Assembly: GCA_945901025.1 (NCBI GenBank)
Contig: CAMDJW010000001.1
Span: forward strand, 186,001 to 250,000
Reading direction: 5' to 3'
DNA from: Spirosoma fluviale
Lineage (GTDB): Bacteria; Bacteroidota; Bacteroidia; Cytophagales; Spirosomataceae
Length of the DNA: 64,000 bases
Part shown: positions 1 to 64,000 of the stretch, one piece after another
How the letters are laid out: every line of letters begins with the position of its first letter
Numbering within the stretch: the stretch's first letter is position 1
The notes under the pieces: generated by a model
Told to the model about the DNA's origin: nothing
The model's input: only the letters and a program-made list of their open reading frames with translations
The model's database searches: none
Translations under genes and position numbers: made by a program

Positions 1-402
1 TTCAAATTCTTGCTCTTCCTCATCAGAATCTTGAAAATCATTTTCTAAATCATTTAAATAAATTGCGTCTACCGCTTCTTTGACAGTATTTAATAACGTA
101 AAGTCTTCAATTTTAGCTAAGTCTAAACGATCTTGAATATGTTCATTCTTTGTTACAACTGCAAATAAGCCCATTTCATTGGTACAAATTTTAGTACCTT
201 TTCGTATGCAGCTAACTCCAAACCCATCAATTTCTGTGACATTATTTAAATCTAAAATCATATTCGCAAACTCTTTTTTGAATAAATTTCGAATGACTAA
301 CTCAAGTTCTTCTGAATTTGTTTGAGTTAAATTAATTTCATTCCAAGTAATGATTGCATAACTTTCATTTTGTTCTAAACTATAAAATGGGTTACTGGAC
401 AT
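1..402 (-). CDS. STAS-domain protein (anti-sigma-factor antagonist type), partial
   Basis: The gene reads leftward from an ATG at 402 and runs off the window edge, so 134 residues are visible with no stop. The opening residues MSSNPFYSLEQNES are followed by an alternating beta/alpha pattern. A stretch with DLNNVTEIDGFGVSCI matches the STAS region where SpoIIAA-type antagonists carry their regulatory Ser/Thr, here in the DGFGVS context. Known STAS proteins bind anti-sigma kinases or act as regulatory modules. The visible C-terminal part is acidic (DSDEEEQEFE). The start overlaps the purC stop by 11 nt, which suggests translational coupling. STAS fold assigned by eye; partner unknown. Confidence 0.6.
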   Translation of the reverse strand, partial: MSSNPFYSLEQNESYAIITWNEINLTQTNSEELELVIRNLFKKEFANMILDLNNVTEIDGFGVSCIRKGTKICTNEMGLFAVVTKNEHIQDRLDLAKIEDFTLLNTVKEAVDAIYLNDLENDFQDSDEEEQEFE

Positions 403-1324
403 GGCTTAAATATAAATTTACGTTATTAAAAATTCGATTATGTATATCGTTTTGATCTTCTTTATGGAATTCTAACCCAGTTATTTCGGTATATAAAAGA
501 ATATATCTCTCAGAAATTTCCTTTATAAATTCATCCGTTAAATGAGGAATTTGTTGTCCATCTTTACCTTGAAAATTATTCTTAATTAACCATTCTCTTA
601 CAAATTCTTTGGATAATTGCTTTTGCGGAAGACCTTTGGAAAATAAATCTTCATAAGGTCCTAAATAAAAATAACGTGATGAATCCGGTGTATGAATTTC
701 ATCCATTAACATGATACTATTATCATACAAACCAAATTCGTACTTAGTGTCTACTAAAATAAGGCCTTTTTCCAAAGCCATTTGCTGGCCACGTTGAAAA
801 AGCAAATGCGTTTTTTCAACCAGTTGCTTCAAAAGAGTTTCTGATACTATATTTTGTTTAACAATTTCTTCTAGGGAAATATCTTGATCATGACCTTCAT
901 GTGCTTTTGTTGTAGGTGTAATAATGGGAGAAGGTAAGACCTGATTTTCTTTTAGACCTTCAGGTAAAACAACTCCACATACAACTCTTTTTCCGAATGA
1001 ATACTCTCTCCAAAGATGACCTACCATATAATTCCTAATAACCATTTCAATAGGTATCGGCTCACATTTAATCCCATAAGCCGCATTAGCATCAGGAGTT
1101 GAAATCAACCAGTTTGGAACGATATCACGCGTAGCGTTTAAAAAATAGCTAGCAATTTGATTTAATACTTGGCCTTTAAATGGAATTAGTTTAGGCAAAA
1201 CAACGTCAAATGCTGAAATTCGATCCGAAGTAATCATTAATAAATAGTCACCAAAACCATATACATCACGTACTTTACCTTGATAGAAAGACGTTTGATT
1301 TGAAAATTTATACTCTTTAGACAT
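392..1324 (-). CDS. purC: Phosphoribosylaminoimidazole-succinocarboxamide synthase
   Basis: SAICAR synthetase joins aspartate to CAIR using ATP in de novo purine synthesis. The 310-residue length fits the longer form of the family. Family motifs are clear: YQGKVRDVY at residues 14-22, TSDRISAFD at 32-40, VIRNYMVGHLWREY near 95, KAHEGHDQDIS near 141, LVDTKYEFG near 190 and MDEIHTPDSSRYF near 207. These cover the ATP and CAIR binding loops. It is third in a minus-strand run behind two hypothetical genes (11-nt gap) and overlaps the following STAS gene by 11 nt. No other purine gene is in the window. Confidence 0.97.
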   Translation of the reverse strand: MSKEYKFSNQTSFYQGKVRDVYGFGDYLLMITSDRISAFDVVLPKLIPFKGQVLNQIASYFLNATRDIVPNWLISTPDANAAYGIKCEPIPIEMVIRNYMVGHLWREYSFGKRVVCGVVLPEGLKENQVLPSPIITPTTKAHEGHDQDISLEEIVKQNIVSETLLKQLVEKTHLLFQRGQQMALEKGLILVDTKYEFGLYDNSIMLMDEIHTPDSSRYFYLGPYEDLFSKGLPQKQLSKEFVREWLIKNNFQGKDGQQIPHLTDEFIKEISERYILLYTEITGLEFHKEDQNDIHNRIFNNVNLYLSHVQ

Positions 1325-1335
1325 TTATATAATAA

Positions 1336-1857
1336 TTAATAGGGTAAAAACTTCTCATTTTTTCTTAATAAATCTAACATCCACTTAGAATCATTGGTAT
1401 TATAATTTTTATTTACGACTTTCAATTCCTCATGAAAAAGCTCAGAAGCCTTAACCTTATTTTCAGAAATAAAAGAAAATAATTCATATAATTTGACCAG
1501 TGTATCTTTATCTGGATACATCTTTAAACCTTCTCTTAGTATTATTTTCGAACTTTCCTGTTTATTGTTTTGCCTAAGAATAAAACTTTTAAATATATAA
1601 TCATCTAATGAATTTACATTAAAATTAACGAAAGATGTTGGCCTTTTTATAGAAATTAAAACCTTCGTTTTGTAAATACTCTCATTGTTAAAAATATTTT
1701 TTTTTTCAATCAAATTAATTAGAGAAATAGCTTTATCATAATCTTTAGATAAAATAGATGAGTTGATTTTATTTATTTCACTATTAAAACTATAACCTAA
1801 TCCTGAAGATAAGTTCTGGTAGAATAATATCAATATGTAAAAAAATGTTGAAAACAA
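1336..1857 (-). CDS. Hypothetical helical-repeat (TPR-like) protein, TTG start
   Basis: I do not recognise a named family. The only usable start is a TTG at 1857, six bases after the upstream stop. The first 20 residues are hydrophobic (FSTFFYILILFYQNLSS), fitting a signal peptide or anchor. The remaining 150 residues look like helix pairs (ILSKDYDKAISLINLIEKKN; ILREGLKMYPDKDTLVKLYE), reminiscent of tetratricopeptide repeats. Base composition is very AT-rich, with Ile, Asn and Lys dominating. It lies between a small membrane protein and purC in one minus-strand run. A TPR protein next to a membrane protein recalls BatB/BatC-type aerotolerance loci, but that link is speculative. Confidence 0.55.
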   Translation of the reverse strand: MFSTFFYILILFYQNLSSGLGYSFNSEINKINSSILSKDYDKAISLINLIEKKNIFNNESIYKTKVLISIKRPTSFVNFNVNSLDDYIFKSFILRQNNKQESSKIILREGLKMYPDKDTLVKLYELFSFISENKVKASELFHEELKVVNKNYNTNDSKWMLDLLRKNEKFLPY

Positions 1858-1863
1858 TATAAT

Positions 1864-2532
1864 TTATTTTAAAACTTGAAACTTTAAAAACACATCTCCA
1901 ACGAATAAAAATAATAGCAAAATTAATAAATATATGCTTAATTGATTAATGGAGTACCAATTTTCTCCAATGGAAAGGAAATTATCATTGGTTATTTCTA
2001 ATTCAACCAATTCATTTTGACTTTTAACAAAAACAGTTTCACCTTTAATCAGTAGGATCGAAAGGTTCATTGGTCTATATTTTATATAAAGAATAGGACG
2101 AGTTTGTTTAAAATCTACATGTCTAATAAAATTTAGAAATATCTTATTACTAGTTTGAGGAATTAATACACCTATAGAGTCTGAAAGAGGATTAAATACC
2201 GATAATGAATACAAGAAATCACGCTCTCCATTCTGTACAATATTAATTATCGAATTAATTTGAGCTTCATTAATTCCCTTCAAATTATAATCTTTTTTAA
2301 CTACAACAATATCTTTTACTTGTTTATTAGGGCTATTTATGGGACCAATGCCTATATTATATATAAAATATAGAAAGATATTAAAAATCAACAGCCGCAA
2401 TAAAAATTTAAAAAATAGCAAACCTGATAAAATAAATAGTTTACCAGCCACTAAATAATACCGGATCAATATAAATGCATAAAAACCTACAAATAAAAAA
2501 TTGCCCAGAAATAAGAACTTTAAGAAAATCAT
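1864..2532 (-). CDS. Hypothetical membrane protein, possibly a degenerate Bat/VWA-like protein
   Basis: This 222-residue protein starts at ATG 2532. Its first 65 residues are strongly hydrophobic with two or three membrane segments (FLFLGNFLFVGFYAFILI; FLLRLLIFNIFLYFIYNIGI). A soluble domain of about 120 residues follows, and a membrane segment closes the C-terminus (IYLLILLLFLFVGDVFLKF). That layout, membrane helices flanking a soluble domain that begins with a strand (DIVVVKKDYN), resembles BatA/BatB proteins. The VWA metal-site motif DxSxS is absent, however, and the protein is about 100 residues short. It may be a degenerate relative or unrelated. The following gene is TPR-like and overlaps nothing. 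Confidence 0.5.
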   Translation of the reverse strand: MIFLKFLFLGNFLFVGFYAFILIRYYLVAGKLFILSGLLFFKFLLRLLIFNIFLYFIYNIGIGPINSPNKQVKDIVVVKKDYNLKGINEAQINSIINIVQNGERDFLYSLSVFNPLSDSIGVLIPQTSNKIFLNFIRHVDFKQTRPILYIKYRPMNLSILLIKGETVFVKSQNELVELEITNDNFLSIGENWYSINQLSIYLLILLLFLFVGDVFLKFQVLK

Positions 2533-2596
2533 TTAATTGGCCTTTAAACAAATTAAAACATAATTAGTACTTTTACTTGAGTTTATAAATTTAGGC

Positions 2597-3811
2597 ATGG
2601 AAATTCATAAAAGTAAACGATTAGATAATCTAAAATATGAAATTAGAGGACCTGTCTATGAAAAAGCTTTAATCCTTCAGAATCAAGGATACAAAATTAC
2701 ATCATTAAATATTGGAAATCCTGCAACTTTTGGATTTGAAACTCCAGATGAAATTGTACATGATATTATTGTAAATATACGAAATGCACAAGGATACGTA
2801 GATTCAAGAGGATTATTTGCCGCTAGAAAGGCTGTAATGCAATATTATCAAAATAGAGGAGTAAAAAATATATTAATTGAAGATATCTATATCGGTAATG
2901 GGGTCAGTGAACTAATTTCTTTAGTCATGATGGCCTTATTAAATACGGATGATGAGGTATTAATTCCATCGCCAGATTATCCACTTTGGACAACAGTTGT
3001 AGGTCTAGCTGGAGCAAATGCCGTGCATTATGAATGTAATGAAGAAGACGAATGGAACCCTAATTTATCTGATATTGAATCTAAGATCAGCTTAAAAACA
3101 AGAGCAATCGTATTAATAAACCCTAATAACCCGACAGGAGCTGTTTATTCAAAACAAATTGTTGACGGTATCGTAAAACTCGCCGAAAAACATAATCTTA
3201 TCTTATTTTCAGATGAAATTTATGATAAAATCATATATGATGACAGCGTTCATCATTCAGCATCTGGATTAAGTGATGATATACTAATCGTTACAATGGG
3301 TGGTTTATCCAAAAACTATCGGGCAGCAGGATTTAGAGGTGGCTGGATGATTTTAACGGGGGCCAAACATAAAGCAAAGTCCTATATTGAAGGGTTGAAT
3401 TTCTTATTTAGCACTCGATTGTGTGCGAATGTAATCACACAATATGGAATCCAAACAGCACTTGGAGGTTATCAATCAATCGATGATTTAGTGCATAAAC
3501 CCAATGGCAGATTATACCGTCAAATGAATTTGGCATATGAAAAACTAAATTCAATTCCTGGCGTAAGCTGTGTAAAACCCAAAGGCGCTCTTTATTTATT
3601 TCCCAAAATTGATCTGTCTCAATTTACTTTTGAAGACGACAATCATTTTGTCATGTCCTTACTTGAAGAACAAAAAATATTAGTTGTAGGAGGAAGAGGA
3701 TTTAATTTTACCCCAAAAAATCACTTTAGGATCGTATTTTTACAACATGTTGAGCAACTATCTATTGCATTAAATAAAATAGCTTTACATTTTGATAATT
3801 ACCGAAAATGA
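2597..3811 (+). CDS. alaA: Alanine-type aminotransferase, class I PLP enzyme (AlaA-like)
   Basis: This 404-residue fold-type I aminotransferase closely follows E. coli AlaA (YfbQ) along its whole length. Shared stretches include YEIRGPVYEKA near residue 14, LNIGNPATFGFETPDEI near 38, IYIGNGVSELI near 99, INPNNPTGAVYSK near 174 and the PLP-lysine region GGLSKNYRAAGFRGGW near 235-250. The C-terminal FPKID and FRIVFLQ motifs are also present. AlaA makes alanine from pyruvate with glutamate as donor. The stop overlaps the next start as ATGA, so the transporter gene is probably translationally coupled. Confidence 0.93.
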   Translation: MEIHKSKRLDNLKYEIRGPVYEKALILQNQGYKITSLNIGNPATFGFETPDEIVHDIIVNIRNAQGYVDSRGLFAARKAVMQYYQNRGVKNILIEDIYIGNGVSELISLVMMALLNTDDEVLIPSPDYPLWTTVVGLAGANAVHYECNEEDEWNPNLSDIESKISLKTRAIVLINPNNPTGAVYSKQIVDGIVKLAEKHNLILFSDEIYDKIIYDDSVHHSASGLSDDILIVTMGGLSKNYRAAGFRGGWMILTGAKHKAKSYIEGLNFLFSTRLCANVITQYGIQTALGGYQSIDDLVHKPNGRLYRQMNLAYEKLNSIPGVSCVKPKGALYLFPKIDLSQFTFEDDNHFVMSLLEEQKILVVGGRGFNFTPKNHFRIVFLQHVEQLSIALNKIALHFDNYRK

Positions 3812-4539
3812 CATTTTTAGAATTTTCAAGGAAACAAAAATTATTTATATTTCTATTTGGGGTATTTCTTACAAATGCAATTATTGCTGAGATAATAGGA
3901 GTTAAAATTGTCAGCATAGAGAAAACATTTGGCTTTGCGCCCTTACAAATGATGACATTTTGGGGCGATAAATGGGACTTAAATCAGACAGCCGGAGCCC
4001 TAAATTGGCCTTTAGTATTTATAACCTCAGATATAATTAATGATTATTTTGGAAAATCAGGAGTCAAATTTATATCCTATACTACCGCAATTTTTATAGC
4101 TTTTGCATTCTTAATTATCTATACCGCCACCTTATTGGTACCAGCCGACTTCTGGATAGAAGTTAATAAAGGGATCAACATTAATGAAGCTTTTAGTCGA
4201 ATTTTCAGACAGGGATTAGGTATAATAACAGGTTCATTAACTGCATTTTTAATTAGTCAAATAATAGACGCTACTGTATTTGAAAAAATAAAAAAGAAAA
4301 CTGGTAACAAACATATTTGGTTAAGAGCTACGGGGTCAACCTTAATTTCACAATTAATAGATAGTTTTTTAGTGATCGGAATTGCATTTTATGCATTTGG
4401 AAACTGGTCCATAAGTCAATGGATGAATGTATCCCTGAATAACTATTTTTACAAATTTTTTGTGGCAATACTTTTCACTCCTATGCTATATTTAGCTCAT
4501 TATTTCATTGAAAAATACCTAAAAAAGGAAGCAAACTAA
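3808..4539 (+). CDS. yhhQ: Queuosine-precursor transporter (YhhQ / VUT family)
   Basis: This 243-residue integral membrane protein has about six hydrophobic segments, starting with LFIFLFGVFLTNAIIAEII. The family signature region includes a Trp-rich loop, WPLVFITSDIINDYFG, and the late stretch RATGSTLISQLIDSFLVIGIAF. Members import queuosine precursors such as preQ0 or preQ1 for tRNA modification. queD is elsewhere in this window, consistent with queuosine or folate-type pterin chemistry. The start overlaps the alaA stop by 4 nt. Its 3' end overlaps the convergent methyltransferase gene by 4 bp. Confidence 0.88.
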   Translation: MTFLEFSRKQKLFIFLFGVFLTNAIIAEIIGVKIVSIEKTFGFAPLQMMTFWGDKWDLNQTAGALNWPLVFITSDIINDYFGKSGVKFISYTTAIFIAFAFLIIYTATLLVPADFWIEVNKGININEAFSRIFRQGLGIITGSLTAFLISQIIDATVFEKIKKKTGNKHIWLRATGSTLISQLIDSFLVIGIAFYAFGNWSISQWMNVSLNNYFYKFFVAILFTPMLYLAHYFIEKYLKKEAN

Positions 4540-5279
4540 TTTTGCCTTCTAATATTATCCAAAATAACTCCTGCTGAAATAGCCACATTTAAAGACTCAG
4601 CATGGCCCCAATTTGGTATTTTAACTTGAGCTGTCAAAACATCCTTGACAGAATTTCGAATCCCTTCTGATTCATTTCCAAATATAATAAACCCTGCGGA
4701 AGGAAATACATATTGATGTATATTTTCACCTTCCAAACTTGCTCCAATGATTGGCATATCATGAAATTGATTTAAAAATTCAGGAATATCTACATATAAA
4801 AAGTTTATGCGATGAAAAGATCCCATGGAAGCTGAGATAACCTTTGGATTATAAAACTCGGTAGTATCAGAAGAGCATACTATTTGATTAACCCCGTACC
4901 AATCACAAATCCTAATTATAGTACCCAAATTACCAGGATCTCGTACACCGTCAAGAATTACAGTATATCCACTAGTAAAATTAAAGTCATTGTGACTGAA
5001 CATTTGAGATTTTACAATAGCAAAACCATATTCATTTGTGGTTAGGCTTGAATATTTTATGACATTACTTTCAGACTCATAGTAAATGGGAGTTTCGCCA
5101 AAATTTAAAAAAGAATTAATCTCTTTATTATTTAAAACAACAAATTCGATTTGAAAACTAGAATCTAATAATTCTTTTATTCCCTTCTCCCCTTCTACTA
5201 AAAATAGATTATTATCAATTCTCCCTTTTTTTGAATGTAGGGAATTGATTAACTTTATTTGATTATTAGATAATGTCAT
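4536..5279 (-). CDS. TrmH/SpoU-family RNA 2'-O-methyltransferase
   Basis: SPOUT-class enzyme that methylates ribose in tRNA or rRNA using S-adenosylmethionine. An N-terminal substrate-binding domain (residues about 1-95, with LVEGEKGIKELL) precedes the knotted catalytic domain. Motifs are VILDGVRDPGNLGTIIRICDW, IFGNESEGI and IPNWGHAESLNVAISAGVIL. I chose the ATG at 5279 (247 residues) over an upstream TTG at 5294, because homologues start near this point and the TTG would run into the divergent gene. The start codon abuts the tamL start codon exactly. The exact RNA substrate cannot be read from sequence. Confidence 0.9.
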   Translation of the reverse strand: MTLSNNQIKLINSLHSKKGRIDNNLFLVEGEKGIKELLDSSFQIEFVVLNNKEINSFLNFGETPIYYESESNVIKYSSLTTNEYGFAIVKSQMFSHNDFNFTSGYTVILDGVRDPGNLGTIIRICDWYGVNQIVCSSDTTEFYNPKVISASMGSFHRINFLYVDIPEFLNQFHDMPIIGASLEGENIHQYVFPSAGFIIFGNESEGIRNSVKDVLTAQVKIPNWGHAESLNVAISAGVILDNIRRQN

Positions 5280-7568
5280 TTGAAAATTGCTCAATTAATA
5301 TTCTTAACATTTATTATATTCCTTGTAACTTCTTGTTCTGGGTACAGAAATTACCGTATTCCTTATACAACTATCAATGAAATTAAATTACAAGGACAAA
5401 AAAAAATAAAATTAGATGATATAAAATCAAATATAACGGGTTTAAAAGAAAGCAACCAAAATTATTTATCAATAAAATACAGTTCTTACTTAAGAGACAA
5501 AAGAAAAACAAATGATTCCACTATTGCGATTAAGAAATTCTTTAAATTTTTTAATCGCGAACCCATACCATTTAATCCGATAGCCTTAGAAAATAATAAG
5601 CTAGCTTTATTAAAATATTACCGCAATAAAGGCTATTTAAAGACACAAATTTCGTATTCCGTCGATACATTAAGTGTAGACAATAAATTGGTCAACATTA
5701 CTTATTCATTAATAGAAGGGCCTGAAAGTATTTTTACTAAAGAAGATTCTATTCTAGCCAATAATACAGTCATTGAGAAAGAATTAAAAAAATATATCAA
5801 TAAATTTAGCTTACTGCATAAGTATTCAAATTTAGATCTTGATTTGTTGAAAAATGAAAAAGAAAACCTTTCAAACCATTTCAAAAACCTAGGTTATTTT
5901 AATTTTTCACCCGATTTTGTTAGTATAAAAATTAATGACCTAAAAGACACGAGCTTAAAAAACATCAGTTTAATATATCAGATACCCAGCACGAAAAATT
6001 TGATCACTTATCAGGCTTATGACCGATTATTTAGATTTGGGCCTATTGATTTTAAAGTATTTTACGTAGGCGAACAATCAGAATCTTCAATTAATAAAAC
6101 TCCGACCTTCACACCCCAATTAAAAAGACTAATTTCCATTCATGAAGGTGATTTATTTTCCATTGAGAAAACAACACATAGTCTTCAAAATATATATGAG
6201 ACAGATCAATTTAAGTCTGTTTCAATTCAATATGATACTATTTCCACTCGGTTATTTCCCAAAATAGAATTAACAAGAAACGACAAATACAATATTTCAT
6301 CTGAACTAGGCGGAAGTGCCTTTAGAGGAATACCAGGTCCTTTTTTATATAATTCTTTTAAAATAAGGCGCGTATTTACAGAATTAGACTACTTAGATTT
6401 TTCTGCCCGATTAGGATTTGAAGCGCAGGCTGGATTTATAAATACAGATCTAACCAGAAAAAACTTAGAATTAAATTTAGGAGCAACGGCTAATTTCCCT
6501 ACTCTATTTTTACCTGAAAAATTTACTAAAAAACTAGGGTATTTTTATGGTGCAAAAACTCAATTAGGGTTTGGTTATGATTATATCGATAGACCTGAAT
6601 ATGTTAGAACTAATTTTAAAATACTTCAAAGGTATCTTTGGAAAAAAACACCCTTTGAATTTTTTCAATTATCATTATTTGATTTAAATATTATAAATAC
6701 AAATTACCCCAGTACAGAAACCTCTAAATTATTCACAAATTATTTAGATGATTTAAGAATAAAAGGAAATAACCTATTTAGAAGCTTTAACCCTAGTTTT
6801 GTATCCAGTATCAACTTCCTATATACTTACCGTACATTCAATCCTTCAAATCAATTAATAGAAGGTAAATCATTTATTTTAGGCTTAGAATCAGGTGGAA
6901 CTACCCTGAATCTTTTTGGCGAAAAGAAATTAAAATTTGTAGAAGACTTTTTAGGAAATAAAGAAACAATGCAGTTTTTTCGTTTTTTAAGAATGAATAT
7001 CGATTACAGAAAGTATGTGTTTTTAGGTCAAAAAAGGGCGTCCCAACTCGCATATAAATTTATAGGTGGACTTGCTTATGCCTATGGACAAGAAAATGAT
7101 TATCAATTACCCTATGAAAAAAACTTCTTCATAGGAGGTCCTAGTTCACTAAGGGCATGGAAACCAAGAAGATTAGGTCCAGGATCACGCAATACAGACA
7201 CTAATTTAATCGAGCAGCCAGGAAGCATTTTAATTGAATCATCTGTCGAATATAGATTTAAAATCTTAAAATTCTTAGGTGATATTAATGGTGCTTTTTT
7301 TGTTGATGCAGGAAATATATGGGCATTGAATGATCCTAATTCACCATTATCAAATTTCAAATTAGACTCATTTATGCAACAAATAGCTGTGGGCACTGGT
7401 TTTGGTCTTCGTTGGGACTTCAACTATTTTATATTAAGACTTGATATGGCTACTAAAGTTATCAATCCAGCAAAGCCCAAAAACGAGAAGTGGGTATTTA
7501 ATCAAATATCATTAAGCAGTACAGATAACCCAATTGAATTTAATATTGGTATCGGGTATCCATTTTAA
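5280..7568 (+). CDS. tamL: TamL, lipoprotein form of the TamA/BamA (Omp85) family
   Basis: This 762-residue outer-membrane beta-barrel protein starts at TTG 5280; an in-frame stop at 5271 rules out a longer form. The leader KIAQLIFLTFIIFLVTSC is a lipoprotein signal with Cys19 as the acylation site. POTRA-like repeats fill residues about 20-320 (YYRNKGYLKTQISYSVD; HFKNLGYFNFSP; HEGDLFSIEKT). A C-terminal barrel follows, with the Omp85 loop-6 motif FIGGPSSLRAWKPRRLGPG near residue 620 and a terminal Phe. TamL proteins of Bacteroidota are thought to help insert outer-membrane or surface proteins. The gene is divergent from the methyltransferase with no gap. Confidence 0.88.
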   Translation: MKIAQLIFLTFIIFLVTSCSGYRNYRIPYTTINEIKLQGQKKIKLDDIKSNITGLKESNQNYLSIKYSSYLRDKRKTNDSTIAIKKFFKFFNREPIPFNPIALENNKLALLKYYRNKGYLKTQISYSVDTLSVDNKLVNITYSLIEGPESIFTKEDSILANNTVIEKELKKYINKFSLLHKYSNLDLDLLKNEKENLSNHFKNLGYFNFSPDFVSIKINDLKDTSLKNISLIYQIPSTKNLITYQAYDRLFRFGPIDFKVFYVGEQSESSINKTPTFTPQLKRLISIHEGDLFSIEKTTHSLQNIYETDQFKSVSIQYDTISTRLFPKIELTRNDKYNISSELGGSAFRGIPGPFLYNSFKIRRVFTELDYLDFSARLGFEAQAGFINTDLTRKNLELNLGATANFPTLFLPEKFTKKLGYFYGAKTQLGFGYDYIDRPEYVRTNFKILQRYLWKKTPFEFFQLSLFDLNIINTNYPSTETSKLFTNYLDDLRIKGNNLFRSFNPSFVSSINFLYTYRTFNPSNQLIEGKSFILGLESGGTTLNLFGEKKLKFVEDFLGNKETMQFFRFLRMNIDYRKYVFLGQKRASQLAYKFIGGLAYAYGQENDYQLPYEKNFFIGGPSSLRAWKPRRLGPGSRNTDTNLIEQPGSILIESSVEYRFKILKFLGDINGAFFVDAGNIWALNDPNSPLSNFKLDSFMQQIAVGTGFGLRWDFNYFILRLDMATKVINPAKPKNEKWVFNQISLSSTDNPIEFNIGIGYPF

Positions 7569-7575
7569 TGAAAAT

Positions 7576-8529
7576 TTACTTTCTAGAAATAGATTTTAAA
7601 GCCTTCTCTGCTATAGATACTGCATTTAAACCATATTTATCCATTAAATCTGTTGGTTTTCCCGATTCTCCAAAGGAATCATTGACACCAACAAATTCTT
7701 GTGGCAATGGCATAGTAGTAGATAAAAATTGGGCAATGGAATCACCTAAACCGCCATTAATTTGATGTTCTTCTGCTGAAACTAGACATCTAGTCTTTCT
7801 AACGGATTCTAAAATAGCTTGTGTATCTAATGGCTTAATTGTATGAATATTGATGACTTCAGTATGAATGCCTTTTTCTTTTAAAATATCTGCCGCAAGA
7901 ATAGATTCCCATACCAAATGACCGGTAGCAAAAATACTGACATCTGAACCCTCAATTAATTTGATGGCTTTGCCAATAATAAACTCTTGATCTTCAGGTG
8001 TAAAAACAGGAACCACGGGTCTACCAAACCTCAAATAAACAGGACCCGTAAAATTAGCTACGGCGATAGTTGCCGCTTTAGTTTGATTATAATCACAAGG
8101 ATTAATGACTACCATACCAGGTAACATTTTCATTAATCCGATATCTTCCAATATTTGATGTGTAGCTCCATCTTCACCTAAAGTCAATCCTGCATGTGAA
8201 CATGCTATTTTAACATTTTTACCTGAATAAGCCACTGATTGACGTATCTGGTCGTAAACTCTTCCTGTACCAAAATTTGCAAACGTAGTTGCGAAAGGAA
8301 TATAACCCCCAATAGATAATCCTGCTGCTATGCCGATCATATTAGCTTCCGCAATTCCTGTTTGAAAAAAACGTTCTGGACAATTTTTAATGAAAGGTTC
8401 TAATTTAAGAGACCCAATTAAATCTGCACATAAAGCAACTACTTTAGGATTAGTAAGACTTAAAAATTCCATACCAGCACCAAAGCCGGAACGAGTATCT
8501 TTTTTTGTTTCGTAAGTATATATCGACAT
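7576..8529 (-). CDS. Transketolase, C-terminal half (split transketolase)
   Basis: The 317-residue subunit carries the pyrimidine-binding and C-terminal transketolase domains. Landmarks are TRSGFGAGMEFLSLTNPKVVALCADL near residue 12, RFFQTGIAEANMIGIAAGLS near 52 (containing the Glu that activates thiamine diphosphate) and LTLGEDGATHQILEDIG near 115. The C-terminal domain has EEHQINGGLGDSIAQFL. It pairs with the N-terminal half encoded 11 nt upstream, so the two make one pentose-phosphate-pathway transketolase. Such splitting is common in Bacteroidota and archaea. A 1-deoxyxylulose-5-phosphate synthase is excluded by the split form and size. Confidence 0.93.
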   Translation of the reverse strand: MSIYTYETKKDTRSGFGAGMEFLSLTNPKVVALCADLIGSLKLEPFIKNCPERFFQTGIAEANMIGIAAGLSIGGYIPFATTFANFGTGRVYDQIRQSVAYSGKNVKIACSHAGLTLGEDGATHQILEDIGLMKMLPGMVVINPCDYNQTKAATIAVANFTGPVYLRFGRPVVPVFTPEDQEFIIGKAIKLIEGSDVSIFATGHLVWESILAADILKEKGIHTEVINIHTIKPLDTQAILESVRKTRCLVSAEEHQINGGLGDSIAQFLSTTMPLPQEFVGVNDSFGESGKPTDLMDKYGLNAVSIAEKALKSISRK

Positions 8530-8540
8530 AATAATCTCTA

Positions 8541-9401
8541 TTAATAATCTCCTAAAGTTTCAGATAATTGATTTAATGCTTCTTCTAGTTGTTGATCATT
8601 GGGCGCTACACCATGCCATTTATGCGATCCCATCATAAAATCAACACCGGCACCCATTTCAGTCTTCATTAAAATCATAATCGGAGTTTCATTACCTAAC
8701 AAATTTTTGGCTTCTTTTAGGCATAATTGTAATTCAGCCATATCATTGCCATTCACATGTAAAACTTTCCAACCGAAAGCTTCATACTTCATTTGCAAAT
8801 CACGATTATTCATGATTTTTTCTGTTGGACCATCAATTTGCTGCCCATTAACATCTATAAAAGCGATCAAATTATCTACTTTATGATGAGGTGCATACAT
8901 CGCCGCCTCCCAAACTTGGCCTTCATTTTGTTCTCCATCCCCCATAAGACAGTAAACTACTGAGGAATCATTGTTTAATTTCTTAGCTTGAGCCACACCA
9001 ATAGCCACACTTAATCCTTGGCCCAATGAACCTGAAGCTATCCTAATACCTTCCAAATGCTCATGGGGAGTTGGATGTCCTTGCAATCTAGAATTGATTT
9101 TACGAAAAGTAGAAAGTTCTTTAACTGGGAAATACCCTTTTCGAGCTAATACTGAATACAAAACTGGCGAAATATGGCCATTAGAAAGAAAAAATACATC
9201 TTCACCTAAACCTGACATATTAAAGACAACTTGATCATTTGATGAATTTAATTTAAGGTTCATGGCTTCAAAATACAAACCTACCAATAAATCTGTACAT
9301 CCTAATGAGCCACCTGGATGTCCAGATTGACAACCGTGTACCATTCGTAAAATATCTCTTCTAACTTGAGATGCGATTGAAAGTAATTCTTGTGTTTGCA
9401 T
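8541..9401 (-). CDS. Transketolase, N-terminal half (split transketolase)
   Basis: This 286-residue subunit carries the thiamine-diphosphate-binding domain. Motifs include MVHGCQSGHPGGSLGCTDLL near residue 21, FFLSNGHISPVLYSVLARKGY near 70, HPTPHEHLEGIRIASGSLGQGLS near 111 and the cofactor motif GDGEQNEGQVWEA, closed by DVNGQQIDG. The late region has GSHKWHGVAPN. It works with the C-terminal half that starts 11 nt downstream. bcp ends 6 nt before its start, so both halves belong to the sucC operon. Confidence 0.93.
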   Translation of the reverse strand: MQTQELLSIASQVRRDILRMVHGCQSGHPGGSLGCTDLLVGLYFEAMNLKLNSSNDQVVFNMSGLGEDVFFLSNGHISPVLYSVLARKGYFPVKELSTFRKINSRLQGHPTPHEHLEGIRIASGSLGQGLSVAIGVAQAKKLNNDSSVVYCLMGDGEQNEGQVWEAAMYAPHHKVDNLIAFIDVNGQQIDGPTEKIMNNRDLQMKYEAFGWKVLHVNGNDMAELQLCLKEAKNLLGNETPIMILMKTEMGAGVDFMMGSHKWHGVAPNDQQLEEALNQLSETLGDY

Positions 9402-9407
9402 AATATA

Positions 9408-9854
9408 TTAGTGGATTTGTGATGTATGATTTTTGGTATCCACTTTTTCTATAATATTTAAAATAAATCCTTTTTCATCGATTATAAAGGTAGTTCTAGC
9501 AATACCCATATATGATTTACCATACATAGATTTCTCTACCCAAACTCCGTAAGCATTTAGTATAATATGTTCAGGATCAGATAACAATGAAAAACTTAAA
9601 TTATATTTCTGTTTAAATTTAATATGAGCTTTATTTGAATCCGCACTAACACCAATAACAATAAAACCATTAGCCTGCAGATAGGATAAGTTTTCATTCA
9701 AATTGCATGCTTGGGCCGTACATCCAGGAGTATCATCTTTGGGATAGAAATACAATACAACTTTAGATCCTTTAAGAACTGATAAATCGATTAATTTACC
9801 ATCAGAATCTTCAACTTTAAATAAAGGTGCTAAATCTCCAATTTGTAATTTCAT
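9408..9854 (-). CDS. bcp: Thioredoxin-dependent thiol peroxidase (BCP/PrxQ)
   Basis: This 148-residue peroxiredoxin of the AhpC/TSA superfamily reduces hydroperoxides with electrons from thioredoxin. The active site reads FYPKDDTPGCTAQACNL at about residues 36-52, giving the peroxidatic Cys and a resolving Cys five residues later, as in PrxQ. The conserved Arg lies in GIARTTFIIDEKG near 117. The start overlaps the upstream hydrolase stop by 4 nt and the gene lies inside the sucC-transketolase run. A different peroxiredoxin class is encoded at 25079. Confidence 0.94.
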   Translation of the reverse strand: MKLQIGDLAPLFKVEDSDGKLIDLSVLKGSKVVLYFYPKDDTPGCTAQACNLNENLSYLQANGFIVIGVSADSNKAHIKFKQKYNLSFSLLSDPEHIILNAYGVWVEKSMYGKSYMGIARTTFIIDEKGFILNIIEKVDTKNHTSQIH

Positions 9855-10459
9855 AATATCATTAAATCAAAAAGCTTTTCATTTGTTAAATAACCAGTTA
9901 ATAAATCTCCTTTTTGAACAGGACCTACACCTGCCGGAGTACCCGTAAAAATATAATCTCCCGTCTTTAAAGTAAAATATTTAGATATATCTTCAATTAG
10001 TTCGAACACATTCCAAATCATCAAAGAGGAATTTCCAGATTGAACTAAATTATCATTTAGATTTAAATGAAAACCAACGTTATTTTCGATTACAGATGAT
10101 TGAAAAGGCCGCATTTTACTTACAAATGCTGATCCGTTAAATGCCTTTGACTTTTCCCAAGGTAATCCTTTTTCCTTTAATTTAGATTGTAAATCTCGTG
10201 CAGTAAAATCAATTCCGAGACCGTATGAATCTATGTATTTATGCGCAAACTGGGCTTCAATATTTTTTCCTACTTTGCCAATTTTGAATACTAATTCTAA
10301 TTCATAGTGAACATCATTTGAAAAAGACGGATAATAAAATTTTGAGTCTTCTAATAATGCTGTATCTGGCTTTATAAAAATTACTGGATCAGTAGGCTTA
10401 TCATTCGATAATTCTTTAATGTGATCTACATAATTTCTACCTACACAAATAATTTTCAT
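9851..10459 (-). CDS. Fumarylacetoacetate hydrolase-family protein
   Basis: This 202-residue protein has the C-terminal FAH catalytic fold alone, like YcgM/FAHD1 enzymes. Recognisable blocks are CVGRNYVDHIKEL at the N-terminus, PVIFIKPDTALL near residue 25, HYELELVFKIGK near 51 (acidic metal ligands), GIDFTARDLQSKLKEKGLPW near 80, KAFNGSAFVS near 103 and IFTGTPAGVGPVQKGD near 168. Members act as acylpyruvate hydrolases or oxaloacetate decarboxylases; the true substrate is not evident. It is four bases downstream of sucC and overlaps bcp by 4 nt. Confidence 0.9.
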   Translation of the reverse strand: MKIICVGRNYVDHIKELSNDKPTDPVIFIKPDTALLEDSKFYYPSFSNDVHYELELVFKIGKVGKNIEAQFAHKYIDSYGLGIDFTARDLQSKLKEKGLPWEKSKAFNGSAFVSKMRPFQSSVIENNVGFHLNLNDNLVQSGNSSLMIWNVFELIEDISKYFTLKTGDYIFTGTPAGVGPVQKGDLLTGYLTNEKLFDLMIL

Positions 10460-10462
10460 ACC

Positions 10463-11653
10463 CTACTTTAATATTTCAGAAACTAATTTTGCAGCGTCTT
10501 TAAGTAAAACAGCAGAGAAAACTTTTAGTCCAGAATTATTAATAATGGCAGCACCTTCTTCAGCATTTGTACCTTGTAAACGAACAATTATAGGGACTTT
10601 GATTTCTCCAATATTTTTATAAGCCTCAACGACACCATTAGCTACTCGATCGCAGCGAACAATTCCACCAAATATATTGATCAAAATTGCTTTCACATTA
10701 GGATCTTGAAGTATGATTCTGAAACCAGCTTCTACCGTCTTGGCATTAGCTCCACCCCCCACGTCTAGGAAGTTAGCGGGCTCACCACCAGATAATTTGA
10801 TAATGTCCATGGTCGCCATTGCTAAACCAGCACCATTAACCATACACCCCACATTACCATCTAATTTAACATAATTTAAATCATTTTCAGAAGCTTCAAC
10901 TTCCAAAGGATCTTCCTCAGATATATCACGCAAAAGAGCTAAATCTTTATGGCGATAAAGCGCATTATCATCTAAATTAACTTTAGCATCAACTGCCAAT
11001 ATTTTGTTGTCAGACGTTTTTAAAACAGGATTAATTTCAAACATAGAAGAATCAGTTCCTACGTAGGCATTGTATAAACAATGAATAAATTTAACCATTT
11101 CTTTAAATGCCTGGCCACTAAGACCTAATAAAAAAGCCACTTTCCGAGCTTGAAAATCTTGAAGTCCTACTCTAGGGTCAATCCACTCTTTAATAATTTT
11201 TTCTGGTGAATGTTCAGCTACTTCCTCTATATCCATTCCACCTTCCGTACTTGCCATAATTACATTACAAGCGCGACCTCGATCTAAAAGAATAGATAAG
11301 TAATATTCCTTAGTCTCTGATTCACCTGGATAATAAACATCCTCACTAATCAAAACCTTATTAACCAATTTTCCTTCTGGACCAGTTTGATGCGTAATTA
11401 ACTGCATTCCCAAAATCTGAGAAACTCGTTCTTTTAATTCATCTAAATTTTTGGCTAATTTAACTCCTCCCCCTTTACCTCTACCCCCTGCGTGAATTTG
11501 GGCCTTTACGACAAACCAACCTGTCCCTGTTTGGGCTTTAAGAGCTTCAGCTGCTGCAATGACGTCAGATAATTGATCTACAACAACTCCTTCTTGAATT
11601 TTTACCCCGTAACCCTTTAATATTTCTTTTGCTTGGTATTCGTGAATATTCAT
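10463..11653 (-). CDS. sucC: Succinyl-CoA synthetase (ADP-forming), beta subunit
   Basis: This TCA-cycle enzyme subunit interconverts succinyl-CoA and succinate with phosphorylation of a nucleotide. The 396-residue length is typical. The N-terminal ATP-grasp domain shows MNIHEYQAKEILKGYGV and the nucleotide loop HAGGRGKGGGVKLAK near residue 52. The C-terminal CoA-ligase domain has LDVGGGANAKTVEAGFRIIL near 296 and INIFGGIVRCDRVANGVVEA near 325. It is first in a tightly spaced minus-strand operon with the FAH hydrolase, bcp and transketolase genes. The alpha subunit (sucD) is not in the window, as is common in Bacteroidota. Confidence 0.97.
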   Translation of the reverse strand: MNIHEYQAKEILKGYGVKIQEGVVVDQLSDVIAAAEALKAQTGTGWFVVKAQIHAGGRGKGGGVKLAKNLDELKERVSQILGMQLITHQTGPEGKLVNKVLISEDVYYPGESETKEYYLSILLDRGRACNVIMASTEGGMDIEEVAEHSPEKIIKEWIDPRVGLQDFQARKVAFLLGLSGQAFKEMVKFIHCLYNAYVGTDSSMFEINPVLKTSDNKILAVDAKVNLDDNALYRHKDLALLRDISEEDPLEVEASENDLNYVKLDGNVGCMVNGAGLAMATMDIIKLSGGEPANFLDVGGGANAKTVEAGFRIILQDPNVKAILINIFGGIVRCDRVANGVVEAYKNIGEIKVPIIVRLQGTNAEEGAAIINNSGLKVFSAVLLKDAAKLVSEILK

Positions 11654-11750
11654 TTAGTATAAAATTTTTATTTCGTGAAATTACTATTTATTTGCCAAAC
11701 TTTTAAATTGTAGAACATTCTATTCAATATTCTAAAAATAAGTCAAAAAA

Positions 11751-12404
11751 ATGTTGGAATTAAAAAATATTTCAAAATCCTACGGAGCGCAATTGATCTT
11801 AAATGATGTTTCATTTGAGGTAAAAGAAAAAGAATTAGTTTCCATTTTAGGTCCGTCAGGATCGGGGAAAAGTACTTTATTGCAAATTATAGGATTGTTG
11901 AATCCTGCAGATTCGGGAAGTATACTTTTAGATAATGTGGAATGTACCACCTTAAATGAAAAAGAATTAATTGCTTTTAGAAATAGAAAACTTGGTTTTG
12001 TATTTCAATTTCATAACCTTTTGGGAGAGTTCACTTGCGAAGAAAATATAAAAATGCCATTATTAATAAGAGAAAAATCATTAAATGAAGCGCAATTAGA
12101 GTTGTTTGACCAAATAATTAATAAACTTTCAATAAGTGATTTAATAACGAAATACCCGAGTCAATTGTCAGGTGGAGAGCAACAAAGAGTAGCCGTAGCG
12201 CGAGCATTAATCAATCAACCTAAAATTTTACTAGCAGATGAGCCCACTGGCAATTTGGACAATAAAAATGCGGTGAATCTATATGAATTATTTTTAGAGT
12301 TAAAAGAAGATTGGAAGCAATGCATCATTATGGTCACACACAATGAAAATCTAACGAAACAATCTGATCAAATAATTTATTTAAATTCTGAAAAGCGAAT
12401 TTAG
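11751..12404 (+). CDS. ABC transporter ATP-binding protein, LolD/MacB type
   Basis: This 217-residue ATPase subunit has Walker A GPSGSGKSTLL at residues 35-45, a Q-loop in GFVFQFHNLL, the signature LSGGEQQRVAVARAL near 136, Walker B ILLADEPTGNLD near 156 and a switch His in IMVTHNENL. The phrase EPTGNLD and the FQFHNLL Q-loop place it with LolD, FtsE and MacB. LolD drives release of lipoproteins from the inner membrane. No permease gene is adjacent, so it presumably pairs with a permease encoded elsewhere. Confidence 0.88.
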   Translation: MLELKNISKSYGAQLILNDVSFEVKEKELVSILGPSGSGKSTLLQIIGLLNPADSGSILLDNVECTTLNEKELIAFRNRKLGFVFQFHNLLGEFTCEENIKMPLLIREKSLNEAQLELFDQIINKLSISDLITKYPSQLSGGEQQRVAVARALINQPKILLADEPTGNLDNKNAVNLYELFLELKEDWKQCIIMVTHNENLTKQSDQIIYLNSEKRI

Positions 12405-12424
12405 TTTTATCTGCCAAAATGTCA

Positions 12425-12432
12425 TAAATTTG
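12425..12432 (+). promoter_or_regulatory. Putative -7 promoter element for miaB
   Basis: TAAATTTG matches the Bacteroidota -7 consensus TAnnTTTG and would place transcription start about 15 nt before the miaB ATG. The -33 region (TTTAG) is a weak match. This would let miaB and the genes after it be transcribed independently of the ATPase gene. Confidence 0.4.
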
Positions 12433-12453
12433 TAGAAATATGGCCCTTGATTG

Positions 12454-13872
12454 ATGCAAGAATTAAAAGTACTAACTGTTGAAGAGAAATTAAATTTAGA
12501 TATTCCTAGAATTTCAAAGGAAGTTTTAGGTTCAGAATTTCAGAAAAAAGTATACCTAGAAAGTTATGGCTGCCAAATGAATTTTGCAGATTCTGAAGTG
12601 GTCACATCTATTTTAATTAATCACGGATATGGAACTACCTCAAATATCAACGAGGCTGATACAATATTATTAAATACATGTGCCATTAGAGATAATGCAG
12701 AATTAAAAATAAGAAATAGGTTAAAAGGATTTACTGAATTAAAAAAGAAAAATCCCTTATTAACTATTGGTATATTGGGTTGCATGGCCGAGAGATTAAA
12801 GATTAAATTAATCGAAGAAGAAAAGCTAGTAGATCTAGTAGCAGGTCCAGATTCATATCGAGATATTCCAAATTTACTGTCAAAATTAGAGTTTGAGGAA
12901 AAAGCAATCAATGTATTCTTGTCAAAAGAAGAAACGTATGGGGATATTGAACCCGTGAGATTACATTCAAATGGCGTTACAGCATTTTTAAGCATCATGC
13001 GTGGTTGTGATAATATGTGTTCATTTTGCGTCGTTCCATTCACGCGAGGTAGAGAAAGATCCAGAGATACAGCTTCAATCTTACATGAAGTTGAAACACT
13101 ATTTAATCAAGGCTACAGAGAAGTAACTTTATTGGGTCAAAATGTAGACTCTTATAAATATATTTCCGAAGAAAATTCTGATGTCGTAAATTTTGCAAGC
13201 CTTTTAGAACAGGTTGCTTTAATAAATCCATTATTAAGAGTTAGATTCTCAACATCACACCCAAAAGATATAACAGATGAAGTCCTTTTTGTGATGTCGA
13301 GATATCCCAACATTTGCAAAAACATACATTTACCAGCTCAAAGTGGAAGTAATCGGATATTAAAATTAATGAATCGGACCTATACCAGAGAATGGTATTT
13401 GGACAGAATTAATTCAATACGCACTATTTTAGGACCTGATTGTGGCATATCACACGATATGATTGCTGGTTTTTGCACAGAAGACGAAGCGGACCAACAG
13501 GATACTTTAAGTCTAATGGATGAAGTGGTATATGATTTTGGCTACATGTTTACCTATTCCGAAAGACCAGGAACACCTGCTGAAAAAAAATACAAGGATG
13601 ATATTGATGAATCTACTAAACAAAGAAGATTAGCTGAAATTATTGCCAAACAGCGGTTACACTCAGGAATTAAAAACAACTTAATGGTAGGAACCCTTCA
13701 ACATGTGTTGGTCGAAGGTGACTCAAAAAAATCAGATGCACATCATTATGGAAAATGCGATTCTGGAAAAGTAGTTGTATTTAGAAAAGTAAAAGAACAA
13801 AAAGGAGAATATGTCAATGTTAGAATTACACATTGCACAACAGGAACATTAATTGGTGAAATAGAATCCTAA
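12454..13872 (+). CDS. miaB: tRNA-2-methylthio-N6-dimethylallyladenosine synthase
   Basis: This radical-SAM methylthiotransferase adds the 2-methylthio group to i6A37 in tRNAs reading UNN codons. Three N-terminal cysteines sit in [25 protein letters not shown] and [11 protein letters not shown]. The radical-SAM triad is [22 protein letters not shown]. The C-terminal TRAM domain follows residue about 400. I prefer the ATG at 12454 to a TTG three bases earlier, giving 472 residues. The next gene starts 4 nt after its stop. Confidence 0.96.
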
Positions 13873-13876
13873 CAAG

Positions 13877-15175
13877 ATGGAGAATAGTCATTTAGCTAGT
13901 ATTAAAGCCCGTTTTGGAATCATTGGAAATTCTCCATTGTTAATTCATGCTATATCCATCGCTGAACAAGTGGCTCCTACCGATATGACTGTGTTAATTA
14001 CTGGAGAAAGTGGATCAGGTAAGGAGTCTTTTTCTAAAATAATACACTCTTTGTCGAAAAGAAAACATGGCCAGTTTATAGCGGTCAACTGCGGAGCTAT
14101 CCCAGAGGGGACCATAGATTCAGAATTATTTGGCCATGAAAAAGGATCTTTTACCGGTGCAATAGAAGCCAGAAAAGGATATTTTGAAGTAACGGATGGA
14201 GGCACTATTTTCCTAGATGAGATAGCTGAAATGCCCCTTGGCACTCAAGCAAGGTTGCTTCGTGTACTTGAAAACGGGGAATTTCTAAGAGTGGGGTCAT
14301 CGAAAGTTCAAAGAACAAATACAAGAGTTGTGGCAGCCACCAACTTAAATCTTCAAAATGCCATTGAAAAAGGAAAATTCAGAGAAGATTTATTTTATCG
14401 GCTAAGTACAGTTCCCATTTATGTTCCTCCATTGAGAGAAAGAGGTGGAGACATTGAGTTACTATTTAGAAAATTTACCACAGATTTTTCAGAGTCTCAT
14501 CGAGTTAAACCCATATCGTTAACGAATGAAGCGAAAAATTTACTTCAGAAACAACGTTTTCCGGGTAACATACGCCAATTAAAAAACTTAGCAGAACAAA
14601 TTTCGGTATTAGAAATTGGCGACCGCATAGTAGATGAAGAAAGATTACAATACTATATAAATTTTAATGAACCGAAATTAAATTCATCCGTCGTCAAGCG
14701 CGAGTACTTTCAAAACCCTGAGGGGATCAACGAGAGAGAGATTCTATATAAAATTCTTTTTGATCTTAAAAAAGATGTTACCGAATTAAAAAAGATATTG
14801 CTTAAATTAATTGAAAGTGGAAACTCAAATGCATATGACATTCTTTCTGAAAATATGTCCATTTTTGAAGATATTAAAGAAAGTAAGGAAGATAATGTAA
14901 GGAATAAAGCTTTGCCAACTCATCAAAGTGAAATTCCAACGAATATAAATATCAATTCTGAAAGTTTAATATCAGAACCAGAGGAAGCCCAATATGAAGA
15001 AATAATTAGTTCCTCAGATGTAACCCTGTCATTAGAAAAACAGGAAAAGGAGATCATTATAAGAGCATTAAAGAAAAATAAGAATAAACGTAAATATGCA
15101 GCCAAGGATTTAGGCATTTCTGAAAGAACATTATATCGAAAAATTAAACAATATGACCTTGAAGATAATGTATAA
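13877..15175 (+). CDS. Sigma-54-dependent transcriptional activator without receiver domain
   Basis: This 432-residue bacterial enhancer-binding protein opens directly with its AAA+ domain. Walker A is GESGSGKESF near residue 43, the sigma-54 contact loop is GSFTGA (usual GAFTGA) near 91, and Walker B is GGTIFLDEIAEMPLG near 110. The arginine-finger region follows in RGGDIELLFRKF. A less conserved linker of about 130 residues (260-390) leads to a C-terminal Fis-type helix-turn-helix, KRKYAAKDLGISERTLYRKI. No N-terminal sensing domain is present, so activity may be set by level or by a partner. It overlaps lptE by 8 nt, linking it to envelope genes. Confidence 0.92.
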   Translation: MENSHLASIKARFGIIGNSPLLIHAISIAEQVAPTDMTVLITGESGSGKESFSKIIHSLSKRKHGQFIAVNCGAIPEGTIDSELFGHEKGSFTGAIEARKGYFEVTDGGTIFLDEIAEMPLGTQARLLRVLENGEFLRVGSSKVQRTNTRVVAATNLNLQNAIEKGKFREDLFYRLSTVPIYVPPLRERGGDIELLFRKFTTDFSESHRVKPISLTNEAKNLLQKQRFPGNIRQLKNLAEQISVLEIGDRIVDEERLQYYINFNEPKLNSSVVKREYFQNPEGINEREILYKILFDLKKDVTELKKILLKLIESGNSNAYDILSENMSIFEDIKESKEDNVRNKALPTHQSEIPTNININSESLISEPEEAQYEEIISSSDVTLSLEKQEKEIIIRALKKNKNKRKYAAKDLGISERTLYRKIKQYDLEDNV

Positions 15176-15662
15176 TAAAATTTTCATCTGTTTAATCGGT
15201 TCTTTTTTACTTAGCTCTTGCTATAGCTTTAAAGGAGCGAGTCTATCACAAGATTTGAAAACGATACAAATCAATAATATTCGAATGGAGACTGCTGGAG
15301 GTCCCACGAACTTAGGATTAACTATTAATGAAAAAGTAAAAGAGTATTTTCAAAGAAACACTACGCTAAAAATCATTAATCAAAACCCTGATTTACTTCT
15401 TGAAGGTACAATAACAGGGTATGAGATGACTCCACAAGCACCTACATCTGATGACAAGGCAGGGTTAAACAGATTAACTATGAAAATACAATTTTCATTA
15501 GTAAATCGATTAGATGAAACGAAGAATTTTGACCAAGAATTTAGTTTTTACCAAGATTTCCCTCAAAATCAAACGTTAACACAAGTAGAAAAAAATCTTA
15601 TTCCCAAATTAATAGACCAAATTATCCTAGATCTTTTCAATAAAATAGCAGGCGATTGGTAA
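15168..15662 (+). CDS. lptE: LptE-family LPS-assembly lipoprotein
   Basis: This 164-residue lipoprotein probably plugs the LptD outer-membrane LPS translocon. I start it at ATG 15168, giving a compact signal peptide MYNKIFICLIGSFLLSSC with the acylated Cys at residue 18. A start 15 nt upstream would add five residues. After it, the YSFKGASLSQDLKTIQI block and NPDLLLEGTITGYEMTPQAP match the Bacteroidota LptE family. The start lies inside the end of the sigma-54 activator gene (8-nt overlap), and the stop TAATG overlaps the next start. Confidence 0.85.
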   Translation: MYNKIFICLIGSFLLSSCYSFKGASLSQDLKTIQINNIRMETAGGPTNLGLTINEKVKEYFQRNTTLKIINQNPDLLLEGTITGYEMTPQAPTSDDKAGLNRLTMKIQFSLVNRLDETKNFDQEFSFYQDFPQNQTLTQVEKNLIPKLIDQIILDLFNKIAGDW

Positions 15663-16207
15663 TGAATTTAGAAAAAGCTCAAAAATTGTGGTTTTTACTG
15701 CATCGATTTGATCGTACAAATCATGCTGAATTAGATATTTTTACCTCAGATAAAGAAAGATATCCTTTTTTTTATTTGTTGCACTGGAATGAAAAAAACA
15801 ATGTAAAGCAACAAAGAAAAATTGCACTTAAATCAAATTCCCGATTGAATTACTTTAAATCTATTCATGATATTGAATTTGAAATTGATTATCCAATTGA
15901 ATTTAATATGGGTGCAGGAATCTCAAACGGCGTTCAGGCTCAATTAATAGAAGATTTTTTATTGAAAATGCCAACGATAACTAAAATCAAAAAGAGTCCT
16001 TCAGATAATGTATTAGGTGAAGAAGTGGACTTTTCCGAAGTTGCCTACCAGGCGCCAACGACGGAATCATATGCGATCATATTAGAAAAACAAGGCAAAT
16101 ATGATTTAGCAATTAAAGTATATGAAAAATTAAGTTTGGCTAAACCTGAAAAAAGGCTTTACTTTGCATCTCGAATTTCAGAAATAGCTTTAAAAATAAA
16201 TAATTAA
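15662..16207 (+). CDS. Hypothetical protein with C-terminal TPR-like motif
   Basis: This protein of about 181 residues begins at the ATG within TAATG at the lptE stop. An in-frame TTG six bases upstream is less likely. The N-terminal 100 residues are soluble and Lys/Asn/Phe-rich (EKAQKLWFLLHRFDRTNHAE) and I do not recognise a family. The last 40 residues (SYAIILEKQGKYDLAIKVYE) form a clear tetratricopeptide-like helix pair. Position between lptE and secG in a tight run suggests a role tied to envelope or secretion, but this is inference from context. Confidence 0.75.
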   Translation: MNLEKAQKLWFLLHRFDRTNHAELDIFTSDKERYPFFYLLHWNEKNNVKQQRKIALKSNSRLNYFKSIHDIEFEIDYPIEFNMGAGISNGVQAQLIEDFLLKMPTITKIKKSPSDNVLGEEVDFSEVAYQAPTTESYAIILEKQGKYDLAIKVYEKLSLAKPEKRLYFASRISEIALKINN

Positions 16208-16213
16208 ATAGAT

Positions 16214-16534
16214 ATGTTTACTTTATTAATTTCCCTAATCGTCATCTTCTCAGCATTGTTAATCGTACTTATTTTGGTTCAAAATCCAAAAGGTGGAGGC
16301 ATTAATGGTGAATTCAATCCCACTGGAGCTACCCAAATGTTTGGTGTACAAAAGACAGGTGATTTAGTTGAACAATTAACTTGGGGCTTCTCAATAACTA
16401 TTTTAGTCTTGGTTTTATTAACAAATTTTACAATCTCCTCTAGTTCACCGGATTCTGTTCAATCTGTTAATGTAGAGAAGGCTGCTGGAAAAACTATTCC
16501 TACAGCTCCTGCTCCTAAACCCATGACGAAATAA
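16214..16534 (+). CDS. secG: Protein translocase subunit SecG
   Basis: This small membrane component of the SecYEG channel is 106 residues long. Two hydrophobic helices are visible (LLISLIVIFSALLIVLILVQ and FSITILVLVLLTNFTI), separated by the family loop QNPKGGGINGEFNPTGATQMFG. The C-terminal tail is polar and Pro/Ala-rich. It is 6 nt after the TPR gene and 110 nt before groES. The spacing to groES probably holds a promoter for the chaperonin operon. Confidence 0.93.
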   Translation: MFTLLISLIVIFSALLIVLILVQNPKGGGINGEFNPTGATQMFGVQKTGDLVEQLTWGFSITILVLVLLTNFTISSSSPDSVQSVNVEKAAGKTIPTAPAPKPMTK

Positions 16535-16644
16535 GTACTGACAAATTTTCAGTAATAATTCAATGGCATGCATGTTGATAAGTTATGCCGAAATTCTTTT
16601 ATAGAAGAGTTTAAAATACGTTTAAAAACCTAAATTCATAAAAC

Positions 16645-16923
16645 ATGTCAAAGTTAACTATTAAGCCCTTAGCAGACAGGGTTATTGTTGAACCGGCTGC
16701 AGCTGAAGAAAAAACTGCATTTGGAATAATCATTCCAGATACCGCAAAAGAAAAACCACAAAAAGGTATCGTAGTGGCAGTTGGTAATGGAAAAAAAGAT
16801 GAGCCTATTACTGTTAAGGTAGGTGATGATGTATTGTATGGCAAATACTCTGGAACTGAAATCACAATTGAAGGAAAAGATTATTTAATTATGCGAGAAT
16901 CAGACATTTTTGCAGTTTTGTAA
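16645..16923 (+). CDS. groES: Co-chaperonin GroES
   Basis: This 92-residue heptameric lid of the GroEL chaperonin begins with [20 protein letters not shown]. The mobile loop [19 protein letters not shown] binds GroEL, and the family C-terminus reads [14 protein letters not shown]. groEL follows after 39 nt, giving the usual groESL operon. I could not find a CIRCE element (TTAGCACTC-N9-GAGTGCTAA) in the 110-nt leader, so heat regulation may be by another mechanism. Confidence 0.98.
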
Positions 16924-16962
16924 ATCATAATATTTAAAAATCACAAATAAAGAATTAATCAC

Positions 16963-18594
16963 ATGGCTAAGGAATTATTTTTTGACAGCGAAGCTCGCGA
17001 AAAAATGAAAAGAGGGGTTGATACCCTTGCTAATGCTGTTAAAGTTACATTAGGACCTAAAGGTCGTAACGTTATTATTGACAAGAAATTTGGTTCACCT
17101 CAAATCACAAAAGATGGGGTAACTGTAGCAAAAGAAATTGAATTAGAAGATGCTGTTGAGAACATGGGAGCTCAATTAGTTAAAGAAGTTGCTTCTAAAA
17201 CTGCAGATCAAGCAGGAGATGGTACAACTACTGCAACTGTTCTAGCCCAATCAATATATACAATTGGATCAAAAAATGTGGCTGCTGGAGCTAATCCAAT
17301 GGACCTTAAAAAGGGAATTGAGAAAGCAGTAGATGCTATCGTAAAAGATCTTAAAAAACAATCACGTCCGATTACTACATCGAACGAAATTGCACAAGTA
17401 GCTACAATATCAGCTAATAATGATTCCGAAATTGGAAAAATGATTTCATCGGCTATGGATAAAGTAGGTCGTGAAGGAGTTATCACCGTTGAAGAAGCAA
17501 GAGGTACTGAAACAGAAGTAAAGACTGTGGAAGGTATGCAATTTGACAGAGGTTATCTTTCAGCCTATTTTGTTACCAACACTGACAAAATGGAAGTTGA
17601 ATTAGAGAAACCTTTTATCTTAATTTCAGAGAAAAAAGTTTCTTCAATGAAGGAATTACTTCCGGTATTAGAAGTAGTTGCACAAACTGGTCGTCCTCTA
17701 TTAATTATTTCAGAAGATGTAGACGGAGAAGCATTAGCTACTCTAGTAGTTAATAAGATTCGTGGTGCTTTGAAAGTTGCTGCTGTTAAGGCTCCAGGTT
17801 TTGGAGATCGTAGAAAAGCAATGCTAGAGGATATTGCTATATTAACTGGTGGTACTGTAATCGCAGAAGAAAGAGGATTTAAGCTAGAAAATGCAAGTAT
17901 TGAATATTTAGGCCAAGCAGATAAAATAATAATAGACAAGGATAACACGACTATTGTTAATGGTTCTGGTTCAAAGGACGATATCAACAACCGCGTTAAT
18001 CAAATTAAATCTCAGATAGAGAATACTACCTCTGATTATGATCGCGAGAAGCTACAAGAGCGCTTAGCTAAACTATCTGGCGGTGTTGCTATTTTATATA
18101 TTGGTGCAGCAACAGAAGTAGAAATGAAAGAGAAAAAAGATCGAGTTGACGATGCATTGCACGCAACTAGAGCTGCTGTTGAAGAAGGCATTATTGCTGG
18201 AGGTGGTGTAGCATTAATTCGTGCAATTGGTTCTTTGGACAAATTGAAAGGCGAAAATGAAGACCAAATCACAGGGATAAATATCATTCGTCAAGCTGTA
18301 GAGTCTCCATTAAGAACTATCGTTGCCAATGCAGGTGGTGAAGCTTCTGTCGTTGTAAATGCAGTTCGTGCAGGTAAAGACGATTTTGGTTATAATGCAC
18401 GCGAGGACAAATATGAAAATATGATCGCAGCAGGTATTATAGATCCTACGAAAGTAACACGTTTGGCTTTAGAAAATGCAGCATCTATTGCTGGTCTTTT
18501 ATTGACTACAGAATGTGTTATTGCTGATAAACCAGCCAACGAACCAGCGCATAGTCATGCACCTGGTGGTGGTGGAATGGGCGGCATGATGTAA
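16963..18594 (+). CDS. groEL: Chaperonin GroEL
   Basis: This 543-residue 60-kDa chaperonin subunit refolds client proteins in an ATP-driven double ring with GroES. Visible signatures include [19 protein letters not shown] near residue 28, the ATP-site [11 protein letters not shown] near 86, [15 protein letters not shown] near 404 and the flexible Gly/Met tail GGGGMGGMM. Codon use is more GC-rich than in surrounding genes, as expected for a highly expressed gene. A strong intrinsic terminator begins 22 nt after the stop. Confidence 0.99.
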
Positions 18595-18615
18595 ATATAA
18601 TTTCATTATTTGTTT

Positions 18616-18644
18616 AAAACTCCCCATATTTGGGGAGTTTTTTT
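18616..18644 (+). terminator. Intrinsic terminator of groESL
   Basis: An 11-bp perfect stem (AAAACTCCCCA paired with TGGGGAGTTTT) with a TATT loop is followed by seven T residues. It lies 22 nt after groEL and ends just before the next gene's first possible ATG. Confidence 0.93.
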
Positions 18645-18653
18645 ATGTTCCAT

Positions 18654-19178
18654 ATGAAGAGAATTGCAATAGATATGGATGATGTTTTGGCAGATACAAC
18701 GGTCAAGATCATTCATACAATTAATAACCTAGTAGATAATAATTATACCTACGAAGAATTAATGTCCGATCAATCGGCTAGAGAACGGTTTCTAAAAGAT
18801 TATTTAGCCAATAATTCATTTCTTTGGCAGCCAGGATTTTTTTTAGATGTACCTATTAAAGCCAAAGCGGTAGAAATAGTTCAAAAATTAAGTGAGAAAT
18901 ACGAAATTTTCATTGTTTCAGCTGCTACTGAATTTCCAGAATCATTAAAAGAAAAATTGATATGGATGAAACAGCACTTCCCATTCATTTCATGGACTCA
19001 TATTGTTTTTTGTGGACATAAATACATGATTCAAGCTGATTATTTAATTGATGATCACGAGAAGAATTTAAAATCCTTTCATGGTACTCCTCTCCTATTT
19101 ACAGCACCTCATAACTTACATATACATGAATACCAACGTGTCGATACTTGGGATGCTGTAGCTCAACTTTTATTATAA
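18654..19178 (+). CDS. 5'(3')-deoxyribonucleotidase, NT5C type (HAD superfamily)
   Basis: This protein of about 174 residues has HAD motif I as RIAIDMDDVLADT, giving the Asp nucleophile and acid/base. Motif II is near FIVSAATEF, and the late DYLIDDHEKNL contains the conserved acidic pair. NT5C enzymes dephosphorylate (deoxy)nucleotides. I place the start at ATG 18654 so that the IDMDD motif sits at the N-terminus as in homologues. Upstream in-frame ATGs fall in the terminator T-run (18645) or inside its stem. The MFS gene follows after 9 nt. Confidence 0.87.
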   Translation: MKRIAIDMDDVLADTTVKIIHTINNLVDNNYTYEELMSDQSARERFLKDYLANNSFLWQPGFFLDVPIKAKAVEIVQKLSEKYEIFIVSAATEFPESLKEKLIWMKQHFPFISWTHIVFCGHKYMIQADYLIDDHEKNLKSFHGTPLLFTAPHNLHIHEYQRVDTWDAVAQLLL

Positions 19179-19187
19179 TCAATTTTA

Positions 19188-20336
19188 ATGTTTAAGAATA
19201 GGGCGTCCATTAGTTTACTATTTTTCCTTTGTGGAATTAACTTTGCTAGTTGGGCCACAAGAATCCCAGATTTTAAAGAAAAATTACATTTAACAGATTC
19301 TGAATTAGGCACTATTTTACTAGGCTTGCCTATAGGCTCGCTCATATCATTACCATTGGCCGGTTGGTTAATCACGAAATATGAGTCAAAATGGATATGT
19401 TTAACAGCGGTTGTTATGTACATATTTATAATGCCAATCTTAGGATATTCACCCAATTCCTTCGGATTATTTATTGCACTATTTCTTTTTGGAATGGCTG
19501 GAGATATCTTAAATATTGCCATGAACACTCAAGTGGTCACTTTGGAAAAGAGTATGAATAAGCAAATCATGTCTAGTTTTCATGCACTATTTTCTCTCGG
19601 ATTGATGTTGGGAGCATTAAGCGGAGGCATAATATTGAATTATCAGATTTCAAGTTTCAACCATTTATTAATTGTAGGAGGTTTAAATTTCTTATCGATC
19701 CCTTTCTTTTTGTCAAATTTATTACCTGATCATTTTAAAAAGAACAACGAATCAGCAGAAGGAAAAAATAAATCGTTTTTTAATTTAGGTCCTCACCTAT
19801 TTACGTTGTCATTCATTGCTTTCTGTGGAATGCTTTGTGAGGGAGCAATGGCCGATTGGATAACTTTATACTTTAAAGAATCAACCTTCATAACAACATT
19901 TCCAACAACCATTGGATTTACATCATTTGCTTTATCAATGGTTATTGGAAGATCCATGGGCGATTATATTACCCATTTATTTTCGATAAAAAACATCCTA
20001 ACATTAAATGGAATATTAATTAGTCTGGGTTTAATCATTACATTAATTACCTCTAATGAGTATATCATGATTGTCGGATGCTTAATCGCAGGAATAGGTA
20101 TTTCTACTATTATACCGATTATTTATTCTGAAGCTGGAAGATCAAAAAATATTTCACCATCAGTAGCCATCGCAAGCGTATCCACAATAGCTTATGTTGG
20201 ATTTCTTGTTGGCCCAGTATTTATAGGCTACTTATCTGATTACTGGGGCTTAAACAATGCCTTATACTTAATAGTCTTATTAGGACTAATTGCAAGCTTC
20301 TTGTCTAAATTCAAATTGAAAGCTCAAGAAAACTGA
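19188..20336 (+). CDS. Major facilitator superfamily transporter, sugar/YbjJ-like
   Basis: This 382-residue protein has about twelve hydrophobic segments. The opening LLFFLCGINFASWATRIPDF and ELGTILLGLPIGSLISLPLAGWL resemble the YbjJ/fucose-permease branch of the MFS, and the mid-region MADWITLYFKESTF is shared by that group. The substrate is unknown. The gene follows the nucleotidase with 9 nt between. Its 3' end faces the acetyltransferase gene 10 nt away with no visible terminator. Confidence 0.82.
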   Translation: MFKNRASISLLFFLCGINFASWATRIPDFKEKLHLTDSELGTILLGLPIGSLISLPLAGWLITKYESKWICLTAVVMYIFIMPILGYSPNSFGLFIALFLFGMAGDILNIAMNTQVVTLEKSMNKQIMSSFHALFSLGLMLGALSGGIILNYQISSFNHLLIVGGLNFLSIPFFLSNLLPDHFKKNNESAEGKNKSFFNLGPHLFTLSFIAFCGMLCEGAMADWITLYFKESTFITTFPTTIGFTSFALSMVIGRSMGDYITHLFSIKNILTLNGILISLGLIITLITSNEYIMIVGCLIAGIGISTIIPIIYSEAGRSKNISPSVAIASVSTIAYVGFLVGPVFIGYLSDYWGLNNALYLIVLLGLIASFLSKFKLKAQEN

Positions 20337-20346
20337 TTTCGATAAT

Positions 20347-20799
20347 TTACAAATCGATGTGAACATTAATCCATTCTGAGTCAAATCTAGCTTCATACTT
20401 TTTATAGAAATCAATGGCCGGCGTATTCCAATCTAAAACTTGCCACATAAGTCCTTTTGAATTGGTTACTTTTGCTTCTTGGATGGTAGCTTCCATTAAA
20501 AGTTTTCCATATCCTTTAGATCTAAACTCGCTTTTAATAAATAAATCTTCCAAGTATAATCGTTTGCCTTTCCAAGTAGAAAAACGGAAATACCAAAGAG
20601 CGAAACCGACCAATTGATCATTTTCAAATAATATAAAAGCCTCAAATAATGGTTTATCTGAAAAACCATTTATTTCATAATCCTCTATTGTTGCTATTAC
20701 TTCTTCGGGAGCTCGTTCAAATAAAGCTAATTCTTTAACCAACGAAAATATTAATGGGATATCAAATGATTCTGCTTTGCGTAAGGTTATTTTATCCAT
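20347..20799 (-). CDS. GNAT-family N-acetyltransferase (diamine acetyltransferase-like)
   Basis: This 150-residue acetyltransferase has the GNAT acetyl-CoA motif LEDLFIKSEFRSKGYGKLLM near residue 81, with the R-x-x-G-x-G pyrophosphate loop. The preceding strand holds LVGFALWYFRFSTWKGKRLYLED, and MWQVLDWNTPAIDFYKKYEA is the C-terminal motif B of the spermidine/spermine acetyltransferase group. A polyamine or small amine substrate is plausible, and polyamine synthesis genes occur at 39429-41781. The start overlaps the rluD stop by 8 nt. Confidence 0.85.
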   Translation of the reverse strand: MDKITLRKAESFDIPLIFSLVKELALFERAPEEVIATIEDYEINGFSDKPLFEAFILFENDQLVGFALWYFRFSTWKGKRLYLEDLFIKSEFRSKGYGKLLMEATIQEAKVTNSKGLMWQVLDWNTPAIDFYKKYEARFDSEWINVHIDL

Positions 20800-21820
20800 T
20801 GGTTACTTTTCTTAGTTTAGTCAACAATTCTTCCATATCGGATGGAAAACTTCTCTCAAAATAAATCCACTCTTTTGAAGTGGGATGTTCAAAACCTAAA
20901 GAATAAGCATGTAAAGCTTGTCTAGGACATGTTTGAAACATATTTTCTACAAAAGATTTATAATTAGCCATATGACTCATGTATCTAATTTTATCTCCTC
21001 CATAGGAACTATCAGATATCAATGGATGTCCCATCGACAAGGCATGGGCACGAATTTGATGTGTACGACCTGTTTCTAACTGAAATTTAAGCAGTGAACA
21101 AAAGCCAAAAGATTCCACAACTTCATAATGTGAAATAGCTAATTTACCTTCATCATAATCTTCTGGAAATATGGCCATCACTTTCCGATCTTTAGGATTT
21201 CGTGCAATTTTACCTCTTAAAGTTCCATTTAAAACTTTAGGTACGCCCCAACAAATCGCATAATAGGTTCTTTGAATGGTATGATCGAAAAATTGTTTGG
21301 CAAGATAAGTCAACGCAAATTCCGATTTAGCCACGACAAGAATGCCTGAAGTATCCTTATCGATTCGATGAACTAATCCTGGTCTAATTTCTTGTTTACC
21401 AGGAAGTTGCTGACAATGAAATAATAAAGCATTGACTAAAGTTCCAGACCAATTACCATGAGCGGGATGAACAACCATACCTGCAGACTTATCCACTAAT
21501 AAAACATCTTCATCTTCATAAATAATGGTAATTGGGATATCTTCTGCATATAAATCTTTGTCTCTAGGGGGTTGAGAAAAAGAAACAGAAATGGAATCCA
21601 AGGGCTTAACGCGATAATTAGGTTTAATAATTCCCCCATTTACTTTAACTGAGCCAGCATCTATACCTAATTGAATTTTAGATCGACTAGAATTAGAAAT
21701 TTTAAGTTGTAAATATTTATCTATTCTAAGTAATTGTTGACCTTTGTCAACAACAAAATTAAAATGCTCAAATAAGTCATCTTCGGATTCAACTGGATCT
21801 AATTCTTCGTCAATGGACAT
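20792..21820 (-). CDS. rluD: RluA/RluD-family 23S rRNA pseudouridine synthase
   Basis: The protein of about 342 residues isomerises uridines in 23S rRNA. An N-terminal S4 RNA-binding domain (LLRIDKYLQLKISNSSRSKIQ) is followed by the catalytic domain with the Asp-containing motif PGLVHRIDKDTSGILVVAKS. Later blocks are LETGRTHQIRAHALSMGHPL and PRQALHAYSLGFEHP. I choose ATG 21820 (MSIDEELD...), because the longer ORF start adds 14 residues unlike the family. The start overlaps the divergent ACC-deaminase gene start by 8 bp. Confidence 0.92.
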   Translation of the reverse strand: MSIDEELDPVESEDDLFEHFNFVVDKGQQLLRIDKYLQLKISNSSRSKIQLGIDAGSVKVNGGIIKPNYRVKPLDSISVSFSQPPRDKDLYAEDIPITIIYEDEDVLLVDKSAGMVVHPAHGNWSGTLVNALLFHCQQLPGKQEIRPGLVHRIDKDTSGILVVAKSEFALTYLAKQFFDHTIQRTYYAICWGVPKVLNGTLRGKIARNPKDRKVMAIFPEDYDEGKLAISHYEVVESFGFCSLLKFQLETGRTHQIRAHALSMGHPLISDSSYGGDKIRYMSHMANYKSFVENMFQTCPRQALHAYSLGFEHPTSKEWIYFERSFPSDMEELLTKLRKVTNG

Positions 21821-22688
21821 TTCTGAATTTACATTTAAACATTTACAACTACCTTCTCCCATTCAGGAAATATTTGAAGAAGAATGGAACGAAAAAAACA
21901 TACAAGTATTTGTCAAAAGAGACGACTTAATACATCCAATAATTTCTGGTAATAAATGGCGCAAATTAAAGGAATATATTGATTTTGCCCAAATAAATGC
22001 CTCTAATTCAATAATAAGTTTTGGAGGAGCCTATTCAAATCATTTATACGCTTTGGCATACGTTGGCAATCAATTTAATATTAAAACAATAGGAATAATA
22101 AGAGGAAATGAACTATACATAAACAGCAATTCATATTTAAAGCAAATGTCAGAATGGGGAATGGATTTGCATTTTATGGATAGGGAATCTTATCGAAAAA
22201 AAATAGTACCTGAGGAAATAGAAAAAGAAAATGTAATCATTATACCAGAAGGAGGCTTTTCAAAAGTAGGGGTATTAGGATTGGAGGCGTTAAAAAATGA
22301 ATTAAATGAACAAATTAAAGCTGACTATTTGATAACCGCCGTTGGAACAGGAACAACCGCCATAGGAATTTCCAAATTCCTCAAAATAAATACAATCGGA
22401 ATACTTACCTTAAATAATTTAACTGAAATTGAAAAAAATAGACAAGAATTTGACCTAGAAAATTTATTAGAAATTAATACGAATTACATTTTTGGTAAAT
22501 ACGCCAAAGACTCTCAAGTTTTAAAGGATTTTTGCGACACTTTTTACAAAAAGCATCTTATATTAATTGAACCTACCTATACAGGAAGAATGTTTTATGG
22601 ATTATATGACTTAATCAGAAACAATTACTTCCCCAAAAACTCTAAGTTAATTGCATTACATACAGGAGGAATAAAATTATCCCACTGA
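21813..22688 (+). CDS. 1-aminocyclopropane-1-carboxylate deaminase / D-cysteine desulfhydrase family
   Basis: This PLP enzyme of tryptophan-synthase-beta fold has about 291 residues. The family block [19 protein letters not shown] near residue 33 contains the PLP-binding Lys. [18 protein letters not shown] near 65 holds the substrate-site Ser/Asn, and [14 protein letters not shown] forms the phosphate loop. D-cysteine desulfhydrase is the more usual activity in bacteria, but the assignment is not certain. I start it at ATG 21813, where the protein opens with sequence expected of homologues. It overlaps rluD at the start and sufB at the end (12 bp). Confidence 0.85.
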
Positions 22689-24125
22689 CCCCTCTAAAGA
22701 TATAGCCAATAATTTCTGTGCTTCTACTGCAAATTCCATAGGGAGTTGATTTAATACTTCTTTAGCATAGCCATTAACGATTAAGGCGATAGCAGTCTCG
22801 GTAGACAAACCCCTTTGATTGCAATAAAATATCTGATCTTCCCCTATTTTAGAGGTTGTGGCTTCATGTTCAACCGAAGAGGTTGGATTTTTAACTTCAA
22901 GATATGGAAACGTATGGGCGCCACATTTATCCCCTAAAAGCAAGGAATCACATTGACTAAAGTTTTTGGCATGATCAGCTCTTTTAGAAACTTGAACTAA
23001 TCCACGATATGAATTTTGAGAAAAACCTGCTGAAATTCCTTTCGATACAATTCTTGATTTTGAATGCTTACCCAAATGAATCATTTTGGTACCGGTATCA
23101 GCTTGTTGGTAATTATTTGTCACGGCAACAGAGTAAAATTCTCCAATGGAATAATCACCTTTCAAAACAACTGAAGGATATTTCCAAGTAACGGCAGAAC
23201 CTGTTTCTACTTGAGTCCAAGATAATTTGGAATGAGCGCCATCACAAATACCTCTCTTGGTTACAAAATTATAAATCCCCCCTTTTCCTTCCTTATCTCC
23301 TGGATACCAGTTTTGAACAGTTGAATATTTCACTTCAGCACCGGAATGGACAAAGATCTCAACGACTGCAGCATGCAATTGATTTTCATCGCGCATAGGA
23401 GCAGTACAACCTTCCAAATAACTCACATATGATTCATCTTCAGCGACAATTAAGGTTCTTTCAAACTGTCCAGTACCTGAAGCATTTATTCTAAAATATG
23501 TAGATAATTCCATTGGACAACGAACTCCTTTAGGAATGAAGCAGAATGAACCATCAGAAAATACGGCAGAATTCAATGCGGCAAAATAATTGTCTTTAAC
23601 AGGAACAACGCTTCCTAGATACTTTTTGATTAATTCAGGATGTTCTTTTACAGCTTCTGAAATAGAACAAAATATGACACCTTTTTCAGATAACGTTTCT
23701 TTAAAAGTAGTAGCAACGGATACAGAATCAATTACCGCATCTACTGCTACATTTGATAATCTTTTTTGTTCATCTAAGCTTATACCTAATTTTTCAAACG
23801 TCCGTCTAAGTTCAGGATCTATTTCATCTAATGAATTCAATTGCTTTTTTTGAACGGGAGCGGAATAATATTTTAAAGATTGGTAGTCTGTTGGCTTATA
23901 TTTAACGTTAGCCCAAGTTGGCTCCTCTAACGTTTTCCAATGTCTAAAAGCAGCTAATCGCCAATTTAAAAGCCAATCTGGTTCATTTTTTTTCTCAGAA
24001 ATAAAATGAATAGTAGATTCATCTAGACCTATGGGAGCTTCATCTGTCTCAAAAAAAGATTCGAAGCCATATTTATAATCTGAGCTAGTAACTTCTTGTA
24101 ATATATCGTCTACTTTATCTGCCAT
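22677..24125 (-). CDS. sufB: Fe-S cluster assembly protein SufB
   Basis: This 482-residue scaffold subunit of the SUF Fe-S assembly complex works with SufC and SufD. Typical blocks are [22 protein letters not shown] near residue 205, [22 protein letters not shown] near 240, [21 protein letters not shown] near 290 and [20 protein letters not shown] near 425. sufC and sufD are not downstream, where the minus-strand run ends against the convergent ACC-deaminase gene. They must lie elsewhere. A -7-like promoter element lies 26 nt upstream. Confidence 0.96.
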
Positions 24126-24150
24126 AATAATTCAGTACATCTTAAAAGCC

Positions 24151-24158
24151 CAAAATTA
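24151..24158 (-). promoter_or_regulatory. Putative -7 promoter element for sufB
   Basis: The minus strand reads TAATTTTG here, a match to TAnnTTTG, and gives a leader of about 20 nt to the sufB ATG at 24125. A TTG about 24 nt further upstream is at unusual spacing, so the -33 element is uncertain. Confidence 0.35.
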
Positions 24159-24209
24159 CAAAATGAATTTTAAAGATTAAGCCAATTGTTTAGAATGGAT
24201 ATAAATAAA

Positions 24210-24674
24210 CTAAAATAATGGAGTATTTCTGATCAAACTTTCTTCTAAAGAAATAAAAGTCTCAGTCCTTTGAATGCCATTAACTTTTTGAATTTTATCA
24301 TGTAAAACTTCTCTAAGATGCTGAGTATCTCTACAAATAATTTTAGCGAAAATCGAATAAATACCCGTAGTATAATGAATATTAACCACCTCCGGAATTT
24401 CTTCAAGTTGTTTAGCCACATCCGCGTATAAACTACTTTTATCTAAATAAATACCCAAAAACGCACATATATCCCAACCGATCTTCGAGTAATCAATGAG
24501 TAATTGAGAACCTTTAACGATACCTAAAGCTTGCATTTTTTTCATGCGAACATGTACAGTCCCACCAGAAACTTCCAATCGATTACCTATTTCAGTAAAG
24601 GGTAAATTAGCATCTGATACTAAGATTTCTAATATTTTATAATCTAGTGGGTCAAGGTCTTGCTTACGATCCAT
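24210..24674 (-). CDS. Lrp/AsnC-family transcriptional regulator
   Basis: This 154-residue protein has an N-terminal winged HTH, LDYKILEILVSDANLPFTEI followed by GNRLEVSGGTVHVRMKKMQ, and a C-terminal RAM ligand-binding domain with HYTTGIYSIFAKIICRDTQHL. Lrp-type regulators form octamers and respond to amino acids. Neighbours are sufB downstream on the same strand and the divergent tRNA-like RNA gene. The regulated genes are not evident, but the 134-nt divergent region could carry a binding site. The start is ATG at 24674. Confidence 0.93.
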   Translation of the reverse strand: MDRKQDLDPLDYKILEILVSDANLPFTEIGNRLEVSGGTVHVRMKKMQALGIVKGSQLLIDYSKIGWDICAFLGIYLDKSSLYADVAKQLEEIPEVVNIHYTTGIYSIFAKIICRDTQHLREVLHDKIQKVNGIQRTETFISLEESLIRNTPLF

Positions 24675-24742
24675 GAATAAATTAAAATTAAATAGTGTAT
24701 TTGTTAAAATATTTACAAAAAAAAGACAATTTTATTAAATAA

Positions 24743-24774
24743 TTTTGAATTTATACTTTACCACATTATATTTG
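24743..24774 (+). promoter_or_regulatory. Bacteroidota-type promoter for the tRNA-like RNA
   Basis: TTTTG at 24743-24747, exactly 19 nt of spacing, then TATATTTG at 24767-24774. This fits the Bacteroidota vegetative consensus TTG-N19-TAnnTTTG fully. Transcription would start near 24781, about 28 nt before the RNA's mature 5' end. Confidence 0.65.
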
Positions 24775-24808
24775 TTGACTTATTAATTACAAAGGTAGTT
24801 AAATTTAT

Positions 24809-24951
24809 TGTAGGGTGATGAAATTGGCAGACGTGCCCTCCTGTCTCGGGGGTGGTGATTCTGGGATAAACGCGGCATAACGGGTTGACCACTAAGTTAG
24901 TTCTGTGTCGTGGCTAACCACATCTTGGAGGTTCGAATCCTTCTCCTACAG
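24809..24951 (+). ncRNA. Unusual class II tRNA-like RNA with a 74-nt variable region
   Basis: The RNA folds as a tRNA. The 7-bp acceptor is TGTAGGG (24809-24815) with TCCTACA (24944-24950), with one G-U pair. The 3-bp D stem ATG/CGT encloses AAATTGGCAGA, which has the GG for tertiary contact. The T stem GGAGG/CCTTC holds the loop TTCGAAT. The middle arm is CCCTC/GGGGG with loop CTGTCTC. Read canonically, the anticodon is GUC (Asp) but position 37 is U, not a purine. The variable region 24853-24926 is 74 nt and contains a 10-bp hairpin (24883-24892 with 24910-24919, one G-U and one mismatch). The discriminator is G and no CCA is encoded. It is flanked by its own promoter and terminator. Function unknown: it could be a divergent Ser- or Leu-type tRNA, a non-translating tRNA or a decayed tRNA. 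Confidence 0.7.
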
Positions 24952-24987
24952 CAATTAGTTTTTAGTTTGTTGATGAAGTGTAATGTT

Positions 24988-25018
24988 AAAAGCAATCATA
25001 TTTTAGGATTGCTTTTTT
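24988..25018 (+). terminator. Intrinsic terminator after the tRNA-like RNA
   Basis: A 10-bp perfect stem, AAAAGCAATC paired with GATTGCTTTT, encloses a 9-nt loop and ends in six T residues. It separates the RNA from the peroxiredoxin gene 61 nt downstream, though it could also act as an attenuator for that gene. Confidence 0.85.
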
Positions 25019-25078
25019 ATTTCACCAAAAGTCTATAAATTTAATAGAGAAAATTTCAACCTTTTAAACAAAATCAAA

Positions 25079-25714
25079 ATGAGCTTACGTTTAGGTGACA
25101 TCGCACCAGATTTCCAAGCGGAATCAACCTTAGGGCACATATCCTTTCATGATTGGATCGGAGATTCGTGGGCATTGTTTTTTAGCCACCCAGCTGATTT
25201 TACACCCGTGTGTACGACTGAGTTAGGAAAGACAGCTCTTCTTAATGGAGAATTTACTAAAAGAGGAGTAAAAGCAATTGCTATATCCGTAGACTCCTTA
25301 GAATCTCATAATAAATGGGTACCTGATATCGAGGAGGTTAATTCAGTACAAATGAATTTTCCAATAATAGCAGATCCAGAAAAGAAAGTAGCATTGCTTT
25401 ATGATATGATTCACCCAAATGCCTCTGAAAAAGCAACAGTAAGATCAGTATTTATTATAGGACCAGACAAAAAAATAAAGTTGACATTAACCTATCCGGC
25501 ATCTACTGGTAGAAATTTCACGGAAATTTTACGTGTTATTGATTCATTGCAATTAACGGCAAACTACCAAGTAGCCACACCAGCAGACTGGGTTAATGGA
25601 GAAGATGTAATCATCACTCCAGCCGTATCAGATGCCGATGCAGTGGCGAAATTTCCAAAGGGATTTACTACTATTAAATCATATTTGAGAAAAACACCTC
25701 AACCGAACTTGTAA
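25079..25714 (+). CDS. Peroxiredoxin, 1-Cys (Prx6) type
   Basis: This 211-residue thiol peroxidase has the active site FSHPADFTPVCTTELGKTAL near residue 38, giving the peroxidatic Cys in the PVCTTE context of Prx6 enzymes. The conserved Arg occurs in KATVRSVFIIGPDKKI near 120. The C-terminal extension includes WVNGEDVIITPAVSDADA, typical of the 1-Cys group. No other cysteine is seen. It detoxifies peroxides and is separate from bcp at 9408. It follows the tRNA-like RNA's terminator and is followed by its own terminator. Confidence 0.92.
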   Translation: MSLRLGDIAPDFQAESTLGHISFHDWIGDSWALFFSHPADFTPVCTTELGKTALLNGEFTKRGVKAIAISVDSLESHNKWVPDIEEVNSVQMNFPIIADPEKKVALLYDMIHPNASEKATVRSVFIIGPDKKIKLTLTYPASTGRNFTEILRVIDSLQLTANYQVATPADWVNGEDVIITPAVSDADAVAKFPKGFTTIKSYLRKTPQPNL

Positions 25715-25734
25715 ACTCGATATATTTTAATTTC

Positions 25735-25775
25735 AAAAAGGAAAATTTGGCTAAATTGTCATTCTCCTTTTTTTT
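25735..25775 (+). terminator. Terminator after peroxiredoxin
   Basis: AAAAAGGA pairs with TCCTTTTT (8 bp) and the stem extends three further pairs beyond one mismatch. The loop is about 14 nt and a run of eight T residues follows. Confidence 0.8.
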
Positions 25776-25802
25776 GATCTCAATCAATTAAAATTTAAGT
25801 AA

Positions 25803-25818
25803 TTTTACCCAGGTAAAA
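25803..25818. promoter_or_regulatory. Inverted repeat upstream of pgi, possible operator
   Basis: TTTTACC-CA-GGTAAAA is a perfect 7-bp inverted repeat with a 2-nt spacer, ending 14 nt before the pgi ATG. Near-consensus promoter sequence (TAATTTTA) overlaps its left arm. It looks like a dimeric regulator site or a leader hairpin; the binding protein is unknown. Confidence 0.4.
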
Positions 25819-25832
25819 ACAATCATTTCAAT

Positions 25833-27482
25833 ATGCTTTCTAACCAAGATTTCACACAGACGCCAGCTTTTAATAATTTAAAAAATGACTTTAATAGGCT
25901 TAATTCGACTAGCATCAAAAGCTTATTTGATGCAAACGTACAAAGACAAAACGAATTCAGTCTAGCATTTAACGATCTATTTCTCGATTACTCTAAAAAT
26001 ATATTAGATAAAGAAACTTTCTCTCATTTAATTGACCTAGCTAATCAGACAGGCTTAAAATCAGCCATTAATTCTCAGCTTACAGGTGATGTGATCAATG
26101 TAACAGAAAACAGATCAGTTCTTCATACAGCACTAAGAGCTAACACCAAATCAGAAATACTGATTGACGGTAAAAATATCATGCTCGATATTCAATTGGT
26201 AAAAAATCAAATGAAAGACTTTTGTGATCAAGTTATTCATGGCCAATGGAAAGGTTATACTGGAAAAACGATTACCGATGTAGTCAATATTGGAATTGGA
26301 GGTTCTGATTTAGGCCCAGTAATGGTTACAGAAGCATTAAAAGCTTATAAAAATCATTTAAATATACATTTTGTCAGTAATGTTGACGGTACGCATATCT
26401 CTGAAACATTCAAAAAAATAAATCCAGAAACAACCTTGTTTTTAATTGCCTCAAAGACATTTACTACACAAGAAACAATGGCCAATGCTTTTTCTGCTAG
26501 AAGCTGGTTTTTAGATGAAGCGCACGATATGAAGCACGTTGCGAAACATTTTGTAGCGATGTCGACCAATAAAGCAGAAGTGGAAAAGTTTGGAATTGAT
26601 GCTCAAAATATGTTTGTATTTTGGGATTGGGTGGGTGGTCGATACTCTCTCTGGTCAGCCATTGGACTTTCTATTGCACTGAGTATCGGATTTGAAAATT
26701 TCGAACTCTTGTTAACAGGGGCCAATGAAATGGACATTCATTTCTCCACAACGTCTTTTGAAAATAACATTCCCGTTATATTGGCTTTATTAGGAATTTG
26801 GTATACTCAATTCTTTAATGCAAATACACATGCAATTTTACCATATGACCAATATATGCATCGATTTGCCGCTTATTTCCAACAAGGAGATATGGAATCG
26901 AATGGAAAATCAGTAGATCGAAATGGGAATCGTGTTACTTATCCTACAGGTCCTGTCATATGGGGTGAGCCAGGAACGAATGGACAACATGCGTTTTATC
27001 AATTAATACACCAAGGAACTCAATTGATCCCTGCTGATTTTATTGCCCCAGCCATCACGCACAATAAAATCGGAAACCACCATACCTTATTGATGTCTAA
27101 TTTTTTCGCTCAAACAGAGGCTTTGATGAACGGAAAAACAAAAAAGGAAGTTGACGCAGAGCTACAAAAAGCAGGTTTATCCACAGAACAAATAAATAAA
27201 CTAAGTCCATTTAAGGTTTTTGAAGGAAATAGGCCAACCAACTCCATCTTAGTCAAGCAAATTACTCCTAAAACTTTAGGCTCATTAATCGTCATGTATG
27301 AACACAAAATATTTGTACAAGGAATTATTTGGAATATTTTCAGCTATGATCAATGGGGAGTGGAATTAGGAAAGCAATTAGCCAACTCCATATTACCTGA
27401 ATTAGAAAGTGATCAAGAAATTAATTCTCACGACAGCTCAACAAATGGATTGATCAACAAATTTAAAGCTTGGAGGTCTTAA
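25833..27482 (+). CDS. pgi: Glucose-6-phosphate isomerase
   Basis: This 549-residue glycolytic enzyme interconverts glucose-6-phosphate and fructose-6-phosphate. Family signatures are [21 protein letters not shown] near residue 148, [17 protein letters not shown] near 205, [22 protein letters not shown] near 266 and [22 protein letters not shown] near 372, which carries the catalytic Glu and His region. The C-terminal block ends with [13 protein letters not shown]. An inverted repeat sits just upstream. The stop overlaps the convergent hisS stop by 4 bp. Confidence 0.98.
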
Positions 27483-28828
27483 GAAAGTTTTTTGCTTAAT
27501 TCAAGCAAATTCAGTTCTTCTTGGGTTCCGCTAATCATGTCCTTAAGCGAAATTAAACCCGATTTAATTTCTTCAGAACCGATTACGGCCACAAACCTGA
27601 TTCCTTTTTTATCTGCGTATTCAAATGACTTTTTGATTTTAGTCATGTCAGGGTAGACCTCACATGAAATTCCATTTGATCGCAATGAATTAGCTAAACT
27701 TAAACATTTCAACTGGCCTTCTAAATCAAAATAAGTAAACAATACTTGGCATGCACTGGAATCTACCGAAGGCAACAATTTCAAGGTATCCATTACGTCG
27801 ATAATCCTTTCTATTCCAAAAGAAATACCAACTCCTGACATATTGGGCAAACCAAAGGAACTTGTTAAATTATCATAACGTCCTCCTCCCACAATACTTC
27901 CAAATGAAATATCTACTGCCTTCCCTTCAAAAATAAGTCCAGTATAATAGGATAATCCGCGCGCTAATTTGACGTCAAAAATAATGTTCGATTGATCTGC
28001 TGAAAAGGAAAGAACATCCTCTATTTCTTTTAAACCAGTTATGCCAATCTCTGATTGAGATAAAAAAGATTTTAAATTAACTATTTTTTGATCATTAGTT
28101 CCTTCAAACTCAATGATAACTTTTAGCTTATTTATTTTATCCATTTCAAATCCTTGCTCAAATAATTCATTCTGAACAACATCCCAACCCACCTTATCTA
28201 ATTTATCTAATGCGATTGCAAACGAAGAGAATTTATCGATCATACCTAAAGTGTCAACAATACCTGTCAAAACTTTTCTGGAATTAATTAACAATTGAAC
28301 ATTTAAATTTAATTCCGAGAATATAGATTGAAATAATGAAACTAATTCAGCTTCATTGATTAAAGAATCAGACCCCACTATATCTGCATCACATTGATAA
28401 AATTCCCTATATCGACCTTTTTGAGGTCTATCCGCTCTCCAAACAGGTTGTATCTGATAACGTTTAAAGGGAAATGCCAATTCACTCCTATTCATTGAAA
28501 CAAAACGAGCAAAAGGTACAGTTAAATCATACCTTAATCCCTTTTCAACTATCTTTTGGGAAAAGTTTTTAAAACCCAACTCAACATCATTCGGGCTTAG
28601 GTCTTTTAAAAAATCACCTGAATTTAATATTTTGAAAAGCAACTGATCTCCTTCATCACCATATTTACCCATTAAAGTGGATAAATTTTCAATAGATGGA
28701 GTTTCAATATTTTGGAAACCAAAACGTTCAAAATGTTTTTTAATTATTGAAAAAACATAATTCCTTTTGACCATTTCTTTTGGTCCAAAATCTCTAGTTC
28801 CCCTTGCGTTGCTTGGCTTTTGCATCAT
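27479..28828 (-). CDS. hisS: Histidyl-tRNA synthetase
   Basis: This 449-residue class II aminoacyl-tRNA synthetase charges tRNA-His. Motif 1 lies in [12 protein letters not shown]-like opening sequence ([17 protein letters not shown]). Motif 2 is in [22 protein letters not shown] near residue 122, and [14 protein letters not shown] with GGGRYDNL gives the His-binding loops. Motif 3 is [11 protein letters not shown] near 333. The C-terminal anticodon-binding domain follows. The two initial Met codons make the start ambiguous by one residue. A minus-strand -7-like element (28839-28846) lies just upstream. Confidence 0.96.
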
Positions 28829-28838
28829 ATATAAAAAA

Positions 28839-28846
28839 CAAAATTA
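28839..28846 (-). promoter_or_regulatory. Possible -7 element for hisS
   Basis: The minus strand reads TAATTTTG, a match to TAnnTTTG. Only about 10 nt separate it from the hisS start, implying a nearly leaderless message, and no -33 TTG sits at proper spacing. Confidence 0.25.
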
Positions 28847-28864
28847 ATTAATTATGCTTAATAT

Positions 28865-28896
28865 TTTTGATAAATAACCTAGAATAGCTATTTTTG
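28865..28896 (+). promoter_or_regulatory. Promoter of the 47-residue basic protein gene
   Basis: TTTTG at 28865-28869, then 19 nt, then TATTTTTG at 28889-28896. Both boxes and the spacing match the Bacteroidota consensus. The predicted start site is about 28903, 13 nt before the ATG. Confidence 0.65.
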
Positions 28897-28915
28897 CAAA
28901 CCAAATTTTAAAGAC

Positions 28916-29059
28916 ATGGCTGTAACAAGATTAAAACGTAAAGACAGAAGAAATAAGGCAGTAGCTAACAACAAGGTAGCCGCTATCAAAATTTTAAAAC
29001 GTAGACCAATTATCAAATTGGTGGATGTAGAAGAAATCAAAGCTACTTTTAATAAGTAA
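28916..29059 (+). CDS. Small basic protein, 47 residues, function unknown
   Basis: This short gene reads MAVTRLKRKDRRNKAVANNK and continues with AIKILKRRPIIKLVDVEEIK to a TAA at 29057. The product is very basic in its first 30 residues (Lys/Arg clusters) and has a short acidic C-terminal part ending ATFNK. It has no cysteine or membrane segment. It carries its own consensus promoter and a strong terminator, so it is a monocistronic transcript and very probably real. A nucleic-acid or ribosome-associated role fits the charge, but I do not recognise a characterised family. Confidence 0.82.
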   Translation: MAVTRLKRKDRRNKAVANNKVAAIKILKRRPIIKLVDVEEIKATFNK

Positions 29060-29078
29060 TTTTTATATCTTTATATTT

Positions 29079-29104
29079 AAACCGGTTTTTACCGGTTTTT
29101 TTTT
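29079..29104 (+). terminator. Terminator after the small basic protein gene
   Basis: AAACCGGT pairs with ACCGGTTT (8 bp) around a TTTT loop and is followed by nine T residues starting at 29096. It lies 20 nt after the stop codon. Confidence 0.88.
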
Positions 29105-29125
29105 ATCTAAAACCTACTAAACAAA

Positions 29126-29887
29126 ATGAAAAAGACTCTCTTTGTACTATCCATTTCGCTTTTCACATTAGTTTTTAATGTTAAAGCGCAAGATCATAGA
29201 CATGCCGTTGTAAATCCAACAAATCCTGAAATCACTGAATATTGGGATCCAGAGGTTAAGGTTATTACACCTGGTACAATTCCATCTGATGCCATTATCT
29301 TATTTGACGGAAAAGATCTAAGTAATTGGGAGTCAGCAAAAGATGGTTCGCCTGCCTTATGGAAAGTAGATCCTACAGAAAAATCAATGACGGTTGTAGG
29401 CAAAACAGGAAACATCTCTACTAAACAAAAATTTGAAAACTATCAATTACATATTGAATGGAGATCCCCTATAGAGCCAGATACTAAAAAAAGTCAAGGC
29501 AAAGGAAATAGTGGTGTTTTTATGCAGGGAATGTATGAGGTACAAGTAATGAACTCGTATCAAAATAGAACTTATCGCAATGGACAAGCCGGAAGTATTT
29601 ATAAGCAAAGCGCTCCGTTGGTCAATGCAACTTCAAAAATGGGCGAATGGAATACGTATGACATTATTTATACGGCTCCTAAATTTACGATTAATGGAGG
29701 AATCGATACCCCTGCATATGTAACTGTAATTCATAATGGAGTTGTTGTACAAAATCATACTAAAATCCAAGGTACCACAGAATATATTGGTCAACCAAAA
29801 AATCCAGTACATGGACCAGGACCTATCAGCTTACAAGATCATGGAAATCAAGTAAGTTTTCGAAATATATGGATTCGAGAAATGTAA
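29126..29887 (+). CDS. Secreted DUF1080 / 3-keto-disaccharide hydrolase-domain protein
   Basis: This 253-residue protein has a signal peptide (KKTLFVLSISLFTLVFNVKA, cleavage near AQ-DH) and one concanavalin-like DUF1080 domain. The domain begins at AIILFDGKDLSNWES and has the family motifs LHIEWRSP, GNSGVFMQGMYEVQVMNSYQN, IYKQSAPLVNAT, GEWNTYDIIYTAPKF and the closing PISLQDHGNQVSFRNIWIREM. Characterised relatives hydrolyse 3-keto-glucosides made by oxidoreductases. No keto-sugar oxidoreductase is nearby, so the substrate is open. It is probably monocistronic, since terminators flank it on both sides. Confidence 0.9.
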   Translation: MKKTLFVLSISLFTLVFNVKAQDHRHAVVNPTNPEITEYWDPEVKVITPGTIPSDAIILFDGKDLSNWESAKDGSPALWKVDPTEKSMTVVGKTGNISTKQKFENYQLHIEWRSPIEPDTKKSQGKGNSGVFMQGMYEVQVMNSYQNRTYRNGQAGSIYKQSAPLVNATSKMGEWNTYDIIYTAPKFTINGGIDTPAYVTVIHNGVVVQNHTKIQGTTEYIGQPKNPVHGPGPISLQDHGNQVSFRNIWIREM

Positions 29888-29909
29888 AAAGATCTAAATT
29901 TTAATTAAG

Positions 29910-29946
29910 GAAGGTTTTTTTATCAAAAAAGACCTTCTTTTTTTTG
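29910..29946 (+). terminator. Terminator after the DUF1080 gene
   Basis: GAAGGT pairs with ACCTTC, and an inner T/A-rich stem extends it across a bulged G. The structure ends in nine T residues (29938-29946), immediately before the methyltransferase start. Confidence 0.8.
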
Positions 29947-29950
29947 TTAT

Positions 29951-30715
29951 ATGAAATATTTAATCAGCTGGGTTTTAAGAAATATCCCACGAAAATTCAT
30001 TCAATTATTTGCTCATAAATTAATCAAACTATATAGCTTGATTTTAATAGGCGATCAAGTTCATTGCCCAATTTGCAATAAATCATTCTTTAAGTTTTTG
30101 CCTTATGGGAGAATGTTTCCTCGTGAAAATGCTTTATGTCCTTCCTGCTTAAGTTTAGAAAGACATCGCTTAATGCATTTATTTCTAAAAAACGAGACTA
30201 ATTATTACTCGAGTAAGCCAAAAGTATTACACATAGCTCCTGAATATTGCTTTATAGATAGATTTGAAAAATATCTAGGTGACAATTATATAACAGCCGA
30301 TATTGAATCACCATTAGCTAAGGTAAAAATGGATCTTCATCATATACCTTTTGAGGATAACTCATTTGATGTAGTTTTTTGCAATCATGTGCTTGAACAT
30401 GTGAAAGATGATGTCCAATGTATGAAAGAAATTAGACGCGTGCTGAAAAGTGACGGATTTGCTCTTTGCCAAAGCCCACAAAGGTATGATCTAGAAACAA
30501 CCTATGAAGATGCCAGTATTACAGACCCAAAAGAACGAGAAAAGCATTTTCTGCAAGATGATCACCTACGTATTTATGGAAGAGACTATGGAACCCAATT
30601 GAAATCTTCAGGTTTTAACGTCGAAGAAGTTAGTATGGTGGAAAAAATTGGCCTAATTGAAGCAAAAAAAATGGCTTTGCCATTAGAAGAAATTATATAT
30701 TTATGTAAAAAATAA
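29951..30715 (+). CDS. Class I SAM-dependent methyltransferase with N-terminal Cys motif
   Basis: This 254-residue protein carries four cysteines near the N-terminus (HCPICNKSF then LCPSCLSLERHR), likely a zinc site. A Rossmann methyltransferase domain follows. Motif I is VLHIAPEYCFIDRF near residue 95, with motifs ITADIESPLAKVKMDLHHIPF and FDVVFCNHVLEHVKDDVQCM near 140 (Methyltransf_11 type). The substrate is unknown; similar proteins occur among surface-sugar methylases. It is one base upstream of the aminopeptidase gene. Confidence 0.85.
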   Translation: MKYLISWVLRNIPRKFIQLFAHKLIKLYSLILIGDQVHCPICNKSFFKFLPYGRMFPRENALCPSCLSLERHRLMHLFLKNETNYYSSKPKVLHIAPEYCFIDRFEKYLGDNYITADIESPLAKVKMDLHHIPFEDNSFDVVFCNHVLEHVKDDVQCMKEIRRVLKSDGFALCQSPQRYDLETTYEDASITDPKEREKHFLQDDHLRIYGRDYGTQLKSSGFNVEEVSMVEKIGLIEAKKMALPLEEIIYLCKK

Positions 30716-30716
30716 T

Positions 30717-32006
30717 ATGCGCTACGAAAAACTATCGTCAACATTATTTATAAAAAATAGGGCTAAATTAATTGAATTGTTGCCACCTAAGTCCATGGTT
30801 ATCATTAGCTCAAATGATATCATGCCAACCAACGCCGATGGCACCATGGGATTTAAGCAAAATTCCGACTTGTATTATTTATCAGGATTAGACCAAGAAG
30901 AAACCTTGCTTATCATTTACCCTGATGCACCGGAAGATCAATATAAAGAAATAGCGTTCGTTAAGGAGACTTCTGAATTAATTGAAATTTGGGAGGGACA
31001 TAAATTCACGAAAGGAGAAGCCATTGAAATCTCAGGAATCAAAAATATACAATGGACTAGTAATTTTGAGCAAATTCTTAAAACCATCGTTTATAGTGCT
31101 GAACAAATCTATTTAATAGACAACGAACATATTCGGAATAGTTCAAAGGTTGAAACTCAAAATGATCGTTTAAATCTAGAAATAAAGGAGAAATATCCCT
31201 TACATAAGATCGAAAGGCTAGCTCCTTTATTAAATGTCATCCGAATGCAAAAGGAAAGCATTGAAATAGAAGCCTTACAAAAAGCCATCGATATTACTGA
31301 AAAAGGATTTAGAAGGATTTTACAATTCACAAAACCTGGTGTGTTTGAGTATGAAGTTGAAGCTGAATTCATTCATGAGTTTATCAAAAATCGTAGTAAT
31401 GGCTTTGCCTACACTCCTATTATTGCTTCCGGTTCAAATGCATGCGTTTTACATTATATAGAAAATACCTTAGCCTGTAAAGATGGGGATATGTTGTTGT
31501 TGGATGTTGGAGCTTGTTATGCTAATTATAACGCTGATATGACTCGAACAATTCCGGTTAATGGTCGGTTTTCCAAAAGACAAAAGCAAGTTTACGAAGC
31601 TGTGCATGATGTATTAAATTTTGCTACCCAAATAATGACTTCAGGAACATATTGGGTAGATTACCAAAAGGAAGTAGAAAAATACATGGAAAGTAAACTG
31701 ATCGATTTAGGTCTTTTTACGCGCAAGGATGTTGAAATTCAAGATAAACACCAACCACTATTTAAAAAGTATTTCATGCATGGGGTGGCGCATCATTTAG
31801 GTATAGATGTACATGATGTTTGGGATAAATATAAACCATTTGCTTCTGGCATGGTTTTAACTTGTGAACCTGGAATTTATATCAGAGAGGAAGGTCTAGG
31901 AATTAGATTAGAAAATAATTTATTGATCACTGACAAAGGAGCCGTAAATTTGATGATTAATATTCCAATTTATTGGGAAGAAATTGAAACCTTAATGAAT
32001 TCTTAA
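30717..32006 (+). CDS. Aminopeptidase P family (M24B) metallopeptidase
   Basis: This 429-residue Xaa-Pro aminopeptidase has an N-terminal creatinase-like domain and a C-terminal pita-bread fold. Metal ligands are seen in LLLDVGACYANYNADMTRTI (two Asp), HGVAHHLGIDVHDV (His), TCEPGIYI (Glu) and GLGIRLENNLLI (Glu), as required for the dinuclear Mn site. Aminopeptidase P removes an N-terminal residue before proline. The gene follows the methyltransferase by one base. There is no signal peptide, so it is cytoplasmic. Confidence 0.94.
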   Translation: MRYEKLSSTLFIKNRAKLIELLPPKSMVIISSNDIMPTNADGTMGFKQNSDLYYLSGLDQEETLLIIYPDAPEDQYKEIAFVKETSELIEIWEGHKFTKGEAIEISGIKNIQWTSNFEQILKTIVYSAEQIYLIDNEHIRNSSKVETQNDRLNLEIKEKYPLHKIERLAPLLNVIRMQKESIEIEALQKAIDITEKGFRRILQFTKPGVFEYEVEAEFIHEFIKNRSNGFAYTPIIASGSNACVLHYIENTLACKDGDMLLLDVGACYANYNADMTRTIPVNGRFSKRQKQVYEAVHDVLNFATQIMTSGTYWVDYQKEVEKYMESKLIDLGLFTRKDVEIQDKHQPLFKKYFMHGVAHHLGIDVHDVWDKYKPFASGMVLTCEPGIYIREEGLGIRLENNLLITDKGAVNLMINIPIYWEEIETLMNS

Positions 32007-32067
32007 AATGAACCATTTTCAATTAAAGAATCAATTTAAATAAACAAATTATTAGTAAATAACATTA

Positions 32068-33855
32068 ATGAAAAACCTTCGAAATTTTTGCATCATCGCA
32101 CATATTGATCATGGTAAAAGTACTCTGGCAGACCGATTAATTGAATTCACCAATACGGTTCAAAAGAGAGATATGATGCATCAATTATTGGATGACATGG
32201 ATTTAGAAAGAGAAAGAGGGATTACCATCAAGTCTCATGCGATTCAAATGCAATATCCTAAAGATGGAGAAATATACACACTTAATTTAATTGACACACC
32301 AGGCCACGTAGATTTTTCTTATGAAGTTTCACGCTCAATTGCGGCTTGTGAGGGAGCATTGTTAATTGTGGATGCATCACAAGGGATTGAGGCCCAGACC
32401 ATTTCAAACTTGTACTTAGCCATCAATCACGATTTAGAGATTATACCCGTATTGAACAAAATTGATCTTCCGGGTGCCATGCCAGATGATGTTTCAGATC
32501 AAATTATTGATTTAATTGGTTGTAAAAAAGAAGATATAATTCATGCGTCTGGAAAGGAAGGAATCGGAATACAAGATATTTTAGATGCTGTCATTGCTAG
32601 AATTCCATCTCCCAAAGGTGATCCAGAAGCGCCATTACAAGCGCTGATTTTTGATTCAACTTTTAATTCCTACAGAGGTATTGAAGTTATATTTAGAGTA
32701 TATAATGGAGAAATTAGAAAAGGAGATCGGGTTAAATTCTTAAATACAGGTAAAGAATATTTTGCAGATGAAATAGGCACCTTAGGTTTAGAGCAAGAAC
32801 CCAAAGCACTCATTAAAACTGGAGATGTAGGATACTTAATTTCAGGAATCAAAGAAGCAAAAGAAGTAAAAGTAGGTGATACAATTACCCAAGTATCAAA
32901 TCCATGTAAATTAGCCATCCAAGGATTTGAAGAGGTAAAACCAATGGTGTTTGCAGGAATATATCCAGTAGAAACATCCGAATTTGAAGATTTAAGGGAT
33001 GCTATGGAAAAGCTCCAATTAAATGATGCGTCATTAGTTTGGGAGCCAGAAACTTCCATGGCCTTAGGTTTTGGTTTTAGGTGCGGATTTCTAGGTATGT
33101 TGCACATGGAAATCGTCCAGGAAAGACTTGAGAGAGAGTTTGACATGACGGTTATCACGACAGTGCCTTCGGTGAAATTTAAAGTACTTACTACTGCAGG
33201 TGAAACTGAATGGGTATCTGCTCCAAGCGAATTACCTGAGCCTAATCTAATCAATATTATAGAGGAGCCATATATTAAGGCACAAATTATTACTAAATCT
33301 GAATACACAGGGGTAATTATGAGCTTGTGTATGGATAAGCGTGGTATATTAAAAAATCAAATATATTTAACTACTGACCGAGTAGAATTAACGTTTGATA
33401 TGCCATTATCTGAAGTGGTTTTCGACTTTTTTGATCGTTTAAAAACTATTTCAAGGGGTTATGCGTCTTTGGACTATGAGTACAAAGGGTACGAACCAGG
33501 TGAAATGGTTAAATTAGATATTATGTTGAATGGGGAGAAAGTAGATGCATTATCTGCTATTGTTCATCGAGATAAAGCATATGATTGGGGAAAAAGATTG
33601 TGTGAGAAATTAAGAGAATTATTGCCACGCCAACAATTTGAAATAGCTATTCAAGCGGCTATAGGACAAAAAATAATTGCCAGAGAAACTGTTAAGGCTT
33701 TAAGAAAAGATGTTTTAGCAAAATGTTATGGGGGTGATATTTCCAGAAAACGTAAATTACTAGAGAAACAAAAGAAAGGAAAAAAGAGAATGAGGCAGGT
33801 AGGAAATGTTGAAATTCCTCAAGAAGCCTTCATGGCTGTCTTGAAATTAGATTAA
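32068..33855 (+). CDS. lepA: Elongation factor 4 (LepA)
   Basis: This 595-residue ribosomal GTPase is associated with back-translocation and ribosome assembly. G motifs are [14 protein letters not shown] (G1), DTPGHVDF (G3) and LNKIDLPGA (G4). The later domains have the LepA-specific [19 protein letters not shown] and the C-terminal [20 protein letters not shown]. Length matches the family. It follows the aminopeptidase gene by 61 nt and precedes the pyruvate dehydrogenase E2 gene by 73 nt. Confidence 0.98.
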
Positions 33856-33928
33856 GACAAATAATTTTTTTGTAAATAATTTTAAAAGAAGCGTTTATAG
33901 CGTAATTTTAAGATTCAAAATAAATAAG

Positions 33929-35518
33929 ATGGCTCAAGTTATAAGAATGCCCAAGATGAGTGACACGATGTTAGAGGGTGTCATTGCTAAATGGTTAAAA
34001 AAAGAAGGGGATACAATTAAGTCCGGTGACATCATAGCTGAAGTTGAAACCGACAAGGCTACCATGGAACTTGAGAATTATGAGGATGGAACATTACTTT
34101 ACATTGGCATAAAAGCAGGTGAAGCGGCTCCTGTAGATGGCATTATAGCTATTGTGGGAACAAAGGGTGAAGATTACTCAAGTCTATTAACTGAACCAAA
34201 AGCTATTGTAGCTAATGAAGTGGTTGAAAAAGTGATCGAGGTTATTCCAAATCAGCCTACGATTGATTTAAGTAGTATCAATGCTAAGGCAGTAAGAATG
34301 CCAAAAATGAGTGATACTATGATTGAAGGTGTCATCGCAAAATGGTTGAAAAAAGAAGGAGATCAAGTTAAAAGTGGAGACATCATTGCCGAAGTGGAAA
34401 CGGATAAAGCCACGATGGAATTAGAAAATTATGAAGACGGAACCCTATTGTATATCGGTGCTCAAGAAGGAAAAGGGGTTGTCGTAGATGGAATAATTGC
34501 TATTGTAGGTGAACCAGGAGCTGATTTCAAGAAAATATTAGATGCTGAAAATGTGGTTAAAGTTGACGCACCCGCGGTCGTACAAGCCAGTGCACCGGCT
34601 CCTGTCAAGGCAGTAGAAGAAGTTAAATCCGTTGAAACAATTCCATCAAACCAACAAACTGCTTCTAATGTAGAAATCAAGTCTTCTCCATTAGCGCGTT
34701 CATTAGCTAAAGAAAAAGGGTATAATTTATCGTGGATTCAAGGAACTGGAGAAGGCGGAAGGATAACAAAGTCTGACGTGGAAAATTATAATCCTAATCA
34801 AGGCGGTTCAAAAACAAGTCATTTTACAGGTGGAACTGAAAGTTTTGAAGATATTCCAAATAGTCAAATGCGAAAAACCATTGCAAGAAGACTGTCTGAA
34901 TCAAAATTCAGTGCTCCTGAATTCTACCTCACCATGGAAATCAACATGGATAAGGCCATTGAAGCAAGAGTAAGCATGAATGAAGTTTTCCCTGTTAAAA
35001 TTTCATTTAATGATTTAGTGATTAAAGCATCAGCAATAGCTTTAGTAAAACATCCAAAAGTAAATTCATATTGGATGGAAGATCGTATTAGGGTCAATAA
35101 ACATGTACATATAGGTATGGCAGTAGCGGTAGAAGATGGATTACTTGTACCTGTGATTCGATTTGCGAATGAGAAATCAATCGCTGAAATATCTTCTGAG
35201 GCTAAAGACTTAGGTGGAAAAGCTAAATCAAAGCAATTGCAACCTAAAGATTGGGAAGGAAATACATTTACGGTGAGTAATTTAGGGATGTTTGGAATAG
35301 ATCAATTCACATCTATTATTAATTCACCTGAATCGTGCATTTTGGCCGTGGGTGGAATTAAAGAAACTGTTGGTGTCAAAAACAGTCAGTTTTATGCCAC
35401 AAACATCATGAAATTAACGTTAACATGTGACCATCGAGTAGTTGATGGAGCCACAGGAGCCGCTTTTCTGCAAACCCTGAAGCAATATTTAGAGGACCCA
35501 ATAAAAATGTTTTTATAA
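33929..35518 (+). CDS. Pyruvate dehydrogenase E2 (dihydrolipoamide acetyltransferase)
   Basis: This 529-residue core of the pyruvate dehydrogenase complex transfers acetyl from lipoate to CoA. Two N-terminal lipoyl domains (residues about 3-77 and 120-195) each contain the lipoylation motif ETDKATMELENYEDG and are nearly identical. The peripheral-subunit-binding domain is SSPLARSLAKEKGYNLSW near 250. The C-terminal catalytic domain ends with the active-site stretch LTCDHRVVDGATGAAFL. The linkers are Ala/Pro/Val-rich. No E1 or E3 gene is adjacent. The acyl-CoA type is judged from domain layout, so a branched-chain variant is not fully excluded. Confidence 0.9.
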   Translation: MAQVIRMPKMSDTMLEGVIAKWLKKEGDTIKSGDIIAEVETDKATMELENYEDGTLLYIGIKAGEAAPVDGIIAIVGTKGEDYSSLLTEPKAIVANEVVEKVIEVIPNQPTIDLSSINAKAVRMPKMSDTMIEGVIAKWLKKEGDQVKSGDIIAEVETDKATMELENYEDGTLLYIGAQEGKGVVVDGIIAIVGEPGADFKKILDAENVVKVDAPAVVQASAPAPVKAVEEVKSVETIPSNQQTASNVEIKSSPLARSLAKEKGYNLSWIQGTGEGGRITKSDVENYNPNQGGSKTSHFTGGTESFEDIPNSQMRKTIARRLSESKFSAPEFYLTMEINMDKAIEARVSMNEVFPVKISFNDLVIKASAIALVKHPKVNSYWMEDRIRVNKHVHIGMAVAVEDGLLVPVIRFANEKSIAEISSEAKDLGGKAKSKQLQPKDWEGNTFTVSNLGMFGIDQFTSIINSPESCILAVGGIKETVGVKNSQFYATNIMKLTLTCDHRVVDGATGAAFLQTLKQYLEDPIKMFL

Positions 35519-35533
35519 CACCTGATTAATTGG

Positions 35534-35558
35534 CAAGCCTCGAAAAAATCGGGGCTTG
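35534..35558 (+). terminator. Stem-loop after E2, probable terminator without a strong U-tract
   Basis: CAAGCCTCGA pairs with TCGGGGCTTG (10 bp, one G-U) around a run of five A residues. The following bases are TCTATTT, only weakly T-rich. It lies 15 nt after the E2 stop and 22 nt before the hisG start at 35581, so it may end the upstream transcript or act in the his leader. Confidence 0.55.
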
Positions 35559-35580
35559 TCTATTTAAAACTAGCATGATT

Positions 35581-36444
35581 ATGAGCACAGAAAATATTAG
35601 AATAGCTATTCAAAAATCAGGTCGATTAAGCGAAGACTCACTAAAGTTATTTAAAGAGTGTGGGATTAAATTTGAAGCCCATGGATCTAAATTAAGATCT
35701 GTGTCAAGTAATTTCCCCATCGAGTTCTTATTTCTGCGAGATGATGATATTCCAGGATACGTGGAAGATGGTGTCGCTGATTTAGGTGTTATCGGGTTAA
35801 ATGTCCTTATGGAGCAAAAGCGTAAAGTTGATATTGTCAAAGAATTAGGATTTTCAAAGTGTCGCTTATCCTTAGCCATACCAAGAAATGAAGTTTACAC
35901 TGATTTAACTTATTTCAATGGAAAGAGTATTGCCACCTCCTACCCTAACCTAACAGATGCATTTTTAAAAGCCAATGGTGTAAAAGCAGAAACCCATGAG
36001 ATTTCTGGCTCAGTTGAAATTGCGCCAAGTATTGGCTTGGCAGAAGGAATTTGCGATATTGTTTCAACGGGTGGAACTTTACTAAGCAATGGCTTAAAAG
36101 AAGTTGCTGAAGTATTTCAAAGTCAAGCGGTTTTAATTTCAAACAAGCAATTAAATAAAACAAAAAAAGAATTATTAGATAAAATTATATTCAGGATTGA
36201 TGCGGTTCAAAAAGGACAAAATGCAAAGTATGTCGTTTTAAATGCCAAAGAAGAAAATATAGCTAAAATTATTGCATTACTACCTGGAATGCGTTCTCCA
36301 TCTGTTGTCCCATTAGCAGAAAAGGGATGGTTCTCTCTACATTCGGTGATCTCTGAAAATGATTTTTGGGAAATAATTGAGTCCCTAAGAGTAGCGGGTG
36401 CTGAAGGTATTTTGGTATTACCCATTGAAAAAATGATTTTATAA
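35581..36444 (+). CDS. hisG: ATP phosphoribosyltransferase (long form)
   Basis: The first enzyme of histidine synthesis condenses ATP with PRPP. I place the start at ATG 35581 (STENIRIAIQKSGRL), giving about 287 residues, typical for the long form that carries its own C-terminal regulatory domain. Catalytic-domain blocks include FLRDDDIPGYVEDGVADLGV near residue 54, IATSYPNLTDAFLKANG near 117 and LAEGICDIVSTGGTLLSNGL near 155 (PRPP loop). The C-terminal ACT-like domain has VVLNAKEENIAKIIALLPG and binds histidine. The stop TAATG overlaps the hisD start. Confidence 0.97.
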   Translation: MSTENIRIAIQKSGRLSEDSLKLFKECGIKFEAHGSKLRSVSSNFPIEFLFLRDDDIPGYVEDGVADLGVIGLNVLMEQKRKVDIVKELGFSKCRLSLAIPRNEVYTDLTYFNGKSIATSYPNLTDAFLKANGVKAETHEISGSVEIAPSIGLAEGICDIVSTGGTLLSNGLKEVAEVFQSQAVLISNKQLNKTKKELLDKIIFRIDAVQKGQNAKYVVLNAKEENIAKIIALLPGMRSPSVVPLAEKGWFSLHSVISENDFWEIIESLRVAGAEGILVLPIEKMIL

Positions 36445-37715
36445 TGATTCAGGTAATTAAATTTCCTTCTCGATCAGATTATTCGGAATTGTGCGCAAGA
36501 CCTCAAATAGAGTCATCTAAAATTAACAGTTTAATCGAGTCCATATTTAATAAGGTTAAGTCAGATAAAGATGAGGCACTTAAAAGTCTGACTTATGAAT
36601 TTGAAAAAAGAAAAATAGATACCATTCTTTATACCGAAAAGGAAATTGATGCCTATGCAGACGCAACAGATGAAAATTTAAAAAAAGCGATACAGATATC
36701 CTTTGATAATATTTGGAAGTTTCACGAGGCTCAAAAATTAGTTGAAAATAGAATAGAAACAAGTCCCGGGGTGGTTTGTTGGCAAAAGTCAAGCCCTATA
36801 GAGAAAGTTGGTATTTACATCCCAGGAGGAACAGCACCTTTATTTTCAACCATTTTAATGCTTGCAATACCAGCAAAAATAGCGGCTTGTTCTGAGATTG
36901 TATTATGTACCCCAGGCATTCATCCTGCTATCTTTTATACAGCGAAATTGTGTGGAATAACCAAAATGTGTAAAATAGGTGGTGCTCAAGCCATTGCCGC
37001 ATTGGCATTAGGAACGCCATCCATTCCCAGAGTATATAAAATATTTGGTCCAGGTAATCAATATGTTACAGCGGCGAAAATGCATGCAAATTCCATGGGT
37101 GTTGCCATAGACATGCCCGCTGGTCCTTCAGAAGTCGCCATTTATGCAGATGAAACTTCAATTTCAAGTTTTGTGGCCTCTGATTTATTATCCCAAGCGG
37201 AGCATGGAGTCGACTCGCAGGTATTTTTAGTATCTACTTCTGAGCCATTAATACATGATATTATTCATGAATTAGAAAGCCAACTAAAAGATCTACCCAG
37301 AAAAGAATTAGCTAAAGAGGCTATTGTAAATTCTAAATTTATATTAGTAAAAAATCAGGGGGAGGCCATTGATTTATTAAATGAATATGCGGCTGAACAC
37401 TTAATACTGGCTTGTGATGATGCTGAGAAAATATCCGATAAGATAATCAATGCTGGATCGATATTCTTGGGACACTTTACCCCAGAATCAGCCGGTGATT
37501 ATTCATCAGGAACAAACCATACATTACCCACCAATGGACATGCAAGGGCATATTCAGGAGTTAATTTGGATAGCTTTTGTAAAAAAATCACCTTACAATC
37601 GATAAGTAAAAGTGGATTGGAAATTTTGAGCGAAAGCATCATCCCTATGGCAGAGGCAGAATCGTTACAAGCACATGCGAATGCAGTAAAAATCCGGTTG
37701 AATAATGGATTATAA
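36444..37715 (+). CDS. hisD: Histidinol dehydrogenase
   Basis: This 423-residue zinc enzyme catalyses the last two oxidations to histidine. Clear family blocks are VGIYIPGGTAPLFSTILMLA near residue 120, KIGGAQAIAALALGT near 180, KIFGPGNQYVTAAKMHAN near 203, DMPAGPSEVAIYADE near 227 (with the zinc and catalytic region), the SQAEHGVDSQVFLV motif near 252 and ESAGDYSSGTNHTLPTNGHARA near 353. It overlaps hisG by one base and hisC by 11 bases. The his operon here is hisG-hisD-hisC. Confidence 0.97.
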   Translation: MIQVIKFPSRSDYSELCARPQIESSKINSLIESIFNKVKSDKDEALKSLTYEFEKRKIDTILYTEKEIDAYADATDENLKKAIQISFDNIWKFHEAQKLVENRIETSPGVVCWQKSSPIEKVGIYIPGGTAPLFSTILMLAIPAKIAACSEIVLCTPGIHPAIFYTAKLCGITKMCKIGGAQAIAALALGTPSIPRVYKIFGPGNQYVTAAKMHANSMGVAIDMPAGPSEVAIYADETSISSFVASDLLSQAEHGVDSQVFLVSTSEPLIHDIIHELESQLKDLPRKELAKEAIVNSKFILVKNQGEAIDLLNEYAAEHLILACDDAEKISDKIINAGSIFLGHFTPESAGDYSSGTNHTLPTNGHARAYSGVNLDSFCKKITLQSISKSGLEILSESIIPMAEAESLQAHANAVKIRLNNGL

Positions 37716-38766
37716 AAATTACATATTACCACATATTTGGAATTTAAAGCCTTATTCCTCCGCTAGAGATGAATTTAAAGGAAACGAAGGTATTTTTTTA
37801 GATGCCAATGAAAATCCTATTGGATCAGGTTTGGAAGAAGATTACAATCGGTATCCAGATCCATTGCAATGGCAAATTAAAAGTCAAATAGCGACAATCA
37901 AAAAATGTGCGCTTGATGAAATATTTCTAGGAAATGGTTCTGATGAAGCGATAGATCTATTGATCAGAATGACTTGCAAATCAGATTCTAGTTCCATTAT
38001 CGTTTGCCCTCCCACGTATGGAATGTATGAAGTAAGTTCGGCTATCAATAATGTGCCTTTGATTAAGGTTAATTTAACCTCAGAATATCAATTAAATGTA
38101 GATTCCATCTTAAAAACGATTGATTCTACCACTCGATTAATATTTATTTGCTCACCTAATAATCCAACGGGCAATTTAATGAAAAGAGAAGATATTTATA
38201 AAATTCTTGATTCGTTTAAATCAGGTTTTGTTGTGATAGATGAAGCCTATATTGATTTTTCTAATGAACCCAGTTTCATACAAGAGCTACATAAGTTTCC
38301 ACACCTCATTGTATTGCAAACGTTGTCTAAAGCATATGGTTTAGCTTCATTGCGATTGGGGATGGCATTTGCTAACCCAACAATCATTAACCTTTTCAAT
38401 AAAATAAAGCCGCCCTATAACATTGGTGGAGCTACCCAACGATTAGTTCAAAATGCATTAGGTAGTAGTCAATTTGTCACTGAATCTATACATCAATTAA
38501 TAATTAATAAGGAGAATTTAATTAATGATTTAAAACAGATTAATGGTGTCTCCACTATATTTCATTCTGATACTAATTTTATTTTAGTTAAATTTATTCG
38601 TGCTCAAGAACTATTTGATTATTTAATTTCGCAAAAAATAATTGCTCGAAATAGATCAAATGTAGAGCTTTGTAATGATTCAATAAGGATCACCATTGGA
38701 TTAGAAAGTGAAAACAAAGAATTAATACAAAAAATAAAGATTTTTTATACCGAGAACAATGTGTAA
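37705..38766 (+). CDS. hisC: Histidinol-phosphate aminotransferase
   Basis: This 353-residue class I/II PLP aminotransferase converts imidazole-acetol phosphate to histidinol phosphate. Motifs are IFLDANENPIGSG near residue 30, RYPDPLQWQIKSQIA near 49, IFLGNGSDEAIDLLIRM near 72, FICSPNNPTGNLM near 148 and the PLP-lysine motif LQTLSKAYGLASLRLGMAFA near 205. It overlaps hisD by 11 nt. The last 8 nt overlap the start of a small secreted-protein gene. Confidence 0.97.
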   Translation: MDYKNYILPHIWNLKPYSSARDEFKGNEGIFLDANENPIGSGLEEDYNRYPDPLQWQIKSQIATIKKCALDEIFLGNGSDEAIDLLIRMTCKSDSSSIIVCPPTYGMYEVSSAINNVPLIKVNLTSEYQLNVDSILKTIDSTTRLIFICSPNNPTGNLMKREDIYKILDSFKSGFVVIDEAYIDFSNEPSFIQELHKFPHLIVLQTLSKAYGLASLRLGMAFANPTIINLFNKIKPPYNIGGATQRLVQNALGSSQFVTESIHQLIINKENLINDLKQINGVSTIFHSDTNFILVKFIRAQELFDYLISQKIIARNRSNVELCNDSIRITIGLESENKELIQKIKIFYTENNV

Positions 38767-39280
38767 AAAAGTATTCTTATTTCTTTTTTTATTGATTTTG
38801 AGCCATGAGAATTATGGACAGTTGCAAGATTGGGCGGCGGGCTTTAGGGTTGGCGAACCAGGTGGATTTATGGCGAGGAAGTATTCCGAAAATGGAATAA
38901 ATGCCATAGAAGTCAATATCGGGACCTACGGAGGATTATGGGGGACTGATCGAAATTATAAAGATGGAGAATTTCGCAACATAGGATATTCAATTAATAT
39001 GCTCTATTTATGGCATTACCCAACGCTCGTTAATGCTGATTTACATACCTATTATGGATTTGGTCCACAAATAAATTCACGGGATTTATATGAGAAGAAT
39101 TCAACTAAATCAACTCGAAATCAAGGAATAGGTGCTTCCGCCATCGGTGGCATAGAGTATTTTCCTATAGATGCCCCCAGCCTCTCTTTTTTTGGTGAAA
39201 TTGGGTTTTATAATGAATTATTACCCAATCCATTTTTTTGGCACTTACAAGGCGGCTTTGGTGTACGCGTAAATTTCTAA
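38759..39280 (+). CDS. Hypothetical secreted protein, probable small beta-barrel
   Basis: This 173-residue protein has a signal peptide (CKKVFLFLFLLILSHENYG, cleavage before QLQDW). The mature part is Gly- and aromatic-rich with alternating hydrophobic residues (WAAGFRVGEPGGFMARKY; NIGYSINMLYLWHYPTLV), ending in GVRVNF. A terminal Phe and beta pattern suggest an outer-membrane barrel, but I do not recognise a family. It overlaps hisC by 8 nt and so is transcribed with the his genes, although no link to histidine is apparent. A short barrel of about 8 strands would fit its length. Confidence 0.7.
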   Translation: MCKKVFLFLFLLILSHENYGQLQDWAAGFRVGEPGGFMARKYSENGINAIEVNIGTYGGLWGTDRNYKDGEFRNIGYSINMLYLWHYPTLVNADLHTYYGFGPQINSRDLYEKNSTKSTRNQGIGASAIGGIEYFPIDAPSLSFFGEIGFYNELLPNPFFWHLQGGFGVRVNF

Positions 39281-39323
39281 TGAATATAGGAAATCAAGAA
39301 GATAAGTGGCAATTTTACATCAT

Positions 39324-39397
<74 letters not shown>

Positions 39398-39401
39398 CAA
39401 A

Positions 39402-39430
39402 AAAAGGACCCAAATTGAGTCCTTTTTTTT
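39402..39430. terminator. Bidirectional terminator between tRNA-Ala and the polyamine genes
   Basis: AAAAGGAC pairs with GTCCTTTT around an 8-10 nt loop, with A and T runs on both sides. It lies 5 nt after tRNA-Ala and just beyond the nspC stop on the other strand, so it can serve both convergent units. Confidence 0.8.
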
Positions 39431-40565
39431 ATAGTCGGTCTTTAAACGATTCAAAACCAAAATGTTTCAACTGTTTATATTGATCATTGACATCTATCAT
39501 ACCAATATCTGGTAAATTGACCCCATTAAATGTTGTTGTTTTTACCATGGTATAATGAATCATATCTTCAAATATAATTTCATCACCCATTTTCAGAGGC
39601 AAATCAAATGAATAGTCCCCATAAAAATCACCCGCTAAACAAGTCATCCCTCCAAACCTATAGCTGGGCTTTCCAGAAATAGGTTCCATAGAAGCATGTC
39701 TAATTCTAGGCTTATATGGCATTTCAAGTGTATCTGGCATATGTGCCGCAAATGAAACATCCAAAATAGCCACATCTATTCCAGCTGAATGAACGATATC
39801 CAGAATCGTAGATTTTAAAAAACCAGTTTGCCAACCCACTGCTGAACCAGGCTCCAAAATAATCGTAAGATGTGGGTATCTAGATTTAAAGGACCGTAAC
39901 AAATTAATCAAATGATCCACATCGTAGCCCTCTTTGGTAATTAAATGACCTCCCCCTAAATTTAACCACTTAATTTGAGGCAATAAATCACCAAATTTAT
40001 CTTCAATCACTTTCAATGTTCTTTCTAAAACAAATGAGTCATTTTCGCAAAGTGTATGAGAATGAAAGCCTTCGATACCATCTGGCAATAGCTGGCCTAA
40101 ATCCGATCTTCTAATACCCAGCCTAGATCCAGCAATACAAGGATTATACATCTCAGTTTCCACCTCAGCATATTCTGGATTAATACGGATACCACAAGAA
40201 ATTCCACTTTTTACGGCCCGATCTGCAAATTGATTTACTTGATTCAAAGAATTGAAAGTCATATGACTTGCATATTGCATAAACTCATTAAATTCAGATG
40301 TTAAATATGCAGGCGTATATGCATGACATTTAATCCCCATCTCTTCATAAGCTAATTTTGCTTCATTTAAAGAACTAGCAGTCGCCCCTGTTAAATATTT
40401 CTTGATCGTCCCAAAAACATGGTAAAAAGAAAAACCTTTTAGAGCACAGATAATCTCCACTCCAGCTTCTTTTTGAACCCGTTCAAGTAATTTTAAATTA
40501 TTTAACAATAATTTTTCTTCTAAAACGTATGCTGGTGAAGCAATTTCAGGATATTGGATACGCAT
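39429..40565 (-). CDS. nspC: Carboxynorspermidine/carboxyspermidine decarboxylase
   Basis: This PLP-dependent decarboxylase has the alanine-racemase fold (about 378 residues). I start it at ATG 40565 (RIQYPEIASPAYVLEE), one base after the upstream stop; a longer form would overlap that gene. The PLP lysine is in ICALKGFSFYHVFG near residue 42. Substrate-binding motifs include GCGIRINPEYAEVETE-type sequence near 130, GFHSHTLCENDSF near 170, LNLGGGHLITKEGYD near 205 and ILEPGSAVGWQTGFL near 235. With the dehydrogenase upstream it forms the alternative spermidine or norspermidine pathway that does not use decarboxylated SAM. Confidence 0.93.
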   Translation of the reverse strand: MRIQYPEIASPAYVLEEKLLLNNLKLLERVQKEAGVEIICALKGFSFYHVFGTIKKYLTGATASSLNEAKLAYEEMGIKCHAYTPAYLTSEFNEFMQYASHMTFNSLNQVNQFADRAVKSGISCGIRINPEYAEVETEMYNPCIAGSRLGIRRSDLGQLLPDGIEGFHSHTLCENDSFVLERTLKVIEDKFGDLLPQIKWLNLGGGHLITKEGYDVDHLINLLRSFKSRYPHLTIILEPGSAVGWQTGFLKSTILDIVHSAGIDVAILDVSFAAHMPDTLEMPYKPRIRHASMEPISGKPSYRFGGMTCLAGDFYGDYSFDLPLKMGDEIIFEDMIHYTMVKTTTFNGVNLPDIGMIDVNDQYKQLKHFGFESFKDRL

Positions 40566-40566
40566 A

Positions 40567-41781
40567 TTAATAAGTATGTGGTAATTCGCCATTCACTTCC
40601 TCATGCCAAGGAAGCCCATGAATATTCAATAATTCCATAAATGGATCTGGGTTAAATTCTTCCACATTGTAAACACCTGGGTTAAACCAGACGCCTTCAC
40701 ACATCAATGAGGCACCAATCATGGCAGGAACACCAGTTGTGTAGGAAACACCCTGCGCCTGTACTTCTTTATAGCAATCCGCATGATGACAGTTATTGTA
40801 TACATAATAACTCACATCTTGATTGTCCTTAATCCCTTTTATTTGGCAACCAATGGATGTTTGGCCCGAATAATTTTCTCCTAATGTACCCGGTTCAGGC
40901 AAAACTGCCTTTAAAAATTCTAATGGAACAATATCCATTCCATTAAATTTAATCGGATGAATAGAAGTCATGCCAACATTTTGCAAAACCTCTAAATGAG
41001 TTAAATAGGCTTGACCAAAAGTCATCCAAAACCGAGCTCTCTTTAACGTAGGAAAATTCTTAGTCAACGATTCTAATTCCTCATGATATAATAAATATGA
41101 TTCTTTAGGACCAATATTAGGGTAACTAATCGGTTTATGGATCGACATAGCTTCAATTTCTACCCATTCTCCATTTTCCCAATATTTTCCTTTTTGTGTA
41201 ATTTCTCTAATATTAATTTCTGGGTTGAAATTTGTGGCAAAAGCTTTTCCGTGATCTCCTGCATTACAATCAATAATATCAAGGTAATGCATTTCGTCAA
41301 AATAATGCTTATTAGCATAAGCAGTATAAACACCCGTTACCCCAGGATCAAACCCACAGCCCAACAATGCCATTAAACCAGCTTTTTTAAAGCGTTCTTG
41401 ATAAGCCCACTGCCATGAATATTCAAATTTAGCGACATCCTTAGGCTCGTAATTAGCCGTATCTAAATAATGTACACCAGTAGCTAAACAAGCATCCATA
41501 ATCGTTAAATCTTGATATGGAAGGGCTACATTGATCACCATGAAAGGCTTTTCTTGATTAAATAATTGGACTAAAGCAGGAACATCATCCGCATCAACCT
41601 GCCTCGTTTGTATTGTAATAGGCAAACCTATTTTTTTACACTCATCGGCAATGGCATCGCATTTTTTTAAAGTCCTAGATGCTAAAACCACTTCTGAAAA
41701 ATACACCGGATTCATCGCACATTTTTTTGCTACGACATTACCTACACCACCGGCACCAATTATAATTACTTTTTTTCCCAT
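40567..41781 (-). CDS. Carboxynorspermidine/carboxyspermidine dehydrogenase (saccharopine dehydrogenase family)
   Basis: This 404-residue NAD(P)-dependent enzyme starts with a dinucleotide-binding motif, VIIIGAGGVGNVVAKKCA. Further blocks are VINVALPYQDLTIMDACLATGVHYLDTANYE near residue 80 and LLGCGFDPGVTGVYTAY near 140. The family condenses aspartate semialdehyde with putrescine or diaminopropane, and the product is then decarboxylated by NspC. The close pairing with nspC (one-base gap) supports this role over lysine catabolism. Whether the product is spermidine or norspermidine cannot be read from sequence. Confidence 0.92.
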   Translation of the reverse strand: MGKKVIIIGAGGVGNVVAKKCAMNPVYFSEVVLASRTLKKCDAIADECKKIGLPITIQTRQVDADDVPALVQLFNQEKPFMVINVALPYQDLTIMDACLATGVHYLDTANYEPKDVAKFEYSWQWAYQERFKKAGLMALLGCGFDPGVTGVYTAYANKHYFDEMHYLDIIDCNAGDHGKAFATNFNPEINIREITQKGKYWENGEWVEIEAMSIHKPISYPNIGPKESYLLYHEELESLTKNFPTLKRARFWMTFGQAYLTHLEVLQNVGMTSIHPIKFNGMDIVPLEFLKAVLPEPGTLGENYSGQTSIGCQIKGIKDNQDVSYYVYNNCHHADCYKEVQAQGVSYTTGVPAMIGASLMCEGVWFNPGVYNVEEFNPDPFMELLNIHGLPWHEEVNGELPHTY

Positions 41782-41838
41782 GTTAATTTAAAAAAGAATG
41801 CAAAAATACATATTGCAAGTTAGAATCCATACGGCACA

Positions 41839-42348
41839 TTAAAATTTAATCTGTTTAAATGGCCTTATCACCTTCACAAATGAATTATACCAATATCCTT
41901 TCATTAACTCATCTTCTCGCACTCCCTTACTTGTACTCGCATGTAAAAACAAAATTGAGTCCTTATTCATATTTGAAACGATACCTACATGATTAATTAT
42001 TCCAGATTGATTTGAAAAAAACACCCAATCTCCACGTTGAATTTGATTGATTGAGACAGGAAACCCAAATTCTAATTGCTGAGAAGTAGTTCTTGGTATC
42101 TGAAAAGAATTACTTTCGTACATCATAAATAACAATCCAGAGCAATCTAGCCCATTCTTATCCGTCCCACCTATTCGGTATGGAACTCCTAAATAAGAGA
42201 ATCCACTTTTAAATAATTGATCTAAATCGTCTAGATTAAAAGTAGATGATGAATTCTTTTTGTGGAATAAATTCAATGAACCATGAAAGGTTTTGCATCC
42301 TTGGCATAAAACCAAAAACAGAAGAAGGATGAAATATCTTTTACACAT
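41839..42348 (-). CDS. NlpC/P60-family lipoprotein peptidase (C40)
   Basis: This cell-wall hydrolase has about 169 residues. The leader CKRYFILLLFLVLCQGC is a lipoprotein signal ending in Cys. The catalytic Cys is in NGLDCSGLLFMMY, the His in NHVGIVSNMN, and the third polar residue in FLHASTSKGV. This is the NlpC/P60 triad that cleaves peptidoglycan stem peptides. I start it at ATG 42348, six codons into the longest reading. It overlaps the end of the helicase-nuclease gene by 8 nt. Confidence 0.9.
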   Translation of the reverse strand: MCKRYFILLLFLVLCQGCKTFHGSLNLFHKKNSSSTFNLDDLDQLFKSGFSYLGVPYRIGGTDKNGLDCSGLLFMMYESNSFQIPRTTSQQLEFGFPVSINQIQRGDWVFFSNQSGIINHVGIVSNMNKDSILFLHASTSKGVREDELMKGYWYNSFVKVIRPFKQIKF

Positions 42349-45300
42349 AGACAACGTCTCTTTCACTCAAATACATCAAGACACCTTTAGGGCTATTGAA
42401 ACCCATTTCATGAAGAATCTGACAATAATTCCCCAATTGTATTTTATGTTTTTCATCTCTTTTTCCTGATTTAAAATCAATAATAAACACATGCCCATCT
42501 TGATTAATTACTCGGTCAGGCCTAAATACAGATCCATCTGGACACAATATATCGTTTTCAACAAACAATAATTCCTCATCAATAAAAAAACCTCTTATTA
42601 CCTTATCTTCAAGTAATTCATTAATATCATCCATGTATTCAAAAGAATTAGAAGAATTAGAACAATATAAATTCCAATCATTTATTCCTTTTAATTTGGC
42701 TAAAAAATCATGCATTATATTTCCTTTTTCTCTCTTTTTGTCAGACGAATTAAACATGTCTGAATGGGAAGAATCTACCCGAATTTGAGGGATATCAAAT
42801 AACGAAGACTGTATATCGACCAACTTACATTCATAAACAAAGCCTTCCGATTTACTAATGCATTCAGGAATCTGATCCTCACTAAAAACATAATGAGAAA
42901 CGAATTCTGCATATATACTAGACAACAGATAAGATTCTTGATGTATTAAACGGCCTTCTTTTTCAGCCATTTTATATAAAATATCTCCGATGGATACATT
43001 AAATATTGCTTTAGTAGTTCCATGAGCATCTTCTGAAGGTTTAGCTACAATCAGATGAAGGTGTAATCTAGCCCGAGTTGCCCCCACATATAACATATTT
43101 AGCGCATCCAAAAACACGGCCTCTTTCTCATGTTGGCTTTGTTCGGTTAAATCATCAAAACCCATTAAAGTTTTAGCATTAACCTTACTATAAAAATATT
43201 CTAAATGTTGGTTTTCAGCTACTGATAGCTCATCATACGCTAAATTATTTAAGTTATACCATATCTTTTCAGACCCTACTTGATGGGACCATGAAGCAAA
43301 TGGAATGATGACGATTGGATATTCCAAACCTTTAGACTTGTGAATACTAGAAATAGTAATCGCGTTTAAATGATCTGGAGAAGCGATACAGAAACTCGAT
43401 TTATTATCTTCATAATAATCTAAAAACTCAGATATCGAATTAGATTTAAGCAAAGAAAATTCATTCAAAATATCCAAATATTTGAATAAATATTCAGTTC
43501 CTTCCCTGTGAGCAAATAAATTAAATTCATCAATTATATAATAGACAAAGGGAACAAGTAATGAATCATTCAATTTAGCTGGATCCAATTTGATCGAATG
43601 AACATTAAAAAATTCGATGCAATGACTCAGATAATCTCCATTAACTTTTGAAATATTTTCATTGATCGTTTCAGTCTGACCTTCAAGCTGATTAAATTGA
43701 AACAACAGTTCATGAAGCGTAAATTGATTTGGCTTATTCGCCAATTTCATGAAAGTGTGAATGAAACCAACAATCGAAGAATAATGAACCAAAAGTGAAT
43801 CAGTTGAGATAACAGGATATCCTAATTCTTTTAACTGAATCGCAATGAATTTAGAATCCTTATTTTTTCGAGTTAATATGGCGATATCCTTGTAAGAAAA
43901 TCCTTTTAAAATACTTTGTTTTATTTGATCTATGCAAACATCAAGCATCATCGTTGAATCAGATACCTTGGTAGGCGAGTCATTTGATGCAGAATTTAAA
44001 ATGACTACATCAACAAATCCTTTCCCTTTGTTAGGGTTTAATTTAGGATTCTGCTTCATGTTAGCCCCATAAATAGGACTCAATAAACTTGAATAAGCTT
44101 GATAGCTAGTATTATTAGCAATAAAATCAAAAAACATATTATTGAATTCGACCACTTCACTAGCACTTCTAAAATTATTATTCAAACTAATATTTTCAGT
44201 ATTACTTAATAAATAATCATATCTGAATTGATCCAACTCGTTTGATCCAAGTTTATCTCCTAATAAATCCGAATTTTGATTTGTCATTGAAGCAATTAAA
44301 CCCACCTCTCCCCCTCTAAATTTATAGATTGATTGTTTTGGGTCACCCACGAGTAAATTTCTTTTGTTAATACTTACTGAGTTTTCAATCAATGGCATAA
44401 AATTCTGCCATTGAAGGATGGATGTATCTTGAAATTCATCAATTAAAATATGAAAATATCGATCTCCTAATTTTTCATAAATAAAGGGTACGGGATCTTG
44501 AGAAATTACTTCATAAATCTTTTTCGAAAACTCAGAAATAGATACAGCGTTATTTTCAGCTTGATAAATACTTAACTCGTCAACGACAGTGCTTAGTAAA
44601 GCTATTTTCTTAATGTCTTTTTTGATTAAGAGTAGCAATAGATATTTGTTAATTACCTCCTCATGTATGTCAATAAAAGATTGACTTAAAATAGATAGTT
44701 GGTCCGCAATCCCATCAATCTGAACCTTAGATAGTGGAGAAGAACCAGCAGAATACCATTTACTAGATGAAATAGCATCTTTAATATAGGTAAATTTATT
44801 AGGTTCAAGTTCAGGATTTAAACTAAATTTTCTAAAGAAATTAATAGGACCCTTGGCTCCTCGAGCAAATTCCGAATCATCCACTTGAATAGATTCGACT
44901 AGCAAAATAATTTTCTCAGCTATTTCTTTTAATTCATTTTGTATAGTTGAAATAAATTGGAAAATCTGGTTTTCAATCGCTATAAAATCAGTGATCGAAA
45001 AAGATCGAATATGATCTTGAACCTTTAAAAAATCTTCCTGAAGACAAATTTTTAAATATTGATGAAAACCACTTCGTATTAAATTCCAATTACGCCCTTC
45101 ATTAACTTCATTGCGTGCATAATCTAAAATGAGTTCTGTTAAATGTGGATCACCATGAAGATTTACCTTCTCCATTAATTGGTCTATCAGATCTTTAATC
45201 AGTTTATTCGAATCTAAAATAACTTCAAACTGACTTGGAAGGTTTAGCTCCTCAACAAACGAAGTACTCAACCTCTGAACAAAACTATCAATCGTCATGA

Positions 45301-45667
45301 CCGAAAAAAGTCCATAGTCTTGAAGAATTTGTTGCAAGGCAATTTGCGCCCGACTTGAAATTTCTTCTTTACTTATTGATTCACTAGAAATATTCAAATC
45401 ATGATGTATGGTTTCAATAATCGTTGAAAACTGACTGACTTGATCTTGAGAATAATTTAAAAATAAAGGATATTCGGATATACCCATTAAATATTCAATA
45501 ATGCGAGTACGCATCTCTTCAGCAGCTTTTATGGTAAATGTTACCGCCAAAATCCTACGAAAATATCCTCTTTTATCCACTTCCTGAAGAGCTAATTTAA
45601 TATACTCTAAGGTCAAGGTATATGTTTTTCCAGAACCGGCAGAAGCAGAATACAATAGAATACTCAT
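42341..45667 (-). CDS. UvrD-type helicase with C-terminal nuclease domain (AddA-like)
   Basis: This 1108-residue superfamily 1A helicase has Walker A SASAGSGKTYTLTLEYIKLA at residues 7-26. Walker B is in HILIDEFQDTSILQW near 405, with GDPKQSIYKFRGGE and AITISSIHKSKGLEYPIVII as later helicase motifs. The last 60 residues hold a PD-(D/E)xK nuclease core, FIIDFKSGKRDEKHKIQLGNYCQIL. This is the layout of AddA in the AddAB end-resection complex. No addB partner is in the window. It is divergent from pyrG. Confidence 0.9.
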   Translation of the reverse strand: MSILLYSASAGSGKTYTLTLEYIKLALQEVDKRGYFRRILAVTFTIKAAEEMRTRIIEYLMGISEYPLFLNYSQDQVSQFSTIIETIHHDLNISSESISKEEISSRAQIALQQILQDYGLFSVMTIDSFVQRLSTSFVEELNLPSQFEVILDSNKLIKDLIDQLMEKVNLHGDPHLTELILDYARNEVNEGRNWNLIRSGFHQYLKICLQEDFLKVQDHIRSFSITDFIAIENQIFQFISTIQNELKEIAEKIILLVESIQVDDSEFARGAKGPINFFRKFSLNPELEPNKFTYIKDAISSSKWYSAGSSPLSKVQIDGIADQLSILSQSFIDIHEEVINKYLLLLLIKKDIKKIALLSTVVDELSIYQAENNAVSISEFSKKIYEVISQDPVPFIYEKLGDRYFHILIDEFQDTSILQWQNFMPLIENSVSINKRNLLVGDPKQSIYKFRGGEVGLIASMTNQNSDLLGDKLGSNELDQFRYDYLLSNTENISLNNNFRSASEVVEFNNMFFDFIANNTSYQAYSSLLSPIYGANMKQNPKLNPNKGKGFVDVVILNSASNDSPTKVSDSTMMLDVCIDQIKQSILKGFSYKDIAILTRKNKDSKFIAIQLKELGYPVISTDSLLVHYSSIVGFIHTFMKLANKPNQFTLHELLFQFNQLEGQTETINENISKVNGDYLSHCIEFFNVHSIKLDPAKLNDSLLVPFVYYIIDEFNLFAHREGTEYLFKYLDILNEFSLLKSNSISEFLDYYEDNKSSFCIASPDHLNAITISSIHKSKGLEYPIVIIPFASWSHQVGSEKIWYNLNNLAYDELSVAENQHLEYFYSKVNAKTLMGFDDLTEQSQHEKEAVFLDALNMLYVGATRARLHLHLIVAKPSEDAHGTTKAIFNVSIGDILYKMAEKEGRLIHQESYLLSSIYAEFVSHYVFSEDQIPECISKSEGFVYECKLVDIQSSLFDIPQIRVDSSHSDMFNSSDKKREKGNIMHDFLAKLKGINDWNLYCSNSSNSFEYMDDINELLEDKVIRGFFIDEELLFVENDILCPDGSVFRPDRVINQDGHVFIIDFKSGKRDEKHKIQLGNYCQILHEMGFNSPKGVLMYLSERDVVYV

Positions 45668-45703
45668 ATTAAATTCAAAAAATAAATAGTTTATGCAAGA
45701 TAA

Positions 45704-47428
<1,725 letters not shown>

Positions 47429-47433
47429 TATTT

Positions 47434-49257
47434 ATGGATAAGAATTCAGTTACAGGAATCGTATTAATCATGGCAATGCTATTGGGCTATCAATATTTTT
47501 TTGCACCCAAAGAACCCATTGAAAATCCAAAAGCAAAAATTGAAGCTTCATCGCCTAAAAAGAAAGCTATTGTTCAATCAAATGCTGATTCATCAGCTAA
47601 ATCAATCGATGTAGCTATAGCCGATTCATTAATTAAAGAGGAATTAAGCACATTAGAAAACGACGAAATAAAAATTGTTACCTCTAATTTGGGAGCTCGA
47701 ATCATTTCGGTCCAACTAAAGAATTTTAAAAGTTATCAAAACTATGCGGCGAATATCCCAACGGGTTTATACATTTTTGATTCTAAAAAAGATCTATTCA
47801 ATGTAGAAATACCCACTCTTTCAGCGAAAATAAATTTAAATGCCTTAGCATATACCCTAGAGAAAAAAGATGGGGAAATTTATTACACATCGGTTTTGCC
47901 TTCAGGTAAAAAAATAAAAGTAACATATAAATTAGCCGATAAAGGGTACCAACTTGGATATGGCATAGATGTTAGAGAAATATCGGATCAGATTACAGGC
48001 AACGAATATCAAATTCATTGGAAGGAAAACATCTTGCAGAATGAAAAAGATATTAATGAAGAAAGAAAAGCAACGATCAATTACCTATTCACTGAAGATG
48101 AGGAATTTGATAATTTATCAGAGAACCCTTCGTCTATTGAAACAGATAATATATTAAAACCTACAGATTGGATTGCATTTAAAAAGAAATATTTTTTAAC
48201 TGGATTGATTCCAGAAGGATCAAAATTTGTAAAGGCCTCTATTACATCGACTCCGAATTTATCTGATTCAATTTACATTAAGACCCTAGATGCACAAATT
48301 ACAGGATCCACACAGGATTTAAAATCAGGCAAATCAAACTTTAATTTTTACTTTGGTCCTAATGACTATTCCATCGTAAAAACCATCGCACCATCTTTTG
48401 GTAAAAATGTTAAACTTAGCTATGATTTTTTATTACCGATCACGAGATACATATTTGTACCCCTATTTGAATTTCTTGAAAGCATATTTTCAAACTACGG
48501 TTTACTGATTATCATATTGGTTTTAATTATCAAAACTGCCTTATTGCCACTGACATATAAATCTTATGTGTCTATGGCAAAAACCAGAATTTTAGCTCCT
48601 GAAATAGCAGCTATCAAGGAAAAGATTGGTGACGATGCGGCTAAAGTCCAACAAGAAACCATGAAACTTTATGGTGAGGTGGGAGTGAATCCATTGAGTG
48701 GTTGTGTTCCTGTATTAGCTACCATGCCTGTTTTAATGGCCGTGTTTATGCTATTCCCTAATTTGATCAATCTAAGGCAAGAATCATTTCTTTGGGCGGA
48801 AGATTTATCAACCTTTGATTCTATTGTTTCATTGCCATTTACAATTCCATTTTACGGATCTCATGTAAGTTTATTTTGTTTATTGATGACAGTATCCCAA
48901 TTAGCGTATGGATATTACAATAATCAAATTACACCTGACCAACCAGGACAGCCAATCAACATGAAAATGATGGCTTATTTCACGCCAGTGATTTTCATGT
49001 TTGTCATGAATTCATTTCCTGCCGGATTGAGTTTTTATTATTTCATTTCTAATTTAGTGACGATAGGCCAACAATTAGCCATTAGAAAGTTTGTCAATGA
49101 AGATAAAATCAAATTGATCTTAGACGAGAATAGAAAGAAAATTGCCGCCAGTGGTGGAGCCAAAAAATCTCGCTTTTCTCAATACTTACAAACACAAATG
49201 AAAACGATGGAGGAGACACAGAAAAACGCTAAAAATACGCCTAAAAAGAAAAAGTAA
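47434..49257 (+). CDS. yidC: Membrane protein insertase YidC
   Basis: This 607-residue inner-membrane insertase works with or beside SecYEG. An N-terminal membrane helix (VTGIVLIMAMLLGYQYFF) precedes a large periplasmic beta domain (about residues 60-335). The conserved five-helix insertase core follows, with LPLTYKSYVSMAKTRILAPE near 375, the VNPLSGCVPVLATMPVLMAVF stretch and the C-terminal YYFISNLVTIGQQLAI. The tail is Lys-rich. The hemL ATG follows immediately after the stop with no gap. Confidence 0.97.
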   Translation: MDKNSVTGIVLIMAMLLGYQYFFAPKEPIENPKAKIEASSPKKKAIVQSNADSSAKSIDVAIADSLIKEELSTLENDEIKIVTSNLGARIISVQLKNFKSYQNYAANIPTGLYIFDSKKDLFNVEIPTLSAKINLNALAYTLEKKDGEIYYTSVLPSGKKIKVTYKLADKGYQLGYGIDVREISDQITGNEYQIHWKENILQNEKDINEERKATINYLFTEDEEFDNLSENPSSIETDNILKPTDWIAFKKKYFLTGLIPEGSKFVKASITSTPNLSDSIYIKTLDAQITGSTQDLKSGKSNFNFYFGPNDYSIVKTIAPSFGKNVKLSYDFLLPITRYIFVPLFEFLESIFSNYGLLIIILVLIIKTALLPLTYKSYVSMAKTRILAPEIAAIKEKIGDDAAKVQQETMKLYGEVGVNPLSGCVPVLATMPVLMAVFMLFPNLINLRQESFLWAEDLSTFDSIVSLPFTIPFYGSHVSLFCLLMTVSQLAYGYYNNQITPDQPGQPINMKMMAYFTPVIFMFVMNSFPAGLSFYYFISNLVTIGQQLAIRKFVNEDKIKLILDENRKKIAASGGAKKSRFSQYLQTQMKTMEETQKNAKNTPKKKK

Positions 49258-50550
49258 ATGACGAATTTAAGTTCTATTTATTTTGAACAAGCTAAGGAAT
49301 TAATACCAGGTGGTGTAAATTCGCCCGTAAGAGCATTTAAATCCGTCGGTGGTAATCCAATTTTCATTCATTCAGCCAAAGGCGCTTATTTAAATGACGT
49401 AGATGGCAATTCTTACATTGATTTAATAGGTTCTTGGGGGCCTATGTTATTTGGTCAGGCTCACCCTGTGATAGAACACGCTGTTAGAAATGCCTTAGCA
49501 AACGGGTTTTCATTTGGAGCGCCCAGTTACAACGAAGTACTCATAGCCCAAAAAATAACGGATATGGTACCTTCAATCGAAAAAGTTCGATTAGTAAGTT
49601 CTGGAACTGAAGCTACGATGGCTGCGATAAGATTAGCAAGAGCGTATACAAAAAGAGATAAAATCATCAAATTCGAAGGTTGCTATCATGGACATGGCGA
49701 TTCTTTTTTAATTGCCGCAGGTTCTGGCGTAGCCACCTTAGGAACTCCAGATAGTCCAGGAGTAACTCAAGCCACCGCACGTGATACATTAACTGCAGTT
49801 TACAATGATGTAAAATCATTAGAAGAGTTATTCGATGCAAATGCCGGTGACATTGCTTGTGTCATCGTCGAACCCGTAGTGGGAAATATGGGATTAGTCA
49901 TTCCTAAAAAAGGTTATTTAGAAGCGGTTAAATCTCTTTGCGAAAAACATAAGGCCTTATTGATTTTTGATGAAGTAATGACAGGCTTTCGTTTGTCTTC
50001 CAGTGGATATCAAGGAATTTGTGGAATAAAACCCGATTTAACTACGTTAGGCAAGATAATCGGTGGTGGATTGCCTGTAGGAGCTTACGGTGGAAGAGCT
50101 GACATCATGGAAATGATTGCACCAGAAGGACCTGTATATCAAGCAGGTACCTTATCCGGAAATCCTTTGGCTACCACAGCTGGTTTAGCTATGTTAGGGT
50201 TAATCCAATCAAACCCAGAAGTTTATCAAAAGCTAGAAGCGAAAGGTAAAAGATTAGCAGAAGCCATTAGACATCAAATTGAATCATTGCAAATTAAGGC
50301 ATCCGTTAGCCAAATAGGTTCCATGTTTACCCTATTCTTTACTGATAAAAAAGTAGAAAATTTTAATGATGCGAAAACATCTGACCTAATCAAATTTGGT
50401 CAATATTTTAGAGGAATGCTTAATCGAGGTATTTATTTACCCCCATCTCAATTTGAATCTTGGTTCTTGTCTGATTCAATAGGTGAAGAAGAACTAGAAA
50501 AAATCATCACAGCAAGTTGGGACACGCTTAGCTCCATGCAAAATTCCTAA
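49258..50550 (+). CDS. hemL: Glutamate-1-semialdehyde 2,1-aminomutase
   Basis: This 430-residue PLP enzyme of the C5 pathway to 5-aminolevulinate and haem has EQAKELIPGGVNSPVRAFKSVGG near the start, RLVSSGTEATMAAIRLARA near 113 and ECYHGHGDSFL-type phosphate-site sequence (FEGCYHGHGDSFLIAAGSG) near 140. The Lys that binds PLP is in LTTLGKIIGGGLPVGAYGGR near 263. It directly follows yidC. The presence of HemL shows a C5-type haem route rather than glycine-dependent ALA synthase. Confidence 0.97.
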   Translation: MTNLSSIYFEQAKELIPGGVNSPVRAFKSVGGNPIFIHSAKGAYLNDVDGNSYIDLIGSWGPMLFGQAHPVIEHAVRNALANGFSFGAPSYNEVLIAQKITDMVPSIEKVRLVSSGTEATMAAIRLARAYTKRDKIIKFEGCYHGHGDSFLIAAGSGVATLGTPDSPGVTQATARDTLTAVYNDVKSLEELFDANAGDIACVIVEPVVGNMGLVIPKKGYLEAVKSLCEKHKALLIFDEVMTGFRLSSSGYQGICGIKPDLTTLGKIIGGGLPVGAYGGRADIMEMIAPEGPVYQAGTLSGNPLATTAGLAMLGLIQSNPEVYQKLEAKGKRLAEAIRHQIESLQIKASVSQIGSMFTLFFTDKKVENFNDAKTSDLIKFGQYFRGMLNRGIYLPPSQFESWFLSDSIGEEELEKIITASWDTLSSMQNS

Positions 50551-50554
50551 GTGA

Positions 50555-51535
50555 ATGGCATCCATCTTTTTCTCCGTAATTATTCCTGTTTACAATCGGC
50601 CGATTGAGTTAGGCGAATTATTAACTTGCCTCAGTCAGCAAGACTATCCTAATTTTGAAGTTTTAATTATAGAAGATGGATCTAAAATAGACTCCAAATC
50701 TGTCGTTGAAACATTTAAAAACAAATTAGCCATTTCTTATTTTGTGAAGGAAAATGGAGGCCAAGGATTTGCTAGAAACTACGCATTTGAAAGAGCAAAA
50801 GGAGATTTTTTTGTCATCCTAGATTCTGATGCCTTAATCGAACCCAATTATTTAAGCGAAGTTTATAAAGGCATCCACGAAGAACATTTAGATTTATTCG
50901 GAGGACCTGATAAAGAACATGAAAGCTTCACTCCTATTCAAAAAGCAATTAGCTTTAGTATGACCAGTTTTTTTACTACCGGAGGTATTAGAGGCCAAGC
51001 TAAAAATATAGGAGGGAAATTTCATCCTAGAAGTTTTAACATGGGAATCTCTCGGGAAGTCTGGAAAAAAACGGGTGGTTTTAAAATAACTAGAATGGGG
51101 GAAGACATCGAATTTAGTATTCGATGCATCGAAAATGGATTTAAATCAGGGCTATTGCCAAAAGCATTTATTTACCACAAAAGAAGAACTTCATTTATAC
51201 AATTTTACGATCAACTACATTTTTTTGGGAGGGCAAGAATCAATATTAGTCGCTTCTTTCCAAAGGAACTCAAATGGGTACATTTCATACCCTTAGCTTA
51301 CTTTATCTTCTTTTGGAATACAATCATTTGGAACATTGTTGACATAAACTTTGGACTAATTTTCAGCAGCATGCTCATAGGATATTGGATCCTGATTTTC
51401 TTAGACGCGCTCATTAAATCTAAAAACCTTTTAATCGCTTTTTTAGGACTTATAGCAGCCAACATTCAGCTATTAGCCTATGGGAAAGGATTTCTTGAAG
51501 AGGGATTAAAGAAACTTACCAATAAAGACCTTTGA
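50555..51535 (+). CDS. Glycosyltransferase family 2 protein with C-terminal membrane helices
   Basis: This 326-residue GT-A enzyme starts FFSVIIPVYNRPIELGELL. It has the donor-site region DYPNFEVLIIEDGSK and the metal-binding acidic motif FFVILDSDALIEPNYL near residue 87, with a later base region RMGEDIEFSIRCIENG. The last 90 residues contain hydrophobic helices (FIPLAYFIFFWNTIIWNIV; LLIAFLGLIAANIQLLAY), so it sits at the inner membrane. The acceptor is unknown; surface polysaccharide or glycolipid synthesis is likely. It ends the pyrG-yidC-hemL run and its 3' end overlaps the convergent hldD gene by 20 bp. Confidence 0.88.
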   Translation: MASIFFSVIIPVYNRPIELGELLTCLSQQDYPNFEVLIIEDGSKIDSKSVVETFKNKLAISYFVKENGGQGFARNYAFERAKGDFFVILDSDALIEPNYLSEVYKGIHEEHLDLFGGPDKEHESFTPIQKAISFSMTSFFTTGGIRGQAKNIGGKFHPRSFNMGISREVWKKTGGFKITRMGEDIEFSIRCIENGFKSGLLPKAFIYHKRRTSFIQFYDQLHFFGRARINISRFFPKELKWVHFIPLAYFIFFWNTIIWNIVDINFGLIFSSMLIGYWILIFLDALIKSKNLLIAFLGLIAANIQLLAYGKGFLEEGLKKLTNKDL

Positions 51536-52481
51536 CAAGATAGTTTTGAACATAGTCTTTTACACCTTCTTCTAACGTATAAAAGGGTTTTGTGTATCCA
51601 ATGTCAATTAACTTTTTCATATTGGCTTCCGTAAAATATTGATATTTATCACGAATGTCCAAAGGGGTATCGATGTAATTAATCTGAACTGGCTTATCAA
51701 GCGCTGTAAAGGTAGACTTACCTAAGTCATTAAAAGATCTGGCCTTACCGGTACCCAAATTATATATGCCTGAATTTTTACGGTGCTCCATTAGAAATAT
51801 ACACACATCAACTAAATCTTTGACGTATATAAAATCACGAATCTGCTCTCCATCTTGGTATTCAGGTTTATGAGATTTAAATAGTTTAAGAGAACCATTA
51901 GATAAGATTTGACGGTATGCATGCCAAATAACAGATGCCATTCGGCTTTTATGATATTCATTAGGACCATACACATTAAAAAACTTAAGACCAACCCAAA
52001 AGAATGGTTTTTCTTCTTGTTTTAAAGCCCAATTATCAAAGTCATTCTTTGAATCACCATAGGGATTCAAAGGCTTTAGTAAATGAATTTCACTTTCATT
52101 ATCATTATATCCTAATTCCCCAAGACCATAAGTAGCAGCTGATGAAGCGTATACTAGGGGTATTTGATATTTGACACATGCTTCCCAAACATGCTTGGAA
52201 TAATTAACATTTAATGTATCGAAAATTTCTTTATTGAATTCTGTCGTATCCGTTCTCGCTCCTATATGAAAAAGAAATTCTACTTCTCGATTATTTTGAT
52301 CAAGCCATTGGAAAAAATCATTCCTTTCCACACGCTCTTTAATTTTCTTGCCAATTAAATTTTTATTTTTTTCTTCATTAGAAAAGTCATCTACGGCGAT
52401 GATATAATTAAAATTCAATTCATTCAATTTTGCAATTAAACAACTTCCAATAAAACCAGCGGCACCAGTAACTATGATCAT
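51516..52481 (-). CDS. hldD: ADP-L-glycero-D-manno-heptose-6-epimerase
   Basis: This 321-residue short-chain epimerase completes ADP-heptose for the LPS inner core. The Rossmann nucleotide motif is VTGAAGFIGSCLIAKLNEL at the N-terminus. The catalytic Tyr-Lys is in LNPYGDSKNDFD near residue 137. Family-specific blocks are ARTDTTEFNKEIF near 73, FFNVYGPNEYHKSRMASVIWH near 170, DGEQIRDFIYVKDLVDVC near 210 and GIYNLGTGKARSFNDLGKS near 240. A -7 element (52501-52508) lies upstream. It overlaps the glycosyltransferase gene tail by 20 bp. Confidence 0.94.
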   Translation of the reverse strand: MIIVTGAAGFIGSCLIAKLNELNFNYIIAVDDFSNEEKNKNLIGKKIKERVERNDFFQWLDQNNREVEFLFHIGARTDTTEFNKEIFDTLNVNYSKHVWEACVKYQIPLVYASSAATYGLGELGYNDNESEIHLLKPLNPYGDSKNDFDNWALKQEEKPFFWVGLKFFNVYGPNEYHKSRMASVIWHAYRQILSNGSLKLFKSHKPEYQDGEQIRDFIYVKDLVDVCIFLMEHRKNSGIYNLGTGKARSFNDLGKSTFTALDKPVQINYIDTPLDIRDKYQYFTEANMKKLIDIGYTKPFYTLEEGVKDYVQNYLVKGLYW

Positions 52482-52500
52482 ATTAAATGGGATTAATTTT

Positions 52501-52508
52501 CAAATTTA
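52501..52508 (-). promoter_or_regulatory. Putative -7 promoter element for hldD
   Basis: The minus strand reads TAAATTTG, matching TAnnTTTG, 20 nt before the hldD ATG. The -33 box is not evident. Confidence 0.35.
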
Positions 52509-52531
52509 CACAATAACTTCATTAGGTTTCT

Positions 52532-52539
52532 TACCTTTG
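52532..52539 (+). promoter_or_regulatory. Putative -7 promoter element for queD
   Basis: TACCTTTG matches TAnnTTTG and would give a leader of about 55 nt before queD. I see no conserved riboswitch fold in that leader. The -33 box is not clear. Confidence 0.4.
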
Positions 52540-52600
52540 TGAAATATTTGGACATTCTGCTATTGTTTTCCCAGAGGTCCTTTAAACAAACTGAAAACAA

Positions 52601-53026
52601 ATGGTATACGTAATCCGAAAGGAACATTTCAACGCCGCACACCGGCTTTTCAATCCAAACTGGACTGAGGAAAAAAATCTAGAAGTATTTGGGCCTTGTG
52701 CTAACAATAACTGGCATGGGCATAATTTTGAACTTATTGTAACAGTAAAAGGAGAACCCAATCCAGAAACAGGATTTGTGTATGACCTTAAAAAATTGGG
52801 TGAATTAATTAAGGTTGAAATTATCGACAAAGTAGATCATAAAAATCTAAATTTAGACGTCGATTTCATGGCTAATAAATTGGCTAGTTGTGAGATTTTA
52901 GTCATGGAATTTTGGAAAATATTAGCACCCAAAATTTCTGAAGGAAGTACAACCCATGCATGTCTTCATAAAATTCATTTGATTGAAACCAATAAAAACT
53001 CGGTAGAATACTACGGAGAATCATAG
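52601..53026 (+). CDS. queD: 6-carboxytetrahydropterin synthase (QueD)
   Basis: This 141-residue enzyme converts 7,8-dihydroneopterin triphosphate to 6-carboxytetrahydropterin for queuosine. Zn ligands appear in HFNAAHRLFN near residue 9 and NNWHGHNFEL near 37. The catalytic Cys is in FGPCANNNWHGH, and the later DHKNLN and HKIHLIET carry the remaining conserved residues. A PTPS/sepiapterin activity for the same fold cannot be excluded. lpxB follows with no gap. Confidence 0.93.
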   Translation: MVYVIRKEHFNAAHRLFNPNWTEEKNLEVFGPCANNNWHGHNFELIVTVKGEPNPETGFVYDLKKLGELIKVEIIDKVDHKNLNLDVDFMANKLASCEILVMEFWKILAPKISEGSTTHACLHKIHLIETNKNSVEYYGES

Positions 53027-54121
53027 ATGAAATATTTTATTCTTGCGGGTGAGAAATCAGGTGATTTACATGGATCCAACCTCGTAAAAGAAATTCATTT
53101 ATTTGACAAAAAGGCCGAAATAATAGGTTGGGGTGGCGATCAAATGACATCTGCTGGCGTCGACATAGTAGTGCACCACCAAGAGTTAGCCATCATGGGG
53201 ATTTTAGGCGTGTTAAAAAACTTATTTAGGCTAAACAAATTATTCAATCTATTTACCACACAAATACAAGAATTTAAGCCAGATACCATAATCTTCATTG
53301 ACTATGGTGGGTTTAATCTAAAAGCAGCAAAAATAGCCAAACAAAACGGTTTTTATACGCAATTTTATATTGCGCCTAAAGTATGGGCATGGAATAAAAG
53401 CCGAATTCATTCTATCAAAAAATGGGTGGATCAATTATATGTTATTTTCCCCTTTGAACTAGAATTGTTTAAAGAAAAAGGTATCTCAACGCATTATATC
53501 GGTAATCCTTTAAAAGATGCTATCGATGCATTTGTTCCTAATACAGAATTTAAAGTTAAGAATAATGCTTACGTAGCCCTATTAGCAGGGAGTAGGCGTC
53601 AAGAAATCAAAGCAAGTTTACCCATTTTTGAAGAGCTCGTTAATATAACTACTAATATCAATTATATCATAGCAGGAGTTTCGGAATTTAAAGACCTTTA
53701 TGAGAATTGTAATATCAAGGTTGTATATAATCAAACCTATGATGTCCTTACCTGTTCATCTGCAGCGGTAGTAACATCTGGAACGGCGACATTGGAAACC
53801 GCCCTATTAAATATTCCACAAATCGTAGTGTACAAAACAGATTGGTTGTTTTACAATTTGGCCAAAATGGTCATAAAAATAAATTACATTTCTTTGGTGA
53901 ATATTATTTTAGACAAGCAAGCAGTGCCAGAACTCATTCAATCTGAGTTTACAACTAAAAATATACATGCATGGCTGCTAAAATTACTAGACAAAAAATC
54001 CTTTGAATATAGAAATCAGAAAAGCGAATACGAAAATTTAATTAAATTAATTGGCCCAACAGGCGCATCGAAAATAGCCGCAGATAAAATAGTATTATTT
54101 GCTAAGAATCAAGCTAAATAA
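53027..54121 (+). CDS. lpxB: Lipid-A-disaccharide synthase
   Basis: This GT19 glycosyltransferase of 364 residues condenses UDP-diacylglucosamine with lipid X. Opening sequence YFILAGEKSGDLHGSNLVKE contains the family E-x-S-G-D motif. Further motifs are GWGGDQMTSAGVD near residue 35, FYIAPKVWAWNKSRIHSIKKW near 114, LLAGSRRQEIKASLPIF near 185 and SSAAVVTSGTATLETALLN near 245. It overlaps the convergent acyltransferase gene by 13 bp and directly follows queD. Confidence 0.96.
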   Translation: MKYFILAGEKSGDLHGSNLVKEIHLFDKKAEIIGWGGDQMTSAGVDIVVHHQELAIMGILGVLKNLFRLNKLFNLFTTQIQEFKPDTIIFIDYGGFNLKAAKIAKQNGFYTQFYIAPKVWAWNKSRIHSIKKWVDQLYVIFPFELELFKEKGISTHYIGNPLKDAIDAFVPNTEFKVKNNAYVALLAGSRRQEIKASLPIFEELVNITTNINYIIAGVSEFKDLYENCNIKVVYNQTYDVLTCSSAAVVTSGTATLETALLNIPQIVVYKTDWLFYNLAKMVIKINYISLVNIILDKQAVPELIQSEFTTKNIHAWLLKLLDKKSFEYRNQKSEYENLIKLIGPTGASKIAADKIVLFAKNQAK

Positions 54122-54669
54122 TTTTTAATCCAAGATTTTTGAACTCCCGGAATCGTGGAGAAATATTGAGCAATAACTTTTTTATCTACATTGAAATCCC
54201 CAGAAGGATAAAAAGGTTCTCTAATTTTAATTGCTTTATTAACGTAATCAAATCCAATCATAATGATAGGTAAATTAGCCTTTATAGCAATGTAATAAAA
54301 TCCAGTACGTAATTCTTGTACATCTTTTCTAGTGCCCTCAGGAGCTAATACGGCAATGAAAGATTCTTTTTCGGCGTATACATCTACGATGGAATCTACT
54401 AGATTTGATTTGTTTTTTCGGTTCACGGGGTAACCTCCGAGCCAACGAAACATCCAACCAAAAGCCCCGTCAAACAACTCTTTTTTACCCCAAAAAAAGA
54501 TGGGGATATTCATCATAGAGCGAGCACCTAAACCTACTGGAAAGTCAATCCATGAAGCATGTGGGGCTACAATTATAATACTTTTTTTAAGGTCGGCAGG
54601 ATATTTGCCTTCTAAAGACCAACCAGAAATTTTATATACAAAATCAAAAATGGGGCTAGATATTAACAT
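54109..54669 (-). CDS. 1-acyl-sn-glycerol-3-phosphate acyltransferase-like protein
   Basis: This 186-residue LPLAT-family acyltransferase has the catalytic HxxxxD motif in VAPHASWIDFPVG near residue 33. Block III APEGTRKDVQELRTGFYYIA near 117 has the conserved Glu-Gly-Thr-Arg phosphate-binding site. The first hydrophobic stretch suggests membrane association. It likely acylates glycerophospholipid precursors, although lipid A or other acceptors are possible. It follows the YihX-like phosphatase gene with a 7-nt overlap in the accA run. Confidence 0.88.
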   Translation of the reverse strand: MLISSPIFDFVYKISGWSLEGKYPADLKKSIIIVAPHASWIDFPVGLGARSMMNIPIFFWGKKELFDGAFGWMFRWLGGYPVNRKNKSNLVDSIVDVYAEKESFIAVLAPEGTRKDVQELRTGFYYIAIKANLPIIMIGFDYVNKAIKIREPFYPSGDFNVDKKVIAQYFSTIPGVQKSWIKNYLA

Positions 54670-55295
54670 AGTTCATTGATTTTAGCAGAAATCTGAGTCA
54701 AAGATGTTTTTGGGTCAATCAAGATAGAATCAATCCCTAATTTAGAAGCAGATTCTATATTGGCAGCATTATCATCAAAAAAAACTACTTGGCCAGCTTC
54801 TAAATTGTTTTCGCTTAATACCTGTTGGTAAATTAATGAATTAGGTTTAACTAATCCCATTTCATAAGAAAAATGTGCTTTCTTGAACAGTCCAAATAAG
54901 TTTTCCCCATTGGGACCTAATTGAATATTTAAAAATATTCGTGAATGAATGACACTTGTGTTTGACAACAAATATAGGTCAAAATTGGAAGTCAAATCCT
55001 TTAAAAAAGTATAAATGTTAGAAGGGAAATCTAGCAATAAAGCAGAAAAAGCTTGATCAAATTCTTCATTAGAGCAATTCATAGCTAATTTATCCCTTAA
55101 TAGATTTCTAAACTCTTCATCGGTCAACAAGCCAGCTTCATAGCCTAACCATAAACCTTCATTGATTATTTTATCTTGAATCTCTAGCGGATTAAAATAA
55201 GTCGACAATTGACTAAAAGCCTGAAAGGTAAGCGATAAATCAATAGGCAATAAAACATTACCTAAATCAAATAAGAGGGCCTTTTTTGATTTCAT
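54663..55295 (-). CDS. HAD-family phosphatase, YihX-like
   Basis: This hydrolase of about 210 residues has motif I as ALLFDLGNVLLPID, the DLGNV form seen in YihX-type glucose-1-phosphate phosphatases rather than the usual DxD. Motif II is in FDLYLLSNTSVIHSR, motif III Lys is in GLVKPNSLIYQQVL and motif IV is in VVFFDDNAANIESA. I start it at ATG 55295, two bases beyond the accA stop, because the longer reading overlaps accA. The substrate is not certain. Confidence 0.87.
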   Translation of the reverse strand: MKSKKALLFDLGNVLLPIDLSLTFQAFSQLSTYFNPLEIQDKIINEGLWLGYEAGLLTDEEFRNLLRDKLAMNCSNEEFDQAFSALLLDFPSNIYTFLKDLTSNFDLYLLSNTSVIHSRIFLNIQLGPNGENLFGLFKKAHFSYEMGLVKPNSLIYQQVLSENNLEAGQVVFFDDNAANIESASKLGIDSILIDPKTSLTQISAKINELC

Positions 55296-55296
55296 A

Positions 55297-56253
55297 TTAC
55301 TCGGTAACCACCCCCATTTTACTGAACTTATCAATTCTTGCATTGATCCGTTCAGCGCTCGACATCGCATTCAAAACCTTAAGTTCAGATATGATTACCT
55401 TTTTTATATTTTCAGCTGCTACATCTGGTGCTAAATGAGCTCCCCCTAAAGGTTCGGAAATAATCCCGTCAATTAATCCGTTTTTAAGCATATCGTCAGC
55501 CGTCAACTTCAAAGCTTCGGCGGCTTGTTCCTTGTAATCCCAACTTCTCCAAAGAATTGAAGAGCAAGACTCAGGTGAAATCACGGAATACCAAGTATTT
55601 TCCATCATTAAAACGCGGTCACCCACAGCAATCCCCAAAGCACCGCCAGAAGCTCCCTCACCTATGATGATACAAATTACAGGAACCTTTAACATGAACA
55701 TATCACGAATATTTCTTGCTATAGCTTCACCCTGACCTCTTTCTTCTGCTTCTATTCCAGGAAATGCTCCCGGCGTATCGATTAAACAAACAATAGGCTT
55801 ATTGAATTTTTCAGCCATTTTCATCAACCTAAGTGCTTTCCGATATCCTTCTGGATTTGGCATACCAAAATTACGATATTGTCTTTCTTTCGTATTCCGG
55901 CCTTTTTGTTGGCCTATAAACATGACCGAAAATTCACCATCAACATTACCAAAACCTCCAACCATAGCCTTATCATCGGCTACAGATCTATCTCCATGAA
56001 TTTCGATAAACTCTGTGCAAATTTTTTCAATATAATCAAAAGTATAAGGTCGTTCAGGATGGCGAGATAATTGAACACGTTGCCAGCGAGTTAAATTAGA
56101 AAATGTTTCTTTTTTAAGTTCCAATATTTTTTCAGTCAGAGAGACTACAGCTTCAGAAACATCTACATTGTTTTCAATAGCCAACTTACGCATTTCAATT
56201 AACTTATCTTCTAACTCGGCAATGGGCTTTTCAAATTCTAGCAATGTTCTCAT
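55297..56253 (-). CDS. accA: Acetyl-CoA carboxylase carboxyltransferase subunit alpha
   Basis: This 318-residue subunit transfers CO2 from biotin to acetyl-CoA for fatty-acid synthesis. Conserved blocks are [20 protein letters not shown] near residue 59, [16 protein letters not shown] near 90, [17 protein letters not shown] near 128, [19 protein letters not shown] near 162 and [19 protein letters not shown] near 198, typical of crotonase-like carboxyltransferases. The -7-like site at 56274-56281 lies upstream. HAD and acyltransferase genes follow, linking it to lipid metabolism. Confidence 0.97.
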
Positions 56254-56273
56254 AATTCCAATTTTATAATGAG

Positions 56274-56281
56274 CAAAAATA
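56274..56281 (-). promoter_or_regulatory. Putative -7 promoter element for accA
   Basis: The minus strand reads TATTTTTG, a match to TAnnTTTG, 20 nt before the accA ATG. It lies directly before the convergently named neighbour on the same strand, so accA can be transcribed apart from the beta-CASP gene. Confidence 0.4.
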
Positions 56282-56285
56282 AAGA

Positions 56286-57710
56286 TTAAAGTAGATATGT
56301 TTCATTCTTAGTTGGTAAAATAACTTCATTGAAACCAAGTTTTTGAATCTCATGCCTAAATTCCAACATACTTTCTTCTTCCCCGTGGGTTAAAAACACT
56401 TTCTTTAATTTATCAATTTGTTGATTTTTCATGAAAGACAATAGTCCTAATTGGTCTGCATGACCCGAAAAAACATCAATTTTACGTATTCTCGCATTTA
56501 CTTTATACTCACGATCCTTCACTTTGATGGTCTCAGAACCAGCCAGTAGTTGGCGGCCCAAAGTTCCCTCTGCGGAATAACCTATCAACAAAATAGTCGC
56601 ATAGGAATTACTAATATTATCTGCGATATGCTTTTCTACTCGTCCACCGGTAATCATTCCAGAAGAGGAAATAATAACACAAGGTTCGTGGTAATTTTGG
56701 ATTGCATTAGATTCTTTTTCTGATTGAAGGTAAACTAAATTATCAAAGTCAAATAATTCATCATACTCTTTTTGGAAGGATCTTGCCTCAGGATTTAAAT
56801 AAGAAAGGTATTTCGCATAAATTTTGGTACTACTTCTACCCATGGGACTATCTGTAAATACTCGTATGGCAGGGAAATTACGTTCTTCGATCAATCGATT
56901 TAAGGTATATAATACAGCTTGCGTTCGCCCAACTGAAAAAGCGGGTATGACTAAACGACCAGGCTTATCGATACATGTTTCCCTAATAATTTCTTCCATA
57001 GCATCCATGGGACTAACTTTATCTTCATGAATCCGATTTCCATACGTACTTTCGGAAACAAGATAGTCCACTGGTGGGAGAATTTGTGGATCAATGTGTA
57101 AGGGGTAGTTATTCCGACCGATATCACCACTAAACCCAATAGTTTTAATTTCTTCTCCTTCAGTAATTGAGAAGTAAAGATGAGCGGCACCCAATAAATG
57201 TCCCGCTGGAAAGAAGGTTATTTCTAATCCAGGCTTAATCGTAAATTTTTTATTGAATTGTAAGGTGACAAAATTCTCAAGGGAATTTTCTACATCTTTT
57301 TGCAAATACATATCCCCTTTACGGAGGAGTCGGTCCATTTGCTTATGCTTCTTATTACTTTCCCCTTGTGCTGCTTTCAACCTTCGTAAATGTAAATTAG
57401 CAGAATCAAAAAGCAGTAATTCCGTTAAATCTGCTGTCGGCGGCGTACAAAGAACTTGCCCTTCATACCCCTCACGAAAAAGCATGGGGATATTACCGGA
57501 GTGGTCTATGTGCGCATGCGTTAAAACAACAAGGTTAATTAACGATGCATCAAAAGGAAAAAAAGATTTATTAACTATGGGTGTTTCAAAATCAATTTCG
57601 CGTTCCATGTCAGTACCGCAGTCAATTAAAATTTTATATCCATCTTCAAGCTCAAGCAAGTACATAGAACCTGTCACTTGCTTAGCCGCACCCAAAAATT
57701 GTAACTTCAT
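56286..57710 (-). CDS. Beta-CASP metallo-beta-lactamase-fold hydrolase (RNA specificity family)
   Basis: This 474-residue protein has the metal site [21 protein letters not shown] near residue 60 and [17 protein letters not shown] near 165. The beta-CASP insert starts with [22 protein letters not shown] near 250, and the CASP C-terminal motifs [19 protein letters not shown] and [16 protein letters not shown] follow. [18 protein letters not shown] is the final metal-binding block. Relatives are RNA processing nucleases of the CPSF-73/YSH1 type. The RNA target is unknown. Confidence 0.9.
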
Positions 57711-57725
57711 AAATTGAAAGAAATA

Positions 57726-57741
57726 GGGGCCCTAAGGCCCC
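57726..57741. terminator. Perfect GC-rich hairpin between the PmoA and beta-CASP genes
   Basis: GGGGCC-CTAA-GGCCCC is a perfect 6-bp stem with a 4-nt loop. On the minus strand it follows the PmoA gene stop by 41 nt and is followed by the T-rich TATTTCTTT. It also falls between a -7 promoter element and the beta-CASP start, so it would be in that gene's leader. Confidence 0.65.
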
Positions 57742-57752
57742 CGATTGTGTTA

Positions 57753-57760
57753 CAAAAATA
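57753..57760 (-). promoter_or_regulatory. Putative -7 promoter element for the beta-CASP gene
   Basis: The minus strand reads TATTTTTG, matching TAnnTTTG. Transcription would begin near 57746, so the hairpin at 57726-57741 would lie at the very 5' end of the message. Confidence 0.4.
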
Positions 57761-57782
57761 CACAAATTTCTCTAATAACGAA

Positions 57783-58829
57783 TTATTTAACCTCTTTGGC
57801 AAATTTGCTTTGCATAAGATCTAATTCAGATTTACTCATATTTTTATCTGCAATTAAAGTTCTGTAACGAAAAGTCACTGATTCGCCTTTTTTCAAAGTT
57901 AAATTGCGAACGTCTTTTCCATTACTGAATACTTTCGCTCCAAGTGGATTGACCGCAAATAAACCGTATCCACGGGCATGCCAATAAGAAGGATAGCTGA
58001 CATTGGAAGGATGATCAAAAATAGCCACATTGATTGGGTGATTATCCATCACTCCCGTTAAATTCATCCAAGTAGCGCGCGTGCTCCAAACTGCTTCACC
58101 TTTTATTCCTTCACTCGAAATATAATCTCCAGTAACACCTGTGTTATCTAAAACAGGAACTTTCGTTTCAACTCCACTTGCATCTGTAAAGACATCTGGT
58201 TTGTTAGACGGTATTTCTAATTGGCGTGCCAATCGAATCGCAAACATCCCGTCTTTAACATCTTTAAATACAACCAAATCACTGATAGCCGTTAACGTAG
58301 TGATACGATCAACTGTTCTTGTATCAGACGTTCCTGAAAAAACATAAGTTGTTTTTTCACTTAGTACTTTTTGACCTTTTCCGTCATCATCTACCCAAGT
58401 GGCTGTTGCGACTAATTCACCCGTGCTTTTATTTGATTTGGTGGATAAAACGGCATCATGAAAAATAGTACCCATTTTATGAGACTGCATGGATTTAATG
58501 ATCGCTGTAGAATTATTCCAATAATCATATCCATTCACATCTTCATAATTTAACCACATACCTACGTGGTGCGGATGATCTGTTCGCTCCCCTGCCCTAG
58601 GTGAAATAGGATAACCTCTTGTAATCGTAGTTCCCTTAGCAGACAAGATGGGAAACAAAACAGCCTTTTTAAGTACTGATTCCCCTGGATAGAAGTATGA
58701 AGTGAAATATTTTCCGCCAATTAAAACATCAATTTTTTTCTCTACATCATTCTTTTTAAAAGAAACTGATTGATTTTGAGCAGTGGCTCCAATAGACAAT
58801 AAGGTAAGAAATAGAATTATTTTTTTCAT
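57783..58829 (-). CDS. PmoA-family (DUF6807) secreted protein
   Basis: This 348-residue exported protein has a signal peptide (KKIILFLTLLSIGATAQN) and a single beta-rich domain. The region DHPHHVGMWLNYEDVNGYDYWNN near residue 86 and the ending WHARGYGLFAVNPLGAKVFSNG-type sequence match the family annotated as PmoA in Bacteroidota. That name is historical; no methane oxidation is implied. The family is often found with sugar-degradation genes. Here it follows susC and susD, with a terminator-like hairpin between. Confidence 0.8.
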   Translation of the reverse strand: MKKIILFLTLLSIGATAQNQSVSFKKNDVEKKIDVLIGGKYFTSYFYPGESVLKKAVLFPILSAKGTTITRGYPISPRAGERTDHPHHVGMWLNYEDVNGYDYWNNSTAIIKSMQSHKMGTIFHDAVLSTKSNKSTGELVATATWVDDDGKGQKVLSEKTTYVFSGTSDTRTVDRITTLTAISDLVVFKDVKDGMFAIRLARQLEIPSNKPDVFTDASGVETKVPVLDNTGVTGDYISSEGIKGEAVWSTRATWMNLTGVMDNHPINVAIFDHPSNVSYPSYWHARGYGLFAVNPLGAKVFSNGKDVRNLTLKKGESVTFRYRTLIADKNMSKSELDLMQSKFAKEVK

Positions 58830-58847
58830 AAGAATATAGGTTTAATA

Positions 58848-58879
58848 AAAATTCCGAAGGTAAACACCTTCGGAATTTT
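58848..58879. terminator. Long perfect hairpin between susD and the PmoA gene
   Basis: A 14-bp perfect stem (AAAATTCCGAAGGT with ACCTTCGGAATTTT) encloses a 4-nt loop. On the minus strand it begins 24 nt after the susD stop and is followed by TATT. It may end or reduce transcription into the PmoA gene and protect the susCD message. Confidence 0.85.
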
Positions 58880-58903
58880 ACAAAAATAACAAATTAAATA
58901 GAA

Positions 58904-60580
58904 TTAATAACCCGGATTTTGAGGGAAACTAGCGGCATTGCCAGTAACTCTGTCAATCTGCAATTGAGGAATAGGTCTCAAAACGTGGTGAGACTTAATA
59001 AAAGGAGCAGCTTGTGGATTAAACTTTTTAACTCGATCTAAAAGGTTACCCCATCTAGCCAAATCTAACCAACGAGATTGTTCACCCAATAATTCCCGCT
59101 CACGCTCATCCATCACAAAATCAATGGTAAGGTCACCTTCAGTAATTAACATATTGGCTTCTTTTCCTGGCCAAGCTGCACGCTTACGAATAACGTTATA
59201 GGAAGCAGCAGCATCAGCTTTTAAATTAGAGAAATATTGTGCTTCAGCTAACATTAAATACGAATCTGCTAAACGAAAGGCGATAAAATCGCGACCACCT
59301 TCGAATTGAGTACGATCAATACGTCCCCCATCAATATGCTTAGACAAAGCCAGATAAATTCGTTCATCATAACGCGAGGGAACTAAAACTTGATACTTTT
59401 TCTTAGCTCTTTCTTCCACAGACATTTCAAAACCTGGTAAATAAATAGCCGTATCACCCGTAGCAAACGTGACTGTTTTTTTAGTTAAATCAAAACTTGT
59501 ATTATACGTTCCAGGCTTATTTGAAAAATACGTGTCTTTGAAAGACTTTTTATAACGGCTATCGTTTTCACGATTATTGAAAACCATGTCAATGGTATAA
59601 TTAGTTGGCTTATACCGTTTAAATGGACGACCATTTTCCGTATCACGTTGCATGCCTGGCAAAACATCATACTCCATTAAGAAGAATACGTGTGCATTAT
59701 TACCACCCGCATTTGTTAAAGGATCTCTAGTATACTGTATTGACCAAATAACCTCATTGTTCACCTCATTACCTTGCTTATGTATATCACCGAAATTAGG
59801 CAATAATGAAATTCCATAATTAGCAATTACACTTTTCAAATTGGCAATTGCCTTAGCATAATCATCTCCTGCTTTTGCAGTTGACGTAGCCTTAGTTAAA
59901 TAAACCTTTCCTAATAAATGTTCTGCTGCCGGACGAGTTGCACGACCATAATCCGCTGATTTTGACTTTGCCTCAAGGTCAGGAATTGCTTCACTTAAAT
60001 CTTTAATGATTTGAGCATATTGAGCCGCGACAGTTGATCTTTTAACATCTTTAGTGGGAGCAACTGTTTCAGTTAAACGTAAATCAACACCACCAAATAA
60101 TTGAGTTAAAATAAAATAATGGTGCGCACGAATAAATTTAGCCTCTGCAACACGTTGTTTTTTAATAGCATCAGATAAGCCCGTAACTTTTGCAGACCTT
60201 TCTATAATGGCGTTGCATGTATTGATACCTAAATAAAAATCATTCCACAATTCAGAAATACTACCATTACGTGTATCAAAATCAGTCGTATAGGTATTCA
60301 TAAATTTCCAGCTACCATCCGCTCCGTTTGTGAAAGAATCGGTTCCAAAAATGGAAAGATTAAAACCACGCTCAGTACCATACCAAGAGCGATTCGTAGA
60401 ATATGCTGCATTAACTGCATCATTTAATCCTTTAGCAGTATTTATATAATCATTTCCAATGTTTGAAACTACCTTTTCAGTCAATAAGTCACTACATGAT
60501 TGAGTGCCAATGATTAATATAAGAACAGCCCCTAAATTTGCGATGAAAGAGAATATCTTTCTTTTAAATACATTTTTCAT
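58904..60580 (-). CDS. SusD/RagB-family outer-membrane nutrient-binding lipoprotein
   Basis: This 558-residue lipoprotein has the signal LGAVLILIIGTQSCSD with the lipid-anchor Cys near residue 29. The N-terminal TPR-rich region (SAKVTGLSDAIKKQRVAEAK; GRATRPAAEHLLGKVYLTKA) and the C-terminal block FIAFRLADSYLMLAEAQYF with VMDERERELLGEQSRWLDLARW are diagnostic of SusD/RagB. It caps the SusC channel and binds the oligomeric substrate. It follows susC after 18 nt and probably forms a stable complex with it. Confidence 0.96.
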   Translation of the reverse strand: MKNVFKRKIFSFIANLGAVLILIIGTQSCSDLLTEKVVSNIGNDYINTAKGLNDAVNAAYSTNRSWYGTERGFNLSIFGTDSFTNGADGSWKFMNTYTTDFDTRNGSISELWNDFYLGINTCNAIIERSAKVTGLSDAIKKQRVAEAKFIRAHHYFILTQLFGGVDLRLTETVAPTKDVKRSTVAAQYAQIIKDLSEAIPDLEAKSKSADYGRATRPAAEHLLGKVYLTKATSTAKAGDDYAKAIANLKSVIANYGISLLPNFGDIHKQGNEVNNEVIWSIQYTRDPLTNAGGNNAHVFFLMEYDVLPGMQRDTENGRPFKRYKPTNYTIDMVFNNRENDSRYKKSFKDTYFSNKPGTYNTSFDLTKKTVTFATGDTAIYLPGFEMSVEERAKKKYQVLVPSRYDERIYLALSKHIDGGRIDRTQFEGGRDFIAFRLADSYLMLAEAQYFSNLKADAAASYNVIRKRAAWPGKEANMLITEGDLTIDFVMDERERELLGEQSRWLDLARWGNLLDRVKKFNPQAAPFIKSHHVLRPIPQLQIDRVTGNAASFPQNPGY

Positions 60581-60598
60581 ATTTTTAAAAATATTTAA

Positions 60599-63500
60599 TT
60601 AAAATTTAAGATTTAAACCAAAAGTGGTAATCGATGTGGCAGGGGAAATATTCGTATTCACCTCACCACCACCAACTCCTTGCTCACCGTCAACAAATGT
60701 TTCAGGATCAATACCTTTGTATTTCTGACGATATTCAGACAAAATTAATGGTTGCTGAATAGAAGCAAATACCCGAATGCTTTCCATTTTCAATTTCTTC
60801 GCCACTTTATCAGGAAGGTTATACCCAATATTGATGTTCCTTATTTTGAAAAAAGTTCCATCAAAATATGTTAGTGATGATCCATTTTTAGGGAATTCTT
60901 GAGTTACAACCGGTTGAGGGAATTCATTTGTTGGGTTATTAGGTGTCCAAAAATTCAAAGATAAATTATTGTAACGACCTGCTAATTGATTTACGTTATC
61001 ATGAAAACGAGAACGGATCAACTGACCTACACGGGTAAAAATAAAGATTGACAAATCAAAACCTTTGTAGCTAAAACGATTCGTTAATCCTGCAGCAAAA
61101 CTAGGTACAGCTGATCCCAAAATCTGACGATCATCTGCGTTGATTTTACCATCATTATTAAAATCCTGTACTTTAATTTGACCTACACGATCTCCAAAAG
61201 CTAAAGCCTGGTCACGCTCAGAAGTTTGCCAAATACCTATTTTCTTGTAATCAAAGAAAACAGATAAAGGTTGGCCTATAAATCGACCCGCTCCGATATC
61301 GTCCACTTTTCCATTAGCTAAAGAAACAATTTCTTCTTTGTTTTTTGTAAATATCAAATCAGAAGTCCATTGGAAATCACCACGATCCACATTAACCGTA
61401 TTTAAGGTTAACTCAATACCTGAATTTTGTGTCTCACCAATGTTGGTTGTAAAACCACCAAAACCAATAGAAGTAGGCAATGGCTGAGGAGCTAATAAAT
61501 CCGTCGTATTGGTGACATAATATTCAGCTGTACCAGAAATACGACCTCTTAAAAAGCTAAAATCTAAACCTATATTTTTGGTTGTCGAAGTTTCCCAACG
61601 CAAATCCGGGTTACCAATGGTATTGGGTCTGTAACCATATGCAGCTGTATTGTCCCAAGCATATGCAGTTCTACCTAAAAGAGACTGCGTTTGATATGGG
61701 TTAATGGCTTGGTTACCAATGGCGCCCCAACTAGCTCTTAATTTTAATTGATCGATCGCAGCTATATCCTTAATAAAAGGTTCTTCTGAAATATTCCAAC
61801 CTAAAGCTACAGATGGGAAAATACCAAATTTAGTATTTGCACCAAATCGAGAAGAGCCATCCATACGAACTGTGGCTGTCAATAAATACTTCTCCTTATA
61901 GTCATAATTGACACGTCCCATATAAGACAATAGCGTCCATTCAGTCAAATTAGTATTAGCACCCGTGATTTGACTAGCATCCCCTAATCGATTATAGGAT
62001 TGTGTTTCAGCCGGTATGCCATTCACAGAAATATTAGTTGTTTCAAATTTATCCTGTTGAATAGACTGTAAACCTGTGACATTTAAATTGTGTACATCAT
62101 TAAACTTCCTTGAATAGTTCAAGACATTTTCTAATGTATAATTAAAAGAGAAAGACTCATTAACCGATCCAACCGCATTACCACCACGGCCATTATTTGT
62201 AAATGCTCCTATAAATCTACCTGCACGTCCAATCGTAAAATCAGGACCAAAATTTAATTTATAAGTAAGTCCTTTCGCTAAATTAACTTCGGCATATAGA
62301 CTATTAAAAATACGATAACGTCTGTTTTCATCTATGTTAGCTCCTGGAACAATTTCGGAGAATGGATTCGTTCTCAATCCATCATTGGTCGGCAAGAAAA
62401 CTAAATTACCATTGGCATCATAAGGCTCTCCTAATGGATTTTCTTGCATCGCCCCGCCTAAAATATTTAAGTTTTCACCATTTCTAAATGAATTAACGAC
62501 TAAAGTAGATAAACCTATTTTGACGTTTTTATTAATTCTATGGTCTAAATTTACTCTAAAGGTATAACGACTAAAATCCTGCATTTTAACTACCCCAATA
62601 TCATTAAAGAAGTTACCAGAAATATTAAATTGAGTATTTTCGGTTCCACCAGATACACCTACCTGATGACTTTGAATAGCTCCAGCACGTAACATGCCAT
62701 TTACATAATCAGTCGATCTGCCCGAAGCTATACTAGCCAACTCACGAGGTTCAAAAATCTTAGCATCATCTGTAGCATTCGCTGCGCCTAAAGAATATTG
62801 ACCCACAGCCCTTCTTGATTCACGTTTATATTCAGCATATTCAGCGCCATTCATTACTCCGATCGTGCCTAATTGTTGGTTTAAACCATAATAAGAATCT
62901 ACTGAAACAATCGTTTTACCAGCTTTACCTCGTTTTGTTGAAATCAAAACAACTCCATTGGCTCCTCTAGAACCATAAATAGCGGTAGATGAAGCATCTT
63001 TCAAAACCTCCATAGAGGTAATGTCGGATGGATTTATATCATCAATTCCACCGGCTAACGGAATACCATCGACTACATACAAAGGATCATTCGTCGCATT
63101 AAATGAACGTCTACCTCTAATTCGAATCTGAGGGCCAGAACCAGGTTTTGATCCCGGCTGAACCACGTCAACCCCTGCCGCACGACCTTGTAAGGCTTGT
63201 CGAGCATTCGTTACAGGCAATTCGCTAATTTCCTTTGACGAAACCGAAGAAATAGCTCCAGTCATTTGACTCTTTTTCTGAGTACCATAACCTACAACAA
63301 CCACTTCAGACAAACTAGTGTTGTCAGCAAGCAATTTAACATCAATTTGAGTCTTATTACCCACCGAAATATCTTGAGTAATGTAACCCACTGAACTAAA
63401 TTGTAAAACCGCTGATGAAGCAGCAGAAATTTTAAAATTTCCATTGACATCAGTTGACGTTCCAATAGTAGAGCCTTTGACTAAAACAGATACCCCAGGA

Positions 63501-63625
63501 ACACCTGAGCCATCATCAGAAGCTGTTACGCGCCCTGTGACCGCACGATCCTGAGCAAACGCCTGTACTCCTAAAAACATGAAAATCATGCTTAAAAGTA
63601 CTTTTGAAAGTAATTTTTTTCTCAT
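60599..63625 (-). CDS. SusC/RagA-family TonB-dependent outer-membrane transporter
   Basis: The protein has about 1008 residues from ATG 63625, giving the signal peptide MRKKLLSKVLLSMIFMFLGV ending in QAFAQD. A carboxypeptidase-regulatory-like domain (VTGRVTASDDGSGVPGVSVL) is followed by the plug with EVVVVGYGTQKKSQMTGAIS. The RagA motif is DPLYVVDGIPL and the barrel ends in FGLNLKF. An upstream start at 63697 would add 24 residues that disrupt the signal peptide, so I reject it. With SusD it imports an oligosaccharide or peptide using TonB energy. No glycoside hydrolase or regulator is in the window to reveal the substrate. Confidence 0.97.
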   Translation of the reverse strand: MRKKLLSKVLLSMIFMFLGVQAFAQDRAVTGRVTASDDGSGVPGVSVLVKGSTIGTSTDVNGNFKISAASSAVLQFSSVGYITQDISVGNKTQIDVKLLADNTSLSEVVVVGYGTQKKSQMTGAISSVSSKEISELPVTNARQALQGRAAGVDVVQPGSKPGSGPQIRIRGRRSFNATNDPLYVVDGIPLAGGIDDINPSDITSMEVLKDASSTAIYGSRGANGVVLISTKRGKAGKTIVSVDSYYGLNQQLGTIGVMNGAEYAEYKRESRRAVGQYSLGAANATDDAKIFEPRELASIASGRSTDYVNGMLRAGAIQSHQVGVSGGTENTQFNISGNFFNDIGVVKMQDFSRYTFRVNLDHRINKNVKIGLSTLVVNSFRNGENLNILGGAMQENPLGEPYDANGNLVFLPTNDGLRTNPFSEIVPGANIDENRRYRIFNSLYAEVNLAKGLTYKLNFGPDFTIGRAGRFIGAFTNNGRGGNAVGSVNESFSFNYTLENVLNYSRKFNDVHNLNVTGLQSIQQDKFETTNISVNGIPAETQSYNRLGDASQITGANTNLTEWTLLSYMGRVNYDYKEKYLLTATVRMDGSSRFGANTKFGIFPSVALGWNISEEPFIKDIAAIDQLKLRASWGAIGNQAINPYQTQSLLGRTAYAWDNTAAYGYRPNTIGNPDLRWETSTTKNIGLDFSFLRGRISGTAEYYVTNTTDLLAPQPLPTSIGFGGFTTNIGETQNSGIELTLNTVNVDRGDFQWTSDLIFTKNKEEIVSLANGKVDDIGAGRFIGQPLSVFFDYKKIGIWQTSERDQALAFGDRVGQIKVQDFNNDGKINADDRQILGSAVPSFAAGLTNRFSYKGFDLSIFIFTRVGQLIRSRFHDNVNQLAGRYNNLSLNFWTPNNPTNEFPQPVVTQEFPKNGSSLTYFDGTFFKIRNINIGYNLPDKVAKKLKMESIRVFASIQQPLILSEYRQKYKGIDPETFVDGEQGVGGGEVNTNISPATSITTFGLNLKF

Positions 63626-63638
63626 AAAATGATTTTGT

Positions 63639-63833
63639 TTAGTGAATAATTTGCAAAGTTTGGTTAATCTTAATCCACAATGCTTTGCTTTCATCACGGC
63701 TTAATAGGTTCTCTAATTTATTCAAATCGCTAGTAGAACCTATTCCTGGCGATATTGTTTTAATTGGATTAAATATAATTCTCTTTAGAAAATTTCGATA
63801 AACCCCAAAATGACTTATTTTTCTAAAGGACAT
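63639..63833 (-). CDS. Small ORF upstream of susC, uncertain
   Basis: The 64-residue frame starts at ATG 63833 (SFRKISHFGVYRNFLKRIIF) and ends 13 nt before the susC start. Its early part is basic and hydrophobic, its later part has DLNKLENLLSRDESKALWIK. I recognise no family. A 10-bp inverted repeat (63703-63712 with 63735-63744) lies inside it. It may be a leader peptide, a fragment of a regulator or chance. Confidence 0.3.
   Translation of the reverse strand: MSFRKISHFGVYRNFLKRIIFNPIKTISPGIGSTSDLNKLENLLSRDESKALWIKINQTLQIIH
63703..63744 (-). promoter_or_regulatory. Inverted repeat in the susC upstream region
   Basis: AATAGGTTCT and AGAACCTATT form perfect 10-bp arms around a 22-nt spacer, 78-119 nt before the susC ATG. 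It could fold in the leader or be a regulator site. No T-run follows on the minus strand, so it is not a typical terminator. Confidence 0.5.
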
Positions 63834-64000
63834 AATAACCGTAAACGTTTAATATACCCTCTAAAGCAGTACAGAACCCTGATATACTCAAAGAATTATA
63901 AAATTAATTCTATTAAACAGAAAATGTTTTATTTATCAAGCCCTCTTTCATGACGCGAAGCGCTCCAAAAATTAAATTATATACAGACTGCGCATTAATA

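Follow-up and report, generated by a model that had tools for sequence, protein, structure and literature searches.

The window analysed here, a stretch of 64,000 nucleotides, encodes a tRNA-like RNA at 24809-24952 of its plus strand, located between a divergently oriented gene for a regulator of the Lrp/AsnC family and a gene for a peroxiredoxin. The features of the locus are as follows.

24210-24674, minus strand: gene for a transcription regulator of the Lrp/AsnC family, 154 aa (Pfam PF01037, 4.9e-19; PF13404, 2.2e-12)
24743-24774, plus strand: promoter of the Bacteroidota type, TTTTG-N19-TATATTTG (from the sequence; enriched upstream of homologues)
24809-24952, plus strand: tRNA-like RNA from T1 to C74, with G73 at 24951 and C74 at 24952 (137 bits with covariance model R1, the window copy being among the 14 sequences that built the model)
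24809-24815 with 24944-24950, plus strand: acceptor stem TGTAGGG/TCCTACA, one G-U (covariation)
24818-24834, plus strand: D arm with a 3-bp stem, which covaries, and a leucine-tRNA-like loop with GG, AAATTGGCAGA
24836-24852, plus strand: anticodon-like arm CCCTC-CTGTCTC-GGGGG (sequence; conservation and covariation in the family)
24854-24924, plus strand: variable domain, comprising V1, internal loop, V2 and an apex with GGGTTGACCACTAA
24854-24857 with 24921-24924, plus strand: helix V1, 4 bp (covariation)
24858-24870 (GGGATAAA side) and 24914-24920 (CTAAC side), plus strand: asymmetric internal loop of the variable domain (conserved strands)
24871-24877 with about 24906-24913, plus strand: helix V2 (covariation)
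24927-24943, plus strand: T arm, with loop TTCGAAT at 24932-24938 (covariation, conservation)
24957-25018, plus strand: 3' trailer with GTTTGTTGATGAAGTG, then intrinsic terminator (sequence; the trailer core recurs in homologues)
about 24990-25018, plus strand: hairpin and T-run of the terminator (sequence)
25079-25714, plus strand: peroxiredoxin gene, the downstream flank of the RNA

Read from T1 to G73 the RNA is 143 nt long, and its acceptor stem, D arm with GG, middle arm and TTCGAAT T loop are all present as described in an earlier interpretation of this DNA (the sequence-only reading). The flanking promoter and terminator which it had pointed out are also there, the former about 35 nt upstream and the latter, a hairpin with a T-run, about 40 nt downstream; both patterns are enriched near homologues. 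Comparison with the tRNAs of the host bore out the proposed likeness of the D loop, AAATTGGCAGA, to leucine tRNAs. The suggestion that the discriminator is G as in serine tRNAs holds for one of the three serine tRNAs examined; in L102 and L108, both serine tRNAs of the host, position 73 appears to be A and not G.

Folded as a single sequence, the window RNA shows no exceptional stability (z -0.73); in the fold of lowest energy its D/anticodon region is rearranged. The only call made by ARAGORN in the window was a tRNA-Ala at 39324, with no tRNA or tmRNA at 24809-24952. Similarly, Rfam 15 at gathering scores gave only the tRNA-Ala at 39324, with RF00005 absent at 24809-24952; when 24300-25500 was scanned permissively, up to E 5, there was still no tRNA match. 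The RNA has a cloverleaf of the RF00005 type, with a 7-bp acceptor, a 5-bp T stem and a TTCGA loop, and no score match to RF00005. According to the sequence-only reading, a match to an Rfam or tRNA family already described would make this a known RNA; for the long form neither program gave one.

Homologues were sought by a DNA search with the window RNA. At E <= 1 this search had matches to 51 of 59 genomes (its own included), and some of the matches were weak. Fourteen extracted copies were aligned without structure and used to build the covariance model R1. A strong match to R1 (E <= 1e-18, taken as the dividing line between the tRNA-like RNA and class II tRNAs) was found in 222 of the 291 genomes of the host order; the weaker matches, of 83-87 nt, were mostly ordinary leucine tRNAs among those examined. 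The other 69 genomes of the order were sorted by hand. Seven have a short form of the RNA, four have copies running into a contig end (confirmed for G049 and G182, judged from position for G151 and G166) and 58 have weaker matches or none, 23 of these having been searched again; strict filters may have cost some weak copies in this sorting. The absence of a strong match in the 58 genomes indicates that the tRNA-like RNA is not needed everywhere. Beyond the host order, a search of the phylum (296 genomes) found matches at E <= 1e-18, counted by hand, in 20 of 284 genomes, which belong to families f23 (5), f24 (8) and f27 (5) of the same class and f66 (2) of another class. Four of the 119 genomes searched in this second class carry the RNA, in families f59 and f66. 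Carriers among the matches listed are Dyadobacter, Spirosoma, Runella, Emticicia, Algoriphagus, Cyclobacterium, Flammeovirga, Portibacter and Chitinophagaceae. It is clear that the RNA belongs to a family, and one without an entry in Rfam 15; a literature search, with subscription papers mostly outside its reach, found no description of it, and a plasmid search gave no match.

Copies occur singly, in tandem (as many as 5 at the loci examined) or dispersed (L136, L138, L140). At these three loci and at G308:C17 the dispersed copies are located roughly 2-18 kb from one another and have unrelated genes on either side, which suggests local duplication or mobility.

The compensatory changes that the sequence-only reading had proposed looking for among relatives were found. 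In the structure-free alignment of 14 homologues 91.5% of the cells were paired and 18 of the 31 pairs had changed on both sides, with a covariation score reached by none of 500 shuffles. An alignment of 108 distinct copies, which was fitted to the model, had 95.0% of its cells paired and two-sided changes in 24 of the 31 pairs, and again none of 500 shuffles reached the score. All six helices covary. The weakest is V2, with 79.2% of its cells paired, partly because its register shifts. The 10-bp hairpin noted in the variable region by the sequence-only reading corresponds to the V2 portion, and the region as a whole is more accurately seen as two helices, V1 and V2, on either side of a conserved internal loop. 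A further proposal, that this region could switch by refolding through GTGG-CTAA-CCAC, describes a pairing that is possible in the window copy; only 8 of 107 distinct copies can form all four pairs, and only 1 has the exact letters, so that the alternative pairing is mostly not conserved and does not support a switch.

Motif counts in the variable domain leave out the 12 of 238 distinct copies without a fully paired arm. Both G[AG][ATC]AAA and CTAA, whose positions were not forced, are found in 151 of the 206 distinct chromosomal copies with a paired arm; the apex motif GG[TAG][TAC]GACCAC is found in 75 of these 206 compared with 19 of 20 phage copies. Several T stems carry one or two extra nucleotides. 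By eye, a hairpin is inserted in the D loop of 10 of 24 phage copies (L297, L300, L302-L307, L313, L318). L077, L128 and L132 have inserted palindromes in the D or variable arm, as if a small repeat element had entered the RNA gene; the palindromes of L077 and L128 are related to CCCGATAGCTATCGGG.

Outside the RNA itself, 65 of 225 distinct copies have the promoter pattern TTTG-N17-23-TANNTTTG upstream, where 30 dinucleotide-based randomisations gave 0.6 on average, and 66 of 228 have the terminator pattern, where five randomisations gave 1-8; these strict patterns are thus unmatched in most copies. The trailer with GTTTGTTGATGAAGTG, at 24957-24989 of the window between the RNA and its terminator, recurs in 35 of 228 distinct downstream stretches, in Aquirufa, Dyadobacter, Spirosoma, Runella and relatives.

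A shortened version of the RNA, 77 nt long, is present in seven genomes of family f12 (L319-L324, L145). It has the same ends, keeps UCUC in its loop (CTATCTC) and has no variable domain, and ARAGORN called it tRNA-Asp(atc) in six of the six cases run. The variable domain can therefore be lost and the tRNA-like core retained. In six loci examined the short form is followed by terminator-like hairpins.

The conservation of individual positions was counted in 105 distinct survey copies that were not chosen by arm pattern (what remained of 115 copies once repeats, the short copy of L145 and two copies of L077 whose arm is disrupted had been removed). Their resemblance to the window copy or to model R1 is what brought them into the survey, and this in itself selects for conserved arms; the constancy of the arm in the phage copies and the named copies is built in, because the arm pattern was used to find them. 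The anticodon-like loop is 7 nt long in all 105 survey copies, and U1-A72, G2-C71, U3-A70, U35, C36, C38, G73 and C74 are invariant. G34 is present in 96 copies and varies in 9. U33 was retained in 84 of the 105, and position 37 is U in 96, C in 7 and G in 2, so that a purine is found there in 2/105. The window copy itself has U33 and G34, but U at 37. In decoding tRNAs U33 and a purine at 37 are near-universal, as was seen in the controls: both were present in 30 of 30 ordinary tRNAs of the host, and among 203 phage tRNAs U33 was found in 202 and a purine at 37 in 201. Neither the window copy nor the family therefore has the combination of U33 and purine 37 that marks a decoding tRNA. As 16 of 16 host tRNAs examined encode C74, alone or as part of CCA, the constant GC end of the RNA is a normal tRNA 3' end.

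Aspartate identity in bacteria resides in G73, G10, G34, U35, C36 and C38 (PMC9976931, Table 1). U35, C36, C38 and G73 are each present in 105 of 105 copies; at position 10 there is an A in 69 copies, a U in 23 and a G in 13, and the G1-C72 of bacterial tRNA-Asp is not present, the pair being U-A throughout. The GUC (Asp) loop singled out by the sequence-only reading has proved to be the most telling part of the RNA. Since the invariant positions are of the kind that sets aminoacylation identity, and U33 and purine 37 are not kept, the pattern fits an aminoacylation substrate, nearest to aspartate identity, and not a decoder.

The regulator beside the RNA has both an AsnC-type helix-turn-helix (PF13404) and a ligand-binding domain (PF01037) over the cut-off, and is a member of the Lrp/AsnC family. 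When neighbouring reading frames were clustered this was the one outstanding recurrent family, present at 30 of 55 loci. By tblastn a divergent Lrp/AsnC gene adjoins 90 of 160 distinct testable arrays of the RNA (164 minus four places present in two loci), at a distance of 122-245 nt (median 159), and the remaining 70 have no such gene next to them; the loci lacking the regulator include secondary dispersed copies. Other neighbours vary, with a SufB/D-type family (identified by Pfam for the window member only) at 8 of 55 loci.

The RNA is also found in phages. A pattern scan of IMG/VR gave 24 contigs, each with one strong R1 match of 76-127 bits in the piece examined, and among the INPHARED phages one record of 636 kb, LR756504.1, has a full-length copy with 75.5% identity and 113.7 bits. 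In 22 of these 25 viral loci the RNA is no more than 100 nt from a gene for a tRNA or tmRNA, and in 12 the distance is 4 nt; the phage arrays reach 26 tRNA/tmRNA genes within the piece examined. A tRNA-Asp is also present in 8 of the 25 pieces, and the Lrp/AsnC gene is absent from all of them. Nine of the 25 records have a terminase domain that scores over the cut-off, several records being fragments; for the other 16 the viral label rests on the collections. Two of ten reading frames checked were outer-membrane barrels, and both of the records concerned carry a terminase.

Several known classes of RNA resemble this one in part. With bacterial tRNA-Asp (RF00005) it shares the 7/5 acceptor-T fold, GUC loop, C38, G73, G2-C71 and encoded C74; it differs in U1-A72, the rarity of G10, position 37 being mostly U, the loss of U33 from some copies, a leucine-like D arm, a variable domain of tens of nucleotides and the lack of an RF00005 match. 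The class II leucine and serine tRNAs likewise have a long variable region, and there are likenesses in the D loop (leucine) and in G73 (one of three host serine tRNAs), but the variable domain here is not a short arm: it has two helices and, between them, a conserved internal loop. The anticodon loop is unlike that of either. Allo-tRNAs, another option raised by the sequence-only reading, have in common with it an unusual structure and GUC, which is among their reported anticodons; as they are defined in PMC7609411 by 8/4 or 9/3 branches, the 7/5 branch seen here led us to reject that assignment. A tRNA-Sec was rejected on similar grounds, as the bacterial form is described as having an 8/5 fold and UCA anticodon (PMC5330540) whereas this RNA has a 7/5 fold and NUC loop. 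Like tmRNA it combines tRNA-like ends with a large inserted domain, and tmRNA shares some of the phage arrays. The marks of tmRNA are of the Ala type, in contrast to the Asp-type marks of this RNA, which also has an anticodon-like arm; ARAGORN called no tmRNA in the window and this identification too was rejected.

Because the marks of an aspartate tRNA are mostly kept and those of codon reading are not, the chromosomal and phage copies together are probably an RNA family with its own job. The explanation that we favour, as a good possibility which falls short of being probable, is that it is a CCA-tailed, probably aspartylated, non-decoding tRNA-like RNA with a separate job linked to translation. 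The RNA would be transcribed either under its own promoter or as part of a tRNA array, and the transcript would be trimmed like a tRNA before addition of CCA. Judged by its identity positions, charging would most likely be by AspRS, probably reading G73, U35, C36, C38 and usually G34. The failure to keep U33 and purine 37, together with the large structured domain in the variable region, suggests that it would not serve as an ordinary elongator. Charged or uncharged, it may then donate aspartyl groups or signal the supply of aspartate or of amino acids; its amount in the host would probably be set by the divergent Lrp/AsnC regulator. Some large phages with their own set of tRNAs bring this RNA too. 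Counting against the explanation are the rarity of G10, the lack of G1-C72, the 9 copies in which G34 varies, the 70 arrays with no Lrp/AsnC gene adjoining, the absence of that gene from the phage pieces and the 58 genomes of the order without a strong match. Among the options listed in the sequence-only reading, a divergent tRNA or non-translating amino-acid donor fits best. Its first observation was right and understated, and its interpretation is partly supported.

It is somewhat unlikely, but deserves serious weight, that the RNA is instead an uncharged regulatory mimic of tRNA, a small RNA that binds or titrates a synthetase, a modification enzyme or the regulator. The Lrp/AsnC neighbour, the tandem arrays of up to 5 copies and the conserved internal loop of the variable domain would all suit such a role, for which there is a precedent in tRNAOther, a pseudo-tRNA of Bacillus cereus reported not to work in translation (PMC3399842); the likeness to tRNAOther is by description only, and that RNA is from a different phylum. 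Mimicry of shape, however, would not require G73-C74 and the identity positions to be invariant across the phylum, nor would it lead one to expect phages to site the RNA among tRNAs and tmRNA. That position in phage arrays would be natural for an unusual but ordinary aspartate tRNA decoding GAC/GAU (or GAN), as would the invariant U35 and C36, the G34 of 96/105 copies and the naming of the short form as tRNA-Asp(atc) in 6/6 cases. We consider this unlikely, given that U33 has been lost from 21 of 105 copies and a non-purine is found at 37 in 103 of 105, positions almost totally conserved in the controls, that some T stems have extra nucleotides, and that a normal tRNA-Asp is already present in the host and in 8/25 phage pieces.

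A smaller chance still is given to a carrier for RNA-dependent asparagine formation, in which AspRS would load aspartate, GatCAB would amidate it by way of U1-A72 and the AsnC-type regulator would sense the product. The U1-A72 pair, present in 105/105 copies, is the pair of tRNA-Asn that bacterial GatCAB recognises, as stated in PMC4206432, and among 48 chosen genomes GatB was found in 26 of 26 with the RNA and 18 of 22 without it; the window genome has no AsnB over the cut-off. GatB is, however, also common in the absence of the RNA, and AsnB (over the cut-off in 24 of 26) and AsnRS (26 of 26) accompany the RNA, which shows that there is no general need for an asparagine route; RNA-dependent synthesis as a general replacement for AsnB was rejected on the AsnB count. 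A fusion of GatB (PF02934, in three of the four) to an AspRS-like part, around 1100 aa in length, was observed in 4 of 291 genomes. Its AspRS-like part is 40-43% identical to the usual synthetase of about 590 aa, and at three loci examined (L359, L360, L361) the fusion gene has as its neighbour an amidase-like gene, judged by eye to be GatA. Three genomes with the fusion (G280, G298, G103) lack the RNA but the fourth, G086, has it, which counts against the asparagine route; the idea that loss of the RNA is tied to the fusion was also rejected.

Phage tRNAs have been proposed to counter defences that target tRNAs (PMC10264068), and the presence of this RNA in phage tRNA sets could mean that hosts and phages alike keep it as a decoy for defence enzymes that cut tRNAs, or as a spare. 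For a chromosomal family common to several orders and often located beside its own regulator this seems very improbable. Finally, ARAGORN and Rfam miss the RNA and the single sequence is not unusually stable, as might be expected of a decayed tRNA or a chance fold; the covariation, invariant ends and wide presence of the homologues contradict this, and we rejected it, leaving it next to no credence.

The non-decoding, aspartylated RNA that we favour can be extended to a broader proposal, which is possible though doubtful. The family would then be a class of aminoacyl-RNA that occurs in several Bacteroidota orders, is recognised by its Asp-type identity and charged by a standard synthetase, and is kept out of decoding, with an RNA domain of its own and an amino-acid-sensing regulator. 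It would serve as a carrier of aspartyl (or asparaginyl) groups or as a supply signal, and giant phages would include it beside tRNAs and tmRNA because it is important to translation. A tRNA-like RNA is present in several orders and in phage tRNA arrays, yet in its long form it is missed by ARAGORN, and it is missed by Rfam 15. The adjoining Lrp/AsnC regulator gains in it a candidate target. If the RNA is charged but does not decode, it would offer a direct way to test both what aminoacyl-RNAs do away from the ribosome and why giant phages have sets of tRNAs.
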